Below the pieces are notes generated by a model. That model saw nothing but the letters and a program-made list of their open reading frames with translations, did not search any database and had not been told where the DNA came from. 64,000 nt of DNA, taken from NCBI RefSeq assembly GCF_027531815.1, contig NZ_JAPZSK010000006.1:62001-126000 (forward strand), read 5' to 3'. Origin of the DNA: Gemmatimonas sp. GTDB lineage: Bacteria; Gemmatimonadota; Gemmatimonadetes; Gemmatimonadales; Gemmatimonadaceae. Each line of letters opens with the position of its first letter. The first letter of the stretch is position 1. The position numbers and the translations under genes were made by a program. Positions 1-64,000 of this stretch are shown in pieces.

Positions 1-116
1 TGGGCGGGGCCATTCGCCACCCCCAGCACCTGCGCGCCCTGCACAGAGAGCCCGCGGGTGAAGAGCGGCATTTCCCCGGGGAACCCCGGGGTGATCATGA
101 GAACAGTCTGCGACAT
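1..116 (-). CDS. Partial protein, N-terminus only, probable ATP-grasp family
   Basis: Only the first 38 codons are in the window; the gene continues past base 1. The start is the ATG at 116. The protein begins MSQTVLMITPGFPGEMPLF, a hydrophobic strand followed by a glycine-rich turn. This resembles the pre-ATP-grasp domain that opens carbamoyl-phosphate-synthase-like ATP-grasp enzymes. It lies 52 bp downstream of a complete ATP-grasp gene on the same strand, so the two are probably co-transcribed. The family call rests on the short N-terminus and on the neighbour, so it is tentative. Confidence 0.5.
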   Translation of the reverse strand, partial: MSQTVLMITPGFPGEMPLFTRGLSVQGAQVLGVANGPA

Positions 117-168
117 GGAATTCCGATGAACGGTCGGAGGAGGGTGAGGCGGGAGCGGGAGCACGCCC

Positions 169-1386
169 CTACCTCAGCACCACGCGGATAGTGGAGATGA
201 TACGCTCGAGCGCCGCCTGCACCACCCCGGTGTCGGGATGTCGCACGATAATGAACCCCTCACCCTCGTAGCTCCCGGTGGGTGACTGGCCGATGTGCGG
301 GAGGCGGTAGTCGCAGATGAGGTGCCCCCATTCACGCTGCACCTTGTCGAGTCCCTCGATGGCGACCACGGTGCCCTGCCCCTGCCCCCGCAGGTAGGCC
401 GTCCCCACGGCATATCGGCGCTCGGGCGGGGTGAAGGTGCCGTCCACCATGACTCGCACCCAGGCCCCGACAAAGTCCATGTCGTTGGCCCGCGAAATCA
501 TCGTGGTCATGTTGGCCCCCGGCGGGCGGGCGGCGATCTCACTCACCGCGACGGAGCCGTCGGGGCGCCGGAACCACTCGCAATGCGAGACCCCGGTGGT
601 CATGCCGAGCGCCCGCAGCGCCCGGTCGCCCACGGCGCGGATATCGGCGTAGCTGGGATCATCCACTTCCCGGGGTAGCAGCACCGTCCACTGAATCCAC
701 GGCGTCTCCAATACCTCGAGCGGCGTGGGCGCGTAGCGAGTGAGCGAGTGCCAGACGGCGTGTCCGTTGATGCTCACCGTTTCCAGGGAGTGCTCGGTCC
801 CGCGCAGGAACTCCTCGGCGAGCATGGGATCGTGCGCCGACGGGGCGTAGCGCTGCAGCACCTGCTCGAGTTCAGCCACGGTGCGTACCCGTTCCGTGGC
901 CTTGGCCCCAGCACCGGCGGGCGGCTTGACCACAATGGGGAAGCCCACCTCGTTCACGAAGCGCCGCGCGTCGGCCGGATCGTGCACGAGCTGGTGCCGC
1001 GCCACCGGCACGCCGGCGGCGCGCAGGACGTTCTTCATGCGGGCCTTGTCGCGGAAGTTGTGCGCCGCGGTGGCAGGCAGCCCGGGAATGCCCAGGCGCT
1101 CGCGCACCTGCGCCAGCGGGAGCTGACACTGCTCATAGGCCGCGAAGCAGCGTGCCACCGCGCCGTGGGCGCCGGCAATGGCGTTCACGGCCCCCGCCAG
1201 TTGATCGGCGTTCGTGACGTCGGCCACTTGCCAGTGTGCTACCAGTCGTGAGCTCAACGCGGGGGCAAGCTCCGCCAGCTGCTGCTGCGCAACGACGGCG
1301 AGCCGGATGTGCGTCAGGCGCAGCGCCGCCTCGATCATCTGAGAGGCGGCCGGCGAAAAGAACGGACAGACGAAGATGACGAGCAT
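169..1386 (-). CDS. ATP-grasp domain-containing protein
   Basis: 405 aa, likely a carboxylate-amine/thiol ligase of the carbamoyl-phosphate-synthase-like ATP-grasp superfamily. The N-terminus (MLVIFVCPFFSPAASQ) is a Rossmann-like pre-ATP-grasp strand. The central part carries the ATP-grasp lysine strand FPIVVKPPAGAGAKAT and an acidic strand with a metal-binding motif, HCEWF followed by SEIAARPPGAN. The ATG at 1386 was chosen because it overlaps the TAA stop of the upstream M28 peptidase by one base (TAATG) and gives a normal length; the frame stays open further upstream but only inside the peptidase gene. The substrate cannot be deduced. A second probable ATP-grasp gene follows at 116. Tandem ATP-grasp genes occur in small peptide or amino-acid-conjugate biosynthesis, but no other biosynthetic gene is visible here. 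Confidence 0.85.
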   Translation of the reverse strand: MLVIFVCPFFSPAASQMIEAALRLTHIRLAVVAQQQLAELAPALSSRLVAHWQVADVTNADQLAGAVNAIAGAHGAVARCFAAYEQCQLPLAQVRERLGIPGLPATAAHNFRDKARMKNVLRAAGVPVARHQLVHDPADARRFVNEVGFPIVVKPPAGAGAKATERVRTVAELEQVLQRYAPSAHDPMLAEEFLRGTEHSLETVSINGHAVWHSLTRYAPTPLEVLETPWIQWTVLLPREVDDPSYADIRAVGDRALRALGMTTGVSHCEWFRRPDGSVAVSEIAARPPGANMTTMISRANDMDFVGAWVRVMVDGTFTPPERRYAVGTAYLRGQGQGTVVAIEGLDKVQREWGHLICDYRLPHIGQSPTGSYEGEGFIIVRHPDTGVVQAALERIISTIRVVLR

Positions 1387-2942
1387 TATCGCTCCAGCTT
1401 GAATCCCGGATCGACGCCTGGTCGTTTCGGGGCGTTCGCCACGAACCATCCGGTGAGATACATCCACTGGGTCATGCGCGTGAGCTTGGGATAGTCGATC
1501 CGGTCGGGCTTGTCGCGCGGCGTGTGGTAATCGTCGTGCAGGTTGGTGGTATACATGACCGCCGGGACATTGAGGCGCGCATACGGGACGTGATCGCTGC
1601 GGAAGTACCAGCCTTCGGGGTGCATGGGACGGTCCCAGAGCGAGTCGAGCGAGAACTTGCCGGTCAGGGCGTTGGCCCGCAGCGCCATGTCCACCAGTTC
1701 CGTCGAGTTGCGATGCGGCGGCTGCACGCCGAGGAGACTGGCGGAATCCGGGTGGTTGCGGCCCATCATTTCGCCGTTGAGTACGGCCACGATGCTGGCG
1801 AGCGGCACCACGGGGTGCGCGGCGTGCCACCGGGAACCCAGCAGCCCACGCTCCTCGGCGCCGTGATACACGAAGAGCACCGAGCGCTTGCCTGGCTGTC
1901 GGGCGAACGCGCGCGCCGCGGCCAGCAGCGCCACACTGCCCGTGCCATTGTCGTCAGCCCCGGCCCAGACGGAATCGCCGTCGATCAGGTAGCGCACCCC
2001 ATCGTGATCCTGATGGGAGCTGTACAGGACGTACTCGTTGCGCAGCACCGGGTCGGTGCCACGGATGACACCGACGATGTTGGTGCTGGGCGTCTCGAAC
2101 CGTTCGAGACGTACCTGCAACGTGAGCGTGGGGGCCTGCTGGAGGCGAGCCGCCATGCCGCCACGCACGAGGAACGCGGGAGTCCCCGCCTGGCGTGCGG
2201 GGACCGGTAGCTCGGCTCGATTCGACTGATTGGCGAACCGGCGTGCGGCTCCATCTACATCGTACGTGCCTCGTGCCCGCAGGATGGCCAGCGGATCGAA
2301 GGCGCGATCGGCCACCGTGTCGGCCACGATGAGGAGCGCGAGCGCACCCCGTCGCGCGAACCGCTGCTGCATGGCCGCGACGGCCGCCTGCGTGTAGCGC
2401 ACCTCCGGACTGTTCGTCGTGGTGCGGATACTGGCCGAGAAGGGCCGCAGCATGGGGGTGGCGACGACCTTGCCGCGCACGTCGATGGTGGAGTCGGCAC
2501 TGTTGGCGATCCACACCACGGGCCCTTGCACGTCAGCGCCCGAGCTCCCGAGGGGAATGAAATCCTTCCACACCTGCAGCGGCTGCTCACCGAGTGTGCC
2601 CAGGGACGAGACCGTGGAGACGCGTGTGCGGAACATGGTGAACCACTGGAAGTACGAGCCATCGTCGCCCAGCGGCTTGACGCCGATGGCGCGCAGCTGC
2701 TCTGCCACCCACACCGAGGCGCGCATTTCATCGGGAGTGCCGGCTTCGCGCCCGCGCATGGCATCGCCGGCCATGGCGTACAGGTCACGCTTGATGTCGG
2801 CCTGCCGGATGAGGGCGTAGGCGGCGGGGAGTTGGGGCGCACGTGCGGAGCGCGGCGGAGCTGACTGTGCGCCGAGAGGGCTGAGTGTCAACGCGGGGAA
2901 CGCCAGCGTGGCTGAGAGGAGTGCTGCGGCGCACGTGCGCAT
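1386..2942 (-). CDS. Secreted M28 family zinc aminopeptidase
   Basis: 518 aa, a predicted exported metallopeptidase. Residues 1-26 (MRTCAAALLSATLAFPALT to LGAQ) form a Sec signal peptide, which decides the start; the open frame extends further upstream without signal-like sequence. Peptidase M28 metal-site motifs are present in order: SSHQDHDG, the AGADDNGTG aspartate, the GAEERGLLGS Glu pair, LNGEMMGRN (E where many relatives have D), and a C-terminal histidine in DDYHTPRD. A protease-associated domain probably lies between residues 130 and 280. It probably trims peptides in the periplasm. It overlaps the ATP-grasp gene by 1 bp and diverges from the thioredoxin gene across a 148 bp gap. Confidence 0.93.
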   Translation of the reverse strand: MRTCAAALLSATLAFPALTLSPLGAQSAPPRSARAPQLPAAYALIRQADIKRDLYAMAGDAMRGREAGTPDEMRASVWVAEQLRAIGVKPLGDDGSYFQWFTMFRTRVSTVSSLGTLGEQPLQVWKDFIPLGSSGADVQGPVVWIANSADSTIDVRGKVVATPMLRPFSASIRTTTNSPEVRYTQAAVAAMQQRFARRGALALLIVADTVADRAFDPLAILRARGTYDVDGAARRFANQSNRAELPVPARQAGTPAFLVRGGMAARLQQAPTLTLQVRLERFETPSTNIVGVIRGTDPVLRNEYVLYSSHQDHDGVRYLIDGDSVWAGADDNGTGSVALLAAARAFARQPGKRSVLFVYHGAEERGLLGSRWHAAHPVVPLASIVAVLNGEMMGRNHPDSASLLGVQPPHRNSTELVDMALRANALTGKFSLDSLWDRPMHPEGWYFRSDHVPYARLNVPAVMYTTNLHDDYHTPRDKPDRIDYPKLTRMTQWMYLTGWFVANAPKRPGVDPGFKLER

Positions 2943-3090
2943 GGTCACGGTCGCTTGCTTGGGGCGCAGGGATCTGGGCATACCCAACGCTACGGCCAAA
3001 CTCGCTTTGGCGCTGGGGGCAGTGGCTCCTGAGCGGGGCACGGCGTCAGGGCGGACTCGTGATGGGCACCGTCGGCGGTAGATTTCCCAT

Positions 3091-3891
3091 ATGACCGAGT
3101 CCCCGCACATTCAGGACATCACCACGGCGTCGTTCCTCGAGGCCGTCGTCACGCGATCGCAGAGCACGCCGGTGCTGGTGGATTTCTGGGCCACCTGGTG
3201 CGGACCATGTCGCGCGCTGGGGCCGGTGCTGGAGAAGCTGGCTGTGGAGTACGACGGCGCCTTCGTGCTGGCCAAGGTCGACACCGACCGGGAGCAAGCG
3301 CTCGCGGCCCAGTTCCAGATCCGCTCGATTCCCACCGTCATGCTGTTCAAGGACGGCAAGGTGGTAGCCGGATTTCCGGGGGCCCTGCCCGAGGGACAGA
3401 TTCGCCGTTTCCTCACGCAGCATGGCGTCGCGAAGGGCGGAGCCGCAGAAGCGTGGTCCGACGACCCTGGGACGCGCGTGCAGCAGTTGCGTGAGGCGGT
3501 CGCGCGCGATGCCTCGCGCGGCGACTGGCAGTTGGAATTGGCACTGGCGCTGCTGGCGCACGGCGAACTCGACGCCGCCCGCGCCGCCGTTGAAGCGTTG
3601 CCCGGTGACGTGTACGGGGACGCGCGCGCCGTGCGGGCCCGCGCGCGGTTGTCGCTGCTGGCGCGCCTGGATTCGCTGGCCGCCGATGACGGGGTGCGTG
3701 CCGGTGTGGAAACGTTCCTGGAGGGCCACACGGAGGCGGGGTTGGCGCAGTTGCTGGACGCCGTGCGCGAACAGAAAGGGATGGACGAGAGTCCAGCCAA
3801 GGCGGCGCTGGTGGATGCGATGACGTCGCTCGACGACGAGGCGGTGGTGCGCGAGACTCGGCGGCGGATGGCGGCGGTCCTGTTCGCGTAG
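3091..3891 (+). CDS. Thioredoxin-domain co-chaperone (YbbN/CnoX-like) with TPR tail
   Basis: 266 aa. Residues 1-110 are a canonical thioredoxin fold with active site WCGPC (Cys37, Cys40) and the cis-proline motif SIPTVMLF. Residues ~125-266 are helical with alternating Ala/Leu repeats (LALALLAHGELDAARAA), as in the TPR tail of the YbbN/CnoX holdase family. No signal peptide is seen, so it should be cytoplasmic. Unlike E. coli CnoX, it keeps both redox cysteines. It is monocistronic and is followed by a strong hairpin at 3914-3946. Confidence 0.9.
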   Translation: MTESPHIQDITTASFLEAVVTRSQSTPVLVDFWATWCGPCRALGPVLEKLAVEYDGAFVLAKVDTDREQALAAQFQIRSIPTVMLFKDGKVVAGFPGALPEGQIRRFLTQHGVAKGGAAEAWSDDPGTRVQQLREAVARDASRGDWQLELALALLAHGELDAARAAVEALPGDVYGDARAVRARARLSLLARLDSLAADDGVRAGVETFLEGHTEAGLAQLLDAVREQKGMDESPAKAALVDAMTSLDDEAVVRETRRRMAAVLFA

Positions 3892-3913
3892 GCGCTGGCC
3901 ATGGCAGTACGAA

Positions 3914-3946
3914 ACGGTCCCCCGCGCGTGAGGCACGGGGGACCGT
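3914..3946 (+). terminator. Strong hairpin terminator after the thioredoxin gene
   Basis: An 11-bp perfect stem (ACGGTCCCCCG, 3914-3924, with its complement at 3936-3946) has an 11-nt loop and is followed by TGTCGTGT. It starts 23 bp after the stop codon of the gene at 3091. The U-tract is poor, which is common in GC-rich genomes. Confidence 0.7.
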
Positions 3947-3967
3947 TGTCGTGTCATAACCACACAG

Positions 3968-4054
3968 CGGATGAGGGGGGATTCGAACCCCCGAGACGCT
4001 TTCGCGCCAACACGCTTTCCAGGCGTGCGCCTTAAACCACTCGGCCACCCATCC
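3968..4054 (-). tRNA. tRNA-Ser (anticodon GGA)
   Basis: An 87-nt gene read on the minus strand. It has a 7-bp acceptor stem (GGATGGG with CTCATCC, one G-U), D-arm GCCGAGTGGTTTAAGGC, anticodon stem CACGC/GCGTG with loop CTGGAAA (anticodon GGA), a long class-II variable arm and T-arm GGGGGTTCGAATCCCCC. The discriminator is G, as expected for serine. No CCA is encoded. It reads UCC/UCU codons. Confidence 0.96.
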
Positions 4055-4120
4055 GGGGAAGCAGGAACGCGCCACCGCGGCAGGCCGTGGCGGCGCGTTC
4101 GTGCTGGATACTGCCAACAG

Positions 4121-4207
4121 CGGACAGGGTGAGATTCGAACTCACGATACCGTTGCCGGTATGCCGGTTTTCGAGACCGGTGCCTTCAACCACTCGGCCA
4201 CCTGTCC
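4121..4207 (-). tRNA. tRNA-Ser (anticodon CGA)
   Basis: An 87-nt gene with acceptor stem GGACAGG/CCTGTCC, anticodon loop CTCGAAA (anticodon CGA, reading UCG), a long variable arm and T-arm GTGAGTTCGAATCTCAC. The discriminator is G and no CCA is encoded. It sits 66 bp upstream, in transcription order, of the tRNA-Ser(GGA) gene, so the two are probably processed from one transcript. Confidence 0.96.
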
Positions 4208-4529
4208 TCGGACCCACCTCCGCATGAACACGGCGGCACTCCAAGAGCCGCGATAGTTAACCGGCGGGAGGGCCCGGATCAAGCCCCTCGAGCCCTGCGA
4301 GGGCGCCCCACGGGACCTTGTCGGCGGTCGGCGTCGCGCGCCGCACAGGCACCGCGGATCCATTGCCGAACCGCCGCCCAGTCGGCACGTTACCCCGCCG
4401 CGCCCGGACGCCCCCCGAGGGTCCGCCACGCCGTCTCGGGGAGTACGCGGGCACAGCACTTCCACCGGCATCGCCCCTTCTGGGCTCCCGGCAGCGACAG
4501 CGGCCGGACGACTTTTCGCGGGGCACGCA
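4208..4529. other. Intergenic region, no gene recognised
   Basis: 322 bp between the tRNA-Ser pair (transcribed leftward) and the oxidoreductase operon (transcribed rightward). It must hold promoters for both directions. Short open frames here lack ribosome sites and recognisable sequence. No riboswitch or repeat was seen. Confidence 0.6.
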
Positions 4530-5669
4530 GTGACCGTCAGGGATTCGGTAGTTCACGTGGGGCTGCTGGGGGCCGGGACTTGGGCGCAGGGGGCGCACCT
4601 GCCGGGGTACGCCCGTGACCCGCGCTGCAAGGTGGTCGCCATTGCGGACCCCGTGCGGGAAAAGGCCGAAGCATTCGCGCGCGAGTTCGACATCCCGCAT
4701 GTGTACGATTCGCACGAGGCGCTCCTGGCACATCACGGCATCGATGCCGTGGACGTGTGCACGCCAAGCGCCACGCACTTCGCCCTGAGTTGGGCGGCGC
4801 TCGAGGCCGGCAAGCATGTGCTGTGCGAAAAGCCGGTCGCCTATGAGTACGCCGACACGCGGCGCGCCGCGGCGCTCGCGGCGGCGAAGGGGCTCAAGAC
4901 GAAGCTGGGGTTCACCTTCCGCTACAGCCCCGGCATGCGGTACATGAAGGCCCTGATCGACGAGGGGTTCATTGGCGAACCGTTCATCTTCAACGGCTTC
5001 GAGCAGAACTCGCAGTGGCTCGATCCGCAGAACCCGCTGCGACAGGTGGACCATACCGCCGACCAGTCCCGCCTCCAGGTATCGTCGCTCGAGGGATACG
5101 GGGCGCCGATCATGGACATCGGGCATCTCTGCATGGGGAGCCGCTTCGCGCAGGTGGTGGGCACCATGAAGAACTTCATTCCCGAACGCATGGTGCGCGC
5201 CACCGGCACGATGATGCGCATGAACATCGATGATGGCGACATCTTCATTGGAGAGTTCGCCAACGGCGCCATCGGCTCCATCCAGACCAGCTTCGTGACG
5301 GTGGGCAACTACCCAGGAATCGAAGCGCGGGTCTATGGCAGCAAGGGGGCGCTCATCTGTCGAATGGTGGAGGAGGAGGGCGTGGCGGAGACGCTCAAGG
5401 CTGCCAGCGCGGACGCGGTGGAGTTTCGCCCGCTCGAGATCCCATCGCGCTTCTACCCCACGGGCGGGAGTCCGCGCGAATCGTGGCGGTCACTCTTCTA
5501 CGCGAATCTCACCCACTCGTTCATTTCGGAGATTCGTGGCGACGTGGCGGGGAACGAAGGCAGCTTCGAGGACGGGGCCCACGTGCAGGAGTTGATCAAC
5601 GCGGTGGAGCGCTCTTTCCGGCAACGGCGCTGGGTCACCATTCCGCTCGAGCAGGATGGTGTGGCATGA
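4530..5669 (+). CDS. Gfo/Idh/MocA family NAD(P)-dependent oxidoreductase
   Basis: 379 aa. The N-terminal Rossmann fold has the dinucleotide motif GLLGAG (residues 11-16), the family motif CTPSATH and the EKP signature (100-102), whose Lys is the usual catalytic or cofactor residue. The C-terminal half is the alpha/beta domain that binds the sugar, inositol or amino-acid-like substrate. The start is GTG at 4530. It is the first gene of a six-gene plus-strand operon and overlaps the next by 4 bp (ATGA). Context with a peptide-type ABC importer and a 2-hydroxyacid dehydrogenase suggests catabolism of an imported polyol, sugar acid or amino-acid derivative; the substrate is unknown. Confidence 0.92.
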   Translation: MTVRDSVVHVGLLGAGTWAQGAHLPGYARDPRCKVVAIADPVREKAEAFAREFDIPHVYDSHEALLAHHGIDAVDVCTPSATHFALSWAALEAGKHVLCEKPVAYEYADTRRAAALAAAKGLKTKLGFTFRYSPGMRYMKALIDEGFIGEPFIFNGFEQNSQWLDPQNPLRQVDHTADQSRLQVSSLEGYGAPIMDIGHLCMGSRFAQVVGTMKNFIPERMVRATGTMMRMNIDDGDIFIGEFANGAIGSIQTSFVTVGNYPGIEARVYGSKGALICRMVEEEGVAETLKAASADAVEFRPLEIPSRFYPTGGSPRESWRSLFYANLTHSFISEIRGDVAGNEGSFEDGAHVQELINAVERSFRQRRWVTIPLEQDGVA

Positions 5670-7345
5670 GCGCTCCCATCGAGCAGTTCCTCGAGCAGTA
5701 TTTCTTCCGGCATCCGGTGAACGCAACGTTCACCGGCATCCGCCTGTACGACCACGAGTTGCCCGACTGGACGCGCGAAGTCCGCGACGATGAGCAGGAC
5801 GAATTCGAAGCGCTCACGATCGCGCTCGACGATGCCTACCCGCCGTCGGAGGATTGGGGGGAACTGGCGCGCAACCCGGCCCAACTCGACGCGGAGCTGG
5901 CGCGCGCGAGCATGGACGTGCGGCAGCTGGAGTTCGAAAGCCGCTACTTCCATGACAAGAACCCCGCCCTGTGGACCGGCGAGGCGCTGTTCGGAGTGAT
6001 CGGGCTCATGCTGCGCCCGCCGGCCACGGTCGAAGAGGCGTTTGCGTCCATCGCCATGCGCCTGCACGACCTGCCACGCTTTCTCGCGGACATGCCGCAC
6101 ACCCTCACGGAGCCGATGCCACCGCAGTGGGTGGCGCGCGCCGTGCGCGAGTGCGCCGTGGGCGCCGATCTCTTTCGTTTCAAGCTGGCGATGTGGCTGG
6201 ATGCCCACGGGGCCGACGACGCCTCGCGGATGTGGGTGCTGGAGGCGGGCGACGTGGCGGCCGCGGCACTCGACGCCACAGCCGCGTGGCTCGCGGCACA
6301 GCCCGTTCAGCATGAGGCGTCGATGAGCCTCGGTGCCGAGGCGTACGACGTGCTGCTGCGCCGGGGACATTTCTGCGAGGTGAATGCCGACGCCCTGCTG
6401 GAGCGGGCGCAGCAGGCGCTTCCCGACGCGCGCGAGCGGTTCGAGTCGCTCGCCATAGAGGTCGCCGGAAGCGTCGAGGCACTGGCTGAGGCGCTCGCCG
6501 ACGACCACCCCGCCCCCGCCTGGTACCTCTCCGCCTTTGCCGAGAAGTGGGAGCAGTGCCGCGAGTTCGCGGCCGATCATGATCTTGTGACCTGGGGCGA
6601 CTGGCCGCTGCGCTACGTGCCCATGCCGGCGTGGGCCGCTGATGCCGCCCCGCAGCTGTACTTCCTGTTCTACCGGTCTCCTGCCCCGCTCGAATCGCGC
6701 GACGACCACGTCTACCTGGTCCCCCCCATCGATCCCCCCGTATCGGAGACCGAGCGCGACCGGCGGCTGCGGCAGTGGAACCACAGCGCCATCACGCTCA
6801 ATCACGTGGTGCACCACGGCGCGCTGGGGCACCACGTGCAGAACTGGCACGCCACACACCGGTCCACATCCCGCATTGGCAGCGTGGCGGCCGTGGACTG
6901 TGCCAGCCGCATTGGCCTCTTTCAGGGCGGTTCCATGGCGGAAGGGTGGGCCTGCTACGCCACCGAGCTCGCCGACGAACTGGGCTTCCTCACGCCGCTC
7001 GAGCAGGCGTCCGAGCAGCAAAGTCGCCTGCGCATGCTGGCGCGCACCATCGTCGACATCTCACTGCATACGGGGCGCATGACCTTCGACGATGCGGTGG
7101 AGTTCTACGAAGCCGAAGTCGGCATGCCGCACAGTGCCGCCACGGCCGAAGCGGTGAAGAACTCCATGTTTCCCGGCACCGCCGTGATGTACTGGCTGGG
7201 CACCCAGGGCATTCTCGACCTGCGCGAGGCCGTGCGTGCGCGCGACGGTGCCGCATTTTCGTACCGCGCCTTTCACGACGCACTGCTGAGCCGTGGCTCG
7301 ATTCCTGTCCTGCTGGCGGCGCGGCTGCTGCTGGCGGAGGACTGA
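5666..7345 (+). CDS. DUF885 family protein with an altered HExxPGHH motif
   Basis: 559 aa with no signal peptide, so probably cytoplasmic. The C-terminal half matches the DUF885 family: the zinc-peptidase-like motif region at residues 383-390 and the downstream motif MAEGWACYATEL (Glu427), followed by the family's helical end. In DUF885 proteins the first motif is normally HExxPGHH; here it reads HHGALGHH, with His in place of the usual Glu and Leu in place of Pro. The start overlaps the upstream stop (ATGA). It ends 4 bp before the binding-protein gene. It may be a divergent or non-hydrolytic family member acting on the imported compound. Confidence 0.85.
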   Translation: MSAPIEQFLEQYFFRHPVNATFTGIRLYDHELPDWTREVRDDEQDEFEALTIALDDAYPPSEDWGELARNPAQLDAELARASMDVRQLEFESRYFHDKNPALWTGEALFGVIGLMLRPPATVEEAFASIAMRLHDLPRFLADMPHTLTEPMPPQWVARAVRECAVGADLFRFKLAMWLDAHGADDASRMWVLEAGDVAAAALDATAAWLAAQPVQHEASMSLGAEAYDVLLRRGHFCEVNADALLERAQQALPDARERFESLAIEVAGSVEALAEALADDHPAPAWYLSAFAEKWEQCREFAADHDLVTWGDWPLRYVPMPAWAADAAPQLYFLFYRSPAPLESRDDHVYLVPPIDPPVSETERDRRLRQWNHSAITLNHVVHHGALGHHVQNWHATHRSTSRIGSVAAVDCASRIGLFQGGSMAEGWACYATELADELGFLTPLEQASEQQSRLRMLARTIVDISLHTGRMTFDDAVEFYEAEVGMPHSAATAEAVKNSMFPGTAVMYWLGTQGILDLREAVRARDGAAFSYRAFHDALLSRGSIPVLLAARLLLAED

Positions 7346-7349
7346 CCCC

Positions 7350-8966
7350 ATGCGCACGCCTTTCCGCCGGTGGGTGTGGTCTGCGTGCACCGTGCTCACG
7401 GTGACGGCCTGCGGCGGCACCGACGCCCCTGGTGCTGCCGGAGCCAGCAACGACCTGCTCGTGATCGGCTACGACCGCGAGCCGGATACGATGAACCGCT
7501 ATGCCACGCACATCCTCGAGGACATCGAGTCGTGCGTGGTGGAAGGACTGGTCACCAACGACGAGCAGATGCGCGTCGTGCCGCTGCTCGCCGCCGGAAT
7601 TCCGACCGTGGAGAATGGCGGTGTGACGCTGCGCTCCGACGGCGGCATGGACGTGACGTGGAAGCTGCGCTCCGGCGTGACGTGGCATGACGGGACACCG
7701 CATACCTCGGCCGACGTGAAGTTCACGGTGGAGGCCATCAACAAGGGCGACTGGAAGCCGGAAAGCGTGGACGGCTTCGATCGCATCACCGGCGTGGACA
7801 CTCCCGATTCCCTCACGGCCGTGGTGCACTATCGCGAGCCGTACGCGCCCTACCAGCTGCAGTTCGTGCGGGGCACGCTGCCCCGCCATCTGCTGGCTGG
7901 GCGTGATCTCAACACCGCCAACGATTATAACCGGGCACCGCTGGGGACTGGCCCCTACCGCGTCAAGGAATGGAAGACCGGTGAATACGTGCTGCTCGAG
8001 GCGGTGCCGCGCTACTGGCGTACCGGAACGGCGCCGAAGATTCGCCAGCTGCTTTTCCGCTTTCTGACCAACACCACCACGCGCATCAACCTGCTCAAGT
8101 CGGGTGAGGTGCACATGGTGGCGCTGGTTCCGTGGGATCAGGTACGGGCCCTGCGCACCGTCCCGGGACTCCGGCTCAACACCGTGGTGGGGAACGGCTA
8201 CGAGCATGTGACGCTCAACCAGCGGCAGATTCCGGCCTTTGCCGATGTGCGGGTGCGACGTGCGCTGGCGCATGCCGTGGACCGGCCGTTGCTGGTGAAG
8301 ACGATCCTCGATGGGCAGGTGGAGATCGTGAACGGCCCCATCCAGCCGCTCAATCCGGCCTACGAACCGAACGTGGCGCGGTACGACTACGACACGACGA
8401 CCGCCAACCGGTTGCTCGACGAGGCGGGGTGGCAGCGCGGCGCCAACGGCATGCGCGCGAAGGCGGGCACCCCGCTCGCGTTCACGCTCATCACGCAATC
8501 GGGGTTCGCGATTCGCGAGAATGTGTCACAGTCGCTGCAGCAGGCCTTTCGAGCCATCGGTGTGGACATGCAGATCCGGCTCATCGACGGCACCGCGATC
8601 AGCAGCCTGTGGTTCAAGGGGGAGTTCGATGCCATGCTGCACTGGTGGCAGATGGGCGCCGACCCGGAGCTGACGCTGTTCTTTGCGCATGATCGAACAC
8701 CACCGGCCGGGCGCAACATCAACTTCGTGAACGACACGGCGTTGTCGGGTTTGCTCTACGCCAGCGATCGCGCCATCGAGACGACGACGCGATACGACCT
8801 GCTGCGCCGTGCGCAGCGGCGCATTGCCGAGCTGGCCCCCGAGATCGTGCTCTACAACACGGCCAAGGTGGACGCCGTGCCGGTCACCCTGCAGGGGTTC
8901 ACCGGAAACCCGACCAATGCCGGTCCCTTCTGGAACGTGCACGCGTGGGAGATCGTCGCCCGGTGA
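7350..8966 (+). CDS. ABC transporter substrate-binding lipoprotein, peptide/nickel family
   Basis: 538 aa, SBP_bac_5 (DppA/OppA) family. The N-terminus is a lipoprotein signal (RRWVWSACTVLTVTAC) with lipidated Cys21. Family features follow: the LRSGVTWHDGTPHTSADVKF segment and the later GPYRVKEWKTGEYVLLEA block. It would capture an oligopeptide or similar ligand in the periplasm for the two downstream permeases. The ATG at 7350 lies 4 bp after the DUF885 stop. Confidence 0.95.
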   Translation: MRTPFRRWVWSACTVLTVTACGGTDAPGAAGASNDLLVIGYDREPDTMNRYATHILEDIESCVVEGLVTNDEQMRVVPLLAAGIPTVENGGVTLRSDGGMDVTWKLRSGVTWHDGTPHTSADVKFTVEAINKGDWKPESVDGFDRITGVDTPDSLTAVVHYREPYAPYQLQFVRGTLPRHLLAGRDLNTANDYNRAPLGTGPYRVKEWKTGEYVLLEAVPRYWRTGTAPKIRQLLFRFLTNTTTRINLLKSGEVHMVALVPWDQVRALRTVPGLRLNTVVGNGYEHVTLNQRQIPAFADVRVRRALAHAVDRPLLVKTILDGQVEIVNGPIQPLNPAYEPNVARYDYDTTTANRLLDEAGWQRGANGMRAKAGTPLAFTLITQSGFAIRENVSQSLQQAFRAIGVDMQIRLIDGTAISSLWFKGEFDAMLHWWQMGADPELTLFFAHDRTPPAGRNINFVNDTALSGLLYASDRAIETTTRYDLLRRAQRRIAELAPEIVLYNTAKVDAVPVTLQGFTGNPTNAGPFWNVHAWEIVAR

Positions 8967-9012
8967 GGGTGCGGGCCACGGCGTCTGGGCCAGTGGTGAG
9001 GGGCGACCGGTG

Positions 9013-9969
9013 ATGCGCCTCGTGTGGCGGCGCCTGATGCAGAGCGTGCCGTTGCTGCTGATGATTTCGGCGCTCGTGTTCTTTCTCATGCGGGCAGTGC
9101 CCGGTGGCCCGCTCGCGGCCTACCTCGAAAACCCGAACGTCCGCCCCGAGGACCTCGAGCGTCTGCGCGTGGCCATGGGGCTCGACGCGCCGCTGGGTGT
9201 GCAGTATCTGCGCTGGCTCGCCGCCTTCGTGCGCGGCGACTGGGGGTACAGCTACGCCGACGGCCGCCCCGTGCTGGATCGTGTCCTCGAGCGCATGCCG
9301 GCGACCCTGGAACTGGTGCTGAGCTCCACGGTGCTGGCGCTGTGCCTGGCGCTCCCCGCAGGCATGCTGGCCGCCACGCGCGTGCGCGCCGACCGGTTTA
9401 CCCGCCTGCTCACCACCGCCGGCGTCTCGCTGCCGGTTTTCTGGTTGGGGCTGGTGCTGCAGCTGCTGCTGTCCATCCACCTGGGGTGGTTGCCCTCGTC
9501 GGGGCGACAGTCGTTCGGCAACAGCAGCGTGGCAGACCGTGTGGCACACCTGGTCCTGCCGGCGCTGGTGCTGGCCGCCGTGCAGGGCGCGGCGTGGACG
9601 CGGTATCTGCGCCGCGCATTGCGCGACACGCTGGCCCTGCCCTTCCTGCGCGCGGCCCGACTGCGCGGCCTGTCGGAGTCCCGTGTCCTATGGCGCCATG
9701 CGCTGCCGAATGCAGTCGGCCCCTTCGTGACCGTGGTGCTCCTCGATGCAGCCATGCTCGCGTCGGGGGCCGTGGTCACGGAAAGCGTCTTCGCCTGGCC
9801 CGGCGTGGGCAGCCTCTTCACCGAGGCGCTCGTGAAGCGTGACTACCCCGTGCTCATGGCCTTCCTCATGCTGGCCGCGACCGCCGTGGTGGTGCTCAAC
9901 CTGCTCGCCGATCTGCTCGTGCAGCGCCTCGACCCACGTACGGGAGCGCGCTCGTGGGAGCGTACATGA
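9013..9969 (+). CDS. ABC transporter permease, DppB/OppB family
   Basis: 318 aa with about six membrane helices. It carries the BPD_transp_1 EAA loop (RAARLRGLSESRVLWRHALP) that docks to the ATPase, and N-terminal DppB features (RAVPGGP, then GLDAPLGVQYLRWL and GDWGYSY). The start is ATG at 9013, preceded directly by an in-frame GTG at 9010 that is an alternative. It overlaps the second permease by 4 bp (ATGA). It forms the channel with the next gene. Confidence 0.95.
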   Translation: MRLVWRRLMQSVPLLLMISALVFFLMRAVPGGPLAAYLENPNVRPEDLERLRVAMGLDAPLGVQYLRWLAAFVRGDWGYSYADGRPVLDRVLERMPATLELVLSSTVLALCLALPAGMLAATRVRADRFTRLLTTAGVSLPVFWLGLVLQLLLSIHLGWLPSSGRQSFGNSSVADRVAHLVLPALVLAAVQGAAWTRYLRRALRDTLALPFLRAARLRGLSESRVLWRHALPNAVGPFVTVVLLDAAMLASGAVVTESVFAWPGVGSLFTEALVKRDYPVLMAFLMLAATAVVVLNLLADLLVQRLDPRTGARSWERT

Positions 9970-10790
9970 CCAGGCACACGCCGGCGGTCTGGCCGTGGCG
10001 GTGGTCGCCTGCCCTGCTCGTGCTGGCCACGCTCGTGCTGTGTGCCGCTGCCGCGCCGCTCATTGCCCCGTACGCCCCCGACGCGCTCGACCTGGCCAAC
10101 CGCCGGGCCGCCCCGTCGGCAGCACACTGGTTCGGCACCGATGAACTGGGGCGCGATGTGCTCACGCGGGTCCTGAGCGGCGCGCGGGTATCGCTGGCCA
10201 TTGGCCTGCTCTCGGCGCTCGCGAGCGCGGGGCTGGGGACGGTGATTGGCAGCGCGGCCGGCATGATGGGACGGTGGGCCGATGACCTGCTCATGCGCGC
10301 CACCGACGCCATGCTCTCCATTCCGCGGCTACCGTTGCTCATGCTCGCCGCGGCGATCGTGCAACCCACGGTGCCGCTGCTCATCGGGCTGGTGGCGCTC
10401 AGCGGGTGGATGGAAACGGCGCGGGTGGTGCGGGCGGATGTGCAGTCACTGGTCGCGCGCGACTTCGTGCAGGCGGCGCGAGCAGTCGGCGCCGCACCGT
10501 TTCGTGTGTGGCGCCGCCATCTGTTGCCGGCCGTCGTGCCCACGCTGTCCGTGGCCACCACGCTCGCCATCGGGCGCGCAATCCTGCTCGAGAGTACGTT
10601 GAGCTTCTTCGGCGTGGGCGTGCAGCCCCCGACCGCCAGCTGGGGCAACATGCTCTATCAGGCGCAGAGTACGATGAGCTCCGAACCCTGGCTCGCCATC
10701 TTTCCCGGGCTCTTCATCTTCATCACCGTGCTGGCGTGCAATGCCGTAGGCGATGCCCTCGGCCACACGCCACTCCGCTCCAGCCCCTGA
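9966..10790 (+). CDS. ABC transporter permease, DppC/OppC family
   Basis: 274 aa with about five or six membrane helices. Typical DppC features are the HWFGTDELGRDVLTRVL motif near residue 45 and the EAA loop (QAARAVGAAPFRVWRRHLLP). The ATG at 9966 overlaps the upstream stop (ATGA); a GTG at 9954 is in frame as an alternative start. No ATP-binding subunit is encoded in this operon, so the transporter must borrow an ATPase encoded elsewhere. Confidence 0.95.
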   Translation: MTRHTPAVWPWRWSPALLVLATLVLCAAAAPLIAPYAPDALDLANRRAAPSAAHWFGTDELGRDVLTRVLSGARVSLAIGLLSALASAGLGTVIGSAAGMMGRWADDLLMRATDAMLSIPRLPLLMLAAAIVQPTVPLLIGLVALSGWMETARVVRADVQSLVARDFVQAARAVGAAPFRVWRRHLLPAVVPTLSVATTLAIGRAILLESTLSFFGVGVQPPTASWGNMLYQAQSTMSSEPWLAIFPGLFIFITVLACNAVGDALGHTPLRSSP

Positions 10791-10794
10791 CGTC

Positions 10795-11775
10795 ATGACT
10801 GCCACGCCAGCACCCGCCGCCCTCTTGCTCCCGCTCCCGTTCGTGCCTCGGCGCGTGGTCATCGGCGCCAGTGCGCACGCCGACCTTGCGGCGATGATTC
10901 GCGCGGCGCGCCCGGAGCTTGAGGTGCGCGGTGCGCCGTTCATGGAGATCACGGCCGCCGATCTCGCCTGGGCCGACACGTACATCGGCTTTCGCCGACC
11001 ACCGGCTGCCCACGACATGGGGGCGGTGCAGTGGGTCCACAGCACCGGCGCGGGGGTTGACGGCTGGTTGGGTCAGGGGCTCGATGCGGGCATCCTGCTC
11101 ACGCGTTCGCCGGAATCGTTTGGGCCAATGATTGCCGAGTGGGCCGTGGCGCGCGTGTTTGCGGTGCAGCAGCAGCTGGTCTCGCTCATGGACGCACAGC
11201 GTGAGCAGCGGTGGGCGCCGCGGGACATCGCCCGTGTGGCCGGTACCCGCGCGCTGCTGGTGGGCACTGGTGACATCGGCTCGCACATCGCGGCGGCGTT
11301 CACCGCGCTGGGGATCACCGTAACCGGTGTGTCGCGCACCGGGCAGGCCACGCACCCGGCGTTCCGTGCCGTGTACACGGTGGACAGGCTGGCCGACCTC
11401 GTGGCCGACGCGGATTGGATCGTGCTGTCGGTGCCGGACACCCCGGTGTCGCGCGGGCTGGTGTCGCGTGCAGTACTCGAGCGCTGCCGTGGTGCGGTGC
11501 TGCTCAATGCCGGACGCGGCGCGGTCGTGGACGAAGCCGCGCTTCCCGACGCGCTCGACAACGGCTGGCTGCGGGCGGCGGCCCTCGACGTGTTCGTAAC
11601 CGAGCCCCTGCCGTCTACATCACCGCTCTGGGGTCATCCGCGTGTGCTGATCTCGCCGCACATTTCGGGACTCACCACGGTGGCCGGCGCCGCCGAGGGG
11701 TTTCTGGCGTGCGCGGAGAGCCTCGGGCGCGGCGTGTGGCCCACCTGGGTGGTGGACCGCGCCCGAGGCTACTGA
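10795..11775 (+). CDS. D-2-hydroxyacid dehydrogenase family protein
   Basis: 326 aa, NAD-dependent. The nucleotide-binding motif GTGDIG is at 157-162, followed by the family segments LNAGRGAVVDEAAL, ALDVFVTEPLP and the catalytic-histidine motif SPHISG. It resembles the glyoxylate/hydroxypyruvate-reductase-like group with a shortened N-terminal catalytic half. It starts 4 bp after the permease stop and ends the operon. It converges with the TPR gene on the other strand with only 10 bp between them. Confidence 0.92.
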   Translation: MTATPAPAALLLPLPFVPRRVVIGASAHADLAAMIRAARPELEVRGAPFMEITAADLAWADTYIGFRRPPAAHDMGAVQWVHSTGAGVDGWLGQGLDAGILLTRSPESFGPMIAEWAVARVFAVQQQLVSLMDAQREQRWAPRDIARVAGTRALLVGTGDIGSHIAAAFTALGITVTGVSRTGQATHPAFRAVYTVDRLADLVADADWIVLSVPDTPVSRGLVSRAVLERCRGAVLLNAGRGAVVDEAALPDALDNGWLRAAALDVFVTEPLPSTSPLWGHPRVLISPHISGLTTVAGAAEGFLACAESLGRGVWPTWVVDRARGY

Positions 11776-11785
11776 TCGCCGGGGC

Positions 11786-12835
11786 TCAGCGTCTGAGCGT
11801 GGCGCCACCGGGGAGTCGGGCCAGTTCGACCTCGGCGGCAATGGTGCCGAACGCGCCCCACTGACCTCCCGCGACGATGCGCCGCCAGAGGGCTTCGGCC
11901 TCGGCGCGCCGCCCGTTGTACCAGTGCCAGTTGGCCACGCCGTATGCTGCCGAGGCATCCTGCACCGACAGTTCGCCGGTGGGCGACGCCGTAAGCACGG
12001 AGTCGGCGGGGAGCAGCCCCTTGTAGAGCAGCATGAGCTTGTGATATGCCTGATTCTCGACGATGCGCATGTCGCGGCGCATGGGCTGCAGCACCCGGGC
12101 CGCTTCCGCGTTCCGCCCCGCGCGACGCAATGACATGTAGAGCCAATGCGCCATGGACACCCGGCGATCGTCGTTGGTGGCCGCGTTCACTTCACGCTGC
12201 GCCACCTCGGCGGCCTCTCCCCAGCTGCCGTTCAAATAGTAGGCAAGCGCCAGATGGTAGCCGATGTTGGACTTGAGCGTACCGATGGGGGTGTTGGCCG
12301 CATTCGGCTGTCCATCGGGCTCGACCTCGTCGGGCTTGTCACGCGTGAGTTGATCGGCCCGCTTGAGGTCCCGAATGGCGGCGTCGAAATCACGCACGGA
12401 AATCCAGCGGTGTCCGCGATGGCGCAGCAGCCACGGATTGTCGGGGTACCGCGCGAGCCCGCGCGTGTAGATCTCGATCGACTGCCGCAGCTGGCCCAGG
12501 TAACCGAGGCGGCGTGCGTACCAGATGATGGAGTCGAGGTTGGTGGGGGCCGCCACATACGCACGCCGCGCCTCGGCCAGCTGGCGCTCGTAGCGCGCCC
12601 GCACGTTTGGGGCGAGCGGGAAGTCGCGTAGCGTATCACCGAGCAGGGAAAGGGCCTGCAAGCGCGGTGTGGCTGGAGGGCGGCTGTTGGCCGCCGCGGT
12701 GGCCGGCGTACCACCGGGGGTCGCCTGGGCCTGCACGTTAGTGAACGGGGTGCCCGCGAGCAGGATCATGGCACCCGCGAACGCGCCCTCTATGGCGCGG
12801 CGCAGGTTCTGGACTGCTGTGCATGAGGATGTCAT
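11786..12835 (-). CDS. Secreted tetratricopeptide-repeat protein
   Basis: 349 aa. The N-terminus (RRAIEGAFAGAMILLAGTP, ending VQAQA) looks like a Sec signal peptide. The rest is helical repeats with TPR character (Leu/Ala/Tyr spacing in YLGQLRQSIEIYTRGLARYPDNPWLL and in YHLALAYYLNGSWGEAAEV). It is likely a periplasmic scaffold with no enzymatic motif. It lies 62 bp after tadA on the same strand. The function is unknown. Confidence 0.82.
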   Translation of the reverse strand: MTSSCTAVQNLRRAIEGAFAGAMILLAGTPFTNVQAQATPGGTPATAAANSRPPATPRLQALSLLGDTLRDFPLAPNVRARYERQLAEARRAYVAAPTNLDSIIWYARRLGYLGQLRQSIEIYTRGLARYPDNPWLLRHRGHRWISVRDFDAAIRDLKRADQLTRDKPDEVEPDGQPNAANTPIGTLKSNIGYHLALAYYLNGSWGEAAEVAQREVNAATNDDRRVSMAHWLYMSLRRAGRNAEAARVLQPMRRDMRIVENQAYHKLMLLYKGLLPADSVLTASPTGELSVQDASAAYGVANWHWYNGRRAEAEALWRRIVAGGQWGAFGTIAAEVELARLPGGATLRR

Positions 12836-12897
12836 GCGTTGAAAGTGCCGCGCGACGCGCCGATGGGCAAAGGGGCCGCCGTCGCGGGGGGGAGACG

Positions 12898-13389
12898 TCA
12901 GCGGCGCCGAGCGAAGAACTCCTGCAGCAAGGCGGCGCTTTCCTGCTCCAGCACGCCGCCTCGCACCTGGGGCCGATGATTGAGGCGCGGGTGGCGGACG
13001 AGATCACCCACGCTGCCGCACATGCCGGCCTTCTCGTCCCAGGCGCCAAAGACCAGCGCGCCCACGCGCGCCAGCACGATGGCACCGGCGCACATGGCGC
13101 AGGGTTCCAGCGTCACCACCAGGGTACAGTCACCAAGCGCGCGATCGCCCAGCGCACGGGCCGCATCGCGCAAGGCCAGCAGCTCGGCGTGCGACGTGGC
13201 GTCGGCATCGCGGCGCATGCGATTCTGGGCGCGGCTGAGGACGTTGCCGGTGGCCGTGTCCAGCACCACCGCGCCGACCGGCACCTCATTGGCCGCGGCC
13301 GCAGCGCGCGCTTCCTGCAGCGCCTCGTGCATGGCCGCCTGCAGCACCGGGGGCACCGGCACCTGCGACGTCACCGTCGCGGCACCCAT
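12898..13389 (-). CDS. tadA: tRNA adenosine(34) deaminase TadA
   Basis: 163 aa. It converts the wobble adenosine of tRNA-Arg(ACG) to inosine. Cytidine/deoxycytidylate deaminase zinc motifs are present: HAE at 67-69, whose Glu is the proton shuttle, and PCAMC at 96-100. The ATG at 13389 gives a normal TadA length and overlaps the end of the upstream lipoprotein gene by 19 bp, which indicates coupling. Confidence 0.96.
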   Translation of the reverse strand: MGAATVTSQVPVPPVLQAAMHEALQEARAAAAANEVPVGAVVLDTATGNVLSRAQNRMRRDADATSHAELLALRDAARALGDRALGDCTLVVTLEPCAMCAGAIVLARVGALVFGAWDEKAGMCGSVGDLVRHPRLNHRPQVRGGVLEQESAALLQEFFARRR

Positions 13390-14408
13390 CCGTAGTGCCG
13401 TTCCAGATAGACGAGCAGCGCATCGACGAGCGAGCGGGCAAACGCCCCGCGACTGGCGGCGGTGTCGCGAATACCCGGGAAATGGCACTCGATCTGAATG
13501 GCGTCCACGGCGGAACCGTTGCGGGAACCGTGGCGCCCGGTGTTGTAACCGCCGTCGAAAAACTCCTGCCCGACCAGCGGCGCGGGATCGCTTGGCGAGG
13601 GCACGGACGGAACGCCGCGCGTGCCCAGCAGTCCGCCAAGGCTGAACGGCCCGCGCAGCAAGGCCACCCCGCGATCTGACAGGCTTCGGGTACCGGACGC
13701 GGCGCGCGCGATACTGCTGCTGTTCATGACGCCCGCGGCCTGCAGCGCGGCATCACTCTGTCGCAAGGTGGCGGCGGAGAGCAGATACCCCAGTTCCAGT
13801 CGCGGTACGGCGTGGCCATGGCCGTGCAGGTCGATGAGGAGGCCGTGGCCTCCGTTCGCGGCGACCCGCTGCCGCGCGGAATCGATGGCCGAGTGCAGCC
13901 ACAGCCAAGTGGTATCGAGGGCGCGTGTGCCACCCGTAGCCTCATCGCGATCACGATTGGCGTCGAACTTCCGCCGATGCAGGCGATTGACCACCAGGTG
14001 CAACCGGGCACCGGTACGGACCTGAAACGTGTCGGCGATCGCGCGCGCGAGTTCCTGGGTGTTGGCATCGGTGACGGTGACGCAGCCGCTGCAGCTGCGA
14101 TCGGGAACACCGGCTGGCTGCAGGGCCCCACCGTGCGGCGCCACCAGCACGAGCGGGGCATCCCCGGGGGTGTACTCCACGAACTCCGACCGGTCGGTGT
14201 ACATCTGCCCGACCACCAGCGGCCCCAGCGGCCCCGTGGGCTGCGGCGGGGTCAGCGGTGGCGTGGGGCCAGGACCTGTGGGTGCGGGCACGGCCGACGG
14301 TGCCGACTCGCCTCCGCAAGCGGCCAGCAGCAGGCACAGCGCCGCCGCAAGGCGGCGCCGGCCAGTCCGTGCCACCGAAAGCCACAAGACATCATGGGCA
14401 CTCGTCAT
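13371..14408 (-). CDS. N-formylglutamate amidohydrolase-like lipoprotein
   Basis: 345 aa. A lipobox (ALCLLLAACGG) follows RRRLAAA, so it should be membrane-anchored. A Pro-rich linker leads to a domain resembling the N-formylglutamate amidohydrolase (FGase) fold: LVAPHGG, NRLHRRKFDANRDRDEA, LLIDLHGHGH and IECHFPGIRD, with conserved His, Asp and Glu that could bind zinc. Classical FGases of histidine degradation are cytoplasmic, so an exported version probably acts on a different N-acyl or wall-derived substrate. The start is 10 bp after the clpB stop. Confidence 0.8.
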   Translation of the reverse strand: MTSAHDVLWLSVARTGRRRLAAALCLLLAACGGESAPSAVPAPTGPGPTPPLTPPQPTGPLGPLVVGQMYTDRSEFVEYTPGDAPLVLVAPHGGALQPAGVPDRSCSGCVTVTDANTQELARAIADTFQVRTGARLHLVVNRLHRRKFDANRDRDEATGGTRALDTTWLWLHSAIDSARQRVAANGGHGLLIDLHGHGHAVPRLELGYLLSAATLRQSDAALQAAGVMNSSSIARAASGTRSLSDRGVALLRGPFSLGGLLGTRGVPSVPSPSDPAPLVGQEFFDGGYNTGRHGSRNGSAVDAIQIECHFPGIRDTAASRGAFARSLVDALLVYLERHYGWVPRR

Positions 14409-14418
14409 GCCCTGCAAA

Positions 14419-17040
<2,622 letters not shown>

Positions 17041-17194
17041 GCCGTCACGAGAGGCAATGAGGATGCCGGATGCGGACTGCCTTATCTGCAGGGAGCATGA
17101 GGCAGGAAGCCGGGAGCAGGGAACAGGCGTGTGACAATACTGCAGCCTGATGGCAATGTGGCGGAATCGCACCGCGAACGGCGACATAAAAAGA

Positions 17195-17222
17195 GCGCCC
17201 CGGGTCCGCTCACCCGGGGCGC
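17195..17222 (-). terminator. Rho-independent terminator between the FlgD-like gene and clpB
   Basis: A perfect 11-bp stem (GCGCCCCGGGT/ACCCGGGGCGC) has a 6-nt loop. Read leftward it is followed by TCTTTTTATG, a real U-tract. It lies 47 bp after the stop of the gene ending at 17270 and isolates clpB from it. Confidence 0.88.
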
Positions 17223-17269
17223 TTCTTCACCTGGTACATCGGGTCTCGTGGTGCTCGACCGGCAACAGC

Positions 17270-17725
17270 TTACTTCACCACGATCATCTTCTTCACCAGC
17301 GGCACGCCATCCACCTCGAGGCGATACAGATACACGCCTGAGGCGGCCTCCCGCCCGGTTGCTTGGACTTTGCCATCCCAATAGGCGACGTAATCACCAC
17401 ATGGGACCGCGATTTTTTCCAGCGGTTGACCACCGGCCACTCCGCTTGTTCCGCCCTGCAACACCGGGGTCGCCACCACGTCCGACAGGACGTTGTAAAT
17501 CTTGAGGCTGACCCGGTACTGCCTTCCAGGCTGCGAACAGGTGGGCGCATCGCCCACGCTAAACGGAATGCGAGTTTCCGGATTGAAGGGATTCGGGTAG
17601 TTCTGCCCGAGGCTCGCTCCGGCGCGGCGTTCCCTCCCGTCTTGCGACGGTTGAGCCTCCGCGACTCGTGGCATGAACACGCTGAGAGCGAGCACCAGAC
17701 CCAGTGCTCCCCACAAACGTTTCAT
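17270..17725 (-). CDS. Small secreted protein with a FlgD-like/C-terminal sorting-type domain
   Basis: 151 aa. A signal peptide (MKRLWGALGLVLALSVFMP, ending AEA) is followed by one domain with the motif NYPNPFNPETRIPF and an end reading GVYLYRLEVDGVPLVKKMIVVK-like strands. This is the FlgD-Ig/type A sorting-domain pattern usually found at the C-terminus of large secreted proteins. Here it stands almost alone. Cys residues in DAPTC and VPCGDY may form a disulfide. It may be a self-contained surface module or the remnant of a larger protein. A terminator follows. Confidence 0.8.
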   Translation of the reverse strand: MKRLWGALGLVLALSVFMPRVAEAQPSQDGRERRAGASLGQNYPNPFNPETRIPFSVGDAPTCSQPGRQYRVSLKIYNVLSDVVATPVLQGGTSGVAGGQPLEKIAVPCGDYVAYWDGKVQATGREAASGVYLYRLEVDGVPLVKKMIVVK

Positions 17726-17943
17726 GGTGCTTCTCCGACTGACGAATCAGGTTCTGAGTCGACGTCTCCTTTAAGGGTGAGAAACTTGGATTCGGGAATC
17801 GAATCCACTGTAAAGCTTAGGACGCACACCCCCGCCCGTCAAGCAACATTCCGGGCATCGCGTCGCCCCGTAACCGCCATAATCGCGGCGACAACGCTAC
17901 AAGAAATTTTGCATCAACCAGTTAGAACAACAGACCTCATGTG

Positions 17944-18720
17944 CTACTTGATGTGCGACTTGATGCTGCCGTCCCACTGCCCCTGTTCCCAGACCTGATA
18001 GGCCTTGAGCGGCCGCCGCTCCGGCACATGCTCCAGGAGAAACTCCCGCAGAAGACGCTGGTGCGCCCGTGCAGCACTGGCGTCGAGGGGCACGGGATGC
18101 CCGCCGAGCCACGCCTCGAGCGCCGCCCGGGCGTCGGGGGGAAGCAACCGCCCCCCGGGTGTGCGCCGCGCACAGGTGGCACATAGCGTGCCCCCGGCCA
18201 TCACCGAAAATCGCGCCGTGAGCGGAGCCTCGACCGGGGCGTGGCACTCCGCGCAGTGCCCCACGCTGGGGCGAAACCCCACCTCGGCCACCAACCGCCA
18301 GAGCACGCCCACGGTCACGGTGACCGTGTCGTGCGGGGCCGCCATTGCGAGCTGATCGAGCCCCTCCACGAGCGTTCCGTACGCCACCGGCGCCGCCTCC
18401 TCATGCACCAGCCGCAGGGCGCACTCGGCGATGGCGCTGGCCGCCGTGAAGCGACCGAGGTCGAGCGCCAGCGCCGGTCGCGCCGTCGTCACGTCGAAGC
18501 CATGGAGGGCGTGCAGGTCGCGCCCCGGCTTCGTCTGGATCTGCGCCTGCCCTTCGGCGAACAGGTCGACGGCGCTCCCGAACCGTTTCCGCGAGGAGCG
18601 CGCCCCGCGCGCCACCACCGACTGCACCCCGGCCTCCCGGGTCACCAGCCTCAGGATGCGGCTCGACTCCAGGTAATCGGCCACGTGCAGCACGATGGCG
18701 TCGGTTTGCAGCAGGGACAT
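17944..18720 (-). CDS. recO: DNA repair protein RecO
   Basis: 258 aa. The N-terminal OB fold (TDAIVLHVADYLESSRIL, then a basic stretch RGARSSRKRFG) and a C-terminal helical domain with a four-cysteine zinc site (HCAEC and LCATC) are diagnostic. RecO acts with RecF and RecR to load RecA on SSB-coated gaps. It is separated from the gene at 17725 by 218 bp in which nothing was recognised. Confidence 0.96.
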   Translation of the reverse strand: MSLLQTDAIVLHVADYLESSRILRLVTREAGVQSVVARGARSSRKRFGSAVDLFAEGQAQIQTKPGRDLHALHGFDVTTARPALALDLGRFTAASAIAECALRLVHEEAAPVAYGTLVEGLDQLAMAAPHDTVTVTVGVLWRLVAEVGFRPSVGHCAECHAPVEAPLTARFSVMAGGTLCATCARRTPGGRLLPPDARAALEAWLGGHPVPLDASAARAHQRLLREFLLEHVPERRPLKAYQVWEQGQWDGSIKSHIK

Positions 18721-18770
18721 GCAGCAACGTTAGCCACCCGGTGGGGCAATGGGCAGAACGGCCTGCCGGC

Positions 18771-19973
18771 TCAGCGCACGGCGAGATCCACGCCGCCCTG
18801 CCCGGCCGGTACCCGCCGAGTCTCCACCAGCGCCGGGGAGAAGACGATGAGCGAGGTGGCCGAACCGGCGCCATTGACGATGCAGTGCAGTCTGCCGAGG
18901 GCGTCGGCCTGTCCGCTGCCGCAGGTTACCGGGGTGCCGGCGGCGGTACGCAAGTCCAGCCATGGGGCGGTCCCCGTGGGCACAACGGAGAGGTCGTCCG
19001 CGCGCAGCTTGAGGATGCGGCTGGTGAAGGTGGAAAGGTTTTCCGAGAGACTCACATACAGGAATCCGTCGAGCCCGCGCTTGGTGCCGGCGCCGAAGGT
19101 CCCGGTCGGCATGGGGCGAATCGTTTGCACGCGACGCGCGGCCAGATCCACCTTGGCCACGGCGCCCGACGCGATGAGCGAGAACGGGAAGCTGGCGAAG
19201 TTGGCTTCCCCGCCGGCGCTCACATACGCCACCTGCCCGGCAAGGATCGCCGACGCCCCCGATCCACGAACCCCTGGCAGCGTGATGGTATCCCGAGTGC
19301 CGCCGGTCGCAGGAATGCGAATGAGCCGCACGTCGCCCTGCACCGCGTAATTCGTGCGACAGTTGCTGTTCGCATCCACTACCCAGGTGGCATTGTCGTA
19401 CTGGAACATGTCGGTGGGACAGAGCCCCGCATTGGCGATGCGCGCAATGGTGGGAGCGGCCGTACCGGCCACCGACACCAGCGCGATGGCGCTGGAATCA
19501 CGCAGCGCCGCCGCAATGAGGGCCTGCCCGTTGCTGCCGCGGAAGAGGCGTGCCCGCGAGGGATTGCTGCGCGGCGGCAGCTGTACGCGTCGGGCACTCA
19601 GGGCGCCGATGTCGACGATGTACAGCAGGTCGCCAGCACCGCGGCTCGAGACCGTGAGGACCGTATCGCGCTCGAGCGTGAAGCCGCCGGCGTCGAGCTC
19701 CGTTGGTGGGGCGAGCGGCAGCCGCGACGTCACCTGTCCGGTGTCACCAAGGAACGTGAGACCGGGCTGGATGAAGCCGTCGAGGACGACGATGCCGCGC
19801 GGGGGCTGCGGCGGAACGGCGATGGGGGTGGACTCTCCGCAGGCCGCCACGCCGAGCAGGGCGCTCAGAAGGGCGAGTTCCCGCAGACGGCCGAAACGAC
19901 GTGGTACGTGAAGCAGGCGTGGCGGACAGACGGTGCGCGCATGACGCGGAGGGACGGAGAAATGGGTCGGCAC
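18771..19973 (-). CDS. Beta-propeller-like lipoprotein beside the cobalamin receptor
   Basis: 400 aa. A lipobox (ALLSALLGVAAC, Cys45) follows a long basic N-terminus. The mature part has repeated short strand units (VSSRGAGDLLYIVDI, DGFLYVSLSENL, ADALGRLHCIVNG) like a six- or seven-bladed YncE-type propeller. The start is the only upstream initiator seen, GTG at 19973. It lies 83 bp downstream of the TonB receptor at the end of the riboswitch-controlled operon. That suggests a surface accessory for corrinoid capture; this is inferred from position only. Confidence 0.75.
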   Translation of the reverse strand: MPTHFSVPPRHARTVCPPRLLHVPRRFGRLRELALLSALLGVAACGESTPIAVPPQPPRGIVVLDGFIQPGLTFLGDTGQVTSRLPLAPPTELDAGGFTLERDTVLTVSSRGAGDLLYIVDIGALSARRVQLPPRSNPSRARLFRGSNGQALIAAALRDSSAIALVSVAGTAAPTIARIANAGLCPTDMFQYDNATWVVDANSNCRTNYAVQGDVRLIRIPATGGTRDTITLPGVRGSGASAILAGQVAYVSAGGEANFASFPFSLIASGAVAKVDLAARRVQTIRPMPTGTFGAGTKRGLDGFLYVSLSENLSTFTSRILKLRADDLSVVPTGTAPWLDLRTAAGTPVTCGSGQADALGRLHCIVNGAGSATSLIVFSPALVETRRVPAGQGGVDLAVR

Positions 19974-20056
19974 TAGAGTGATTCGGGGGGAGTGAACGGA
20001 TCGGTCCTACTGGCCAGTCGCAGTGTGCGTAACCACACCGCGAACGTCGCCGCGCG

Positions 20057-22213
20057 TTACGTTCGCGGCTGCAGTGTGAGCGCGGCGGACCAGCCGCGTC
20101 CTGGCATGGGGAACCCACGTACCGACTGCCACCGCACCCCGGTGACGTTGTCGATGGTGAGGGAGACGAGCGCCTCGACCTGCGCCACGCGCTGTCGCCG
20201 TGCCCAGGCGACATCGGTGAGCGTGACCGATGGCAATTCGAAGCGCGGATCACGAGGGCCGGCCGTGAAGGGCCGACGCCCCTGATGCCGCACATTGGCG
20301 CTGAGCGTGTGGGCCCCGACGCGCCAGAGCGCCTGAACCGCGCCGCTGTGCAGCGGTACGTACGGCGTGGGAATGGTGAGGAGCCCACTGCGCAGCGTGG
20401 ACGCGTAGCGCGTATGCCAGGCCGACAGGGTGATTACCGGCGTGGTGAGCTCGACGCGCGACTCGGTACCGCGCAGCTGTTCACGCCCCACATTGGCCGG
20501 ACTCCAGCCGAAGTTGCCGGGGAACCACACAATGGCGTCGCGCGTGTCGCGCGCCACGAGCAGCAGCTCGCCGGTGAGCCGACGCTCTCCACGGTGCCAC
20601 ACGCCCTGCGCCCCACCACTGGCGTCGAGGGTGACCCGTTCGGCGCGCAGGGCGCGCACGAAGAGTCGTTGCGGCGAGGAGAAGTAGAGGTCGTAGAGGG
20701 TGGGTACACGCACGGCCTGTGCGCCACGCGCCAGCAGCACCAGGGAGGACCCACCCGGTGCGCCCCGCGCACGCCAGGCGAGGCCGGCGCTGGCCGTGGG
20801 TTGCACCCCGTTGCGTTCCACTGCATCGGCCCGCACGCCGAGATCCAGGTCGAGGCGCGGAGCACGCCCCTCGGTGCCGCTGGTGGCACGCTGCCACGCC
20901 CACGCCGCAAAGCCACGAGCGCGGCGCTGCGACACGGCGCCCGTTCCGGTGAGCCCGTCGGCGCCGGTACCGACACGCCACATGCCGCGCCAGGCCGAAC
21001 CGCGCCACTCCACCTCGCCCGCCCACGCGCGGGCCTGAGCATCGAGGGCGGGGCGCGCGGGATCGCGGTAGCGCAGGGCAAAGTGCCGCACGCCGGAGGT
21101 GAGCACGGTCGTGCCCCACGTGGTCTGTCCACGCAGCAATGTGCGTGTCGTAACCGACCGATCGTTGTCGAACGCCCGCACGTTGGCAGGCCCCACCATG
21201 CCGCGCTCGCCGGTGGAGACCAAGAGGTTCCACTGCGTCTGCGCGGCAATCAGCCCGCCGCTGATGACGGCCCGGCGCTCGTCGTTGTTGACCCGCTGCT
21301 CGCGCACGGGCGCGGCGCCGGCCTCATTGGTGAAGGCGAAGTCGTTGGCCGCCTGCTGGAGCGCCGCCGTGGCGTTCCAGCGCACTCCCATGGCGCTCGC
21401 GGCCCAGGCGGCTTCGGCAGCCACGTGACCGAAGGCACCGGTGCGCACGCTGACGGCCCGCTGCGGGGCGCTGGAGAGCGCCAACACGCCACCCGCCGCG
21501 CCGCTGCCGGTACCGACCGGGTCAGCGCCGGGACGCACAGTGGCTGACTGCACCGCCACCAATGGCAAGTCGGAAACGTCCGCCAGCCCGGTGGCGGGGT
21601 CGTTGAGCGGCAGACCATCGAGCGTGATCACGACCTGTTCGCGCCGCGCACCACGCAGCGACAGCCCGGACTCACCGCGCGCCGACCGGATGCTGGTGTA
21701 GGGCAGCAAGGTCACCACGCCATTCATGCTCACCACACCGCGCTCGCGCGCCGACGTGGTGGTGATGGCGGCGGACGTGGCGCCGGGGGGTGATGTCGGC
21801 GCACGTGCGGTGATGCGTTGCGTTGCGAGCACGGCCACGGAGTCGGAGGCCACTCCGGCGGCGAGGCGGCCACGGGAGGGGTGCAGATACAACCGCAGGG
21901 TGTCGGCGGTGACGCTGGCCCGCCCGGCGTCTCGCGCGACGGTCGCGGACGGTGGCACGACGAGACGCCGGGGCTCGTAGCCGATGCGCGCCACCCGCAC
22001 CACGCCACCGGTGGACACCTGCCCACAGCTGCCGGTGAGGACGCGGGGGGCGGCGCGTTCTTCGCGCACCGTGACTCCCACCACCGGCGCTTGCGTGACG
22101 ACATCGAGGAAGCAGAGCGCCACACTGTCCGCCAGCGCGAACGCCGATGTCGTGGGCGCCTGCAGCAGCCACCACGCGGCGGCCTTCGCGGGCCCCAGTA
22201 TGCCCGCCATCAT
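20057..22213 (-). CDS. TonB-dependent receptor, probable cobalamin transporter (BtuB-like)
   Basis: 718 aa. After a short hydrophobic start, residues ~33-125 form a carboxypeptidase-regulatory-like fold. The plug domain follows (SGLSLRGARREQVVITLDGLPLNDP, ending in a GTGSGAAGGVLAL strand), then a beta-barrel of amphipathic strands ending in the aromatic-poor SAALTLQPRT. The start ATG at 22213 overlaps the stop of the ABC ATPase gene (ATGA). Cobalamin specificity is inferred from its place in the riboswitch-led operon with an FecCD-type permease, ATPase and binding protein. Confidence 0.88.
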   Translation of the reverse strand: MMAGILGPAKAAAWWLLQAPTTSAFALADSVALCFLDVVTQAPVVGVTVREERAAPRVLTGSCGQVSTGGVVRVARIGYEPRRLVVPPSATVARDAGRASVTADTLRLYLHPSRGRLAAGVASDSVAVLATQRITARAPTSPPGATSAAITTTSARERGVVSMNGVVTLLPYTSIRSARGESGLSLRGARREQVVITLDGLPLNDPATGLADVSDLPLVAVQSATVRPGADPVGTGSGAAGGVLALSSAPQRAVSVRTGAFGHVAAEAAWAASAMGVRWNATAALQQAANDFAFTNEAGAAPVREQRVNNDERRAVISGGLIAAQTQWNLLVSTGERGMVGPANVRAFDNDRSVTTRTLLRGQTTWGTTVLTSGVRHFALRYRDPARPALDAQARAWAGEVEWRGSAWRGMWRVGTGADGLTGTGAVSQRRARGFAAWAWQRATSGTEGRAPRLDLDLGVRADAVERNGVQPTASAGLAWRARGAPGGSSLVLLARGAQAVRVPTLYDLYFSSPQRLFVRALRAERVTLDASGGAQGVWHRGERRLTGELLLVARDTRDAIVWFPGNFGWSPANVGREQLRGTESRVELTTPVITLSAWHTRYASTLRSGLLTIPTPYVPLHSGAVQALWRVGAHTLSANVRHQGRRPFTAGPRDPRFELPSVTLTDVAWARRQRVAQVEALVSLTIDNVTGVRWQSVRGFPMPGRGWSAALTLQPRT

Positions 22214-23031
22214 CGCGTGCGCCCCCGCCCCCGCAGCGGCAGGAGCGCGGGGGCCCCCACGGCGGGATCGCGCGTTACGACGAGTGGCCATTCGTACACC
22301 GCCTCCAGGATCTCCCCGCGCATGACAGTGTCGGCGTTGCCGGCGGCGGCCACGCGGCCCCGATGCAGGAGCACGATGGCGTCGGCAAAGCGTGCCACGA
22401 GGTTGAGCTGGTGACTCACGAGCAGCACCGTGCGCCCCTCGCGCGCGAGAGCATCCACGAGTTCGAAGACCGCCATTTCGTGCGCGATGTCGAGAAACGT
22501 GGTGGGTTCGTCGAGCACCAGCACCGGCGTATCCTGTGCCAGGGCACGGGCGATACGAACACGCTGCCATTCGCCGCCGGAGAGCGAGTCGGTGGTGCGG
22601 TCGATCGCATCGGCAATGCCGGCCCGCTCGATCGCCTGCTCCACCTGACTCCGGTCCTCACGGGACGCGCCGCCGAAGGCGCCGCGATGCGGGTGCCTGC
22701 CCAGCATGACGAACTCGCGCACCGAGAGCGGCATTCCCGGTTCCTCGCGCTGCGGCACCACGGCCACCTGCTGCGCCATGGCGCGCGACGCCATGGCCGC
22801 GATGGGTTGGCCCGCCAGCAGAATGCGCCCCGACGCCACGGGCACACGCCGCAGCAGCGCCCGCACCAGGCTGCTCTTGCCGCTGCCATTGGGGCCCACC
22901 ACCGCGGTCACCAGCCCCGGCGGCGCGACGAAGGACACGTCATGCAGCGCCGGCTGCGGGCGCCCCGGGTAGTGCACACCCAGCGACTCGAAGGCCAGCG
23001 TGGCCCCCTGCCCCGCCATCGTGGCGGTCAC
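22210..23031 (-). CDS. btuD: ABC transporter ATP-binding protein, cobalamin/iron-siderophore type
   Basis: 273 aa. Walker A is GPNGSGKSS, the Q-loop region contains VVPQREEPG, the ABC signature is LSGGEWQR, Walker B is VLVLDEPTTFLD and the H-loop is LVSHQ. The GTG at 23031 was chosen because it overlaps the permease stop (GTGA) and has AAGG about 8 bp upstream; the ATG at 23019 is the alternative. It powers the permease encoded just upstream. Confidence 0.95.
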   Translation of the reverse strand: MTATMAGQGATLAFESLGVHYPGRPQPALHDVSFVAPPGLVTAVVGPNGSGKSSLVRALLRRVPVASGRILLAGQPIAAMASRAMAQQVAVVPQREEPGMPLSVREFVMLGRHPHRGAFGGASREDRSQVEQAIERAGIADAIDRTTDSLSGGEWQRVRIARALAQDTPVLVLDEPTTFLDIAHEMAVFELVDALAREGRTVLLVSHQLNLVARFADAIVLLHRGRVAAAGNADTVMRGEILEAVYEWPLVVTRDPAVGAPALLPLRGRGRTR

Positions 23032-24044
23032 GGGGTCACCTTGCGCAACTGCGACAGGAAGAACGGAACCCCGATGAGCGCGGTCACGGCCCCGAGCGGC
23101 AGTTCTGCTGGTGCGCGCAGGGTACGCGCCAGCAGGTCGGCGGCGACGAGCAGCACCGCGCCGTACAGTGCCGACAACAGCAGCATGGGGCGATGTCGAC
23201 GTGCGCCCAGCGCTCGCGCGAGATTCGGCACCACCAGGCCCACGAACCCCACCAGTCCGGCGGCGGCAACGGTGGCCGCCGCGAGCCAACTGGCCACCAG
23301 AAACAGCGTGCGCGATGCGCGCTCGACGTGCACCCCGAGTGCGGCGGCCGGCTCGCCACCGAGCGCGAGCACGTCGAGATCGCGCGCGCGCCAGACGAGG
23401 ACACTGCCCAGCAGCGCCAGCGCCACGGCACTGCGTCCCACAGCGCTCCACGACGCATCGGCTGCGCTGCCCATCATCCACCAGAGCGCCCCACGCAGCC
23501 GTTCCGGCGGCGCATCGGCGAGCGCGACGAGGATGGCGGCATTGGCGAACGCTCCCACGACCACGCCGGCCATGAGGAGCAGACGGGTATCACCGCTTCC
23601 CCCCACCACACGCGCGAGCGCCGTCACGAGCAACGTGGCCGCAGCGGCGCCGGCAAACGCGCACGCGGTAATGAGCGCCGGTGCCTCGACGCCCAGCGCC
23701 ATGGCGGTCACCGACCCCACGGCCGCCCCACCGGATACCCCCAGCAGATACGGTTCGGCCAGCGGATTGCGCATGGTTCCCTGAAGGGCGCCGCCACTCA
23801 TGGCGAGCCCGGCGCCCACGAGGGCGGCCAGGAGTACCCGCGGCAACCGCAGCTCCTGCACGATGGCCACCGTGGCCGCGTCACCCGATCCACGCAGGCC
23901 GTTGACCACGGTGTCGACGGGCAGCGACACCGCGCCCAGGGCGATCGCCAGCAACGAGACCATCACGAGCAGCACGACGCCCACCACCCACGGCCAGCGA
24001 CCGCGGTCGGCCACGGAGCGGAGGCTGACCTCGGCCTGCGTCAT
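23028..24044 (-). CDS. btuC: FecCD-type ABC permease, probable BtuC
   Basis: 338 aa with about ten hydrophobic helices. Family signatures are RLPRVLLAALVGAGLAMSGGALQG, the NPLAEPYLLGVSGGA loop that contacts the ATPase, and the later GLVGFVGLVVPNLAR. It overlaps both neighbours by 4 bp. With the ATPase and binding protein it moves the ligand, probably a corrinoid, from periplasm to cytoplasm. Confidence 0.95.
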   Translation of the reverse strand: MTQAEVSLRSVADRGRWPWVVGVVLLVMVSLLAIALGAVSLPVDTVVNGLRGSGDAATVAIVQELRLPRVLLAALVGAGLAMSGGALQGTMRNPLAEPYLLGVSGGAAVGSVTAMALGVEAPALITACAFAGAAAATLLVTALARVVGGSGDTRLLLMAGVVVGAFANAAILVALADAPPERLRGALWWMMGSAADASWSAVGRSAVALALLGSVLVWRARDLDVLALGGEPAAALGVHVERASRTLFLVASWLAAATVAAAGLVGFVGLVVPNLARALGARRHRPMLLLSALYGAVLLVAADLLARTLRAPAELPLGAVTALIGVPFFLSQLRKVTP

Positions 24045-25027
24045 GGGAGCGAATCGGCGAGCGCGGGGTGCAGCGCGCGCGCGAGCTGCACGGCGGCCAT
24101 GCCAAGCACCACCGAAGGGCGTCCGGTCACGGCCGGGTCATGACGCACGAACCGCTGCGCGCGCACGGCGGGGAGCGCCCGCCACGTGTCGGCACGGCCC
24201 AGTGACGCCACCTGCGTGTCGCTCGCCACCACGAACTGCGGCGCACGCGCGATGATCTCCTCCATGCTCACCGAAGGCGATGGCTGGGTGGCGTCATGGA
24301 ACACATTGCGCGCGCCCGCGATTTCGAGCAGTTCGTCCATGTAGCTCCCGCCGCCGATCACCATGGGGGGCGTGTTCCACACCGGCCACACCACGGCCGG
24401 CCGTTCAGCCACGCGCGCGGTCTGCGCCCGCACGCGATCGAGTGTGCGCTGCACGGAGTCACTCACCACCGCGGCCCGCGACGACGCCCCGAGCGCCACG
24501 CCCAGCACCCGCAGCTGCCGGTGGAAGTGCGCGATGCGATCGACGCGCAGCGCGATGGTGCGCACGCCGGCCCGCGTGAGTGCGTCGGCGACGGCACGGT
24601 TCTCGGCCGTGGCGTAGAGCACCACCAGCGTGGGGCGTGCGGCCAGCACCGCCTCCAGCGACGGGCGGAGGCCATCGGCAATGGCCGGCACGCGCGCCAC
24701 CGCGGCGGGATACCGATCCCACCGGGAGCGACCGACGAGCACGGCGTCGGCGCCGATCGCGAACACCGCCTCGGTGGCCGCCGGATTGAGCGACACCACC
24801 CGCCGCGCGTAGCGCGCGTCAGTGGGCAGCGGCACGCCGAAATCGTCGGTATCGGCCGGCGCGATGGCACGCACGCCGTTCGCCGCCACGGCCCCCGCGC
24901 GCGCCGTATCGGCGGCACCGGCGGCGGACGACGAACGGTTGGAATCGACGCATGCCGACACGATGATGCCCGGAACGAGCACCAACCATCGACGTGCGCG
25001 GCGTACCAATCGTGGGTGAGGAAACAC
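24041..25027 (-). CDS. btuF: Periplasmic-binding lipoprotein, BtuF/FepB family
   Basis: 328 aa from the GTG at 25027. This start gives a compact lipoprotein signal (RLVRRARRWLVLVPG, lipobox VSAC) and has AGAGGA nine bases upstream. An ATG at 25069 would add 14 residues. The mature protein has the helical-backbone binding-protein fold: VVSLNPAATEAVFAIGADAVLVG, then LRPSLEAVLAARPTLVV, then a conserved acidic SMEEIIARAPQFVV segment. It hands its ligand to BtuC. The gene is first in the operon and is preceded by a cobalamin riboswitch. Confidence 0.92.
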   Translation of the reverse strand: MFPHPRLVRRARRWLVLVPGIIVSACVDSNRSSSAAGAADTARAGAVAANGVRAIAPADTDDFGVPLPTDARYARRVVSLNPAATEAVFAIGADAVLVGRSRWDRYPAAVARVPAIADGLRPSLEAVLAARPTLVVLYATAENRAVADALTRAGVRTIALRVDRIAHFHRQLRVLGVALGASSRAAVVSDSVQRTLDRVRAQTARVAERPAVVWPVWNTPPMVIGGGSYMDELLEIAGARNVFHDATQPSPSVSMEEIIARAPQFVVASDTQVASLGRADTWRALPAVRAQRFVRHDPAVTGRPSVVLGMAAVQLARALHPALADSLP

Positions 25028-25138
25028 GAACGGGCATCCTCTCCCACGAGAAGACGCCCGAGCACCCATGACACACGCCAAGCCAACGACGTTGTCACGT
25101 TTGCACGAGCCCCCCCTCGAGGGTCTTCGTCAAAGAAA

Positions 25139-25300
25139 GAGCGCGGGTCGTCTCCTGGCTTCGGGCCACGACACTCACCTTCCCGATCGAACCGATCAGT
25201 GGTGTACGGAGTGTCGATGCTGCAGCGCATAGCGCGATGCAGAGCCCGTTACAGTGGCGGGGCCGCGCCGGTGTCGCACCGGCTTCCGTGTCCCGCGCTC
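25139..25300 (-). promoter_or_regulatory. Adenosylcobalamin riboswitch
   Basis: A 162-nt leader on the minus strand. A 9-bp closing stem pairs GAGCGCGGG (5' side, 25300-25292) with CCCGCGCTC (25147-25139). Inside are the conserved elements GCCGGTGCGACACCGGC, GCCCCGCCACTGTAACGGG, CCACTG, GATCGGGAAGG and the B12 box GAAGCCAGGAGACGACC. Together these are diagnostic of the cobalamin aptamer. The following 110 nt up to btuF include a short CCCTCGAGGG hairpin that could be the expression platform. It should repress the transport operon when adenosylcobalamin is abundant. Confidence 0.93.
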
Positions 25301-25342
25301 GAAATCAGTTGTGCGTCACGCCCTGTGCGTGACAGTCCGAAC

Positions 25343-26593
25343 CTACCGTCCAGCCGGCGCTTCGGCAAGCGCCTGCGCCAGCGCCGCCTTGAGTTCGGCA
25401 CGCCGAGCTTCGTAGGCGGCGGTGACCGCCGCACTTGGTGATTCCTGCCTCGCGTAGATGGCATCGAGGGCCGCGATTTCCTGCGCCAACCGATCACCGA
25501 GCGGCACGGTTGGCTCTACGGGGCGCAGTGAAGGGGCCACGACGCCGCGCTTCGCCGACGCGCGCTGCATGCTGCGCGTGAGCGCCAGCATCATGAGCAA
25601 ACCCACCGCGACGAGCAGCCCGGCAATGTAGAGATTGCGCCCGGGGGTAGCGCCGGCGGGGACCTCCACCACCAAATCCGCATCGGCCTTGAGATCCTGG
25701 GCAAGGAAGCGGCGGAAGTTGCGCCCCTCGAGCGCGACCGGATCGACCGCCGTGAACCCCTTGCCGCGGACCTGCGACTGCGGCTCCTCCACGAGCACCT
25801 CGAACACCACCACGGGTGACTCGGAGCGGACACGCAGCGGGAAGCTGCTGGCGGGCAGCTTGTACGAAAACGCCACCTGCTTCACCCCGGGAGCGATGGG
25901 CGCAAACACCGACACGCGCCCGTTCTGGGCCGCAAAGGCATCGGGGGAGATCTCGCCCTCATTGGCACGCACATCGACCGCTGCCGCGGGGATCGCCACG
26001 CTCCACGTGGGCGCCGCCCCCGCGGCTTCGCTGGCCACGAGCGTACGGACACTGTCGTTCGAGAGTTCGAACACCTCCACGATCGTGCGCATCTCGTTGC
26101 TGTCGGCCTTGCTGACAATGAAGTGCCGCCCCTTTACCGACAGGGGAAAGGTCCGCGACGTGGTGTCGAACACGGTGATTTCCGTATCGGCGCCACTGGC
26201 GGCCGCCACGCGCAGCGGGGCCGTGAAGTACGCAATCCCGCCGTACGTGGTGGATGCGAAGTACACGGCCTCGCCAACGCCGAAGGGGGTGTAGCGAAAC
26301 CGATACCGTCCGCCGGCGTCGCTGCGAACCGAGTCGATGGGCCCGGCCGAATCCTTCCCCACGCGATGCAGCGTGACCCACACGTTGGCCGCTGCCCCCA
26401 TGCCCGTGGAGTCACCGCCACTCGACACCGGGATGCGCACGCGACCATCCACGGTGCGGGCTGGGCTCGTCGCGCCGCCCGCGTTCGTGGCGGCGCCACT
26501 CTGGGCACTGGCGTCGGCGGCAACCAGGAACGTGGCACCAGCCAGGAGGGCCAGCGGCCGCCGAATGAACTCGAACCAACGGGCGCGATGCAT
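25343..26593 (-). CDS. Membrane protein with carboxypeptidase-regulatory-like domain
   Basis: 416 aa. A signal peptide (RRPLALLAGATFLVAADASA) is followed by a beta-rich exported part starting RTVDGRVRIPV, with repeats such as SDAGGRYRFRYTPFG typical of carboxypeptidase-regulatory/transthyretin-like folds. One membrane helix (LYIAGLLVAVGLLMMLAL, ~321-340) leads to a short cytoplasmic tail whose end (EIAALDAIYARQ, then YEARRAELKAALAQAL) resembles the tail of cytochrome c maturation CcmH/CycH-type proteins. An in-frame GTG at 26623 would overlap the upstream stop (GTGA) and is an alternative start. The function is unknown. Confidence 0.72.
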   Translation of the reverse strand: MHRARWFEFIRRPLALLAGATFLVAADASAQSGAATNAGGATSPARTVDGRVRIPVSSGGDSTGMGAAANVWVTLHRVGKDSAGPIDSVRSDAGGRYRFRYTPFGVGEAVYFASTTYGGIAYFTAPLRVAAASGADTEITVFDTTSRTFPLSVKGRHFIVSKADSNEMRTIVEVFELSNDSVRTLVASEAAGAAPTWSVAIPAAAVDVRANEGEISPDAFAAQNGRVSVFAPIAPGVKQVAFSYKLPASSFPLRVRSESPVVVFEVLVEEPQSQVRGKGFTAVDPVALEGRNFRRFLAQDLKADADLVVEVPAGATPGRNLYIAGLLVAVGLLMMLALTRSMQRASAKRGVVAPSLRPVEPTVPLGDRLAQEIAALDAIYARQESPSAAVTAAYEARRAELKAALAQALAEAPAGR

Positions 26594-26619
26594 GGAGGGG
26601 GAGAGAGAGGGGCGTGGAC

Positions 26620-27138
26620 TCACGGATTGAACTTACCGAAGTCTTCGGGGCGAAGGGTCTCGAGATAGGCCTGCAGCTGTTCGGGGGTCAGTTCCTGCCC
26701 CGAGGGCGAATCGGCGGCAAGCGCACGATCACTGGCTTCCTCGTCTTCCAGGTCCATTGCGGCAAGCAGTTCCTCGGCGGCAAAGATGGGAGACGCCAGC
26801 CGCAGGGCAATGGCAATGCTGTCGGACGGCCTGGCATCGAGCGTGACGAGGCCATTGGCTCCATCGAGATGCAGCTCGGCGAAGTACGTGTTCTTCTCCA
26901 CCCGCGAGATGGTGACACGACGCAGCGCTCCGCCGAGCGCGGTGATGAGCGACTTGCACAGGTCGTGCGTCAGTGGACGCTCACGCTTGAGCTGGTTCAT
27001 CTGCATGAGAATGGACTCGGCCTCGGGCTTGCCGATCCAGATGGGCAGCACGCGGGTTCCGGCCTTCTCGCGCAGCATGACCACGTAGGCGTTCGTCGCA
27101 CTGTCGAGGCCGAGGCGGGATACCGAGAGTTCCACCAT
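26620..27138 (-). CDS. Bifunctional nuclease family protein (BFN, DUF151)
   Basis: 172 aa. Residues 1-135 match the BFN/DUF151 fold: VVMLREKAGTRVLPIWIGKPEAESI, then RPLTHDLCKSLI, then LDARPSDSIAIALR. The C-terminal tail is acidic and Gln/Glu-rich, possibly a UvrC/UVR-type or protein-binding tail. The ATG at 27138 has a perfect GGAGG six bases upstream. Family members have been reported with DNase/RNase activity; the role in bacteria is unclear. It is probably co-transcribed with the downstream membrane-protein gene. Confidence 0.92.
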   Translation of the reverse strand: MVELSVSRLGLDSATNAYVVMLREKAGTRVLPIWIGKPEAESILMQMNQLKRERPLTHDLCKSLITALGGALRRVTISRVEKNTYFAELHLDGANGLVTLDARPSDSIAIALRLASPIFAAEELLAAMDLEDEEASDRALAADSPSGQELTPEQLQAYLETLRPEDFGKFNP

Positions 27139-27286
27139 GTGCTTCCTCCGGATGGGGGGCGACGATCGGAGTTCTTCCCGATTCGTGACGACTCGAGTGC
27201 CTATACACCAAACCGACCGCCGGCGGGCCATGCTGCACGGACCATGCAGCGCCACGCCAGCGATCGGTTGCCCCTACACAGGCCCC

Positions 27287-28459
27287 TTACTTGACGGCCT
27301 TGCGCAGGGCGGCTACCCGGTCGGTACGCTCCCACGTGAACGTAGTGCGCGCCGAGGCGCCGCGTCCGTGGGTTTCCGGGGTGCGACCGAAATGGCCGTA
27401 GGCGGCGGTGGCCTGATAGATGGGCTTGCGCAGATCGAGCGCCTTGGTGATGCCGCGCGGGGTGAGGTCGAATACCTCGCTCACCGCCGCCTCGATGGCC
27501 CGGTCGGGCACGGCACCGGTTCCGAAGGTCTGCACGTACACCGACACGGGCTCGGCCACCCCGATAGCGTAGGCCACCTGCACTTCACAGCGGCGCGCGA
27601 GCTTCGCGGCCACGATGTTCTTGGCCACCCAGCGCGCGGCGTAGCACGCCGAGCGATCCACCTTGGACGGATCCTTGCCGCTGAAGGCGCCGCCGCCATG
27701 CCGGCCCATGCCGCCGTAGGTGTCGACGATGATCTTGCGCCCCGTGAGCCCGGCATCACCCTGGGGGCCGCCAATGACGAAGCGTCCCGTGGGGTTGATG
27801 TGCGTCTTCATGCGGCGGCCGATGAACTCGTCCGGGATGACCGCGTGGATGACGTCGTCGAGAATGGCCCGACGCAGCTTGGTGTTGGAGATCTTCTCGT
27901 CGTGCTGCGTGGAGATGACGACGGTGTCCACCGCCACGGGGCGGTTGTCCTCGTAGACCACGCTGACCTGGGCCTTGCCATCGGGGCGCAGCCAGGGATA
28001 GGTGCCGTCCTTGCGCAGCACGGACAACTGGTGCGTGAGCGCGTGCGCGAGCTGGATGGGCATGGGCATGAGCTCGGGCGTTTCGTCGGTCGCGTAGCCG
28101 AACATCATGCCCTGATCCCCGGCGCCGCCGGTGTCCACTCCCTGCGCGATGTCGGGCGACTGGCGGTCGATGGTGCTCATGACGGCGCAGGTCTTGGAAT
28201 CGAAGCCGAAGTTGGCGTCGTTGTACCCGATTCCCTCGATCGTCTGCCGCACTATGTCCGGCAGATGCACATAGGCCGACGTGGTGATCTCGCCGGCGAT
28301 GACGGCGAGTCCGGTGGTCACCAGCGTCTCGCAGGCCACACGCGCCGCCGCGTCCTCCCGCAGGATGGCATCGAGCACGGCGTCGGAGATCTGGTCGGCG
28401 ATCTTGTCCGGGTGCCCCTCGGTGACGGATTCCGAAGTGAAGAGATGACGATCGGCCAC
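27287..28459 (-). CDS. metK: S-adenosylmethionine synthase
   Basis: 390 aa, the full length. It makes SAM from methionine and ATP in the cytoplasm. All signatures are present: [17 protein letters not shown], the [12 protein letters not shown] hexapeptide region, and the P-loop-like [17 protein letters not shown]. It starts with GTG at 28459. No SAM riboswitch motif was found in the 110-bp leader, which instead carries hairpins and a U-tract belonging to the upstream ptsI gene. Confidence 0.98.
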
Positions 28460-28490
28460 GGTGCGCAGCGCTCGCGTTGATTGAAGGAGG

Positions 28491-28528
28491 AAAAAGGTCT
28501 GCGTAGACTAGTCCGGCGTAGCAGCCGG
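28491..28528 (-). terminator. Candidate terminator after ptsI
   Basis: Two small hairpins read leftward, CCGGC/GCCGG (28528-28513) and GTCT/AGAC (28508-28497), are followed by a run of five T (28495-28491). The stems are short, so the call is tentative. It would separate the long PTS/housekeeping run from metK. Confidence 0.42.
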
Positions 28529-28569
28529 GACAACTGGACGCACGCCGCCCCGCCCTGGCGGCGCCCTGT

Positions 28570-30303
28570 TCAGCCCAACTCGGCGCGGAGGCGGCGACGC
28601 AGCAGCACCTCGGCCTCACGGGCGGTGCTGCAGGCCATCGCCGCCACGGCGGCGTCGGTGGCGACGTCGGCGCGCACGCCGCGAATGATGCGTTTCACGT
28701 CGGCCACGGCCCGTGGGGCAACGCTGAGCTGCCGCAGCCCGAGCCCCAGCAGGGCGAAGACGGCGAGCGGCTGTGACGCCATCTCCCCACAGACGCACAC
28801 ATCGATGCCGTGTGCCGCCCCGGTAGCCTGCACCTGCGCCATGAGCCGCAGCACGGCGGGATGAAAGGGGGTGTAGCGCGGGGCCAAATTGGCATTGCCC
28901 CGGTCGACGGCCAGCATGTACTGCACCAGGTCATTGGACCCGATGCTGAAGAAGTCCACGTCGCGGACCAGCGTGTCGCAGGCCACGGCGGCAGCCGGCG
29001 TCTCGATCATCACGCCCAGGGGCACATCATCGCGGAACGGGACGCGGCGCGCGGCCAGTTCCTCGACGCATTCGCTGATGAGCTGTCGCGTTTCCCGTAC
29101 TTCATCCACGGTGACAACCAGCGGCAGCATGATGCGCAGGTCGCCGTGCACAGCGGCCCGCAGGAGTGCCCGCAGCTGCACCTTGAACAGCTCGCTCTCG
29201 TCGAGGCACATCCGGATGGCGCGCCAGCCGAGGAACGGATTGGCCTCGTGTGGGAAACCACCCACCGGCAACTTGTCACCGCCCACGTCGTAGGTGCGAA
29301 TGACGGTGGTGCGTCCACCAAACGCGAGCACGACCTTTCGGTAGGCGCGGTACTGTTCCTCCTCGTCGGGCATACTGGCGCGCCCCACCACCAGGAACTC
29401 GGTGCGCATGAGCCCCACGCCCTCGACGCCACTGTCGGCCCCGGCCTCGGCCTCTTCGGGGATATCGACATTGGCGCGCACGACGAGGCGCACGCCGTCG
29501 CGCGTGACCGGCTCGCTCATGGCGAGTTCGCGCAGGACGTCGGCGCGCCCCTCCTCCTCGGCCACGCGTTGCCGCGCCTCCTCCACTTCATGGTCGGTGG
29601 GGGCGATGACCAGCGTCCCCTCGGCACCATCGAGGATGGCCACCTCACCGCCGTGGAGGACGGACAGCGCCTGTCGCAACCCGACCACGGCGGGCAATCC
29701 CAGCGACCGCGCGAGGATGGCCACGTGCGCGGTGGCGGTACCGGCCTCGGTGGCAATGGCCGCGATGCACTCCCGATCGAGCTGCATCGTGAGCGACGGC
29801 GTGAGATCGTGCGTGACGAGGATGGTGTTGCTGCCGCGGGGCACGTCGACCGGGTCGTGGTCAGGCAGGTCGAGCAGCAGCGACAACACCCGGATGTGCA
29901 CGTCGGTCAAGTCGCCCACCTTCTCGCGCAGCATGGGAGCGCTCGATCGAGCGAAATGCTGCCGCCATTCGAGGAGGACGATATCAAACGCCTTCTCTGC
30001 GCCGAGATTCTGCCGGATGAGCGCGATCGTGCTCCTGATCAACTCCCCATCGTCGAGAATGGAGAGTTGCACATCGAAGATGGCCGCCTCCTCAGGCCCC
30101 GCCTGCGCTTCGGTGCGGGCGCGCAGGTGGCGCAGGCGCTCGCGTGCGCGCTCGACCGCGACGTGGAAGCGGGCAATCTCCTGGTCGATGTCGCCGTCTT
30201 CGATGACGCGATGACGAACCTCCGGAACCTCCCAGCGCAGCAGGTGCACCGGACCCACGACGATCCCCGGCGACGCGGGGATGCCGCGGAGGACCGACAG
30301 CAT
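28570..30303 (-). CDS. ptsI: Phosphoenolpyruvate-protein phosphotransferase (PTS enzyme I)
   Basis: 577 aa. It moves phosphate from PEP to HPr in the cytoplasm. The N-terminal domain holds the phosphorylated His193 in GTATAHVAILARSLG. The C-terminal PEP-binding barrel has GLMRTEFL, IRTYDVGGDK, IGSNDLVQYMLAVDRGN and catalytic Cys505 in VCGEMAS. The start directly abuts the HPr stop. All catalytic residues are intact, so the phosphorelay should be active. Confidence 0.97.
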   Translation of the reverse strand: MLSVLRGIPASPGIVVGPVHLLRWEVPEVRHRVIEDGDIDQEIARFHVAVERARERLRHLRARTEAQAGPEEAAIFDVQLSILDDGELIRSTIALIRQNLGAEKAFDIVLLEWRQHFARSSAPMLREKVGDLTDVHIRVLSLLLDLPDHDPVDVPRGSNTILVTHDLTPSLTMQLDRECIAAIATEAGTATAHVAILARSLGLPAVVGLRQALSVLHGGEVAILDGAEGTLVIAPTDHEVEEARQRVAEEEGRADVLRELAMSEPVTRDGVRLVVRANVDIPEEAEAGADSGVEGVGLMRTEFLVVGRASMPDEEEQYRAYRKVVLAFGGRTTVIRTYDVGGDKLPVGGFPHEANPFLGWRAIRMCLDESELFKVQLRALLRAAVHGDLRIMLPLVVTVDEVRETRQLISECVEELAARRVPFRDDVPLGVMIETPAAAVACDTLVRDVDFFSIGSNDLVQYMLAVDRGNANLAPRYTPFHPAVLRLMAQVQATGAAHGIDVCVCGEMASQPLAVFALLGLGLRQLSVAPRAVADVKRIIRGVRADVATDAAVAAMACSTAREAEVLLRRRLRAELG

Positions 30304-30570
30304 TCAGCTCTCTCCGAACCGGGCGGCGACCAGCGCCGACAGGGCATCGAGAGCGTCATCAGCGTCGGGGCCGGTCGCCTTGAGCGTAATGGTGGCACCA
30401 TACTCGGCGGCCAGCATCATGACTCCCATGATGCTCTTGCCGTTCACCTCGAGGTCATCACGCGAAATGGTGATGTCACTCTTGAACTTCGAGGCCGCCT
30501 TCACCATTTCGGCCGCGGGTCGCGCGTGCAACCCATGCTTGTTCACGATTTGGACAGATCGTTCAGCCAT
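30304..30570 (-). CDS. ptsH: Phosphocarrier protein HPr
   Basis: 88 aa. His15 in NKHGLHARPAA is the site phosphorylated by enzyme I. The regulatory serine is present in NGKSIMGVMML, the target of HPr kinase, which is encoded in the same cluster. The ATG at 30570 overlaps the EIID stop by one base (TGATG). Both sites intact implies energy-coupled and regulatory phosphorylation. Confidence 0.97.
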   Translation of the reverse strand: MAERSVQIVNKHGLHARPAAEMVKAASKFKSDITISRDDLEVNGKSIMGVMMLAAEYGATITLKATGPDADDALDALSALVAARFGES

Positions 30571-31403
30571 CAAGGGACCACCGAGTAAAGGACGAAGGCC
30601 GCGAGCAGCAGCAGGACGACGCGCCACCCCTCGGCACGGCCCCGCAGTCGCACGAGGAGTACTGCCAACACGGGAGTGGCGACCGCCACTCCCATCGGAA
30701 TGGGCGACAGTGGCTCCTGACCACCGATGGCCCGATGCACCGCCAGGGGGAGCGCCAAGCCGCCGAGCACTGCTGATACCCGTCCAATGTAGCGTGGTCC
30801 GTGCTGCAGCACCGGGTGCCCCATGGCGGTGGCCACGCGCAGGCCGGACTTCCAGCCTGCGCGCAGCCCCCAATCACGCAATCCCAGGTGCCCGACGTTG
30901 TACAGCACGAGGAATCCGAGGACCACGGCCAGGGGGGACCACCCGAACCCGAACAGCAGCAGCGCCACCAGGGAACAGGCGGGCAGCCATGCCGCCCACA
31001 CGAGGCGGTCGCCCAGGCTGCCCAGCGGGCCGCACAGCGCGGTACGGAAGCGTTCGATGCGGGCGGGCGGCACCTGTTCGAGTTCGGCACGCGCCAGCGC
31101 GCCGACGGCCAGGGAAGCGAGGTACGGATGGGCGTTGAAGTACATCGCCTGGCGGGCGAGCGCCTCGCGGTAGGGCTGCCCGTCGATCCCGCCCGGCAGC
31201 CGGCGCAGCGCCGGCTCCACGCAGAATCCCATGCCGTTCCCCACGAGGATTTCGTAGTTCCACGAGCCCTGAATGGCGAGGCAGCGCAGCAGCATGGCGG
31301 CCCGCAGCGATGTCGGCAACTCCGCCAGCGGGCGCGTGTCGGGGACCGGCATGCTCACCGTGTCGGTGCGCAACGCGGGGTTGTCGAGTCCTGTCTCAGG
31401 CAC
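30570..31403 (-). CDS. PTS mannose/fructose/sorbose family EIID component
   Basis: 277 aa from the GTG at 31403, which overlaps the EIIC stop by 8 bp; an ATG at 31352 is an alternative. Family features are the N-terminal AIQGSWNYEILVGNGMGF block, helical central part ALARAELEQVPP, and three to four C-terminal membrane helices (VALLLFGFGWSPLAVVLGFL and others). With EIIC it forms the membrane translocator of a mannose-type PTS. Confidence 0.93.
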   Translation of the reverse strand: MPETGLDNPALRTDTVSMPVPDTRPLAELPTSLRAAMLLRCLAIQGSWNYEILVGNGMGFCVEPALRRLPGGIDGQPYREALARQAMYFNAHPYLASLAVGALARAELEQVPPARIERFRTALCGPLGSLGDRLVWAAWLPACSLVALLLFGFGWSPLAVVLGFLVLYNVGHLGLRDWGLRAGWKSGLRVATAMGHPVLQHGPRYIGRVSAVLGGLALPLAVHRAIGGQEPLSPIPMGVAVATPVLAVLLVRLRGRAEGWRVVLLLLAAFVLYSVVP

Positions 31404-32106
31404 GGGCCACCACCAGCAGCGTGCCCACCGCCAGTGACGCCACGAAGAGGCGCCGAGTACCGGAAATGGCGTGGAAGTCCTTCCAAACCGACGCGGCGGC
31501 CACGGCGGCCACGGCGGTAACGACAATGGCGCGGGAGACGTCCTCACCCATCGTCCAGCGGGCATTCACCAACACGGCCAGCGGCCGCGCGACGAGAAAC
31601 ATGAGCGCCCCCAGCAGGGCCCCGCGAGCGAGATCGACGGTCATGCCGAAGACCTGCAGCCCCACCACGGTATTGCGCGACCCGCTTGCCAGCTGATCGA
31701 GTCGGGGACGGGCGAAGGCGGCAATGAGCTGGCGCTGCTTGACCATGCTCCAGCCACCAACCCACCCGGCCATGATGCCAACCAGCACAGCCACAACAAA
31801 AGCGCCCACGTCGGGAAAGGAGGAATGCGTGGCCCCCACCGAGGCTACGGCACCGGCCACCACCGAGGCACTGCCCCATTCGGGGTAACGCGAGGCGCCC
31901 ACCGGGAGCGATTCGAGTGCCAGACATTCGAGCGCCGTCCCGCATACGAGTCCCGCCTCGGGCGCGCCCAGGAACGCGCCGCCCAGCGTGGCGCCCACGA
32001 TGGGTCGGGAGATCATCGCCTGCGGAAAACTGACCACATCGAGTCCCACCACGGCGGCCAGCAACGCGAGTGGGATGACATCGACCAGGACGGCGAACCA
32101 CTCCAT
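31396..32106 (-). CDS. PTS mannose/fructose/sorbose family EIIC component
   Basis: 236 aa, strongly hydrophobic with about seven helices. EIIC-Man features include LDVVSFPQAMISRPIVGATLGG near the N-terminus and GTALECLALESLPVGASRYPEW, a motif region found around the substrate site in this family. It overlaps EIIB by 1 bp and EIID by 8 bp. Confidence 0.93.
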   Translation of the reverse strand: MEWFAVLVDVIPLALLAAVVGLDVVSFPQAMISRPIVGATLGGAFLGAPEAGLVCGTALECLALESLPVGASRYPEWGSASVVAGAVASVGATHSSFPDVGAFVVAVLVGIMAGWVGGWSMVKQRQLIAAFARPRLDQLASGSRNTVVGLQVFGMTVDLARGALLGALMFLVARPLAVLVNARWTMGEDVSRAIVVTAVAAVAAASVWKDFHAISGTRRLFVASLAVGTLLVVARA

Positions 32107-32600
32107 CAGGCGCCGGCGGTGGAGGTGAGCAACTCGGCGAGTGGTACGGGGCGCGCCGAAGGCACATCCTGGGCGGTGACGTCCACGCCGTGCGCCTCGA
32201 TGGCCCGCAGCCCCTGCTCCTCGGCCGCAGTAAGAAAGACGTAGCGCAGCCGTCCGGTGCGACCGGGCGAGTGATGCACGCCCCCCACGTTCACCGCCCG
32301 GATGGCGCCGCGCGCCGCGGCGACCAGGCGCTCCATGGTACCGATATCGCCTACCAGCAGCACGCCGGGCTCGGTACGCTGCGCATAGGTGGCGAGCTGC
32401 GCCGCCGCCTCATCCACGCCGTGAAAGAAGACCTGCATTTCCGGCGGAACGCCCATGCGGTACAGCTCCTGCTCCCACTCGCTCGCCGCCACATCGTCAT
32501 CCACGAGCACGATGAAGCGCAGTTCCAGTGGTTGTCCCCATCCCACGACCACCTGGCCGTGGATGAGGCGATCATCGATACGATAGAGCGCGATGGGCAT
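32106..32600 (-). CDS. PTS mannose/fructose/sorbose family EIIB component
   Basis: 164 aa. The phosphorylation site His14 lies in YRIDDRLIHGQVVVGWG, the family signature. The later VNVGGVHHSPGRTG segment is also typical. It is a soluble protein that takes phosphate from EIIA and passes it to the sugar entering through EIIC/EIID. Confidence 0.95.
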   Translation of the reverse strand: MPIALYRIDDRLIHGQVVVGWGQPLELRFIVLVDDDVAASEWEQELYRMGVPPEMQVFFHGVDEAAAQLATYAQRTEPGVLLVGDIGTMERLVAAARGAIRAVNVGGVHHSPGRTGRLRYVFLTAAEEQGLRAIEAHGVDVTAQDVPSARPVPLAELLTSTAGA

Positions 32601-32624
32601 GCGATGGGGAGAACGAGGGCGCCG

Positions 32625-33038
32625 TCAGGCGCCGTGCACGGGTACACCGTGCGCAGTCATGGACGCGCGCCCGCGATCGAGCGCCCCCTGCACCGCCTGA
32701 AGCGGATCGGCCTCATCCTGCATGGCGAAGTCGAGGAGCAACGAGAGGTTGATGCCGGTGACCAGCAGTACCCCAGGGCGTTCGCGGATCATGCGACGCA
32801 CAGCCATGGTGCAGCTGCCGGCCGGCAGGTCGGTGAACACCACGCGCGCCCCCGTCTCGTCGAGCGCGCGCGCCAGCGCGCCCTGAATGTCATCGAGGCA
32901 GAGGCCGGTGTTGGAGATCGCCACGAACTGTCCGCCGCGCCCGGTGATCTGATCGACCGCCGAAATGATGCCGCTGGCAAAGGTGCCGTGCCCGGCCACC
33001 ACCCCCCGCACCGGCACGGTCCGCTGCGTATCCGTCAC
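32625..33038 (-). CDS. PTS mannose-family EIIA component
   Basis: 137 aa. His17 in VVAGHGTFASG is the expected phosphorylation site, followed by the Rossmann-like Man-IIA fold (VVFTDLPAGSC, then VLLVTGINLSLLLDF). It starts with GTG at 33038, overlapping the hprK stop by one base (TAGTG). It links HPr to EIIB. The EIIA is a separate protein here, not fused to EIIB. Confidence 0.94.
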   Translation of the reverse strand: MTDTQRTVPVRGVVAGHGTFASGIISAVDQITGRGGQFVAISNTGLCLDDIQGALARALDETGARVVFTDLPAGSCTMAVRRMIRERPGVLLVTGINLSLLLDFAMQDEADPLQAVQGALDRGRASMTAHGVPVHGA

Positions 33039-34012
33039 TACTCGTCATCCTCCTGCAAGTACCGCTGCACGTCCGACTGTCGGCGCATCTGGCCGATGAG
33101 GCGTTCGTTGAAGGCGGTCGCGGTATCGTATCCGCGATAATAGCGCAGGAGATGGTTCATGGCGATCACCTCGGCTATCACCGTGATGTTCTTCCCGGGG
33201 TTGAGATGCACGGTGATCTTGGGGATTTCCACGCCGAGGATGTCGATCGTCTGCACGTCGAGCCCGGTGCGATCCACCTGGGCGTCGGCGTCCCATTCCT
33301 CGAGGACGACGACGACTTCGAGGCGCTTCTGCTGGCGCACGGCGTGAATGCCGAAGATGGCGGGAATGTCGAGCAGCCCCACGCCACGGATTTCCATGAA
33401 GTGCCGCTGCAGCTCGTGTCCCTTGCCGATGAGCACGTCGTTGCCTCGGCGCGAGACGAACACGAGGTCGTCGGCCACGAGCCGGTGGCCCCGTTCGACG
33501 AGATCGAGCACGCACTCCGACTTGCCGATCCCACTCTTGCCGGTGAAGAAGAGCCCCACGCCGTACACGTCGGCAAGTGACCCGTGCATGGTGGTGGTGG
33601 GCGCGAACTGGTCGGCGAGGAACGGCTTGATGAGCCGATAGAACTCGGCGGTCTTGAGGCGCGAGCGCAGCATTGTCACGCCGGCCTCGTCGGCGAGCCG
33701 CGCAAGCGGCTCCGGCGGCTCGAGGGCCTTCGTGATGAAGGCGCAGGGGATGGGGAATCCGAAGAACTGTTCGAGGTTGATGGCGCGCTGGGCAGCGTCG
33801 ATCGACTGCAGATAGGTGATCTCGGTTTCGCCGAGCACCTGGATGCGCTGGTACGGAAACCGGTTGATGTACCCGGCGAGGACGAGCCCCGGGCTGGACG
33901 CCTCGGGGCTCGTGATCTCGCGATCGAGACCGGTGGCCGGGCCGAGCAGCTCCAGCTCGAGCACATCCTTCATGCGCTCGTAGAGCGTGCCAACGGTCAG
34001 GCGTCGTGTCAC
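33038..34012 (-). CDS. hprK: HPr kinase/phosphorylase
   Basis: 324 aa. It phosphorylates and dephosphorylates HPr on its serine in response to energy state. The C-terminal catalytic domain has Walker A GKSGIGKS (158-165), catalytic His143 in MHGSLADVYG, and the HprK signature MEIRGVGLLDI. It starts with GTG at 34012, overlapping hpf by 4 bp (GTGA). The adjacent HPr keeps the target serine. No CcpA-like regulator is in the window. Confidence 0.97.
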   Translation of the reverse strand: MTRRLTVGTLYERMKDVLELELLGPATGLDREITSPEASSPGLVLAGYINRFPYQRIQVLGETEITYLQSIDAAQRAINLEQFFGFPIPCAFITKALEPPEPLARLADEAGVTMLRSRLKTAEFYRLIKPFLADQFAPTTTMHGSLADVYGVGLFFTGKSGIGKSECVLDLVERGHRLVADDLVFVSRRGNDVLIGKGHELQRHFMEIRGVGLLDIPAIFGIHAVRQQKRLEVVVVLEEWDADAQVDRTGLDVQTIDILGVEIPKITVHLNPGKNITVIAEVIAMNHLLRYYRGYDTATAFNERLIGQMRRQSDVQRYLQEDDE

Positions 34013-34320
34013 CCGGTGCGATCTCCGTCACGCGGAACGCGGCGTGAGCGCCGGACGCGCGCCACCTGGCTCTCGAGTCGCTGGACGGCCGTGGACAGTG
34101 CCGGCGCAAAGGCGTGCGCATCGGCCACGGCGAAGAGTTCACGATGGCGGGATCCGCGCAGGACGATCTCGACGCGACGCGTAGGCCCATCGCCCACGAA
34201 TCGCACGATGGCGTTGGCGACGTTGTGCAGTCGCGTCGCAATGCGGCGGATGGCCTTTTCGGCCTGGGTGCGAAGTGTCTCGGACACTTCGGCATGGTGC
34301 GCGTGCAGGATGATCTCCAT
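34009..34320 (-). CDS. hpf: Ribosome hibernation-promoting factor, short form
   Basis: 103 aa. It matches the RaiA/HPF fold: the N-terminal strand EIILHAHHAEVSETLRTQAEKA, a basic helix with IRRIATRLHNVANAIV, and the paired strand VEIVLRGSRHRELF. It lacks the C-terminal dimerisation domain of long HPF. It binds 30S subunits in stationary phase. The stop overlaps the hprK start and the start abuts the glycosyltransferase stop. Confidence 0.9.
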   Translation of the reverse strand: MEIILHAHHAEVSETLRTQAEKAIRRIATRLHNVANAIVRFVGDGPTRRVEIVLRGSRHRELFAVADAHAFAPALSTAVQRLESQVARVRRSRRVPRDGDRTG

Positions 34321-35468
34321 CAGCGACCTTCCTCCCTTCCCACCACCTCACGGAGGTGGGCTTCGGTCTCCTTCGCGGCGTTCGCCCAGGTGAACCCCTC
34401 GGCGAATCGTCGTGCATTGGCCCCCAGGCGTTCGACGAGCGTCCGCTCGCCGCTGAGGCGCCGCATGCAGGCAGCCATCGCGGTCACGTCGCCGTGGGGC
34501 ACGAGAAATCCGGTCTCGTCGTGCTTCACGGACTCGCGGATGCCCGGGGAGTTCGACGCAATCACCGGGGTGCCGCTCGCAGCCGCTTCCAGGTTCGTGA
34601 TTCCCCATCCCTCCTTTGGTGAAGCGAAAACGGTGGCCCACGCCCGTCGCAGCAGGGCACACTTGGCAGTCTCGTCGATACGCCCCAGAAACCGTACCCG
34701 TGAAGCCACCCCCAAGTTTCCCGCCAACCGCTCGAGTTCCTGGCGGAACTCGCCAGCCCCGGCCACTTCGAGGGTGGCTTCGGGAACGCCGCAGGCGGCG
34801 AAGGCACGCAACACGAGATCTACGCCCTTATACTTCTTCAAGCGACCCAGATACGCAAACAGGGGCTGAGCCGCACGAACGGCGGGATCGGGCGTGTAGT
34901 GGGAGCTGTCGATTCCCGGGAAAATGACGCGAATGCGCTCGGCGGCGATACCGCGCTGCACGAGGTCGTCCTTGGTGCTCTGGCTGATGGCCTCGAAATC
35001 GCGCCCCCGGTAGACCCACGGGAGCGGCTTCTCGGAGAGCCAGACCGCGGTTGCCAGCGGCACGGACAGCTCCTGGAAGGCGGTGCCACCAAAGAGATGC
35101 GGTACCAGTGCGACCAGCCGCGGAACGCGCCAGGTGGGGGTGAACAGCGGCACCTTGTTGATGTCTTCCACCAGCACGTCGAAGCCGCGGTCTGCGAGGT
35201 GCGTGTGCCAGTAGCGGCGCGCCAGAAACGGAAACGACTGTCGCGTTCCCACGCGGTGCACCTCGATGCCGTCCAGCGTGGCGCGGGGCGGACACCCTGG
35301 CCAGCCGCCGCACAGCAACACCACTTCGTGGCCCCACTGGGCCAGACGGCCGAAGATCTCGTGCAGATGGATCTCCGCACCACCGGCTAGCGGATTGTCG
35401 CGACACTGCCAGTTCACGACGGCAATGCGCAGGCGTTCCGGCCCACCGTGGTTGCTGCCAGCGCTCAC
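34320..35468 (-). CDS. Glycosyltransferase family 4 protein
   Basis: 382 aa, GT-B fold. The N-terminal acceptor domain starts RIAVVNWQCRDNPLAGGAEIH. The C-terminal donor domain has the linker AYLGRLKKYKGVDLVLRAF and the nucleotide-sugar motif PSPKEGWG-type FASPKEGWGITNLEAAASGTP, with the expected ExxxxxE-like acidic pair. It is likely cytoplasmic and builds a cell-surface glycan; donor and acceptor are unknown. It starts with GTG at 35468, overlapping the nusB stop by 4 bp. Confidence 0.93.
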   Translation of the reverse strand: MSAGSNHGGPERLRIAVVNWQCRDNPLAGGAEIHLHEIFGRLAQWGHEVVLLCGGWPGCPPRATLDGIEVHRVGTRQSFPFLARRYWHTHLADRGFDVLVEDINKVPLFTPTWRVPRLVALVPHLFGGTAFQELSVPLATAVWLSEKPLPWVYRGRDFEAISQSTKDDLVQRGIAAERIRVIFPGIDSSHYTPDPAVRAAQPLFAYLGRLKKYKGVDLVLRAFAACGVPEATLEVAGAGEFRQELERLAGNLGVASRVRFLGRIDETAKCALLRRAWATVFASPKEGWGITNLEAAASGTPVIASNSPGIRESVKHDETGFLVPHGDVTAMAACMRRLSGERTLVERLGANARRFAEGFTWANAAKETEAHLREVVGREEGR

Positions 35469-35977
35469 AGCTTGCCGAGCTTGCGCGCGTAAGCGTCGAG
35501 CACCCCGTTCACGAAGCGGGCGCTGCGTTCGGTGCCGTAGCGTTCCGCCAGGTGCACCGCCTCCTGCAGCACGACCTTCACTGGCGCCTCATCGCGCGCC
35601 AGCTCGGCCGCCGCGAGCCGCAACACCGCCCGTTCGATGGCGCCCAACCGTTCGAGCCGCCAGTTGTTGGTGACCTCGCCAAGCGCCGCATCCAGTTGCT
35701 CGCCGCGGTCGGCCACCGTGGCCACCAGGCGCGAGGCGAAGGCGCGTTCGTCGGGGGCCACGGCGAGGTCATCGAAGACCGTCGTGGCGATACGTCGCAG
35801 TTGCGTGTGGTCGCGCAGGTCGGCCGCATACAGCGCCTGCAGGGCCCGCGCCCGTCCCCGGGTCTCCACCCGTTCGGTCTTGCTGGTGGCCTTGCCGCGA
35901 GCGCGCCGCCCCTTCGCGGGGAGCAGCGGCTCCTGCGTCGGTCCATCCCAGAAATCATCGTCACGGAGCGTGCTCAT
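35465..35977 (-). CDS. nusB: Transcription antitermination factor NusB
   Basis: 170 aa. A basic, poorly conserved N-terminal extension of about 38 residues precedes the NusB fold: TRGRARALQALYAADLRD, then NNWRLERLGAIERAVLRLA, then VVLQEAVHLAERYGTERSARFVNGVLD. It acts in rRNA antitermination with NusE. It overlaps ribH by 4 bp; a ribH-nusB pairing is very common. Confidence 0.96.
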   Translation of the reverse strand: MSTLRDDDFWDGPTQEPLLPAKGRRARGKATSKTERVETRGRARALQALYAADLRDHTQLRRIATTVFDDLAVAPDERAFASRLVATVADRGEQLDAALGEVTNNWRLERLGAIERAVLRLAAAELARDEAPVKVVLQEAVHLAERYGTERSARFVNGVLDAYARKLGKL

Positions 35978-36468
35978 GCATCCTCCTCACCGAACGACTC
36001 GTCGGGGAACGCCCGGTCGAACAGGTCGAGCACTTCGAGTGCGGCCAGCGCCGCGTCGTCCCCCTTGTTGCCATGTGCGCCACCGGCACGCGCCTCGGCC
36101 TGTGCCATGGTATCGGTGGTGAGCAGGCCGAGCGTGACCGGCACCTCGAAGTCGCGGGACGCGTCCATGAGGCCGCGCGACGCCTCCCCGGCCACGAAGT
36201 CGAAGTGCGGGGTGTCGCCGCGCACCACGGCGCCCACGACCACGGCTGCATCGTACTTGCCGGTGGCGAGTGCCCGCCGCACGGCCGTGGGCAGCTCCCA
36301 CGCTCCGGGCACCCAGAGCACGTCGATGTCGTCGAAAGCGACGCCACGTGCGGCCAGGGTGCTCACGGCCCCCTCGGCAAGGGGCACCGTGATGCTTTCG
36401 TTGAAGCGACTGGCAACAACCACGATGCGACGTCCTTCGCCGCGGGGCTCCCCCGTGAATTCAGCCAC
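35974..36468 (-). CDS. ribH: 6,7-dimethyl-8-ribityllumazine synthase
   Basis: 164 aa from the GTG at 36468, 7 bp after the ribBA stop; this gives a normal length. A GTG at 36537 would add 23 residues overlapping ribBA and is less likely. Signatures are VASRFNESIT, WVPGAWELP, GAVVRGDTPHFDFV and the catalytic-histidine region. It performs the penultimate step of riboflavin synthesis and probably forms an icosahedral shell. The C-terminus is longer than usual and acidic. Confidence 0.95.
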   Translation of the reverse strand: MAEFTGEPRGEGRRIVVVASRFNESITVPLAEGAVSTLAARGVAFDDIDVLWVPGAWELPTAVRRALATGKYDAAVVVGAVVRGDTPHFDFVAGEASRGLMDASRDFEVPVTLGLLTTDTMAQAEARAGGAHGNKGDDAALAALEVLDLFDRAFPDESFGEEDA

Positions 36469-36475
36469 GTTGATC

Positions 36476-37720
36476 TCAGACGGCGAAGAGGTGTCCAAGC
36501 TTGGTTCGCTTGGTTTCAAGATAGGAAGCGTTCTCACTCGTGGACGGGGCCTCGATGCGCACCCGGTCCTTCAGCACGAGGCCGTAGCCATCGAGCCCGA
36601 CGAGCTTGCGCGGATTGTTGGTGAGGATGCGGATGGAGCGCACGCCAAGATCCAGCAGAATCTGTGCGCCAATGCCGTAGTTGCGCAGGTCGGGAGCGAA
36701 GCCGAGGCGCTCGTTGGCCTCGACCGTGTCGGCACCGGTGTCCTGCAACTCGTATGCCTTGAGCTTGTTGAGCAAGCCAATGCCGCGTCCTTCCTGGTCG
36801 AGATACACAATGACCCCACGCCCTTCAGCCTGGATCATCTGCATGGCCGTTTCCAGCTGCCAGCCGCAATCGCAGCGCCGCGAGTGGAACACGTCGCCGG
36901 TGAGGCACTTGCTGTGCATGCGCACGAGGATGTCCTCCCCGTGAGTGACCTCACCGTACGCGATGGCGATGTGCTCCCGGTTGTCGACGTCGTTGCGATA
37001 GCCCACGATGCGCCAATCCCCGTAATCGGTGGGGAGACGGGCGTCGGCCATGCGATGCACGAGCCGTTCGTGGCGAAGCCGGTACGCCACCAGCTGGGCG
37101 ATGGTGATGAAGGTGAGGCCGTGCTCCCTGGCGTACACCTCGAGTTGCGGGCGGCGCGCGGTGGTACCGTCCTTGTTGAGGATCTCGCAGATGACGCCAG
37201 CGGGGTGTAGCCCGGCCAGTCGGGCGATATCCACGGCGGCTTCGGTGTGCCCCACGCGCTGCAGCACGCCGCCGTTGCGTGCACGCAACGGATGAATGTG
37301 TCCCGGCACGCGCAGGTCGGCGCGGGTGGCGCTGGGGTCCACCGCCACCCGAATGGTGGTCGCCCGGTCACTGGCGCTGATGCCGGTGCTCACGCCGTAC
37401 TTCGCCGCCGCGTCAATGCTGACGGTGAAGGCGGTGCTCATGGCCTCGGTGTTGTGATCGACCTGCATCTCGAGCCCGAGGCGATCCGCCCACTCGTTGG
37501 TCATGGCAAGACAGATCATGCCTTTGGCTTCGAGCATGAAGTTCACCATTTCGGGCGTGACCAACTCGGCCGCGCAGACGAGATCCCCCTCGTTTTCGCG
37601 ATCCTCGTCGTCGGCCACGACCACGAACTTGCCAGCGGCAATGTCGGCCAGTGCCTGTTCGACGGTGCCGAACACCGGCTCGGCATGATCGGCGGTCGCT
37701 GTTTCCGTATCCTGCATCAT
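36476..37720 (-). CDS. ribBA: Bifunctional DHBP synthase / GTP cyclohydrolase II
   Basis: 414 aa. The N-terminal half is 3,4-dihydroxy-2-butanone-4-phosphate synthase with the acidic loop DDEDRENEGDL and the GHIHPLRAR motif. The C-terminal half is GTP cyclohydrolase II with zinc cysteines in HSKCLTGDVFHSRRCDCGW and the YLDQEGRGIGL catalytic segment. Both active sites look intact. It supplies both precursors of riboflavin. The ATG at 37720 overlaps the ribE stop (ATGA). Confidence 0.97.
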   Translation of the reverse strand: MMQDTETATADHAEPVFGTVEQALADIAAGKFVVVADDEDRENEGDLVCAAELVTPEMVNFMLEAKGMICLAMTNEWADRLGLEMQVDHNTEAMSTAFTVSIDAAAKYGVSTGISASDRATTIRVAVDPSATRADLRVPGHIHPLRARNGGVLQRVGHTEAAVDIARLAGLHPAGVICEILNKDGTTARRPQLEVYAREHGLTFITIAQLVAYRLRHERLVHRMADARLPTDYGDWRIVGYRNDVDNREHIAIAYGEVTHGEDILVRMHSKCLTGDVFHSRRCDCGWQLETAMQMIQAEGRGVIVYLDQEGRGIGLLNKLKAYELQDTGADTVEANERLGFAPDLRNYGIGAQILLDLGVRSIRILTNNPRKLVGLDGYGLVLKDRVRIEAPSTSENASYLETKRTKLGHLFAV

Positions 37721-38370
37721 GACTGCAACTCCGTGAGAGCGGTCGTCAGCGTGTGGGCACCAGGGGTGCGCAGCCACGGCGACAACAGACGTTCGACGTG
37801 CTTGGCCAGCACATCGGCTTCCACATGCGCCGCCATGCCCGGCACCAGCGTACCGAGGGTGGTGTGCCGGCGCGTGTAATCGATAATGGACAGCTGCACC
37901 CCGGCGGGGAGCAGTTCGTTCACGGTGAGACTCACGCCGTTCACCGTCACCGACCCCTTGTCGACCATGAGCCGCTGCAGGGATGGGGGCAGTTCCAGAT
38001 CGACGAGCCAGGCATCGTTGGCGTCTCGGGTGGCGAGCACCCGCCCGAGCCCGTCGACATGGCCGAGGACCAAGTGCCCGCCCAGCCGATCGCCGAGTTT
38101 CATGGCGCGTTCGAGGTTGACGCGGTCACCGGCACGCCAGCCGCCAATGGTTGTGCGGTCGAGGGTCGTGACCACCGCGGCCACGGTGAACCAGCCGCGT
38201 CCGGGCGACGCGCTCCCATGCTCGCGAACGGTGAGACAGGCGCCGTTCACGGCGATGCTCTCGCCGTCGGTGAGGTCGGTGTAGCGGCTTGCGATGCGCA
38301 GTTCGCGCCCGGCCGGCGTATCGGCGACGTGCTCGATGAGCCCCACGTCGTCCACGAGCCCCGTGAACAT
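37717..38370 (-). CDS. ribE: Riboflavin synthase, alpha subunit
   Basis: 217 aa made of two homologous lumazine-binding repeats: the first opens MFTGLVDDVGLIEHV and contains ESIAVNGACLTV, the second contains GSVTVNGVSLTV. It dismutates two lumazine molecules to riboflavin. It lies 7 bp after ribD. Confidence 0.97.
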   Translation of the reverse strand: MFTGLVDDVGLIEHVADTPAGRELRIASRYTDLTDGESIAVNGACLTVREHGSASPGRGWFTVAAVVTTLDRTTIGGWRAGDRVNLERAMKLGDRLGGHLVLGHVDGLGRVLATRDANDAWLVDLELPPSLQRLMVDKGSVTVNGVSLTVNELLPAGVQLSIIDYTRRHTTLGTLVPGMAAHVEADVLAKHVERLLSPWLRTPGAHTLTTALTELQS

Positions 38371-38377
38371 CCTGTCC

Positions 38378-39454
38378 TCAGTCTCCGGAAACAGCGTAAC
38401 GGGTCATCAGGTCGGCGCCACACACACGGCGCTCGAGCACGGTGAGGCGCGGGGCCTCATCGGCCTCGCGCCCAGGCAGGGCAGCGAAGGCCGGCATGGC
38501 CCCCGCCCCGAGAATGACCGGAGCCTGAAAGATAATCAGGTGATGCACGAGACCGGCGGCCAGCAGGGCCGAGGCGAGCGTAGCGCCGCCTTCCACGAAC
38601 AGGTGATTGATGCCGCTGGGCTTGCACAGGGTGCTGAGGGCGGCGGTCAGATTGGTCGCGGCGTGGAGGATCACGCCGGCGGCCTCCAGGGCGCGAAGCC
38701 GGTCCGACGGGGCGGCACCCGGGGCCGTGATCGCGTACACCGGCACCTCCCCGGCAGTGCGCACAAGGCGACTGGCGAGTGGCAGTCGGGCTGTTCGGTC
38801 GAATACCACGCGCGCGGGCATGACCCGCGGCGCCGGCCCGAGGCGTACGGTCAGGTCGGGATCGTCGGCGAGCGCCGTGCCAATCCCCACGGCCACCGCA
38901 TCGGCCTCGGCCCGCAGGGCATGCACCACTGCCTGACTCTCCGGCCCGGTGAGCCAGGCCCGCTTGCGTGTGGGGCCCGCGATGGCGCCATCGATGGACA
39001 CCGCCAGCTTGAGGGTCACGAAGGGCAACGAGCCCCCGCGCGCCACATGCAGGAACGGGGCGTTCTGGACCCGCGCCTCGGCCTCGCACACCCCCGATAC
39101 GACACGAACGCCGGCAGCGGCGAGTCGCTCGAGCCCACCGGCCGCCGCGGGATTGGGGTCGCGGGTGGCGCAGACCATGCGGGCCACGCCGGCGGTGAGC
39201 AGCGCCTCCGTGCACGGACCCGTCTTGCCATGGTGGTTGCACGGCTCAAGGGTCACATAGGCCGTCGCCCCACGGGCCCGCTCGCCGGCGGCGGCCAGCG
39301 CATGCACTTCAGCGTGCGGGCCACCGTACTCCTGATGCCACCCCTCACCCACGATCTCGCCGCCCTGCACGAGCACGCATCCAACCTTGGGATTGGGCCA
39401 CACCCGCCCCGCCCCGCGCTGGGCGAGTTCGAGGGCCCGACGCAGGAAGCGCAC
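38378..39454 (-). CDS. ribD: Riboflavin biosynthesis deaminase/reductase RibD
   Basis: 358 aa from the GTG at 39454, just before the conserved RFLRRALELAQRGAG segment; a TTG at 39532, overlapping the upstream gene, is an alternative. The deaminase domain has HAEVHAL and PCNHHGKTGPC zinc ligands. The reductase domain has KLAVSIDGAIA and GGATLASALL. No FMN riboswitch precedes it, because the upstream gene ends within 60 bp. Confidence 0.95.
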   Translation of the reverse strand: MRFLRRALELAQRGAGRVWPNPKVGCVLVQGGEIVGEGWHQEYGGPHAEVHALAAAGERARGATAYVTLEPCNHHGKTGPCTEALLTAGVARMVCATRDPNPAAAGGLERLAAAGVRVVSGVCEAEARVQNAPFLHVARGGSLPFVTLKLAVSIDGAIAGPTRKRAWLTGPESQAVVHALRAEADAVAVGIGTALADDPDLTVRLGPAPRVMPARVVFDRTARLPLASRLVRTAGEVPVYAITAPGAAPSDRLRALEAAGVILHAATNLTAALSTLCKPSGINHLFVEGGATLASALLAAGLVHHLIIFQAPVILGAGAMPAFAALPGREADEAPRLTVLERRVCGADLMTRYAVSGD

Positions 39455-39509
39455 GTCGTCGGGCGGTGCTCCCGGCGCGTGCGCTTCGTGGCCGGGGGCC
39501 GGCCCGATG

Positions 39510-40529
39510 TCAGAACCGAACCGTGAGTCCAAGCGACCCGAAACGATAGCCTTCGTTGGCGGCGCGGCCGCCGAAGGTGTTGGTGGTCGGATCGGCATCG
39601 CCGGCGCCGGACCAGCCAAATTCGGCCACCAGCCGCGCCAGCCCGAGCCCCAGCGACACATTCGCAAAGGCGCTCTTGCGCGTGACCGTGTTGCGCAGCC
39701 CGAAGAGCGAGACCAACGCGCGTGTTTGCTGATTGAGCACCGTTTCGTTCACCACCGCCTCCATGCCCGCGGTGTTCTCGATCTGGTCACGCCCCACACC
39801 GGCGGCAAATCCGAATATCGTCACGCGCTTGCTGACAACCACCCGCAGGCTGTTCGACGTCGCCGCGAGATTGCGCACGGTGATGGAGTCGTTGCCCGCC
39901 GTGTATCCCAACGAGGTGGTGGGCAACCGGCGTCGCATGTAGCTGACGCTCACCCCCGGCACGAGCCACGACTCCTGCAGGGCGCCAACGCGCACGCCAT
40001 ACGACAAGGCCACGCTGGACGTCTGCGGGGCCACCGAGAAGCCGTTCTTGGTGACGTTGGGGAGATAGGTGGCGCCGAGGAGCAGGTCCACCCCGCCGAT
40101 GTTGGTGAGCCCCGCCGGAACGCCGGTGAAAAGCCCGATCGCGGCGTCTACCGAGGGCACCGGGACCGGCACGCGACTCGCCCCAAAGTTGGAACTGGCG
40201 GGACCCGTGAGGCGAATGGGCACCGCCTTGGCCGGCACGCGGCCATCGACGGCCGTGACGCGCAGAGAGAGCGCTCGCTTCCCCCATCCACCAAGGGTGC
40301 CGCCCTCCCCGAGCACGGGGTTGCCGCCGGACAACGCCACCCCGACCTGCGGCATGACAAAGGCGAAGAGGTCGCGCGCCTTGACGCACGCGTCCTCCCC
40401 GCTGAATCCGCCGAAAGTGGCTGTGGCGCAGTTCCCGGCGGTGGTCTGCGCCCCAAGTTCACGCACGCCCGCGTGCGTTGCCGACACCAGCACCAGTGCG
40501 GCAGCCGCAGCCCTGCGTGCGCCTGGCAT
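39510..40529 (-). CDS. Predicted outer-membrane beta-barrel protein
   Basis: 339 aa. A signal peptide (RRAAAAALVLVSATHAG, ending LGAQ) is followed by alternating polar/apolar strands and ends in the outer-membrane signature GLTVRF with a terminal Phe. Two Cys (NCATATF, EDACVKA) near the mature N-terminus could form a disulfide. Its ATG overlaps the purM stop by one base (TGATG). An envelope protein between purM and ribD in a metabolic operon is unexpected. No specific function was recognised. Confidence 0.78.
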   Translation of the reverse strand: MPGARRAAAAALVLVSATHAGVRELGAQTTAGNCATATFGGFSGEDACVKARDLFAFVMPQVGVALSGGNPVLGEGGTLGGWGKRALSLRVTAVDGRVPAKAVPIRLTGPASSNFGASRVPVPVPSVDAAIGLFTGVPAGLTNIGGVDLLLGATYLPNVTKNGFSVAPQTSSVALSYGVRVGALQESWLVPGVSVSYMRRRLPTTSLGYTAGNDSITVRNLAATSNSLRVVVSKRVTIFGFAAGVGRDQIENTAGMEAVVNETVLNQQTRALVSLFGLRNTVTRKSAFANVSLGLGLARLVAEFGWSGAGDADPTTNTFGGRAANEGYRFGSLGLTVRF

Positions 40530-41584
40530 CAGCTGACCTGCCCATCGAGCCGTACACGGCCGGTGCCGGGCACCACGGTACCCAACTCCCACGCCGCAAT
40601 ACCACACGCCGCAGCGCGCGACGTGATGTGCGACACGTTGTCGGCCGACGTGATGACCACCATGCCCACTCCCATGTTGAAGGCCCGGAACATCTCGAGC
40701 GAGGCCACCTGCCCCGCCTCCGCGAGTACCCGGAACTCGCTGGGGACGGTCCACGTGGACGTATGCACGTCGGCATCGAGTGTTTCGGGGAGGGCCCGGT
40801 TGAGATTGCCCGGCAGGCCACCACCGGTGATGTGCGCCATGGCGTGGACGTGCCCAAGCACAGGCCGGAGGCACTGCAGATACGAGCGGTGCACCTTGAG
40901 CATCACGTCGGCCACGGTGGCGCCGTTCGCGTCAGGGAACACGTCGTGCACGCCGAGCTTGAGTCGATCGCTGATGATGCGACGCGCCAGCGAATAGCCG
41001 TTGGTGTGCAGCCCGTTGCCACCGAGCGCCACCAGCACATCGCCCTGCTGCACGCGCGCGCTACCGAGCACGGCGTCTTCTTCGACAATGCCGGTAATGA
41101 AGCCGGCAAGGTCATAGTCGGGCGGCGTGTACACGCCGGGCATTTCCGCCGTTTCACCACCGATGAGCGCACAGGCGTTCTCGCGGCAGCCGGCGGCCAC
41201 ACCCGCCACGACGCCTTCCACCACGGGCGGCTCGAGCTTGCCGAACGCCACGTAGTCGAGGAAGTAGAGCGGAACCGCCCCCTGCACGAGAATGTCGTTG
41301 GTGCAATGGTTCACCAGGCAGTGCCCGATGGTGTCGTGGCGACCGGCCTCGATGGCGATCTTGATCTTGGTGCCCACGCCATCGGCGCTGGCCACGAGCA
41401 GCGGCGCCTTGTACCCCTCGGGCACACGGAACATGCCGCCGAAGCCGCCAAACGCGCCGCGCGCCCCGGCGGTCATGGTGCTGTGGACGAGCTTCGCCAG
41501 GCGGTGTTTCGCGTCGTCGGCGGCCTCGATGTCGACGCCGGCGCTGCGGTAGTCGAGCGGCGGCTTGTCCTGTGGGGTACTCAT
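40529..41584 (-). CDS. purM: Phosphoribosylformylglycinamidine cyclo-ligase
   Basis: 351 aa, the fifth step of IMP synthesis, forming AIR. Motifs are DYRSAGVDIEA at the N-terminus, LVASADGVGTKIKIA, VNDILV-type HCTNDILVQGA, GGETAEMPG and the C-terminal ITGGGLPGNLNR. Full length. It overlaps the PfkB gene by 4 bp (ATGA). Confidence 0.98.
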   Translation of the reverse strand: MSTPQDKPPLDYRSAGVDIEAADDAKHRLAKLVHSTMTAGARGAFGGFGGMFRVPEGYKAPLLVASADGVGTKIKIAIEAGRHDTIGHCLVNHCTNDILVQGAVPLYFLDYVAFGKLEPPVVEGVVAGVAAGCRENACALIGGETAEMPGVYTPPDYDLAGFITGIVEEDAVLGSARVQQGDVLVALGGNGLHTNGYSLARRIISDRLKLGVHDVFPDANGATVADVMLKVHRSYLQCLRPVLGHVHAMAHITGGGLPGNLNRALPETLDADVHTSTWTVPSEFRVLAEAGQVASLEMFRAFNMGVGMVVITSADNVSHITSRAAACGIAAWELGTVVPGTGRVRLDGQVS

Positions 41585-42525
41585 GCGCCGAGCTCCGCGT
41601 CGAAGGCCACCAGCTGACGGAACTCGTGCACTCGGCGATCGATGTCGTCACGCGTGATCTCGAGCAGGCGCGCGTTGGAGAACTTCTCCACCGCGAAGGA
41701 GCCCATTGCCGATCCCACGACCACCGCGCGGCGCATGCTGTGCTCGCTCAGATCGCCCGTTGCGGCGAGATAGCCAATGAAGCCCCCGGCAAACGAGTCG
41801 CCGGCGCCCGTGGGATCGAACACGCTCTCCAGCGGGTACGCGGGCGCGAAGAAGATGCTCTCGCGCGTGAACATGAACGCCCCGTGCTCGCCCTTCTTGA
41901 TGAGTACGTGCTTGGGGCCCTTGTCCATGATCCAGCGCGCGGCCTGCACGAGATTGGTGTGCTCGGTGAGCTGGCGCGCCTCGGCGTCGTTGAGCGTGAT
42001 GAGATCCACGTGGCCCAGCAGCTCCACGACCTCGGGGCGGCGGGACTCGATCCAGAAGTTCATGGTGTCGCAGGCCACCAGCCGCGGCTTCTCCACCTGC
42101 TCGAGCACCTGCAACTGCAGGCGCGGATCGATGTTGGCGAGGAAGACGAACGGCGAGTGCCTGAACTGCTCGGGAATCTTGGGGCGGAAGTGCGAGAACA
42201 CGCCGAGGTGGGTCTCGAGCGTCTCGGCCGAGTTGAGGTCGTGCCGGTAGCGGCCGCGCCAGCGGAAGCTGGTGCCCTCCGCCTTCTCGAGGCCGGCCAG
42301 ATCCACGCCGCGCGCGGCCAGCGGCTCGAGCTTGTCCACGGGGTAGTCGTCACCGACGACCCCCACGAGCTGCACCGGCGTGAAGTGCGACGCCGACGAC
42401 GAGAAGTACGTGCCGGACCCACCAAGCACCTCGTCCGCCTTGCCGAATGGGGTTTCGACCGAATCGAGGGCCACCGACCCCACGACGAGCACGGGGTTCT
42501 TGATGCGGGGTGCAGCAATGCTCAC
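41581..42525 (-). CDS. PfkB-family carbohydrate/nucleoside kinase
   Basis: 314 aa, ribokinase superfamily. It has the N-terminal LVVGSVALDSVETPFG and GGSGTYFSSSASHF substrate segments and the C-terminal anion-hole/catalytic motif DPTGAGDSFAGGF with catalytic Asp. The substrate could be a sugar or nucleoside such as adenosine; position next to purM and argS does not decide. It starts with GTG at 42525, overlapping the argS stop by 4 bp. Confidence 0.93.
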   Translation of the reverse strand: MSIAAPRIKNPVLVVGSVALDSVETPFGKADEVLGGSGTYFSSSASHFTPVQLVGVVGDDYPVDKLEPLAARGVDLAGLEKAEGTSFRWRGRYRHDLNSAETLETHLGVFSHFRPKIPEQFRHSPFVFLANIDPRLQLQVLEQVEKPRLVACDTMNFWIESRRPEVVELLGHVDLITLNDAEARQLTEHTNLVQAARWIMDKGPKHVLIKKGEHGAFMFTRESIFFAPAYPLESVFDPTGAGDSFAGGFIGYLAATGDLSEHSMRRAVVVGSAMGSFAVEKFSNARLLEITRDDIDRRVHEFRQLVAFDAELGA

Positions 42526-44174
42526 ATGCGCTCCGGCGCCGACAGTCCGAGGATGCGCAACCCGGCGGCGATGCCGAGCTGCGAGGCACGCGCCAGCACG
42601 AGCCGCGCGTTGGTGATGGCCTCGGGCTCACCGAGGACGTGATGCTTGTGGTACCAGGTGTGCGCCGCGCGCGCGGTCTCCAGCAACCACCCGGCGATGC
42701 GGTGCGGCTCGAGGTTGTCCGCGGCGCCCTTCACCATGGCGGGGAAATCGAGCAACTGCTTCACGAGCTCCTGCTCGGCCGGCTCGCTGAGCACGCCCAG
42801 ATCCACGCCGTCGCCGGTGACGGTCGCGGCCTGGATTTCGCCCACGCGGAAGATGCCGCACATGCGGGCGTGCGCCATCTGGATGTAGTACACCGGGTTT
42901 TCTTCCGACTGGCTGCGCGCGAGGTCCACGTCGAACACGAGCTGGGAGTCGCCCTTGCGCATGAGGTAGAAGTAGCGCACGGCATCGCGTCCCACCTCGT
43001 CGATGAGATCGCGCACGGTGACGTACGACCCGGCGCGCTTGGAGATCTTCACCTCCTCGCCCCCCTTCATCACCGTCACCATCTGGTGCAACACGTAGTC
43101 GGGGTATCCCTGCGGAATGCCGATCCCCAGCGCCTGCAGCCCGGCGCGTACACGGGTGGTAGTGCTGTGATGGTCGGCCCCCTGCACGTTGATGGCGCGG
43201 GTGTAGCCACGCTCCCACTTGGTCACATGGTACGCCACATCGGGGACGAAGTACGTGTAATCGCCCCCCTTGGCCGCGCTCTTCTTCATCACGCGGTCCT
43301 TGTCGTCACCGAAGGTGGTGGTGCGCAGGAACAGCGCGCCGTCTTCCTCGTACGTATGGCCGCTGGCCTTGAGCGCCTCGACGGTCTGCTCCACGCGCCC
43401 GTCGGTGTAGAGCGAACTCTCGAGGTAGTACGTGTCGAACTTCACGCCGAAGGCCTGCAGGTCGAGATCCTGCTCGTGACGCAGCGCCGCCACGGCGAAC
43501 TGCCGCAGCGCATCGAGGTCGTTGCCGTCACGGTCCTCGGGGTGCTGCTGCACGTAGCGCTCGGCGATCTCGGCGATGTAGGCGCCGTGGTACCCGCCCT
43601 CGGGAATCTCGAGGGAGTGTCCGACGAGCTCACGCACGCGCGCCTGCGTGCTCTTGGCCAGGTTGGCGATCTGTGCACCGGCATCGTTGTAGTAGAACTC
43701 GCGGTCGACGTTCCAGCCGGTCCACTCGAGCAGCGTACTGATGGCGTCGCCGAGGGCGGCCTGCCGGCCGTGGCCAACGTGGAGCGGCCCGGTGGGATTG
43801 GCGGACACGAACTCCACGCACACCCGCTGCTGCTGGCCGATGTCGAGGCGCCCCCACTGCTCCGGCGCCGCCAGGATCTGCAGGAGCCCGCGCGCCTGAT
43901 AGCCGGGATCGAGACGGATGTTGATGAATCCCGGGCCGGCAATCTCCGCCGACACGATGCCCACACTGGGCCGATCGAGCGCCGCGATGAGTGTCTCGGC
44001 AATGTCGCGCGGCTTCTTGCCGAGCGGTTTGGCCAGCGTCATGGCCAGATTGGTGGCCCAGTCACCGAACGCCGGATCACGCGGCCGCTCGAGAATGGGG
44101 GAAACGTCGTCGGGCGCACCGAGCGTGCGCGCCGCGCGTGCGAGTTCCGCGCGCAGGGCGTCGGCGTGGGTCAC
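42522..44174 (-). CDS. argS: Arginine-tRNA ligase
   Basis: 550 aa, class I. The HIGH motif appears as HVGH in SANPTGPLHVGHGRQ and the KMSK loop as KISKRAGSYVT. The N-terminal additional domain and C-terminal anticodon-binding DALR domain (YIQMAHARMCGIFR to the end) are complete. It starts with GTG at 44174 and heads the long minus-strand run; a terminator-like hairpin lies 11 bp upstream. Confidence 0.97.
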   Translation of the reverse strand: MTHADALRAELARAARTLGAPDDVSPILERPRDPAFGDWATNLAMTLAKPLGKKPRDIAETLIAALDRPSVGIVSAEIAGPGFINIRLDPGYQARGLLQILAAPEQWGRLDIGQQQRVCVEFVSANPTGPLHVGHGRQAALGDAISTLLEWTGWNVDREFYYNDAGAQIANLAKSTQARVRELVGHSLEIPEGGYHGAYIAEIAERYVQQHPEDRDGNDLDALRQFAVAALRHEQDLDLQAFGVKFDTYYLESSLYTDGRVEQTVEALKASGHTYEEDGALFLRTTTFGDDKDRVMKKSAAKGGDYTYFVPDVAYHVTKWERGYTRAINVQGADHHSTTTRVRAGLQALGIGIPQGYPDYVLHQMVTVMKGGEEVKISKRAGSYVTVRDLIDEVGRDAVRYFYLMRKGDSQLVFDVDLARSQSEENPVYYIQMAHARMCGIFRVGEIQAATVTGDGVDLGVLSEPAEQELVKQLLDFPAMVKGAADNLEPHRIAGWLLETARAAHTWYHKHHVLGEPEAITNARLVLARASQLGIAAGLRILGLSAPERM

Positions 44175-44184
44175 GGGAGGGGCG

Positions 44185-44212
44185 AAAAGAGAAAAGACGG
44201 CGCGCGGCCGTC
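44185..44212 (-). terminator. Intrinsic terminator or attenuator upstream of argS
   Basis: Read leftward, GACGGC-CGCGC-GCCGTC (44212-44196) is followed by TTTTCTCTTTT (44195-44185), a good U-tract. The segment 44206-44212 can instead pair with GGCCGTC at 44237-44231 to form a longer hairpin reinforced by GCAC/GTGC inside. The two folds exclude each other. It ends FmdB-like transcripts or attenuates argS. Confidence 0.72.
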
Positions 44213-44241
44213 ATGCACGGGACGGTGCCCGACGGCCGGCA

Positions 44242-44550
44242 TCACTCGGACTTGGGCGCAGGAGCCGCAGCCGGCTTGGACTCGCTCTTGGATTCCGCCT
44301 TGGGCGCGTCACTCTTGGTGTCGGACGATCCGCCGCCCGAGGCGGGCGCGGCGCGCTGATCCTTTTTGCCGTCCTTGCCGTAGTCGGTGATGTAGAACCC
44401 CGACCCCTTGAAGAGCAGCCCGGCACCACCGGAGATGATGCGCGCGGCCACGCTTCCGTCGTCGAGCGTGACGGTGTCGGGGACTTCGCTGATCTTGAAG
44501 ATCCGCTCGATGATGGTGCCGTCGGGCGTGCGAAACTCGTAAGTTGGCAT
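44242..44550 (-). CDS. FmdB-like protein lacking the zinc-ribbon cysteines
   Basis: 102 aa. It begins MPTYEFRTPDG and has GGAGLLFKGSGFYITDYG, both very typical of the FmdB/CxxC_CXXC_SSSS regulatory family. The family's CxxCG and CPxCG cysteines are all absent (no Cys in the protein). The C-terminal ~35 residues are a low-complexity Lys/Glu/Ser/Pro/Ala tail. It probably keeps the fold without zinc. A terminator follows it. Confidence 0.85.
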   Translation of the reverse strand: MPTYEFRTPDGTIIERIFKISEVPDTVTLDDGSVAARIISGGAGLLFKGSGFYITDYGKDGKKDQRAAPASGGGSSDTKSDAPKAESKSESKPAAAPAPKSE

Positions 44551-44670
44551 GGCTACGAAAGTTGGCTGAGGTCTGACAGCCCTTTAACGTAGCCATTCCG
44601 GGGAGCGGGTTCAACGGCTGAGGGGCCGATTTCCGGGTCGGGACACGAGCAACGTTGGCGCCCCGGGCGT

Positions 44671-44910
44671 TTAGGTGACCGTGAGGCGCAGCAGGTTCGT
44701 GGTGCGCGGCGGCGACGAGGGGAGATTGACGCCGGCGCTATACGAGAGCGCCCCTTGATTCGGGCAGCGGAAGCTCGCGTTGTTCACCACGTAGATCCGC
44801 GTTCCGGCGTGCGGGCAGAACATGGAGAAGGCCGCGACGCGGGTCGCTCCGGTGCGTACGAGGGTCACCGGCGTGGTGTTGAGGTTTCCGACGCTGCCCG
44901 CGACGCCGCG
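44671..44910 (-). pseudogene. Decayed fragment of a Rieske [2Fe-2S] protein
   Basis: About 80 codons encode the C-terminal end of a Rieske domain: first box FCPHAGTRIYVV and second box RCPNQGALSYSAG, then a normal LLRLTVT end. In intact Rieske proteins the second box is CPxHG; here Gln replaces the His cluster ligand. Upstream the frame runs into unrelated Arg/Pro-rich sequence with no signal peptide or start, so the 5' half is missing. The boundary near 44910 is approximate. Confidence 0.6.
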
Positions 44911-45036
44911 CGCGACGCACGGTCTCTTGGCAACACGCCATCTCGGCACGGGGATTCGGGTAGGGAGAATCCGATGACGCGGGTTCCGACACCCTTGATC
45001 GGGGGCATCGCACCCGCCCCATGGAAACACCGCTCA
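44911..45036. other. Non-coding stretch around the Rieske remnant
   Basis: With the spacers at 44551-44670 and the fragment at 44671-44910 this makes a 486-bp gap between intact genes. Apart from the Rieske remnant nothing recognisable is present. Confidence 0.5.
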
Positions 45037-45477
45037 TTACCCTCGCGGAGCCCTGACCAGGTGCAGGATGTAGGGCAACGGCCAGACAAGCAGGAACAGG
45101 TTCGCCAGCCACCAAGCCGGGTCGAACTCGGCGCGGATGGCCCAGTAGGAAACCGCCATCAACCCGGCGGTGGAGGTAAGCGGCAGGGACAGCAGCGCCA
45201 GCTCGCGCCAGCCCGGGTGGCCGCGGCGGTAGCGCCACGCAGCCAGCAAACCGAGGCAGGAAAAGACCACGTCCAGCGGCATGAACGACCAGTTCCAGGC
45301 CACCACCGCCGGATTGGCGTAGTCGGAATAGAGCCATTCGGGCGGCAGCGCAACCATGCCTGCACCCGCCAGCGCGGTGACAAGCCAGTAGCCAAGCAGC
45401 GCGACGTCGGTACCGACCATCAGCCCGAACAGGCCTCGGGGCGCAGCAAGCGCTGCGAAGCCTTGAGGCGGCGGCAC
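45037..45477 (-). CDS. DUF5360-type four-helix membrane protein
   Basis: 146 aa with four hydrophobic helices. It resembles the DUF5360 family: TDVALLGYWLVTALAGAG, then YSDYANPAVVAWNWSFMPLD, then SYWAIRAEFDPAWWLANLFLL. The GTG at 45477 gives a Pro-rich extension; the ATG at 45420 may be the true start. Neighbours are a decayed Rieske gene and non-coding sequence, so this small island looks unstable or transferred. The function is unknown. Confidence 0.72.
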   Translation of the reverse strand: MPPPQGFAALAAPRGLFGLMVGTDVALLGYWLVTALAGAGMVALPPEWLYSDYANPAVVAWNWSFMPLDVVFSCLGLLAAWRYRRGHPGWRELALLSLPLTSTAGLMAVSYWAIRAEFDPAWWLANLFLLVWPLPYILHLVRAPRG

Positions 45478-45703
45478 AGGACCTCCAGAACGAGTGGAGA
45501 AGAACCGGCGCAGGCCGCGCCAGCGCGTCGGGATAAGAATTCCAATCGGGGCGGGTCGACGACCCGTCGAGTATAGGGCGCGATCGCCGACCGCGCGAGC
45601 ACCGTCTGGCGGGCGGCAGCGTGCCCGCCGACGCGTTCGTGCGCTCCGTGACCAACGACATCGCGCTCGCCGAAGTCCATCCCGGCGAGCGCGATGCGCG
45701 TGG

Positions 45704-47032
45704 TCAGGGGGACGCGGGGCCGAGTTGGCCCCGGATCTCGCCGGCGGGGAACTGTGACGAGTGCACGTTCACATACCCCTGCCCATTCCGAAGAATGGTG
45801 GACAGCGAATCGAGCGAAATGGGCGGCTGCCCGGCGATACCGCGAATGTCCGTGGCCGAGAACGACCCAGTGAGTACGCCGCTGGTGCCCGTGAGCGGGG
45901 TGCGCATAAGATCGACGATGATCCCCGCGGTGCCATTGGGGCCCGCCGGCGCGTGGATGTGCATACCGGTGGGATTGCTGGCGATGCCCTGATAGGTGAC
46001 GACGTAGGTCATCGTGCTCCCGCTGCGCGTGAACACGGCGGCACCGTTGGCCATGGTGTTCACGGCATTGGGCCGCTCGTTGGCCCCATTCATCTGCGTA
46101 AAGAGCGCACTCGCCACGACGTTCACGGTTCCCGTCATGCCGGCATGCAGGGTGCAGGCGTATGGGTAGCTGCCGATCGTTTCGAAGACGCGCTGTGCCG
46201 AGGATCCCGAAGTCACGCCGATGTTGGTGGGTGCCCCACTCGACTGGAACACCACGTTGTGGCCGATACCGCCGAAGGTCCACGTGACCGTTCCGCCCTG
46301 CGCCACGTTGATCGTGGGCGGCGTAAAGAGGTTGGCGTCGGTGGCCTGTACCGCTGCGGAAGCGGCCGCTGCCACGGGCGCGGTGACCGTGATGTTCGTC
46401 GTGGCGGTCGCGGTCGTCGCGTCGCGCGTGAGCGACGTGGTGATGACTGCAGTACCTGGCGCCACGGCGGTGAGCACCCCTGTGGGACTCACCAGCACTT
46501 TCGTTCGATCACTGGTGGTGAACGTCGCGCCCGTGCTGCCACTCATCGGATTACCGCGTCCGTCGCGTGCCGTCACCGTCAGCGGACCGGTGGCCCCGAT
46601 GGCCATGCTGGAGGCGCCGACCGTGGCGGTGAGCTGCGCATAACGCTGGGCCACCTCCACGGCAATGGTGCTGCGCGCGGTGCCACTCGTGGCCGTGATG
46701 GTGGCGCTTCCGTTGCCGGCGGCCGTGACCGTGGCGGTAGTGCCGCTTCCGGACACCGTGGCGATGCTCGCGTCACTGGTGATCCAGGTGACCGAGCCCC
46801 CCGAAATACTGGCGCCGCGCGCATCAGTTACGGTAGCCGTAAGCGCGCGCGAATCTCCCACACTCACCAGCGGCCCGCTCGACGCCGCCGCGATGGTAAT
46901 GGTGGCGGCAACCGGCGCTGGCGACGTTCCGCCATCGGCGCCACCTCCGCACGCTGCCGCGAGGCTGACGAGGAGCACGGCGCCGATCCGCACGGCGCGG
47001 ATCCATACGGCCTGCATAGCTGGTAACGACAT
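45704..47032 (-). CDS. Lipoprotein with Ig-like, cupredoxin and CHRD domains
   Basis: 442 aa. The lipobox LAAAC places Cys28 at the mature end. Two Big_2-like Ig domains follow (~42-128 and ~132-216; motifs TSDASIATVSGSGTTATVTA and TSDRTKVLVSPTGVLTAV). Residues ~222-306 are a plastocyanin-like domain with type-1 copper ligands His258 (GIGHNV), Cys293, His296 and Met299 (YACTLHAGM). Residues ~307-438 are a CHRD domain (GMHIHAPAGPNGTAG and YVNVHSSQFPAGEIRGQL). It should sit in the envelope and bind copper. It lies downstream of the sigma/porin/cupredoxin/pseudokinase cluster on the same strand, after a hairpin. Confidence 0.88.
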   Translation of the reverse strand: MSLPAMQAVWIRAVRIGAVLLVSLAAACGGGADGGTSPAPVAATITIAAASSGPLVSVGDSRALTATVTDARGASISGGSVTWITSDASIATVSGSGTTATVTAAGNGSATITATSGTARSTIAVEVAQRYAQLTATVGASSMAIGATGPLTVTARDGRGNPMSGSTGATFTTSDRTKVLVSPTGVLTAVAPGTAVITTSLTRDATTATATTNITVTAPVAAAASAAVQATDANLFTPPTINVAQGGTVTWTFGGIGHNVVFQSSGAPTNIGVTSGSSAQRVFETIGSYPYACTLHAGMTGTVNVVASALFTQMNGANERPNAVNTMANGAAVFTRSGSTMTYVVTYQGIASNPTGMHIHAPAGPNGTAGIIVDLMRTPLTGTSGVLTGSFSATDIRGIAGQPPISLDSLSTILRNGQGYVNVHSSQFPAGEIRGQLGPASP

Positions 47033-47096
47033 TCCGATCTCTCCGGGTGAGTGGAAGCATGACGCGCGTCGCGTCGAACCGGATGGCAGACGGAAT

Positions 47097-47123
47097 GGGC
47101 CCGCACACTATTCCCGCGGGCCC
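47097..47123 (-). terminator. Hairpin after the pseudokinase gene
   Basis: An 8-bp perfect stem (GGGCCCGC/GCGGGCCC) with an 11-nt loop starts 2 bp after the TAA stop at 47126. There is no U-tract, so it may slow transcription or stabilise mRNA rather than terminate fully. Confidence 0.45.
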
Positions 47124-47125
47124 GG

Positions 47126-49303
47126 TTATCGGAGCACTCCCGACAGGTGGCCCACCCTCACCCAGGCGGCGAGGGCCTCGGTGGCTACCCCGAGGCGGCG
47201 ATCGGGATCGGGGTGAATCATGTACTGAACGAGCGACAGCAATTCCGACGGACGGGGCGCTGCGCCGGGCGTGCGCACGGGCAGTGGCGACCGCTCCGAC
47301 CGCCGCGACTCGGACACCGGTTCGTGCTCGCTCGCCATCGACGCCGCGGCCCGCGGGGTCAGCGAACCCAGCTTGCTCCCCAGCACCTCGATCGGCGACC
47401 GCGAGCCGAACGGCGTGGTCCCGATGAGACACTCGTGCAAGACGACGCCGATCGAGTAGAGATCGGCCTTGGCGCTGGGCATGCCACCGATCAACAGCTC
47501 CGGTGCCATGTACTCCGGCGCACCGACTCGCCCGCCGGTGATGGCGGGAGCCGTGTCGCTTCCCGCGGCCTCTCGCGCTTGGCGACGGGCGCGACGGGTG
47601 ATCCCGTAGTCACCGAGCTTGACCACGCCAGCGCGCGACAGCAGCACGCTGCGGGTCGTGATGTTCGCATGCGTGATGTCGTGCGCATGCAACGCGGCCA
47701 CCCCACGCAGCATGGCGCGCGCGATGGCGGCGACAGCACACGTGTCGAGCGCCCCACGCAGCTGCAGGAGATCGGCCAGCGATAGACCGTCCACGAATTC
47801 GACACTCACGAATCGCACGCCGTCGGCCTCGCCGACGTCGAGGGTCTGCACCAGATGTCGGTGAACCACGGCAGGTCGTGGCGGGGCGACCATGTCGCCC
47901 CGCGGCGATGCCGCCGTGCCCTCGGCCGCGGAAGGCTCCGTCGGGAGCAGACGGAGCGCCACCACCTGGCCACGGGCCGTGTCTCGGGCACGAAAGCTGA
48001 TGCCCAGTTCACCGCGGCCAAGTTCCTCGTCGAGGCGATAGCGCTGTGCGAACAACATCCCCGGCGCCCACGCCGTCGCGCGCGACGCCGTGGGGCGGAA
48101 CGCCAGTGTACGCGCCGTGGTGGCTCGCGGCTTCATGGTAAACTCGGCCCCAATCATGGGATGCGCCGCGAGGAGCGCTCGCACCGTATCCTGATCGTTC
48201 GATTCAACAACCAGGGAGTCGACCGCGTCGGCGAGCGCCGACAGTTCCGCGGAGCCATACAATGCGCCCGTTGGCGTACTGCCCAGCGGGTTGGCCGGTG
48301 CCCCACCCTGCTCCACGACGTGACGCACCAGTTGCGTCATGGCCGCGACAGGATGTACCACCGCTCGCGATGTCAGCCGTGCGGCGATCAGGGCGCCGAG
48401 CAGGCCGAGGATCGCGGCGAGCAGCAGCGAGCGACGTACGGGCTCCAGACTGACGAGTGCGTCGTCGGCGAGCCGCAAAACCACATACCCGCCGACGGGC
48501 GTTCCACCGGCAGTCGCGAGCGTGCTGCGATGCAGCATCCATGTGCGACCGTCGAACTCGACCTCCTGATGCGCACGGCCTGCCGCGGGCGCCGTGGGGG
48601 AGACCGCCTGCACTACGGCACGGCGGAGTGCGGTGTCGCTGGCCAGACTTGTCGCGGCCATGCGCTTGCGCCCCTCGGCATCGAGCACGAAGAAGAGCAC
48701 CGCCTGATTGGTCGCCAGCGCGATATCGGCCGCGGCGAGACTGTCGAGGACACGCGTGGCGACGAGCACACCGAACGGCATGCCACCGGGCGCGGCGATG
48801 GGGACGGCGGTGGCCTGGAACAGCACCGAGTCGCCCGAGCCGCCGAACCCAGTCGTGACCTGCCCTCGCAGCGCCCCCGATACCAACGGCACGCGGGCCA
48901 TGGGCTCACCGAACGCCGACGGCTCGTCCGACTTGGCGATCAGGTTGCCGTTGTCGTCGGTGATGAACACCCACGAGGCCTCGAGCTGTTCAGCGGCTTC
49001 GAAGGTCTGGTCGAGGATGTCGTCACGGCGGCGCTCGGCGACGAGCGTCCGGAAGTACGGTCCCTGCACGAACACCCGCGCCCCGCCACCGAGGCTCCGG
49101 CCCCGCCCCGCCAGCAATTGTGCCACGAGATCGGCCGACTGCTCGAGCGATTGCCGCGCCGCGTTGCGCGCCGCCCGACGCGCCCCGACGGTCCCCAAGG
49201 CGAGCACCATCGCCAACAGGAGCAACACCAGCGCCGCGGTTCCGGTGAACACGCGCCACGACAGCCGATGCCACGCCCTCGGCGCAGCGCTCCGGGCGGA
49301 CAC
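47126..49303 (-). CDS. Transmembrane sensor fused to a Ser/Thr pseudokinase domain
   Basis: 725 aa. Membrane helix ~19-40, extracytoplasmic domain ~41-290 (Cache-like: SWVFITDDNGNLIAKSDE and VLFQATAVPIAAPGG), helix ~292-310, a HAMP-like stretch (SRAVVHPVAAMTQLVRHVV), a linker, then a protein-kinase fold from ~421. Catalytic residues are lost: the ATP-anchoring Lys is Arg451 (VVALRLL), the HRD motif is HAN (545-547, Asp replaced by Asn) and the catalytic-loop Asn is Ser552. The DFG aspartate survives as DYG (565-567), and APEYMAPELL and the ADLYSIGVVLHE helix are intact. The start is 3 bp after the cupredoxin gene stop. It likely senses an envelope signal and works by binding, not by phosphorylation. 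Confidence 0.88.
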   Translation of the reverse strand: MSARSAAPRAWHRLSWRVFTGTAALVLLLLAMVLALGTVGARRAARNAARQSLEQSADLVAQLLAGRGRSLGGGARVFVQGPYFRTLVAERRRDDILDQTFEAAEQLEASWVFITDDNGNLIAKSDEPSAFGEPMARVPLVSGALRGQVTTGFGGSGDSVLFQATAVPIAAPGGMPFGVLVATRVLDSLAAADIALATNQAVLFFVLDAEGRKRMAATSLASDTALRRAVVQAVSPTAPAAGRAHQEVEFDGRTWMLHRSTLATAGGTPVGGYVVLRLADDALVSLEPVRRSLLLAAILGLLGALIAARLTSRAVVHPVAAMTQLVRHVVEQGGAPANPLGSTPTGALYGSAELSALADAVDSLVVESNDQDTVRALLAAHPMIGAEFTMKPRATTARTLAFRPTASRATAWAPGMLFAQRYRLDEELGRGELGISFRARDTARGQVVALRLLPTEPSAAEGTAASPRGDMVAPPRPAVVHRHLVQTLDVGEADGVRFVSVEFVDGLSLADLLQLRGALDTCAVAAIARAMLRGVAALHAHDITHANITTRSVLLSRAGVVKLGDYGITRRARRQAREAAGSDTAPAITGGRVGAPEYMAPELLIGGMPSAKADLYSIGVVLHECLIGTTPFGSRSPIEVLGSKLGSLTPRAAASMASEHEPVSESRRSERSPLPVRTPGAAPRPSELLSLVQYMIHPDPDRRLGVATEALAAWVRVGHLSGVLR

Positions 49304-49306
49304 CGT

Positions 49307-50005
49307 TCAGTACCGGTCGGCGCGCGTTGCCGCGTACGGCTGGCCGAACTTGTTGCTGTGCGCCTTGGCAACGTAGCCCCGCGCATCGAGCGCGAGCGTG
49401 AGCGCGAGATCCTCAGTGGTCACCCGGATGGTTTCGATGTGCTCCGCCGCGCGCTCATGCCACACGCGCAACGTCCACGTACCGGCCGGTACGTTGGCAA
49501 TCTCGAACGTGCCGTTCGTCCGGACGCGCGTAACGTACGGCGTACGGACTGCCACCACGTAGTTCGCCATGCGCGCGTGGATGTTGCAATAGACGGCGTA
49601 CACACCGGGCGCGCTGAACGTGGCCGAGCGTGTCTTTCCCGACCGATACAGGCCGAGATCGAAGGCCCCGAGCGACGAGTTCGAGAACACGTTATGGCTG
49701 AATGGATCCTGATTGGGATACGCCACACTGCCGCCCACGCCGATGATCTGCACATGTGGTTCGAACTCACGCAGGCGCATACCGACGGTCGCCTTGTCGA
49801 GCCACGAGGGGCGCTTGGCGCCCCCCGCGTCACCGTCGAGCGATATGATGACGTCGGTCAGCAAAGCGGACGGCGCCCCAGCCCGCTCTATCAACCGCAC
49901 CTGTCCGCGTACGTGTCCCTGGGCACGGGCGGGCTGGGTGCAGAGCGCCGCGCAGGAGAGCACCAGCAGCATGCGGGCACATCGCCCGTGGGCGAGCGTT
50001 CGCAT
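49307..50005 (-). CDS. Secreted cupredoxin (plastocyanin-like, methylamine-utilisation-type)
   Basis: 232 aa. A signal peptide (ARMLLVLSCAALCTQPARA) is followed by a beta-sandwich with a complete type-1 copper site: His104 (DPFSHNVFS), Cys140, His143 and Met146 (VYCNIHARM). The C-terminal part (NGTFEIANVPAGTWTLRVWHE) resembles a carboxypeptidase-regulatory-like fold. The ATG overlaps the porin-like gene stop by one base (TGATG), and the pseudokinase gene starts 3 bp after it, so the three are probably made together. It may be the copper- or redox-loaded partner of the sensor. Confidence 0.9.
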   Translation of the reverse strand: MRTLAHGRCARMLLVLSCAALCTQPARAQGHVRGQVRLIERAGAPSALLTDVIISLDGDAGGAKRPSWLDKATVGMRLREFEPHVQIIGVGGSVAYPNQDPFSHNVFSNSSLGAFDLGLYRSGKTRSATFSAPGVYAVYCNIHARMANYVVAVRTPYVTRVRTNGTFEIANVPAGTWTLRVWHERAAEHIETIRVTTEDLALTLALDARGYVAKAHSNKFGQPYAATRADRY

Positions 50006-51369
50006 CAGAGATCCACGCCCACCGACAGATTCCAATGACTCGCGCGCCACAGCCCGTCGGGATATCGGGTACGAAATCCTCGATATTCCACGCTCAGAAA
50101 CACGGGCATCGCCGGCCGCCACGTCGTATGTACGGCACAGACACCATTGCGCCGACGATCGGCGCTGCCGCCGTGCACGCGATCGGTGCCGCATCCCACG
50201 CCGTGCACCAGCACGGGGTGCCACTGCGTGTTGAGTTGCAGCCAGCCCGCGGTGTTGGTCAACGGGGGCCCAAACTCGTTGCCGGGCACACTGCGCGTCC
50301 CGAAGTTCTGGCCGATCCCACCGCCGCCAAGCCCACGGAGCATCGCTCCGCGATACACCTCGCCGCGCAGTTCGAGACCGTGCCCCAGGGCCGCGTGAAG
50401 GTCGGCGGTTACCGCCCAACTGCGACGGTTAACGCCGGGCACCGACTGCAGCCATGCCGAATGCGTCCCGAGTCCCACCTCGAGGCCCGACGTCCACACG
50501 CCCTGCGCGGCACGGTCGTCGAGGTCGTGCCCACGCCGGAGACGCACGCGCGACTGGAGTGCCGGGCGTCCGCTGGCCTGACCGATGTCAGTGGGGACCG
50601 TGTTGCTGAGCGGTCGCTCGGAGGCATTGGGGGACAGTATCGCGCCCTGAGCCGCCACCGCCCACTCCCCGCGCGTCACCAGCGTGCGCGTGAGCCGAAA
50701 CTGGGGCAACCAGTTCCAGAGGTTCCCCGCCGCCGCGAACACCGGAATGGCCACCCCGGCCACGCTGATGGGATTGAGGTCCGAGACGAGCGGCGTCTCC
50801 ATGCCCACCATTACCTCAGCGCGCGGCCACACGAGAAACACCCGTGCGGTGCGCAGCCGCGGCTCGGGAAAGAGCGGTGGCGTGGCGTCGAGCGCGCGCG
50901 CGAAGAAGTCGAGTTCGAAGTCGGCCAGCAGCGTGGCGCCGGCGACACTGTCCATACTCGCACTGCCCCCCAGCAGGGCCTGCCGCATCGTCATACTGAA
51001 CACCGACGGGCGCGCGGCCGTCGCGGCAGCGCCACGTACGGGCGCGGCGAACACGGGTACTTCGGCAGCGGACACCGCTCCCCGCGTCACGGCGCTGTTC
51101 ACCACCACACGGGCAGAGAGATCCAGTTGAATTCGCGACCGCAAGCGCACACTGCTGGCCGATTCGGTCGCGATCTGCTGTCGCAGCAGCGTTAGCGCCG
51201 AATCGGTGCGGGCGAGTCGCGCCGCGAGAGAATCGAGTGTGACCGACGATTCCCGGGACACGGTGTCGCGCTGTTGCGCGCCGGCACCCGTCGCGCTCGC
51301 AAGCCAGAGCACGGCGGTGAGGAGCCACCATGGGCACAGTCGACGCGAGGAAGTTGTGTGAGCAAGCAC
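50005..51369 (-). CDS. Predicted outer-membrane porin-like protein
   Basis: 454 aa. A signal peptide (WWLLTAVLWLASATGAGA) is followed by a short coiled-coil (SLAARLARTDSALTLLRQQI, ~45-70), as in trimeric porins of phosphate/sugar types, then many amphipathic strands ending SHWNLSVGVDL. The start is GTG at 51369. It overlaps the cupredoxin gene by one base. It would provide outer-membrane passage for a small solute. The ligand is unknown. Confidence 0.8.
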   Translation of the reverse strand: MLAHTTSSRRLCPWWLLTAVLWLASATGAGAQQRDTVSRESSVTLDSLAARLARTDSALTLLRQQIATESASSVRLRSRIQLDLSARVVVNSAVTRGAVSAAEVPVFAAPVRGAAATAARPSVFSMTMRQALLGGSASMDSVAGATLLADFELDFFARALDATPPLFPEPRLRTARVFLVWPRAEVMVGMETPLVSDLNPISVAGVAIPVFAAAGNLWNWLPQFRLTRTLVTRGEWAVAAQGAILSPNASERPLSNTVPTDIGQASGRPALQSRVRLRRGHDLDDRAAQGVWTSGLEVGLGTHSAWLQSVPGVNRRSWAVTADLHAALGHGLELRGEVYRGAMLRGLGGGGIGQNFGTRSVPGNEFGPPLTNTAGWLQLNTQWHPVLVHGVGCGTDRVHGGSADRRRNGVCAVHTTWRPAMPVFLSVEYRGFRTRYPDGLWRASHWNLSVGVDL

Positions 51370-51441
51370 GTCCCCAATAGGCGGGCCGTACGTGCGATTG
51401 GCAATGCGTACGGCCCACCACAGGGCAGTTTGCTGCTGCGC

Positions 51442-52368
51442 TCATGGGCGGCGGACTCGCTCCGCGGTGCTGCTGGTCCCCACCCGCTCGCGTGCCGCTG
51501 ACGCCGTTTGGAATGCACGCAACTGGTCCACCGACGTGTTCCCGAGCAGCACCGTCGCGCCGCCTGGCGTGCGCCACAGCACCATGCTGAGAGCGTCCTC
51601 ACCCGTGAGGACCACGGGGGACCGTGCCAGCGCGGCACTCAACGATCCCGATCTCGCAAGCAGCGCTTCCGGGATCGTGAACTGCACCACCAGTCGGCCA
51701 TCGAAGCGATAGGCGAGCACGCCGAGCAGTTCCCCCCACGCAGTGGTCGTCCACGCTGCGGCGAGATCGAGCCCAGGCGACTCGAGCGGGAAGACCGGCC
51801 CCCCCAGCGCGCGCCGAATCGCATCCACGTCGCGCTCCCGCCCCGGCAGATTCTCCGGGGACAGCGCACGCCACTGCACGGCGAGCGAGTCGAGCAACGG
51901 GGCGTCGCCAACCACAGCAACGGGAACACCCTCGGCGCCCGTTTCCGCGGCGGTATGCGCCGGCAGCAGGACACGGCCCAGCCAGAGAGCCGCGATGAGT
52001 ACGACGACGGCCCCCCAGCCCCAGCGACCGAAACGCCAGCCTCGCGTCCCAGACAGCGCTGACTGCGGGGCGATTCCCGGCGCCGGCAGGGCGGCGATGG
52101 ACTGCCGAATACGTGTGTGGAGTGCGGCCGAGGCCAGCGGGCCACCGATCTGCCCCAGGCCGGCCGCGAGTTGGCGCTGCATCCCCACGTCTCTGGCGCA
52201 TCGGGCGCATTCACGCAGGTGCGCATCGAGTTGCGTCGCGGTCTCCGGCGGCAACTCCCCGTCGACATAGGCCGCCAACAACGAAGCGATAATGTCGTGC
52301 TGTTCGACCTCACGCCGCCAGTCGTGTGGCAGCCAGACGGATGCAGCCCCACTCGGAAACTCATTCAT
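51442..52368 (-). CDS. Zinc-binding anti-sigma factor
   Basis: 308 aa. The N-terminal ZAS/zf-HC2 motif has His24 and HLRECARC (His50, Cys54, Cys57), which binds the sigma factor. A single membrane helix (GAVVVLIAALWLGRVLLP, ~119-136) leads to a ~170-residue periplasmic domain. The ATG at 52368 overlaps the sigma factor stop (ATGA), the usual pair arrangement. The periplasmic half has no recognised sensor family. Confidence 0.93.
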   Translation of the reverse strand: MNEFPSGAASVWLPHDWRREVEQHDIIASLLAAYVDGELPPETATQLDAHLRECARCARDVGMQRQLAAGLGQIGGPLASAALHTRIRQSIAALPAPGIAPQSALSGTRGWRFGRWGWGAVVVLIAALWLGRVLLPAHTAAETGAEGVPVAVVGDAPLLDSLAVQWRALSPENLPGRERDVDAIRRALGGPVFPLESPGLDLAAAWTTTAWGELLGVLAYRFDGRLVVQFTIPEALLARSGSLSAALARSPVVLTGEDALSMVLWRTPGGATVLLGNTSVDQLRAFQTASAARERVGTSSTAERVRRP

Positions 52369-52973
52369 GACGACCTCGGCATGCGACGGACACCGGACTC
52401 CGGCTGCGGCCCCAGTGCCCACTCTCGTCCCCGTTCGGCGATCACCGCCGCGAGCAATCGTCGCCCGCGGGACATACGACTCATGATGGTGCCGATGGGT
52501 ACCCCCACGGTTTCCGCGATCTCGGCGTATGTGAACCCCTCGATGTCGTGCAATTCCACGGCGGTCGCGAAATCCTCCGGGATGGCGGCGAGCGCCGCCT
52601 GCAAGACTTCGCGATCGAGCCGGCCCACGATTTCGTCGAAGACCGAGTCGCTCGAACTGGCGACGAGTGTTTCGTGCACGTCGTCGAGCCGCGTAATGGG
52701 GAGCAGGCGGGCGCGACGGGTCTGACGCTCGATCGACTCGCTGAGCACCGAACGCAGGATCCGGTACAGCCAGGCGCGCACACTGCCGGGGTCGCGCAGC
52801 TCGTCAAATGCGGCCCACGCTTTCACGCAGGTGTCCTGTACCGCGTCCTCCGCATCCACCAGCGTGGCCGTCCGGCGTGCGGCAAACCCCAACAGACGAT
52901 CGAGATGCGGGAGTACGAGGGCCTCGTACTCCCGCTGGCGATCTTCGATGGAGGTAGGAACAGGCTTCGGCAT
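52365..52973 (-). CDS. ECF-family RNA polymerase sigma factor
   Basis: 202 aa. Region 2 is REYEALVLPHLDRLLGFA through DAEDAVQDTCVKAWAAF and the region 4 helix-turn-helix is FTYAEIAETVGVPIGTIMSRM. The ATG at 52973 gives the normal ECF length. It is paired with the anti-sigma factor and diverges from the M1 aminopeptidase gene across a 100-bp gap, so it may autoregulate and control either side. Its downstream genes suggest an envelope/copper-type stimulus. Confidence 0.95.
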   Translation of the reverse strand: MPKPVPTSIEDRQREYEALVLPHLDRLLGFAARRTATLVDAEDAVQDTCVKAWAAFDELRDPGSVRAWLYRILRSVLSESIERQTRRARLLPITRLDDVHETLVASSSDSVFDEIVGRLDREVLQAALAAIPEDFATAVELHDIEGFTYAEIAETVGVPIGTIMSRMSRGRRLLAAVIAERGREWALGPQPESGVRRMPRSS

Positions 52974-53073
52974 GCGGAAGGAGAGGGGGCGACGGGCGAA
53001 GGTATTCCCGGAGCCGGCCGGCAGCGAGCCTCGCGACTTTACACCAGCTGGCCGGCCGCCGCACTTTGGGCCC

Positions 53074-55785
53074 ATGAACACCCTTCTCCTCTCCCTCACG
53101 ATCGCAGCCGGTGCCCTGGCGCTGGTTCGGTCACCCGTGCCGGCCCAGTCGGCGCCTGCCGGCACATCGTCGGCCTCGCTTACCGGCCCGGGAGTCTCGG
53201 CGGAGCTGGCCGAACGGCGACGCACGCAGCTGCGGGACGTGCGCTACGAGCTGGCGTTGCGCGTCGGTGTCGGTGACACCGCGAGCGGGACGGTCACGGT
53301 GCGTTTCACCGCCGTCCGCCAGGGGGCGATCATCCTCGACTTCCGTGGCCTCGGCGTGGGTAACGCACGGCTCAATGGGTCGGCGTGGCCGGAGGCCGCC
53401 AACGCGTGGAACCGGCACCATCTCACAGTGCCGGGTACCCTCGTGCGGCCGGGGCGCAATACGATCACGCTCGACTTCACGACGCCCGTCGCCAACGCCG
53501 GTGCCGCCATCATCCGCACGCGCGATGCGTCGGACAGCAGCACCTATCTGTATACGCTGCTCGTTCCCGCCGACGCGCACCTGCTCTTCCCCAGCTTCGA
53601 CCAGCCTGATCTCAAGGCGCGGCTGACCCTGCAGCTCACGACGCCGGCGGCGTGGACGGCGCTGGCCAACGGCGCGCTGGTGCGCCGAGACAGCGGGGCG
53701 ACGGGCGTGACCCATGTCTTTGCCCCCACGCAGCCGCTGAGCACGTACCTCATGGCGTTCGCCGCCGGCCCCTGGCAGCGCTTCACCCGCGCGGAGGTGA
53801 TTGCGCCGGGAGGCGCGGCGGTGCCGACGTCGTTGTACGTGCGTCGCTCACGGGCGGCCGAGGCGGAAGCGGACACGCTGTTGGCCATGAATGCGCGCGC
53901 GCTGCGCTGGCTGGGGCAGTACTTCGGGGTGCCCTATGCCTTCGACAAGTACGACGCCCTGCTGGCCCCGGCGTTTCCGTTTGGCGGTATGGAGCATCCC
54001 GGTGCCGTGTTCTACAACGAGGAGAGCTTCATTTACCGGGAGCGCCCCACCACGTCGCAGCTGTTGGGGCGGCAGGCCACGACGTTCCACGAAGTGGCCC
54101 ACCAGTGGTTCGGCGATTACGTGACCATGCGCTGGTTCGATGACCTCTGGCTCAAGGAGGGCTTCGCCACCTTCATGGCCGCGCGCATGCAGGCCGCCCT
54201 GGAGCCGACGTCGAACGCGTGGAAGACCTTCTACCTGCGCAACAAGCCGACCGCGTACGGCACCGACGCCACCGCCGGCACGACGCCGGTGTGGCAGGCG
54301 CTGGGCAACCTGGATCAGGCCAAGAGCAACTACGGGCCCATCGTGTACAACAAGGCGCCGGCGGTGCTGCGGCAGCTCGAGTACCTGGTGGGCGAGCGGG
54401 CCTTTCAGCGCGGCGTGCAGCAGTTCCTGCGCCGCCATGCCTATGGCAACGCAACGTGGCCGGCGTTGCTGCAGGCCATTGGCAGCGCCGCCGGGCGAGA
54501 CCTGCGTGAATGGGGCCAGCAGTGGATGCTGCGTCCCGGCATGCCGGTCATCACGCAGCAACTCGAGGTGCGCGACGGCCGGATCACGCGTTTGCGGCTG
54601 GTGCAGCGCGCGGCGCAACCGGCGCTGAGTGGTCCCGGTGGCTGGCCACTCAAGGTGCAGGTACGCCTGCACTACGCCGATGCGCCGGCGGTGCAGTTGC
54701 CGGTGGAGTTGCGCGGCGCGAGCACCGAGGTGACGGCGGCGATAGGGCGGCCGGCCCCGGCCTTCGTGTTCGCCAATGAGGGCGATTACGGGTACGCCAT
54801 CGTGCTCCCCGACAGCGCGAGCGTGCGGTGGATGGAGCAGCACATCGCGGAGGTACCCGACGATTTCCTGCGCGCCATGCTGTGGGGGGCGCTGTGGGAT
54901 CTGGTACGGGAGGGGGGACTGGCACCGGCGCGCTTTGCGCACGCCGCCATGCGGGCGCTGCCTGGGGAGCGTGACGAGCAGCTGGCGGCCTCCCTCGTGG
55001 GACGCCTCGTGACCAGCGTGAGCCGGTACGCGACGCCGCCCCTGCGGGCGTCGCTGCAGCCGACGGTGGAGCAGCTGCTGCTGGCGGGGGCGCAGGACAG
55101 TGCCAGGAGCTATGGCATACGCAAGAGCCACCTCGATGCGTTCATCGGCATGGCGCGTGGGGAGGGGGCGCGTCAGCAGCTGCGCCAGTGGCTGGCGAGT
55201 GACAGCGCGGCAGGGCTGGTGCTGCGCGCCCCGACGCGATGGGCCATGGTGACCCGCTTGGTCGCGAGTGGCAGCCCGGACGCCGATTCGCTGCTCGCGG
55301 CGGAACGGCGGCGCGATGGCACCACGGAGGGAGCGCGGCTGGCGTTCGTGGCTGGCGCCGCGGCCCCCGACAGCGCGACCAAGCAGCAGTACTTCGATCG
55401 GTGGTTCCGGGACGGAACGCTGAACGAGGAGTGGGTGACCTCGAGCCTGCGTGCCTTTCACGAGGGGGAGCAGCAGCAACTCACCCGGCGCTATCTGGTC
55501 CCGGCGCTGGACACGCTCCGGTGGATCCAGGGGAATCGCCGCATCTTCTTTCTGGGGAGCTGGCTCGCGTCCACCCTTGGCGGGCAGAGCGAACGCGAGG
55601 CGCTGGCGATCGTGGACGGTTGGCTGGCGGGCGAACCCGGGCTGCCGACCGACCTGCGGCAGAAGGTGCTGCAGGTGCGTGACGAGCTGGAGCGGGCGGT
55701 GCGCATCCGTGCGCGGTACGGCGACGAGGGAGAGCGGGGCACCGCCGGCGACCCGAAAAGCCGTGTAATTCAGTCGTATCAGTAG
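53074..55785 (+). CDS. Secreted M1 family metalloaminopeptidase
   Basis: 903 aa. A signal peptide (LLLSLTIAAGALALVRSPV, ending PAQS) is followed by the M1 N-terminal beta domain, then the catalytic domain with exopeptidase motif GGMEHPGA (304-311) and the zinc site HEVAHQWFG (His339, Glu340, His343, third ligand Glu362 in WLKEGFATF). The C-terminal half is helical, ERAP-like. It releases N-terminal amino acids from peptides in the periplasm. The SusC/SusD pair follows 216 bp downstream on the same strand. Confidence 0.96.
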   Translation: MNTLLLSLTIAAGALALVRSPVPAQSAPAGTSSASLTGPGVSAELAERRRTQLRDVRYELALRVGVGDTASGTVTVRFTAVRQGAIILDFRGLGVGNARLNGSAWPEAANAWNRHHLTVPGTLVRPGRNTITLDFTTPVANAGAAIIRTRDASDSSTYLYTLLVPADAHLLFPSFDQPDLKARLTLQLTTPAAWTALANGALVRRDSGATGVTHVFAPTQPLSTYLMAFAAGPWQRFTRAEVIAPGGAAVPTSLYVRRSRAAEAEADTLLAMNARALRWLGQYFGVPYAFDKYDALLAPAFPFGGMEHPGAVFYNEESFIYRERPTTSQLLGRQATTFHEVAHQWFGDYVTMRWFDDLWLKEGFATFMAARMQAALEPTSNAWKTFYLRNKPTAYGTDATAGTTPVWQALGNLDQAKSNYGPIVYNKAPAVLRQLEYLVGERAFQRGVQQFLRRHAYGNATWPALLQAIGSAAGRDLREWGQQWMLRPGMPVITQQLEVRDGRITRLRLVQRAAQPALSGPGGWPLKVQVRLHYADAPAVQLPVELRGASTEVTAAIGRPAPAFVFANEGDYGYAIVLPDSASVRWMEQHIAEVPDDFLRAMLWGALWDLVREGGLAPARFAHAAMRALPGERDEQLAASLVGRLVTSVSRYATPPLRASLQPTVEQLLLAGAQDSARSYGIRKSHLDAFIGMARGEGARQQLRQWLASDSAAGLVLRAPTRWAMVTRLVASGSPDADSLLAAERRRDGTTEGARLAFVAGAAAPDSATKQQYFDRWFRDGTLNEEWVTSSLRAFHEGEQQQLTRRYLVPALDTLRWIQGNRRIFFLGSWLASTLGGQSEREALAIVDGWLAGEPGLPTDLRQKVLQVRDELERAVRIRARYGDEGERGTAGDPKSRVIQSYQ

Positions 55786-56001
55786 TCCCCCGGTGGTCGT
55801 GAAACGGGTTGGTCACATCTGGCGGGATTCGGTTTGGGGGGTAGCTTCGCGATGTCCCATCACCCAACCGTCCAATCACCCCGCGATGCCTTTCGCCAGC
55901 CGCAGGTCCGTGATCGCTGGTCACGACACTCCCCGAGCCGTCCGTCCGTGTCTGGTCGGACGTTCGCGTTCCGTCCGATTCCCCTCCATCGGAGGCCGTT
56001 C

Positions 56002-59000
56002 ATGAGCAGGTTGCAGAGACTCCTGGCTGCGGTGGCACTCGTTGCCGCCGTGCCCTTCAGCGCCCACGCGCAAACCCGTGACGTGACCGGCAAGGTCACC
56101 ATGTCGGGGACCGGGACTCCCCTCCCCGATATCACGGTTGGCATTGTCGGCCAGCAGGTGGGTGTGCGCACGAACGAACGCGGCGAGTATCGTATTCGCG
56201 TGCCGCAGGGTGAGGTCAGCCTGTTGGCGCGTGGCCTCGGCTACAAGCGCCAGACCATTCGTTTGTCTGCCAACGAGAACACGGCGAACTTCACGCTCGA
56301 GAAGGACGTCCTCCAGCTGGAAGGCGTGACGGTCACGGGTGCGGCTACCACCACCGATCGCCGCGTCGCGGCCACGGCGGTGGCCACGGTGAATGCGGCC
56401 GAACTGAACCGCGTGCCGGCCCGCTCGCTCGAAGGCAACCTGGCCGGCAAGGTGGCCGGTGCCCGCATCTCCGACAACAGCGGCGCGCCGGGTGGTGGTG
56501 CGCAGATCCAGATCCGCGGCGCCACGTCGGTGCTCGGGCAGGGTGACCCGCTGTACGTGGTGGACGGCGTGATCATCTCGAACGCCGGCATCTCGTCGGG
56601 CGCCTCGGCCATTACGCGGGCTGGCGGTACCACGGGATCCAATCAGGACCAGGTGGTGAACCGTCTGGCCGACCTCAATCCGAACGACATCGAGAACATC
56701 GAAGTGCTGAAGTCAGCGGCGGCGACGGCCATTTATGGCTCGCGCGCGACGAACGGCGTGGTGGTGATCACCACCAAGAAGGGTGCCTCCGGGCAGACCC
56801 GCTGGAATGTGACCCAGCGCGTGGGCACGCAGCAGCTGATGCGCTCCCTCGGCCATCGTCAGTATGCGACGCTCAACGATGTCCTGCCGTGGGTGGACGG
56901 CCCGGTGGGCGAAGCCGCGGCGCGCGAAGTGTGCACGCCGAACTGCACCAACTACGACTGGCAGGGCGAGCTGTACGGCCGGACTGATCCGTCGTACGAA
57001 ACGCTGCTGTCGGCCTCGGGCGGCGCGGGGAACACGCGTTACTTCGCGTCGCTGAACGATCGTCAGGAGTCGGGTATCATGATCAACACCGGCGCGCGCC
57101 GCACCGGTGGTCGCATCAACCTCGACCAGACGATCAACAGCAAGCTGACCGCCAGCATGGGGCTCGACGTCACGCGCAATTTCCTGCAGCGCGGCATCGG
57201 CAACAACAACAACGCCGGCGTGAGCCCCACGTACACGTTCGGCTACACGCCGGCGATCGTGAACCTCAACCGCCGCCTCGAGAACGGCCGCTACCCGATC
57301 ATGCCGTTCGACGGCGGTGGGGCAGGCACGGCCAATCCGTTCGAGGTGCTGCGCGCCATTCAGAGCGACGAAACAGTCTTCCGGCAGGCGGGTAACCTGC
57401 GCCTCAACTACTCGGCGCTCTCGACAGCCCGTCACAGTGTGCAGGTCACGTCGCTCATGGGCTTCGACCGCTTCCAGCAGGAAGGCGTACAGTACTCGCC
57501 GAACTTCCTGCAGTTCGAGCCGGCCGACGGCTTCCTTGGCACGGCCGGCCAGAACAACGTGTCCAGCCTCCAGACCAACTCGGGGCTCAACGCCGTGTGG
57601 ACCTGGACACCGGGTTCGAGCTGGCTGACGTCGCTCACGACCTCGGTGGGCGGCACGTACGAGCGCCAGAAGCAGGAGGTCTACCGTATTCGCGGCCGCG
57701 GCTTGCTGCCCACGCGCAAGACGGCGGCGGGCGCACAGGATATTGCCACGGAGGATACGCGCACGGAGTTCCGCGACCAGTCGTACTACGTCAATGAGCA
57801 AGCACTTTTCTTTGACGAAAAGCTGGCGCTCAATGCCGGTTTCCGCGCCGACCGCTCAAGCGCCAACGGCGACCGTGACCGGTACTACATCTTCCCGAAG
57901 TACTCCGGTTCGTACCGTTTTGTGAACCCGCTCACCGACAAGATCGACGAGATCAAGCTGCGCGGTGCGTGGGGCCAATCGGGCAACCGCCCCCGCTACG
58001 GTGACCGTGACCTGCTGTATGCCGACGGTGGCCTCATTGGCGGGCAGGGCTCGCTGGTGTCGGCCGGCTTGATTGGCAATACGGTCATTCGGCCAGAAGT
58101 GATGAACGAGCTGGAATTCGGTTTCGACGCGTCGTTCCTCAAGTCGCGTCTGGCCTTCGAGTTCACGCGCTACCAGCGCAGGATCACCGACCTGCTGCTC
58201 ACCTTCCCGCTTGCCCCATCGTCGGGCCTCGGGAACCAGATCATCAACGGCGGTCAGCTGTCCGTGCTCGGCAACGAAGCGGTGGTGTCGCTCATTCCAA
58301 TCCGCAAGGGCAAGTTCGAGTGGGCGAGCCGGATCATCTACAACGCCAACGTGCAGTACACGAATGACATTCCGGTGCCGGCCTTCCCGGTGCCCGGTTC
58401 GTTCGGCGCGGCTTACGGCCGCAACCGCATCACGGCGAACACCCGCTCCACGTACATCTGGTCGAACGCGCCGTTCCGCCTCAACCCCACGACGGGAGTG
58501 CGGACCGTGGCGGACACGATCACGTACGACAGCAATCCGATCCACATCACCACGTTCAACAACGACTTCACGTTCGGCCGCTTCACGGTGTCGGCGCTGC
58601 TCGACTGGCGTGCCGGCGGTACGGTGTCGAACATGACGAACAACCTGTGGGACGAAGGCGGCAACTCCCGTGACTTCGACGCCCCTGCACCGGCTCGCAT
58701 CATCGAGGCCACGACCAACCAGCCCGGGTCGGCCGATTGCGGGACGCGCACGCTTGGTGCCTGCCGGGCCTTCACGTTCAACGGCGGCGACACGCGGCCG
58801 TACATGCAGAATGGATCGTACGTGAAGCTTCGCGAAGTCACGCTCAACTACGACGCGCCGGAGTCGTGGGCCAAGAAGGTTCCGGGTGCCCGCTCGCTGC
58901 GCTTCAACGTGAGCGGCCGCAACCTCATGATGTGGACGGACTACTGGGGCTTTGACCCCGAGTTCAACAACTTCGGCAACGTGAACTTCAACCGGTTCAT

Positions 59001-59061
59001 CGACCTGGCGCCGTTCCCGCCCAGCCGGCAGTTCTTCCTCAGCGTCGATCTGGGGTTCTAA
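56002..59061 (+). CDS. SusC/RagA-family TonB-linked outer-membrane protein
   Basis: 1019 aa. Signal peptide (RLLAAVALVAAVPFSAHA), a carboxypeptidase-regulatory-like domain (~27-105; RDVTGKVTMSGTGTPLPDITV), then a plug (~115-250) with GAQIQIRGATSVLGQGDPLYVVDG and ENIEVLKSAAATAIYGSRATNGVVVITTK-type family signatures, and a large barrel ending FFLSVDLGF. The ATG at 56002 has GGAGG six bases upstream. The SusD-type lipoprotein starts 3 bp after its stop. The pair imports a large solute; the adjacent M1 peptidase suggests peptides. Confidence 0.96.
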   Translation: MSRLQRLLAAVALVAAVPFSAHAQTRDVTGKVTMSGTGTPLPDITVGIVGQQVGVRTNERGEYRIRVPQGEVSLLARGLGYKRQTIRLSANENTANFTLEKDVLQLEGVTVTGAATTTDRRVAATAVATVNAAELNRVPARSLEGNLAGKVAGARISDNSGAPGGGAQIQIRGATSVLGQGDPLYVVDGVIISNAGISSGASAITRAGGTTGSNQDQVVNRLADLNPNDIENIEVLKSAAATAIYGSRATNGVVVITTKKGASGQTRWNVTQRVGTQQLMRSLGHRQYATLNDVLPWVDGPVGEAAAREVCTPNCTNYDWQGELYGRTDPSYETLLSASGGAGNTRYFASLNDRQESGIMINTGARRTGGRINLDQTINSKLTASMGLDVTRNFLQRGIGNNNNAGVSPTYTFGYTPAIVNLNRRLENGRYPIMPFDGGGAGTANPFEVLRAIQSDETVFRQAGNLRLNYSALSTARHSVQVTSLMGFDRFQQEGVQYSPNFLQFEPADGFLGTAGQNNVSSLQTNSGLNAVWTWTPGSSWLTSLTTSVGGTYERQKQEVYRIRGRGLLPTRKTAAGAQDIATEDTRTEFRDQSYYVNEQALFFDEKLALNAGFRADRSSANGDRDRYYIFPKYSGSYRFVNPLTDKIDEIKLRGAWGQSGNRPRYGDRDLLYADGGLIGGQGSLVSAGLIGNTVIRPEVMNELEFGFDASFLKSRLAFEFTRYQRRITDLLLTFPLAPSSGLGNQIINGGQLSVLGNEAVVSLIPIRKGKFEWASRIIYNANVQYTNDIPVPAFPVPGSFGAAYGRNRITANTRSTYIWSNAPFRLNPTTGVRTVADTITYDSNPIHITTFNNDFTFGRFTVSALLDWRAGGTVSNMTNNLWDEGGNSRDFDAPAPARIIEATTNQPGSADCGTRTLGACRAFTFNGGDTRPYMQNGSYVKLREVTLNYDAPESWAKKVPGARSLRFNVSGRNLMMWTDYWGFDPEFNNFGNVNFNRFIDLAPFPPSRQFFLSVDLGF

Positions 59062-59064
59062 GCC

Positions 59065-60525
59065 ATGTCGACTTCATTCACCAAGAGCGCATCGCGCATG
59101 AGCACCACTTCCCTGCGCGCCGTGGGCGCGCTGTCGCTGGCTTCCCTCACGCTGACCGCGTGCAGCCGGGACACGCTGGAAATCACGAACCCGAACACCC
59201 CGTCCATCGCGGGCGCCAGCGCCGACCCGCAGGCGCTGCAGTTGCTGGCCACCGGCCTGCTGCGGCAGAACCGTAACAGCCGCGGCGGGTTCATCACCGA
59301 GACGGGGCGTTTCGGACGCGAGGCATACGTGTACACGCCTCAGGAAGGGCGCAACACCTCGGCCTACCTCATCGGCATTTCGGGGCAGAACCGCCTCGAC
59401 CCGGCCGGCTTCGCGGTAGGCAGCTGGGGCGGCCCCTACGGCAACCTGCGTGACATCTTCAACTTCAAGAATACGGTCACGGCCTCCACGCTGTCGGAAA
59501 CACAGAAGCGTGCCGCGCTGGGCTTTGCCCGGACCATGGAGGCGATGGAGCTGCTCACGGTCATCTCCACCCGTGACACCATCGGCGCCGTGGTGCAGGT
59601 CAACGCGGACGCGGCGGTTCTGGCGCCGTTCGTCTCGCGTGATTCCACGTACCGATACATCCTGAACACGTTCGACGCCGCGGTGACTGACCTCACGGCG
59701 GGTGGGACCGCCTTCCCGTTCGCCCTGCACTCGGGCTACGCGGGATTCAACACGCCGGCCACGTTCGTGCGCTTCAACCGAGCCATGGCGGCTCGCGCAG
59801 CCGCGTACCACGCCACCTCGGGCGGCGGCGCGGCAGCGTGGACGCGCGCTCGACAGGCGCTCGAGGCGTCGTTCATCAACATCACGGCCAACAACGCGGC
59901 CGCGTACAACGTGGGGGTTTTCCACCCCTACTCCGCCGCGCCGGACGTGACCAACCCGCTCGCGGCAGCGACGAACACGGACTTGTACGCGCACATGTCC
60001 ATTGATGCCGACGCGCCGCTCAAGCCCGACGGCACGAAGGACAACCGGTTCCTGGCCAAGATCGGTCCGCGTCCGCCGCGCGGTGCCCCGGCAGGACTCG
60101 GCATTTCGTCGTCGCTCGGTTTCCAGATCTATCCCGCGATCAACAGTTCGATTCCGATCATCCGCAACGAGGAGCTCATTCTCCTGCGGGCCGAAATCCT
60201 GCTGGCGACTGGGGACAAGGCGGGGGCGATCGCGATGATCAACAACATCCGCGTGAACTCGGGCGGCCTGGCGCCGACGACGCTGACGGCGAGTTCGGCC
60301 GACGCCGACATCATCACCGAGATCCTCGTGCAGAAGCGCTACTCGCTGCTGCTCGAGGGGCACCGCTGGATCGACGTTCGCCGGTACGGGCGTCTCGACC
60401 AGCTGCCGCGTGACATTACGACCGGCGTGAACGCGCACTTCGTGGCGCGTGTGCAGCCGCTGCCGCAGGCCGAGTGCCTGCAGCGTATTGGTCAGACGGG
60501 CCCGCTTGCCGGCCCCGGGTGCTGA
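59065..60525 (+). CDS. SusD/RagB-family nutrient-binding lipoprotein
   Basis: 486 aa. Lipobox SLASLTLTAC (Cys33) followed by DTLEITNPNTPS, the common SusD opening. TPR-like helices and the C-terminal family motif (EELILLRAEILLATGDKAGAI, then VQKRYSLLLEGHRWIDVRRYGR) are clear. It acts as the surface lid of the SusC-type transporter encoded just upstream. A strong terminator follows. Confidence 0.95.
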   Translation: MSTSFTKSASRMSTTSLRAVGALSLASLTLTACSRDTLEITNPNTPSIAGASADPQALQLLATGLLRQNRNSRGGFITETGRFGREAYVYTPQEGRNTSAYLIGISGQNRLDPAGFAVGSWGGPYGNLRDIFNFKNTVTASTLSETQKRAALGFARTMEAMELLTVISTRDTIGAVVQVNADAAVLAPFVSRDSTYRYILNTFDAAVTDLTAGGTAFPFALHSGYAGFNTPATFVRFNRAMAARAAAYHATSGGGAAAWTRARQALEASFINITANNAAAYNVGVFHPYSAAPDVTNPLAAATNTDLYAHMSIDADAPLKPDGTKDNRFLAKIGPRPPRGAPAGLGISSSLGFQIYPAINSSIPIIRNEELILLRAEILLATGDKAGAIAMINNIRVNSGGLAPTTLTASSADADIITEILVQKRYSLLLEGHRWIDVRRYGRLDQLPRDITTGVNAHFVARVQPLPQAECLQRIGQTGPLAGPGC

Positions 60526-60552
60526 CCATCGGCCGCCGCTGGTGAACACGGC

Positions 60553-60585
60553 AACGGCCCCGCACACGATGTGTGCGGGGCCGTT
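60553..60585. terminator. Strong bidirectional terminator hairpin
   Basis: A 15-bp perfect stem (AACGGCCCCGCACAC, 60553-60567, with its complement 60571-60585) with a 3-nt loop lies between convergent genes ending at 60525 and 60710. Flanking AA/TT helps in both directions. Confidence 0.8.
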
Positions 60586-60709
60586 GTGCGTTGTGCGGGT
60601 CACATATTGCGGCGCGGTAGAAATTGGCACCACGGAGAAAAGACAGCGGGATCGCGAAGGGCACGCGCCTGCGGCTACCGGTGGTCTCCCCGATCGCCCC
60701 CGATGGCGG

Positions 60710-61588
60710 TCAGTACCCGTCGCGGGTCCACACGGCCACGACGCCGCAGCGACGGTCAACGCCGCTGAACTGCGGGGGCACGGTGGCGGCGCCGGCATAC
60801 ACTTCGATTCCGGCGATCTGCTTGGGTGGCGGGAGCAGATCGAGATTGAAGTATCGCGGCAGGATAATGCCGTCGAGCAGCACCTGCATGGGGCAGTACT
60901 GCTGCTGCTGGTTTCCGTCGAAACCGCCACCTTCACGGCGCGAGTACACCTGCGTACCACCGAAGACCTGCGTGGTGTTCACCGAGACCTCCACGCCGCG
61001 CATATAGCGCAGGAAGTCTGCCGTCTGTACGGAGCCGCGGCGCTCGATTTCCGCCTGCGTAATGAATTGGCCCTGCCCCTGCTGACGCCGACGGTCGAAG
61101 TCGACCATGCGCATGGTGAGTCGCTCGCCGCGCACGCGCACCGTGTCGAGCATGCGATTGGAGCGGGTAAGCGTATATGCAAGGCGCAACGTGTCGTTCG
61201 ACGGCACGTCGATGACGCCGGAGGTCGGCGCGTACCCGATGCGGCGCACGACCAGCAGGTACTGACCGGGCGTGACCTGCACCATGCGGAAACGGCCGTT
61301 GGCACCGGTCACGACCCGTGCGCCGGTGCCAACGATCGTCACATCGGCCGCGTTGAGGGGCACCAGCAGCGTGTCGGTCACCGTGCCGTCGATGACGCCG
61401 AACTGGGTGCCAGGACCGGCCGCATTGCGATCGGCCGCCTCACGACGGGCACGGTCGAGCACGGTCTGCTTTTCCTGAGCGGTAAGCGGGGCTGCAAGGC
61501 TCACCGCGCACAGGACGGCGGCCAGTGCCAGCGGACGGACACGCGCGGCACAGCGCGCCGGAATCGGCGAGGGGAAAGCGGTCAGCAT
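60710..61588 (-). CDS. Plug-only TonB-receptor-like secreted protein
   Basis: 292 aa. A signal peptide (RPLALAAVLCAVSLAAPLTA) is followed by a carboxypeptidase-regulatory-like domain (~65-142; FGVIDGTVTDTLLVPLNAADV) and a TonB-plug-like domain (~148-292; TADFLRYMRGVEV, then PMQVLLDGIILPR, then IAGIEVYAGAATVPPQFSG). The protein ends at CGVVAVWTRDGY with no barrel. Cys232 and Cys281 probably form a disulfide. It is not a truncation by frameshift: the stop follows the natural end of the plug. It may be a periplasmic or surface binding protein. Confidence 0.85.
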   Translation of the reverse strand: MLTAFPSPIPARCAARVRPLALAAVLCAVSLAAPLTAQEKQTVLDRARREAADRNAAGPGTQFGVIDGTVTDTLLVPLNAADVTIVGTGARVVTGANGRFRMVQVTPGQYLLVVRRIGYAPTSGVIDVPSNDTLRLAYTLTRSNRMLDTVRVRGERLTMRMVDFDRRRQQGQGQFITQAEIERRGSVQTADFLRYMRGVEVSVNTTQVFGGTQVYSRREGGGFDGNQQQQYCPMQVLLDGIILPRYFNLDLLPPPKQIAGIEVYAGAATVPPQFSGVDRRCGVVAVWTRDGY

Positions 61589-61652
61589 ACCAGAATACTA
61601 CTGGCGCTACCCGCCGAGGGGGATGGCGCAGGCACGACGGCCCAACGCCGGA

Positions 61653-62129
61653 TCAACGCTTGGTCAGATCGCCGCAGGCCACGATGATGCCCATGGCGGC
61701 GGCGGCGTCGTGAATGTTCACGTAGTACGACGCGCTGTCGGCCAGGGGAACGGGAATGGTGGCCGTCCCGCTGGCCTGCCCTTTGGCATCCACCACGAGC
61801 GGCGTGTAGGCCCGCCCCCCTCCCACCACGCCGCCCGATTGCCGGCAACTGCCGGTGTGCACGTGCCACGGCCGTGTGGCCCCCGGGGTGTCGCCGTCGA
61901 GCGTGACCGTGACCAGCGTGCCGGTCCCGTCGGCCGTGGGCTTGGCGGTGGCGGCGCCGGTGACCTTGCGCCCCTCACGCCCCGCCAGGCGAGCCGCCCA
62001 CTCCGTGCGGGTGCGCTCCCACCGCGCGTCCCGCAACGCCGGACCGCGCGATACGGTGGCAGCCTCGAGCATGGACGACGTGGCCACGGCCACGAGAGCA
62101 AGGGTGCCGGCTGCGGAGAGTACGCGCAT
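61653..62129 (-). CDS. Small secreted CHRD/Cu-Zn SOD-like protein
   Basis: 158 aa. A signal peptide (SAAGTLALVAVATSSMLEA) is followed by a beta-rich domain with PWHVHTGSC and YYVNIHDAAAAMGIIVACGDL. The HVH and Cys-containing ends recall the CHRD fold and the metal/disulfide region of Cu-Zn superoxide dismutase. Not all SOD copper ligands are evident, so enzymatic activity is doubtful. It is followed by TyrA-side genes on the same strand but spaced by 32-64 bp. Confidence 0.75.
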   Translation of the reverse strand: MRVLSAAGTLALVAVATSSMLEAATVSRGPALRDARWERTRTEWAARLAGREGRKVTGAATAKPTADGTGTLVTVTLDGDTPGATRPWHVHTGSCRQSGGVVGGGRAYTPLVVDAKGQASGTATIPVPLADSASYYVNIHDAAAAMGIIVACGDLTKR

Positions 62130-62161
62130 GAGGGGCTCGCGAAGTGTGAAACGTGAAACAG

Positions 62162-62560
62162 TCAGGGACGACGGCGGGTCCAGTGCGGCTGCGTAGACGA
62201 CGGTGGTGCCTTGCCCGGCTTGGGCGGCGGGAGGGGACGCCCACGGCCCGTGTAATTGCTGGAGCGCGCATCGAGCACGAAGATGAGCGCCACGGCCAGC
62301 AGCGCCACGGCAAAGCCCAGCGCCAGCAAGCGGGTGCGGAACTGCCGATCGTCGATGAAGAGCGAGCCCACCAGCAAGGGCATGACCACCAGGAACAGGC
62401 GGATCATGCGGCGATCGAAGTCGCTGGGGACGATCTTGGTCCCGCGGGGAGCCAACTTGAGCCGATACTCCGCCTCGGCGGCCAGCGCAAAGAAGCCGTC
62501 TTCGAGACGGCGGAACCACACCAGCGGGTTGAGCGACCAGCGACCTGGGCGTGACGGCAT
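62162..62560 (-). CDS. Small membrane protein, two helices
   Basis: 132 aa. A basic N-terminus (LNPLVWFRRLEDGFFALAAE) is followed by two membrane helices (~53-69 MIRLFLVVMPLLVGSLF and ~77-95 LLALGFAVALLAVALIFVL) and a Pro/Arg-rich cytoplasmic tail. No family was recognised. It begins 69 bp after the tyrA stop. Confidence 0.72.
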   Translation of the reverse strand: MPSRPGRWSLNPLVWFRRLEDGFFALAAEAEYRLKLAPRGTKIVPSDFDRRMIRLFLVVMPLLVGSLFIDDRQFRTRLLALGFAVALLAVALIFVLDARSSNYTGRGRPLPPPKPGKAPPSSTQPHWTRRRP

Positions 62561-62629
62561 GGCAGGTGAACGACGATCCGGCCGTGCTGGATCCCACCGA
62601 CTTGCCGCGCGTGCTCCGTGCCGGACTCG

Positions 62630-63787
62630 TCAGCTGCGCTCGACGATGCGGTCGATGAGGAAGCTCGACTGAACGAGCGCCTCGGCGGTGAAGTCGCCGA
62701 AGAACGTGCGGACCTCACCGAACAGTCGGGAAAAGTGCTCCTGATCACCGTTCGCGAGTACGTCGGCCAGCTCGGCGACGGCCTGGCCATAGGCGGCGGT
62801 GATTTCGGCGGTGGCCGGGTTCCGCATTTCGATGGGACCGTACAACGCGGGATCCTGCGCGAAGTGCCGCGCCGCCACGTACAGCTCGAGGAGATAGGCG
62901 GGTGAGGTGAACGGCAGGGTTTCGCTGAGCGGCAGCCCGAGTCGGGCCAGCGTCAGCCCCTGGACCTGGGTCTGGAAGTGGGTCAGCACCTGGACCACCG
63001 ACATGATGCGGTCGTGATGCGCCGCGGTGGTTTCCGTTATTACCAGGCCACGGGCGGCGAGCATGGAGGCAAGCCAATCGGCCCAGACATCGCCGCGGCC
63101 GCGACAGAGCACCACACGCTGCCCCTGCAGCGTGTGCACGTTGGGACCGAACATGGGGTGCGTGCCCACCACGCTCGCCGCCGTGCTCTCCAGCATGGCC
63201 TGCATGGGCGCCGCCTTGATGCTTGTCACATCCATGAGCAGTCCCGTGGCCGGGACGTGCGGTCCCACGGCCCGCACCACGGCCTCGGTCTGGTCAATGG
63301 GGACGCTGATCACGGTCACCTCGGCGGCTGCCGCGGCTTCCTCGGCTCGCAGCACCGTATCCGTGTCGACGACCAGAGGCTGGTGACCGAGATCGCCAAA
63401 GAGGCGTACCAGCACCCGACCGATCTTGCCGTGCCCGCCAATGACGGCCACCGTGCGCGGAGCCGCCCCCGACGGTACCTCGGCGCGCAGCGCTGCCTGC
63501 TGGTCGCGACTGGAGCGCAGGAGCACCCGAAAGATCGACTCGATCTCGCCGGGTGGAAGCCCGAGTTCCAGCGCACGATCGTGCCGATCCTGCAGCACCT
63601 CCTGCTCCCGCTGCGGATCCCGAATGCGAATACCATGCTGGCGCTTCCAGGCAGCCACCTCGCCCACGAGCGCCATGCGTCGGGCGAGGATCTGCAGCAG
63701 GTCGCGATCGAGCGCGTCGATCATGGCCCGCACCACGGCCAACGGACGCGGGGGGGCCGCCCCGTCTTGCGCTCCGGCCTGCGTCAC
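62630..63787 (-). CDS. tyrA: Bifunctional chorismate mutase/prephenate dehydrogenase
   Basis: 385 aa. Residues ~15-95 are an AroQ-type chorismate mutase (IDALDRDLLQILARRMALV, then DPQREQEVLQ). The rest is prephenate dehydrogenase with NAD motif VAVIGGHGKIGRVLVRLFGDLGH and VVGTHPMFGPNV carrying the conserved His. This fusion order is that of the enterobacterial T-protein. The GTG at 63787, 2 bp after the upstream stop, was chosen; a GTG at 63820 would overlap that gene. It makes hydroxyphenylpyruvate for tyrosine. Confidence 0.95.
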   Translation of the reverse strand: MTQAGAQDGAAPPRPLAVVRAMIDALDRDLLQILARRMALVGEVAAWKRQHGIRIRDPQREQEVLQDRHDRALELGLPPGEIESIFRVLLRSSRDQQAALRAEVPSGAAPRTVAVIGGHGKIGRVLVRLFGDLGHQPLVVDTDTVLRAEEAAAAAEVTVISVPIDQTEAVVRAVGPHVPATGLLMDVTSIKAAPMQAMLESTAASVVGTHPMFGPNVHTLQGQRVVLCRGRGDVWADWLASMLAARGLVITETTAAHHDRIMSVVQVLTHFQTQVQGLTLARLGLPLSETLPFTSPAYLLELYVAARHFAQDPALYGPIEMRNPATAEITAAYGQAVAELADVLANGDQEHFSRLFGEVRTFFGDFTAEALVQSSFLIDRIVERS

Positions 63788-63789
63788 GG

Positions 63790-64000
63790 TCAGTGCGACG
63801 AGGGCTGGTAGCGGCCCCACGCCTGTTCCAGCGTATCGGCGATCTCGCCGACCGATGCCCGAACCCGCACGGCGTCGATGATGCGCGGCATGAGTTCGGC
63901 ACGCGGCCCCGAGTGATCCGGCAGGTAGTGTGGTGCCGCTTCGGCGATGCGGGCGAGCGCCTGCTGCACGGCAGCGCCATCACGCGATGCCCGCACGGCC
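63790..64000 (-). CDS. Methylmalonyl-CoA mutase large subunit, C-terminal fragment (cut by window end)
   Basis: The last 69 codons only. The sequence SRDGAAVQQALARIAEAA, then LMPRIIDAVRVRASVGEI and AWGRYQ, is the typical end of the substrate-binding domain of methylmalonyl-CoA mutase-type catalytic subunits, where a 'RATLGEI' motif is usual. The gene ends without a B12-binding domain, so that domain must be on another protein. B12-dependent chemistry here fits the corrinoid importer at 20-25 kb. Confidence 0.82.
   Translation of the reverse strand, partial: AVRASRDGAAVQQALARIAEAAPHYLPDHSGPRAELMPRIIDAVRVRASVGEIADTLEQAWGRYQPSSH

Follow-up and report, generated by a model that had tools for sequence, protein, structure and literature searches.

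A Cache sensor with a predicted pseudokinase output domain encoded in an ECF sigma/anti-sigma operon of Gemmatimonadales

Bacterial pseudokinases are already a known kind of protein, defined by the loss of at least one of the beta3 Lys, the HRD Asp and the DFG Asp (PMC12599244). In terms of residues, the closest described group is the actinobacterial ActPs2, in which changes of the beta3 Lys to Arg and of the HRD Asp to Asn are conserved, as in the sensor reported here; its members carry the transmembrane (TM) segment C-terminal to the kinase, have large insertions and mostly lack the DFG motif, and no dCache sensor or ECF operon has been reported for them, unlike the system described below (PMC12599244). 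MviN/ActPs3 and EssB/YukC are membrane proteins whose kinase fold acts by binding, as we propose for this sensor, but they serve in peptidoglycan synthesis and type VII secretion and are not Cache receptors (PMC12599244). In terms of gene context, the pairing of genes for a Ser/Thr kinase and an ECF sigma factor is known from PknT-EcfP (ECF43) and PknS-EcfK (PMC8999054, PMC13147305). Those kinases are active and phosphorylate the sigma factor, which in ECF43 lacks the DAED motif, whereas the present system has an intact DAED, an anti-sigma factor and a degraded kinase. Mycobacterial PknB offers a kinase input to a zinc anti-sigma/ECF sigma pair via the phosphorylated anti-sigma factor, a control that depends on phosphorylation and involves no pseudokinase, unlike the system studied here (PMC8999054). 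Cache receptors with Ser/Thr-kinase outputs are themselves rare, amounting to one of 883 dCache_3 and 25 of 15,569 dCache_1 proteins in a 2016 survey (PMC4822843). In the open-access literature, we found no Cache-pseudokinase receptor, none tied to an ECF pair and no pseudokinase acting on an anti-sigma factor.

Here, we analysed a stretch of 64,000 nucleotides (the window) from a genome of 4.3 Mb whose nearest relatives are Gemmatimonas-type MAGs. The sensor gene is the last of an operon in the order ECF sigma factor, membrane anti-sigma factor, porin-like protein, cupredoxin-like protein and sensor, which was examined in 21 copies including that of the window. The features are as follows.

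45704..47032, minus strand: Ig-like - cupredoxin - CHRD protein, 442 aa, predicted regulon member (Pfam; promoter)
47089..47115, minus strand: second site of the ECF-type promoter, after the sensor stop and ahead of the CHRD gene (motif match)
47126..49303, minus strand: sensor pseudokinase gene, 725 aa (ORF and translation, Pfam)
47171..48043, minus strand: kinase-fold domain, residues 421-711 (Pfam E 1.8e-32; Z 26 to PknA 4ow8)
47636..47677, minus strand: decayed catalytic loop ITHANITTRSVLLS, residues 543-556, with Asp changed to Asn547, Lys to Thr549 and Asn to Ser552 (alignment)
47846..47944, minus strand: alphaC region, residues 454-486, with Glu changed to Val; helix absent from the prediction
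47951..47953, minus strand: Arg451 replacing the VAIK Lys (44-sequence alignment)
48491..49162, minus strand: dCache_3 extracytoplasmic domain, residues 48-271 (Pfam E 5.3e-14; AlphaFold2 model)
49307..50005, minus strand: cupredoxin-like exported protein, 232 aa (weak Pfam Copper-bind match; homologue alignment)
50005..51369, minus strand: porin-like outer-membrane protein, 454 aa (class inferred from sequence; conserved in the operon)
51442..52365, minus strand: anti-sigma factor (Pfam zf-HC2 1.1e-10; TM helix read from sequence only)
52365..52973, minus strand: ECF sigma factor, start placed at the ATG at 52973 (Pfam Sigma70_r2/r4_2; promoter alignment)
52983..53009, minus strand: ECF-type promoter GGGAATA-N16-CCTC before the sigma gene (conserved across loci)

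The sensor reading frame starts with GTG, and its coordinates were verified. In the encoded protein, a dCache_3 domain lies between two TM helices, and a HAMP-like linker joins the second of these to a C-terminal Ser/Thr-kinase fold. The dCache_3 match scores 52.8 bits against a Pfam cut-off of 25.7, which makes the protein a dCache_3 receptor, and the two flanking TM helices fall within predicted helices 12-79 and 287-332 of the AlphaFold2 model (37-sequence alignment, mean pLDDT 79.7). The Pkinase profile (PF00069) covers residues 422-711 with 113 bits (cut-off 31.7). In the model, the closest folds to this domain are M. tuberculosis PknA and PknB (Z 24-26), with Z 26.0 and 2.5 Å over 252 residues for PknA 4ow8; by both profile and fold, the domain belongs to the protein kinase superfamily.

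The catalytic site has decayed to a considerable extent. In an alignment of 44 sequences (the window copy and 43 relatives), VAIK reads VALR451 and HRDxKPxN reads HANITTRS, the HRD Arg being replaced by Ala. DFG reads DYG with Asp565 retained, and the Gly loop, APE and the F-helix Asp614 are also kept. Altogether, five catalytic or regulatory residues are gone and no alphaC helix is predicted: residues 453-486 are modelled as coil, with pLDDT mostly 40-60. As a control, a model of the intact orthologue L042 built on the same set of sequences does have alphaC (helix 485-498). The missing helix is thus not caused by the method alone, although the low local confidence makes it supporting evidence only. 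The changes are not due to chance, because the three other species of the same lineage also have Arg at the VAIK position and lack both the HRD Asp (G, R and C) and the catalytic Asn (R, R and T). Some kinases with such changes keep weak activity, such as ErbB3 (HRN). For the window sensor, the prediction from the alignment that the kinase domain is non-catalytic is well supported, and the domain presumably has no residual phosphotransfer activity. With Lys changed to Arg451 and Asp to Asn547, it is also a pseudokinase by the published definition (PMC12599244). The initial annotation, made from the window alone, had described a two-helix Cache-like sensor joined to a Ser/Thr-kinase fold, with Arg451, Asn547 and Ser552 as changed and the DFG Asp, APE and F-helix as kept residues; Pfam and the AlphaFold2 model agree with the former and the alignment with the latter. 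Its prediction of a pseudokinase was correct but understated, since the alphaC Glu (now Val) and the catalytic Lys (Thr549) are lost as well.

The pair of changes from Lys to Arg and from HRD Asp to Asn is that of ActPs2, although the sister copies have G, R or C in place of the Asp. The layout is different: the TM helices lie N-terminal to the kinase fold, and both the beta3-alphaC and the activation-loop insertions are absent. A tree built without Act2 kinases puts the domain among the dCache kinases of Gemmatimonadales, which gives no sign of a descent from Act2.

Relatives of the sensor are present in 81 of the 179 genomes of the family, part of them matching in the kinase domain alone, and further relatives were found elsewhere in the order Gemmatimonadales. 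The full-length relatives fall into two groups, one linked to the ECF genes and one lacking them. Loss of one or more of the catalytic residues (Lys, Asp, Asn and DFG Asp) was found in seven of the 21 copies of the ECF-linked clade, to which it is confined. No loss occurs in the ECF-less clade, where every complete copy has the K-D-K-N-D set (20 copies in the tree and 51 from a second collection, with some genomes overlapping between the two sets). A more distant myxococcal copy in the second collection has Ser at the position of the catalytic Lys. The record L088 (CALQGY020000026.1) bears the title Candidatus Kuenenia stuttgartiensis, yet it clusters with Gemmatimonas and is probably a mislabelled bin. 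The L044 sensor (G071) has one in-frame TGA within the match, perhaps marking an end that is truncated or frameshifted.

Catalytic residues have been lost independently at least three times. A tree of the sensor part without the kinase domain requires three loss changes (bootstrap range 3-4), which gave rise to lineage A (the window copy, L039, L040 and L041), lineage B (L047) and lineage C (L054 and L058). A single origin of all seven pseudokinases was rejected (p-AU 8e-47 for holding them together). The sister pair of lineage A, L042/L043, has the same operon with an intact kinase, and an active-looking sensor kinase was the ancestor of the window pseudokinase. Gain of the kinase domain by replacement is unsupported, as the kinase tree places the clade near L042/L043 just as the sensor tree does. 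The intact dCache_3-Ser/Thr kinase orthologues in Gemmatimonadales (such as L042, L045 and L062) have the same domain order at 30-52% identity, and those within ECF operons also have the gene order of the window; they retain the VAIK Lys, alphaC Glu, HRD/HGD Asp, catalytic Lys and Asn and DFG, unlike the window sensor.

Several expectations of the initial annotation can be judged from this distribution. The proposed look for conservation in orthologues had a clear outcome within lineage A, where Arg is invariant and the HRD Asp absent (replaced by N, G, R or C) in all four species. Orthologues in the same operon with intact Lys and HRD Asp, which had been named as evidence against a pseudokinase, do exist across the family (for example, L042/L043) but were found nowhere in the four-species lineage. 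The picture of a stand-alone design has to be given up, as such same-operon orthologues have Lys, HRD Asp and Asn intact. Nucleotide-dependent binding, offered as one way of relaying the signal, does not hold as a clade-wide trait: the DFG Asp survives in the window copy only and is I, I and E in its three closest relatives, while the Gly loop and the Arg451 region are largely kept across lineage A. Finally, the annotation left out the ECF sigma/anti-sigma operon, the likeliest output. As a separate observation, L052 (G054:C10) is borderline, since it keeps K, D and N but has lost the alphaC Glu and reads DAG for DFG, and its kinase branch is very long (1.30 vs 0.22 for dCache); it is perhaps a fourth catalytic loss in progress.

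The genes around the sensor are well conserved. The zf-HC2 anti-sigma gene adjoins the sigma gene in all ECF loci, which places the pair in the zinc anti-sigma/ECF class. The sigma2.2 motif DAEDAVQ is intact in the window sigma and in almost every one of the 21 sigma factors; the window sigma is hence not of the ECF43 type, whose sigma2.2 lacks DAED. The porin-like protein (50005..51369) has no Pfam match. In 28 homologues of the cupredoxin-like protein, the type-1 copper ligands H104, C140, H143 and M146 are invariant, and its gene lies upstream of the sensor in all relatives examined but one, itself truncated. The CHRD-cupredoxin gene often follows the sensor in the ECF group. In the ECF-less group, the porin gene is divergent and the cupredoxin-like gene precedes the sensor, without an ECF pair.

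A promoter of the form GGGAATA-N16-SSTC is strongly conserved shortly upstream of the sigma ATG in most ECF loci. Four exact matches were found genome-wide, namely before the sigma gene, before the CHRD gene and two in antisense, which were set aside as lying within long ORFs; the first two are the only non-coding exact matches of the genome. The second site also precedes the CHRD gene in L039-L043, with an equivalent position in L044 and L047. In the window alone and with one mismatch allowed, the two matches are no more than expected by chance, so the weight lies on the exact genome-wide count and the conservation across species. It is probable from these motifs that the operon's own sigma uses both promoters, and the predicted ECF regulon is very small, comprising the operon and the CHRD gene. 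The sigma factor, the anti-sigma factor and the promoters are all retained in the pseudokinase genomes; the circuit therefore seems to operate in them. In addition, at 52973-52986, about 10 bases separate the end of the -10 element from the sigma ATG, and the two lie close together in other loci as well, which suggests that the mRNA is leaderless.

Our preferred reading, to which we give a probability of roughly 0.55, is that the sensor signals by binding rather than by phosphorylation, the kinase fold being kept as a binding or allosteric output that probably acts on the anti-sigma/sigma pair. The ancestor would be an intact sensor Ser/Thr kinase whose gene joined an ECF sigma/anti-sigma operon. 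An envelope signal, perhaps brought by the porin-like and cupredoxin-like proteins, would alter the dimer state of the sensor; its kinase-fold domain would then control the anti-sigma/sigma pair through binding, and the freed sigma would drive transcription of the operon itself and of the CHRD-cupredoxin gene next to it. We infer the binding output, the partner and the nature of the signal; the pair is chosen as the target because, apart from the sensor, the operon has no cytoplasmic products but the sigma factor and the cytoplasmic part of the anti-sigma factor. In the intact orthologues, the kinase may affect the anti-sigma factor in the manner of mycobacterial PknB (PMC8999054), and the same interaction without phosphotransfer would be the simplest continuation for the window copy. 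Phosphorylation of the sigma factor of the EcfP kind is unlikely in the window system because its DAED motif is intact. On the other hand, the kinase is intact in most operon copies; this points to phosphorylation as the family's usual output and counts against a binding output. A Ser or Thr at residue 44 in the zinc domain of the anti-sigma factor is kept in 11 of 13 intact operons and in one of seven pseudokinase operons, the window protein having Thr. This coevolution with kinase loss is not above background, as several of the 581 columns do equally well or better, and S/T44 may be taken as a candidate phospho-site only as a lead.

Bacterial pseudokinases have hardly been studied, and most are only distantly related to an active ancestor. 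The main asset of this family is a natural series from intact to decayed kinases within one operon: with an active-looking sister and a pseudokinase sharing the same operon and promoter, and with three independent losses, catalysis-free receptor signalling becomes testable by domain swap. If the binding reading is true, it would add a phosphorylation-independent route to the control of ECF sigma factors. The broader idea, that the receptor family switched its kinase domain to such control of the sigma/anti-sigma pair convergently at least three times and left an active-to-pseudokinase series in one operon, is one that we put forward tentatively, as somewhat less likely than not.

Selection on the decayed domain bears on the leading alternative, in which the anti-sigma factor alone senses, the kinase output is dispensable and the domain is slowly decaying, kept for folding, membrane stability or sensor dimerisation. 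The decayed kinase domain remains under purifying selection, with dN/dS of about 0.3: 0.30 [0.20-0.43] for L039-L040, the safer value as synonymous distances are near 1 for window pairs, and 0.31 [0.21-0.44] for window-L039, compared with about 0.1 in the dCache domain and 0.04-0.24 in intact kinases. The upper bounds are well under 1 in both lobes, and the reading frames of all four lineage A copies are free of stops and frameshifts, all of which speaks against a dispensable domain; a degenerating pseudogene was rejected on these grounds. Constraint is lost locally and not throughout: invariant positions make up 15% of the alphaC region and 20% of the catalytic loop in lineage A (45% and 60% in intact orthologues) but 70% of beta1-beta3, including the Gly loop and Arg451 (45% in intact orthologues), the contrast between regions being what counts as the species sets are unequal in depth; the high share in beta1-beta3 likewise speaks against this alternative. 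In favour of the dispensable output, the catalytic and activation loops are nearly unconstrained, the sister species have lost the DFG Asp too, and the kinase evolves faster in the pseudokinase lineages. Constraint has shifted from the kinase to the sensor part, the ratio of kinase to dCache branch length (one topology) being 0.40 in ECF-less, 1.13 in intact ECF and 3.11 in pseudokinase copies. Measured against its own sensor, the pseudokinase domain changes at roughly three times the rate of intact kinases, which also fits an output losing importance. Taken together, we regard this alternative as rather unlikely.

Less probable again is an allosteric role, in which the sensor would form a heterodimer, as HER3 and STRAD do, with one of about 31 other kinases that then phosphorylates the anti-sigma factor or another target. 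The genome does have 32 Pkinase matches, and bacterial kinases are able to cross-phosphorylate (PMC4166321), but the genome holds no second dCache kinase of the sensor family (one match) and the loci have no conserved kinase neighbour. It is highly improbable that the domain is a weakly active or atypical kinase relying on Arg451 and the kept DFG Asp: the window copy has an intact Gly loop and DFG Asp, and ActPs2 proteins with the same Lys to Arg and Asp to Asn changes have been modelled to bind ATP (PMC12599244), but the HRD Asp, catalytic Lys, catalytic Asn and alphaC Glu are all lost, alphaC is not predicted, and the sister copies are without the DFG Asp as well.

Outside this family, cupredoxin-like proteins with the copper ligands were observed in several phyla beside a histidine kinase, an NtrC regulator or a Ser/Thr kinase (L148, L158, L160 and L161). 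In the Acidobacteria locus L148, the gene adjoins a dCache/HAMP histidine kinase and an NtrC-type regulator, and L158 also has a histidine kinase. It seems from these gene neighbourhoods that the output of a cupredoxin-sensor module has been exchanged over evolution, the homology between the sensor domains being weak.
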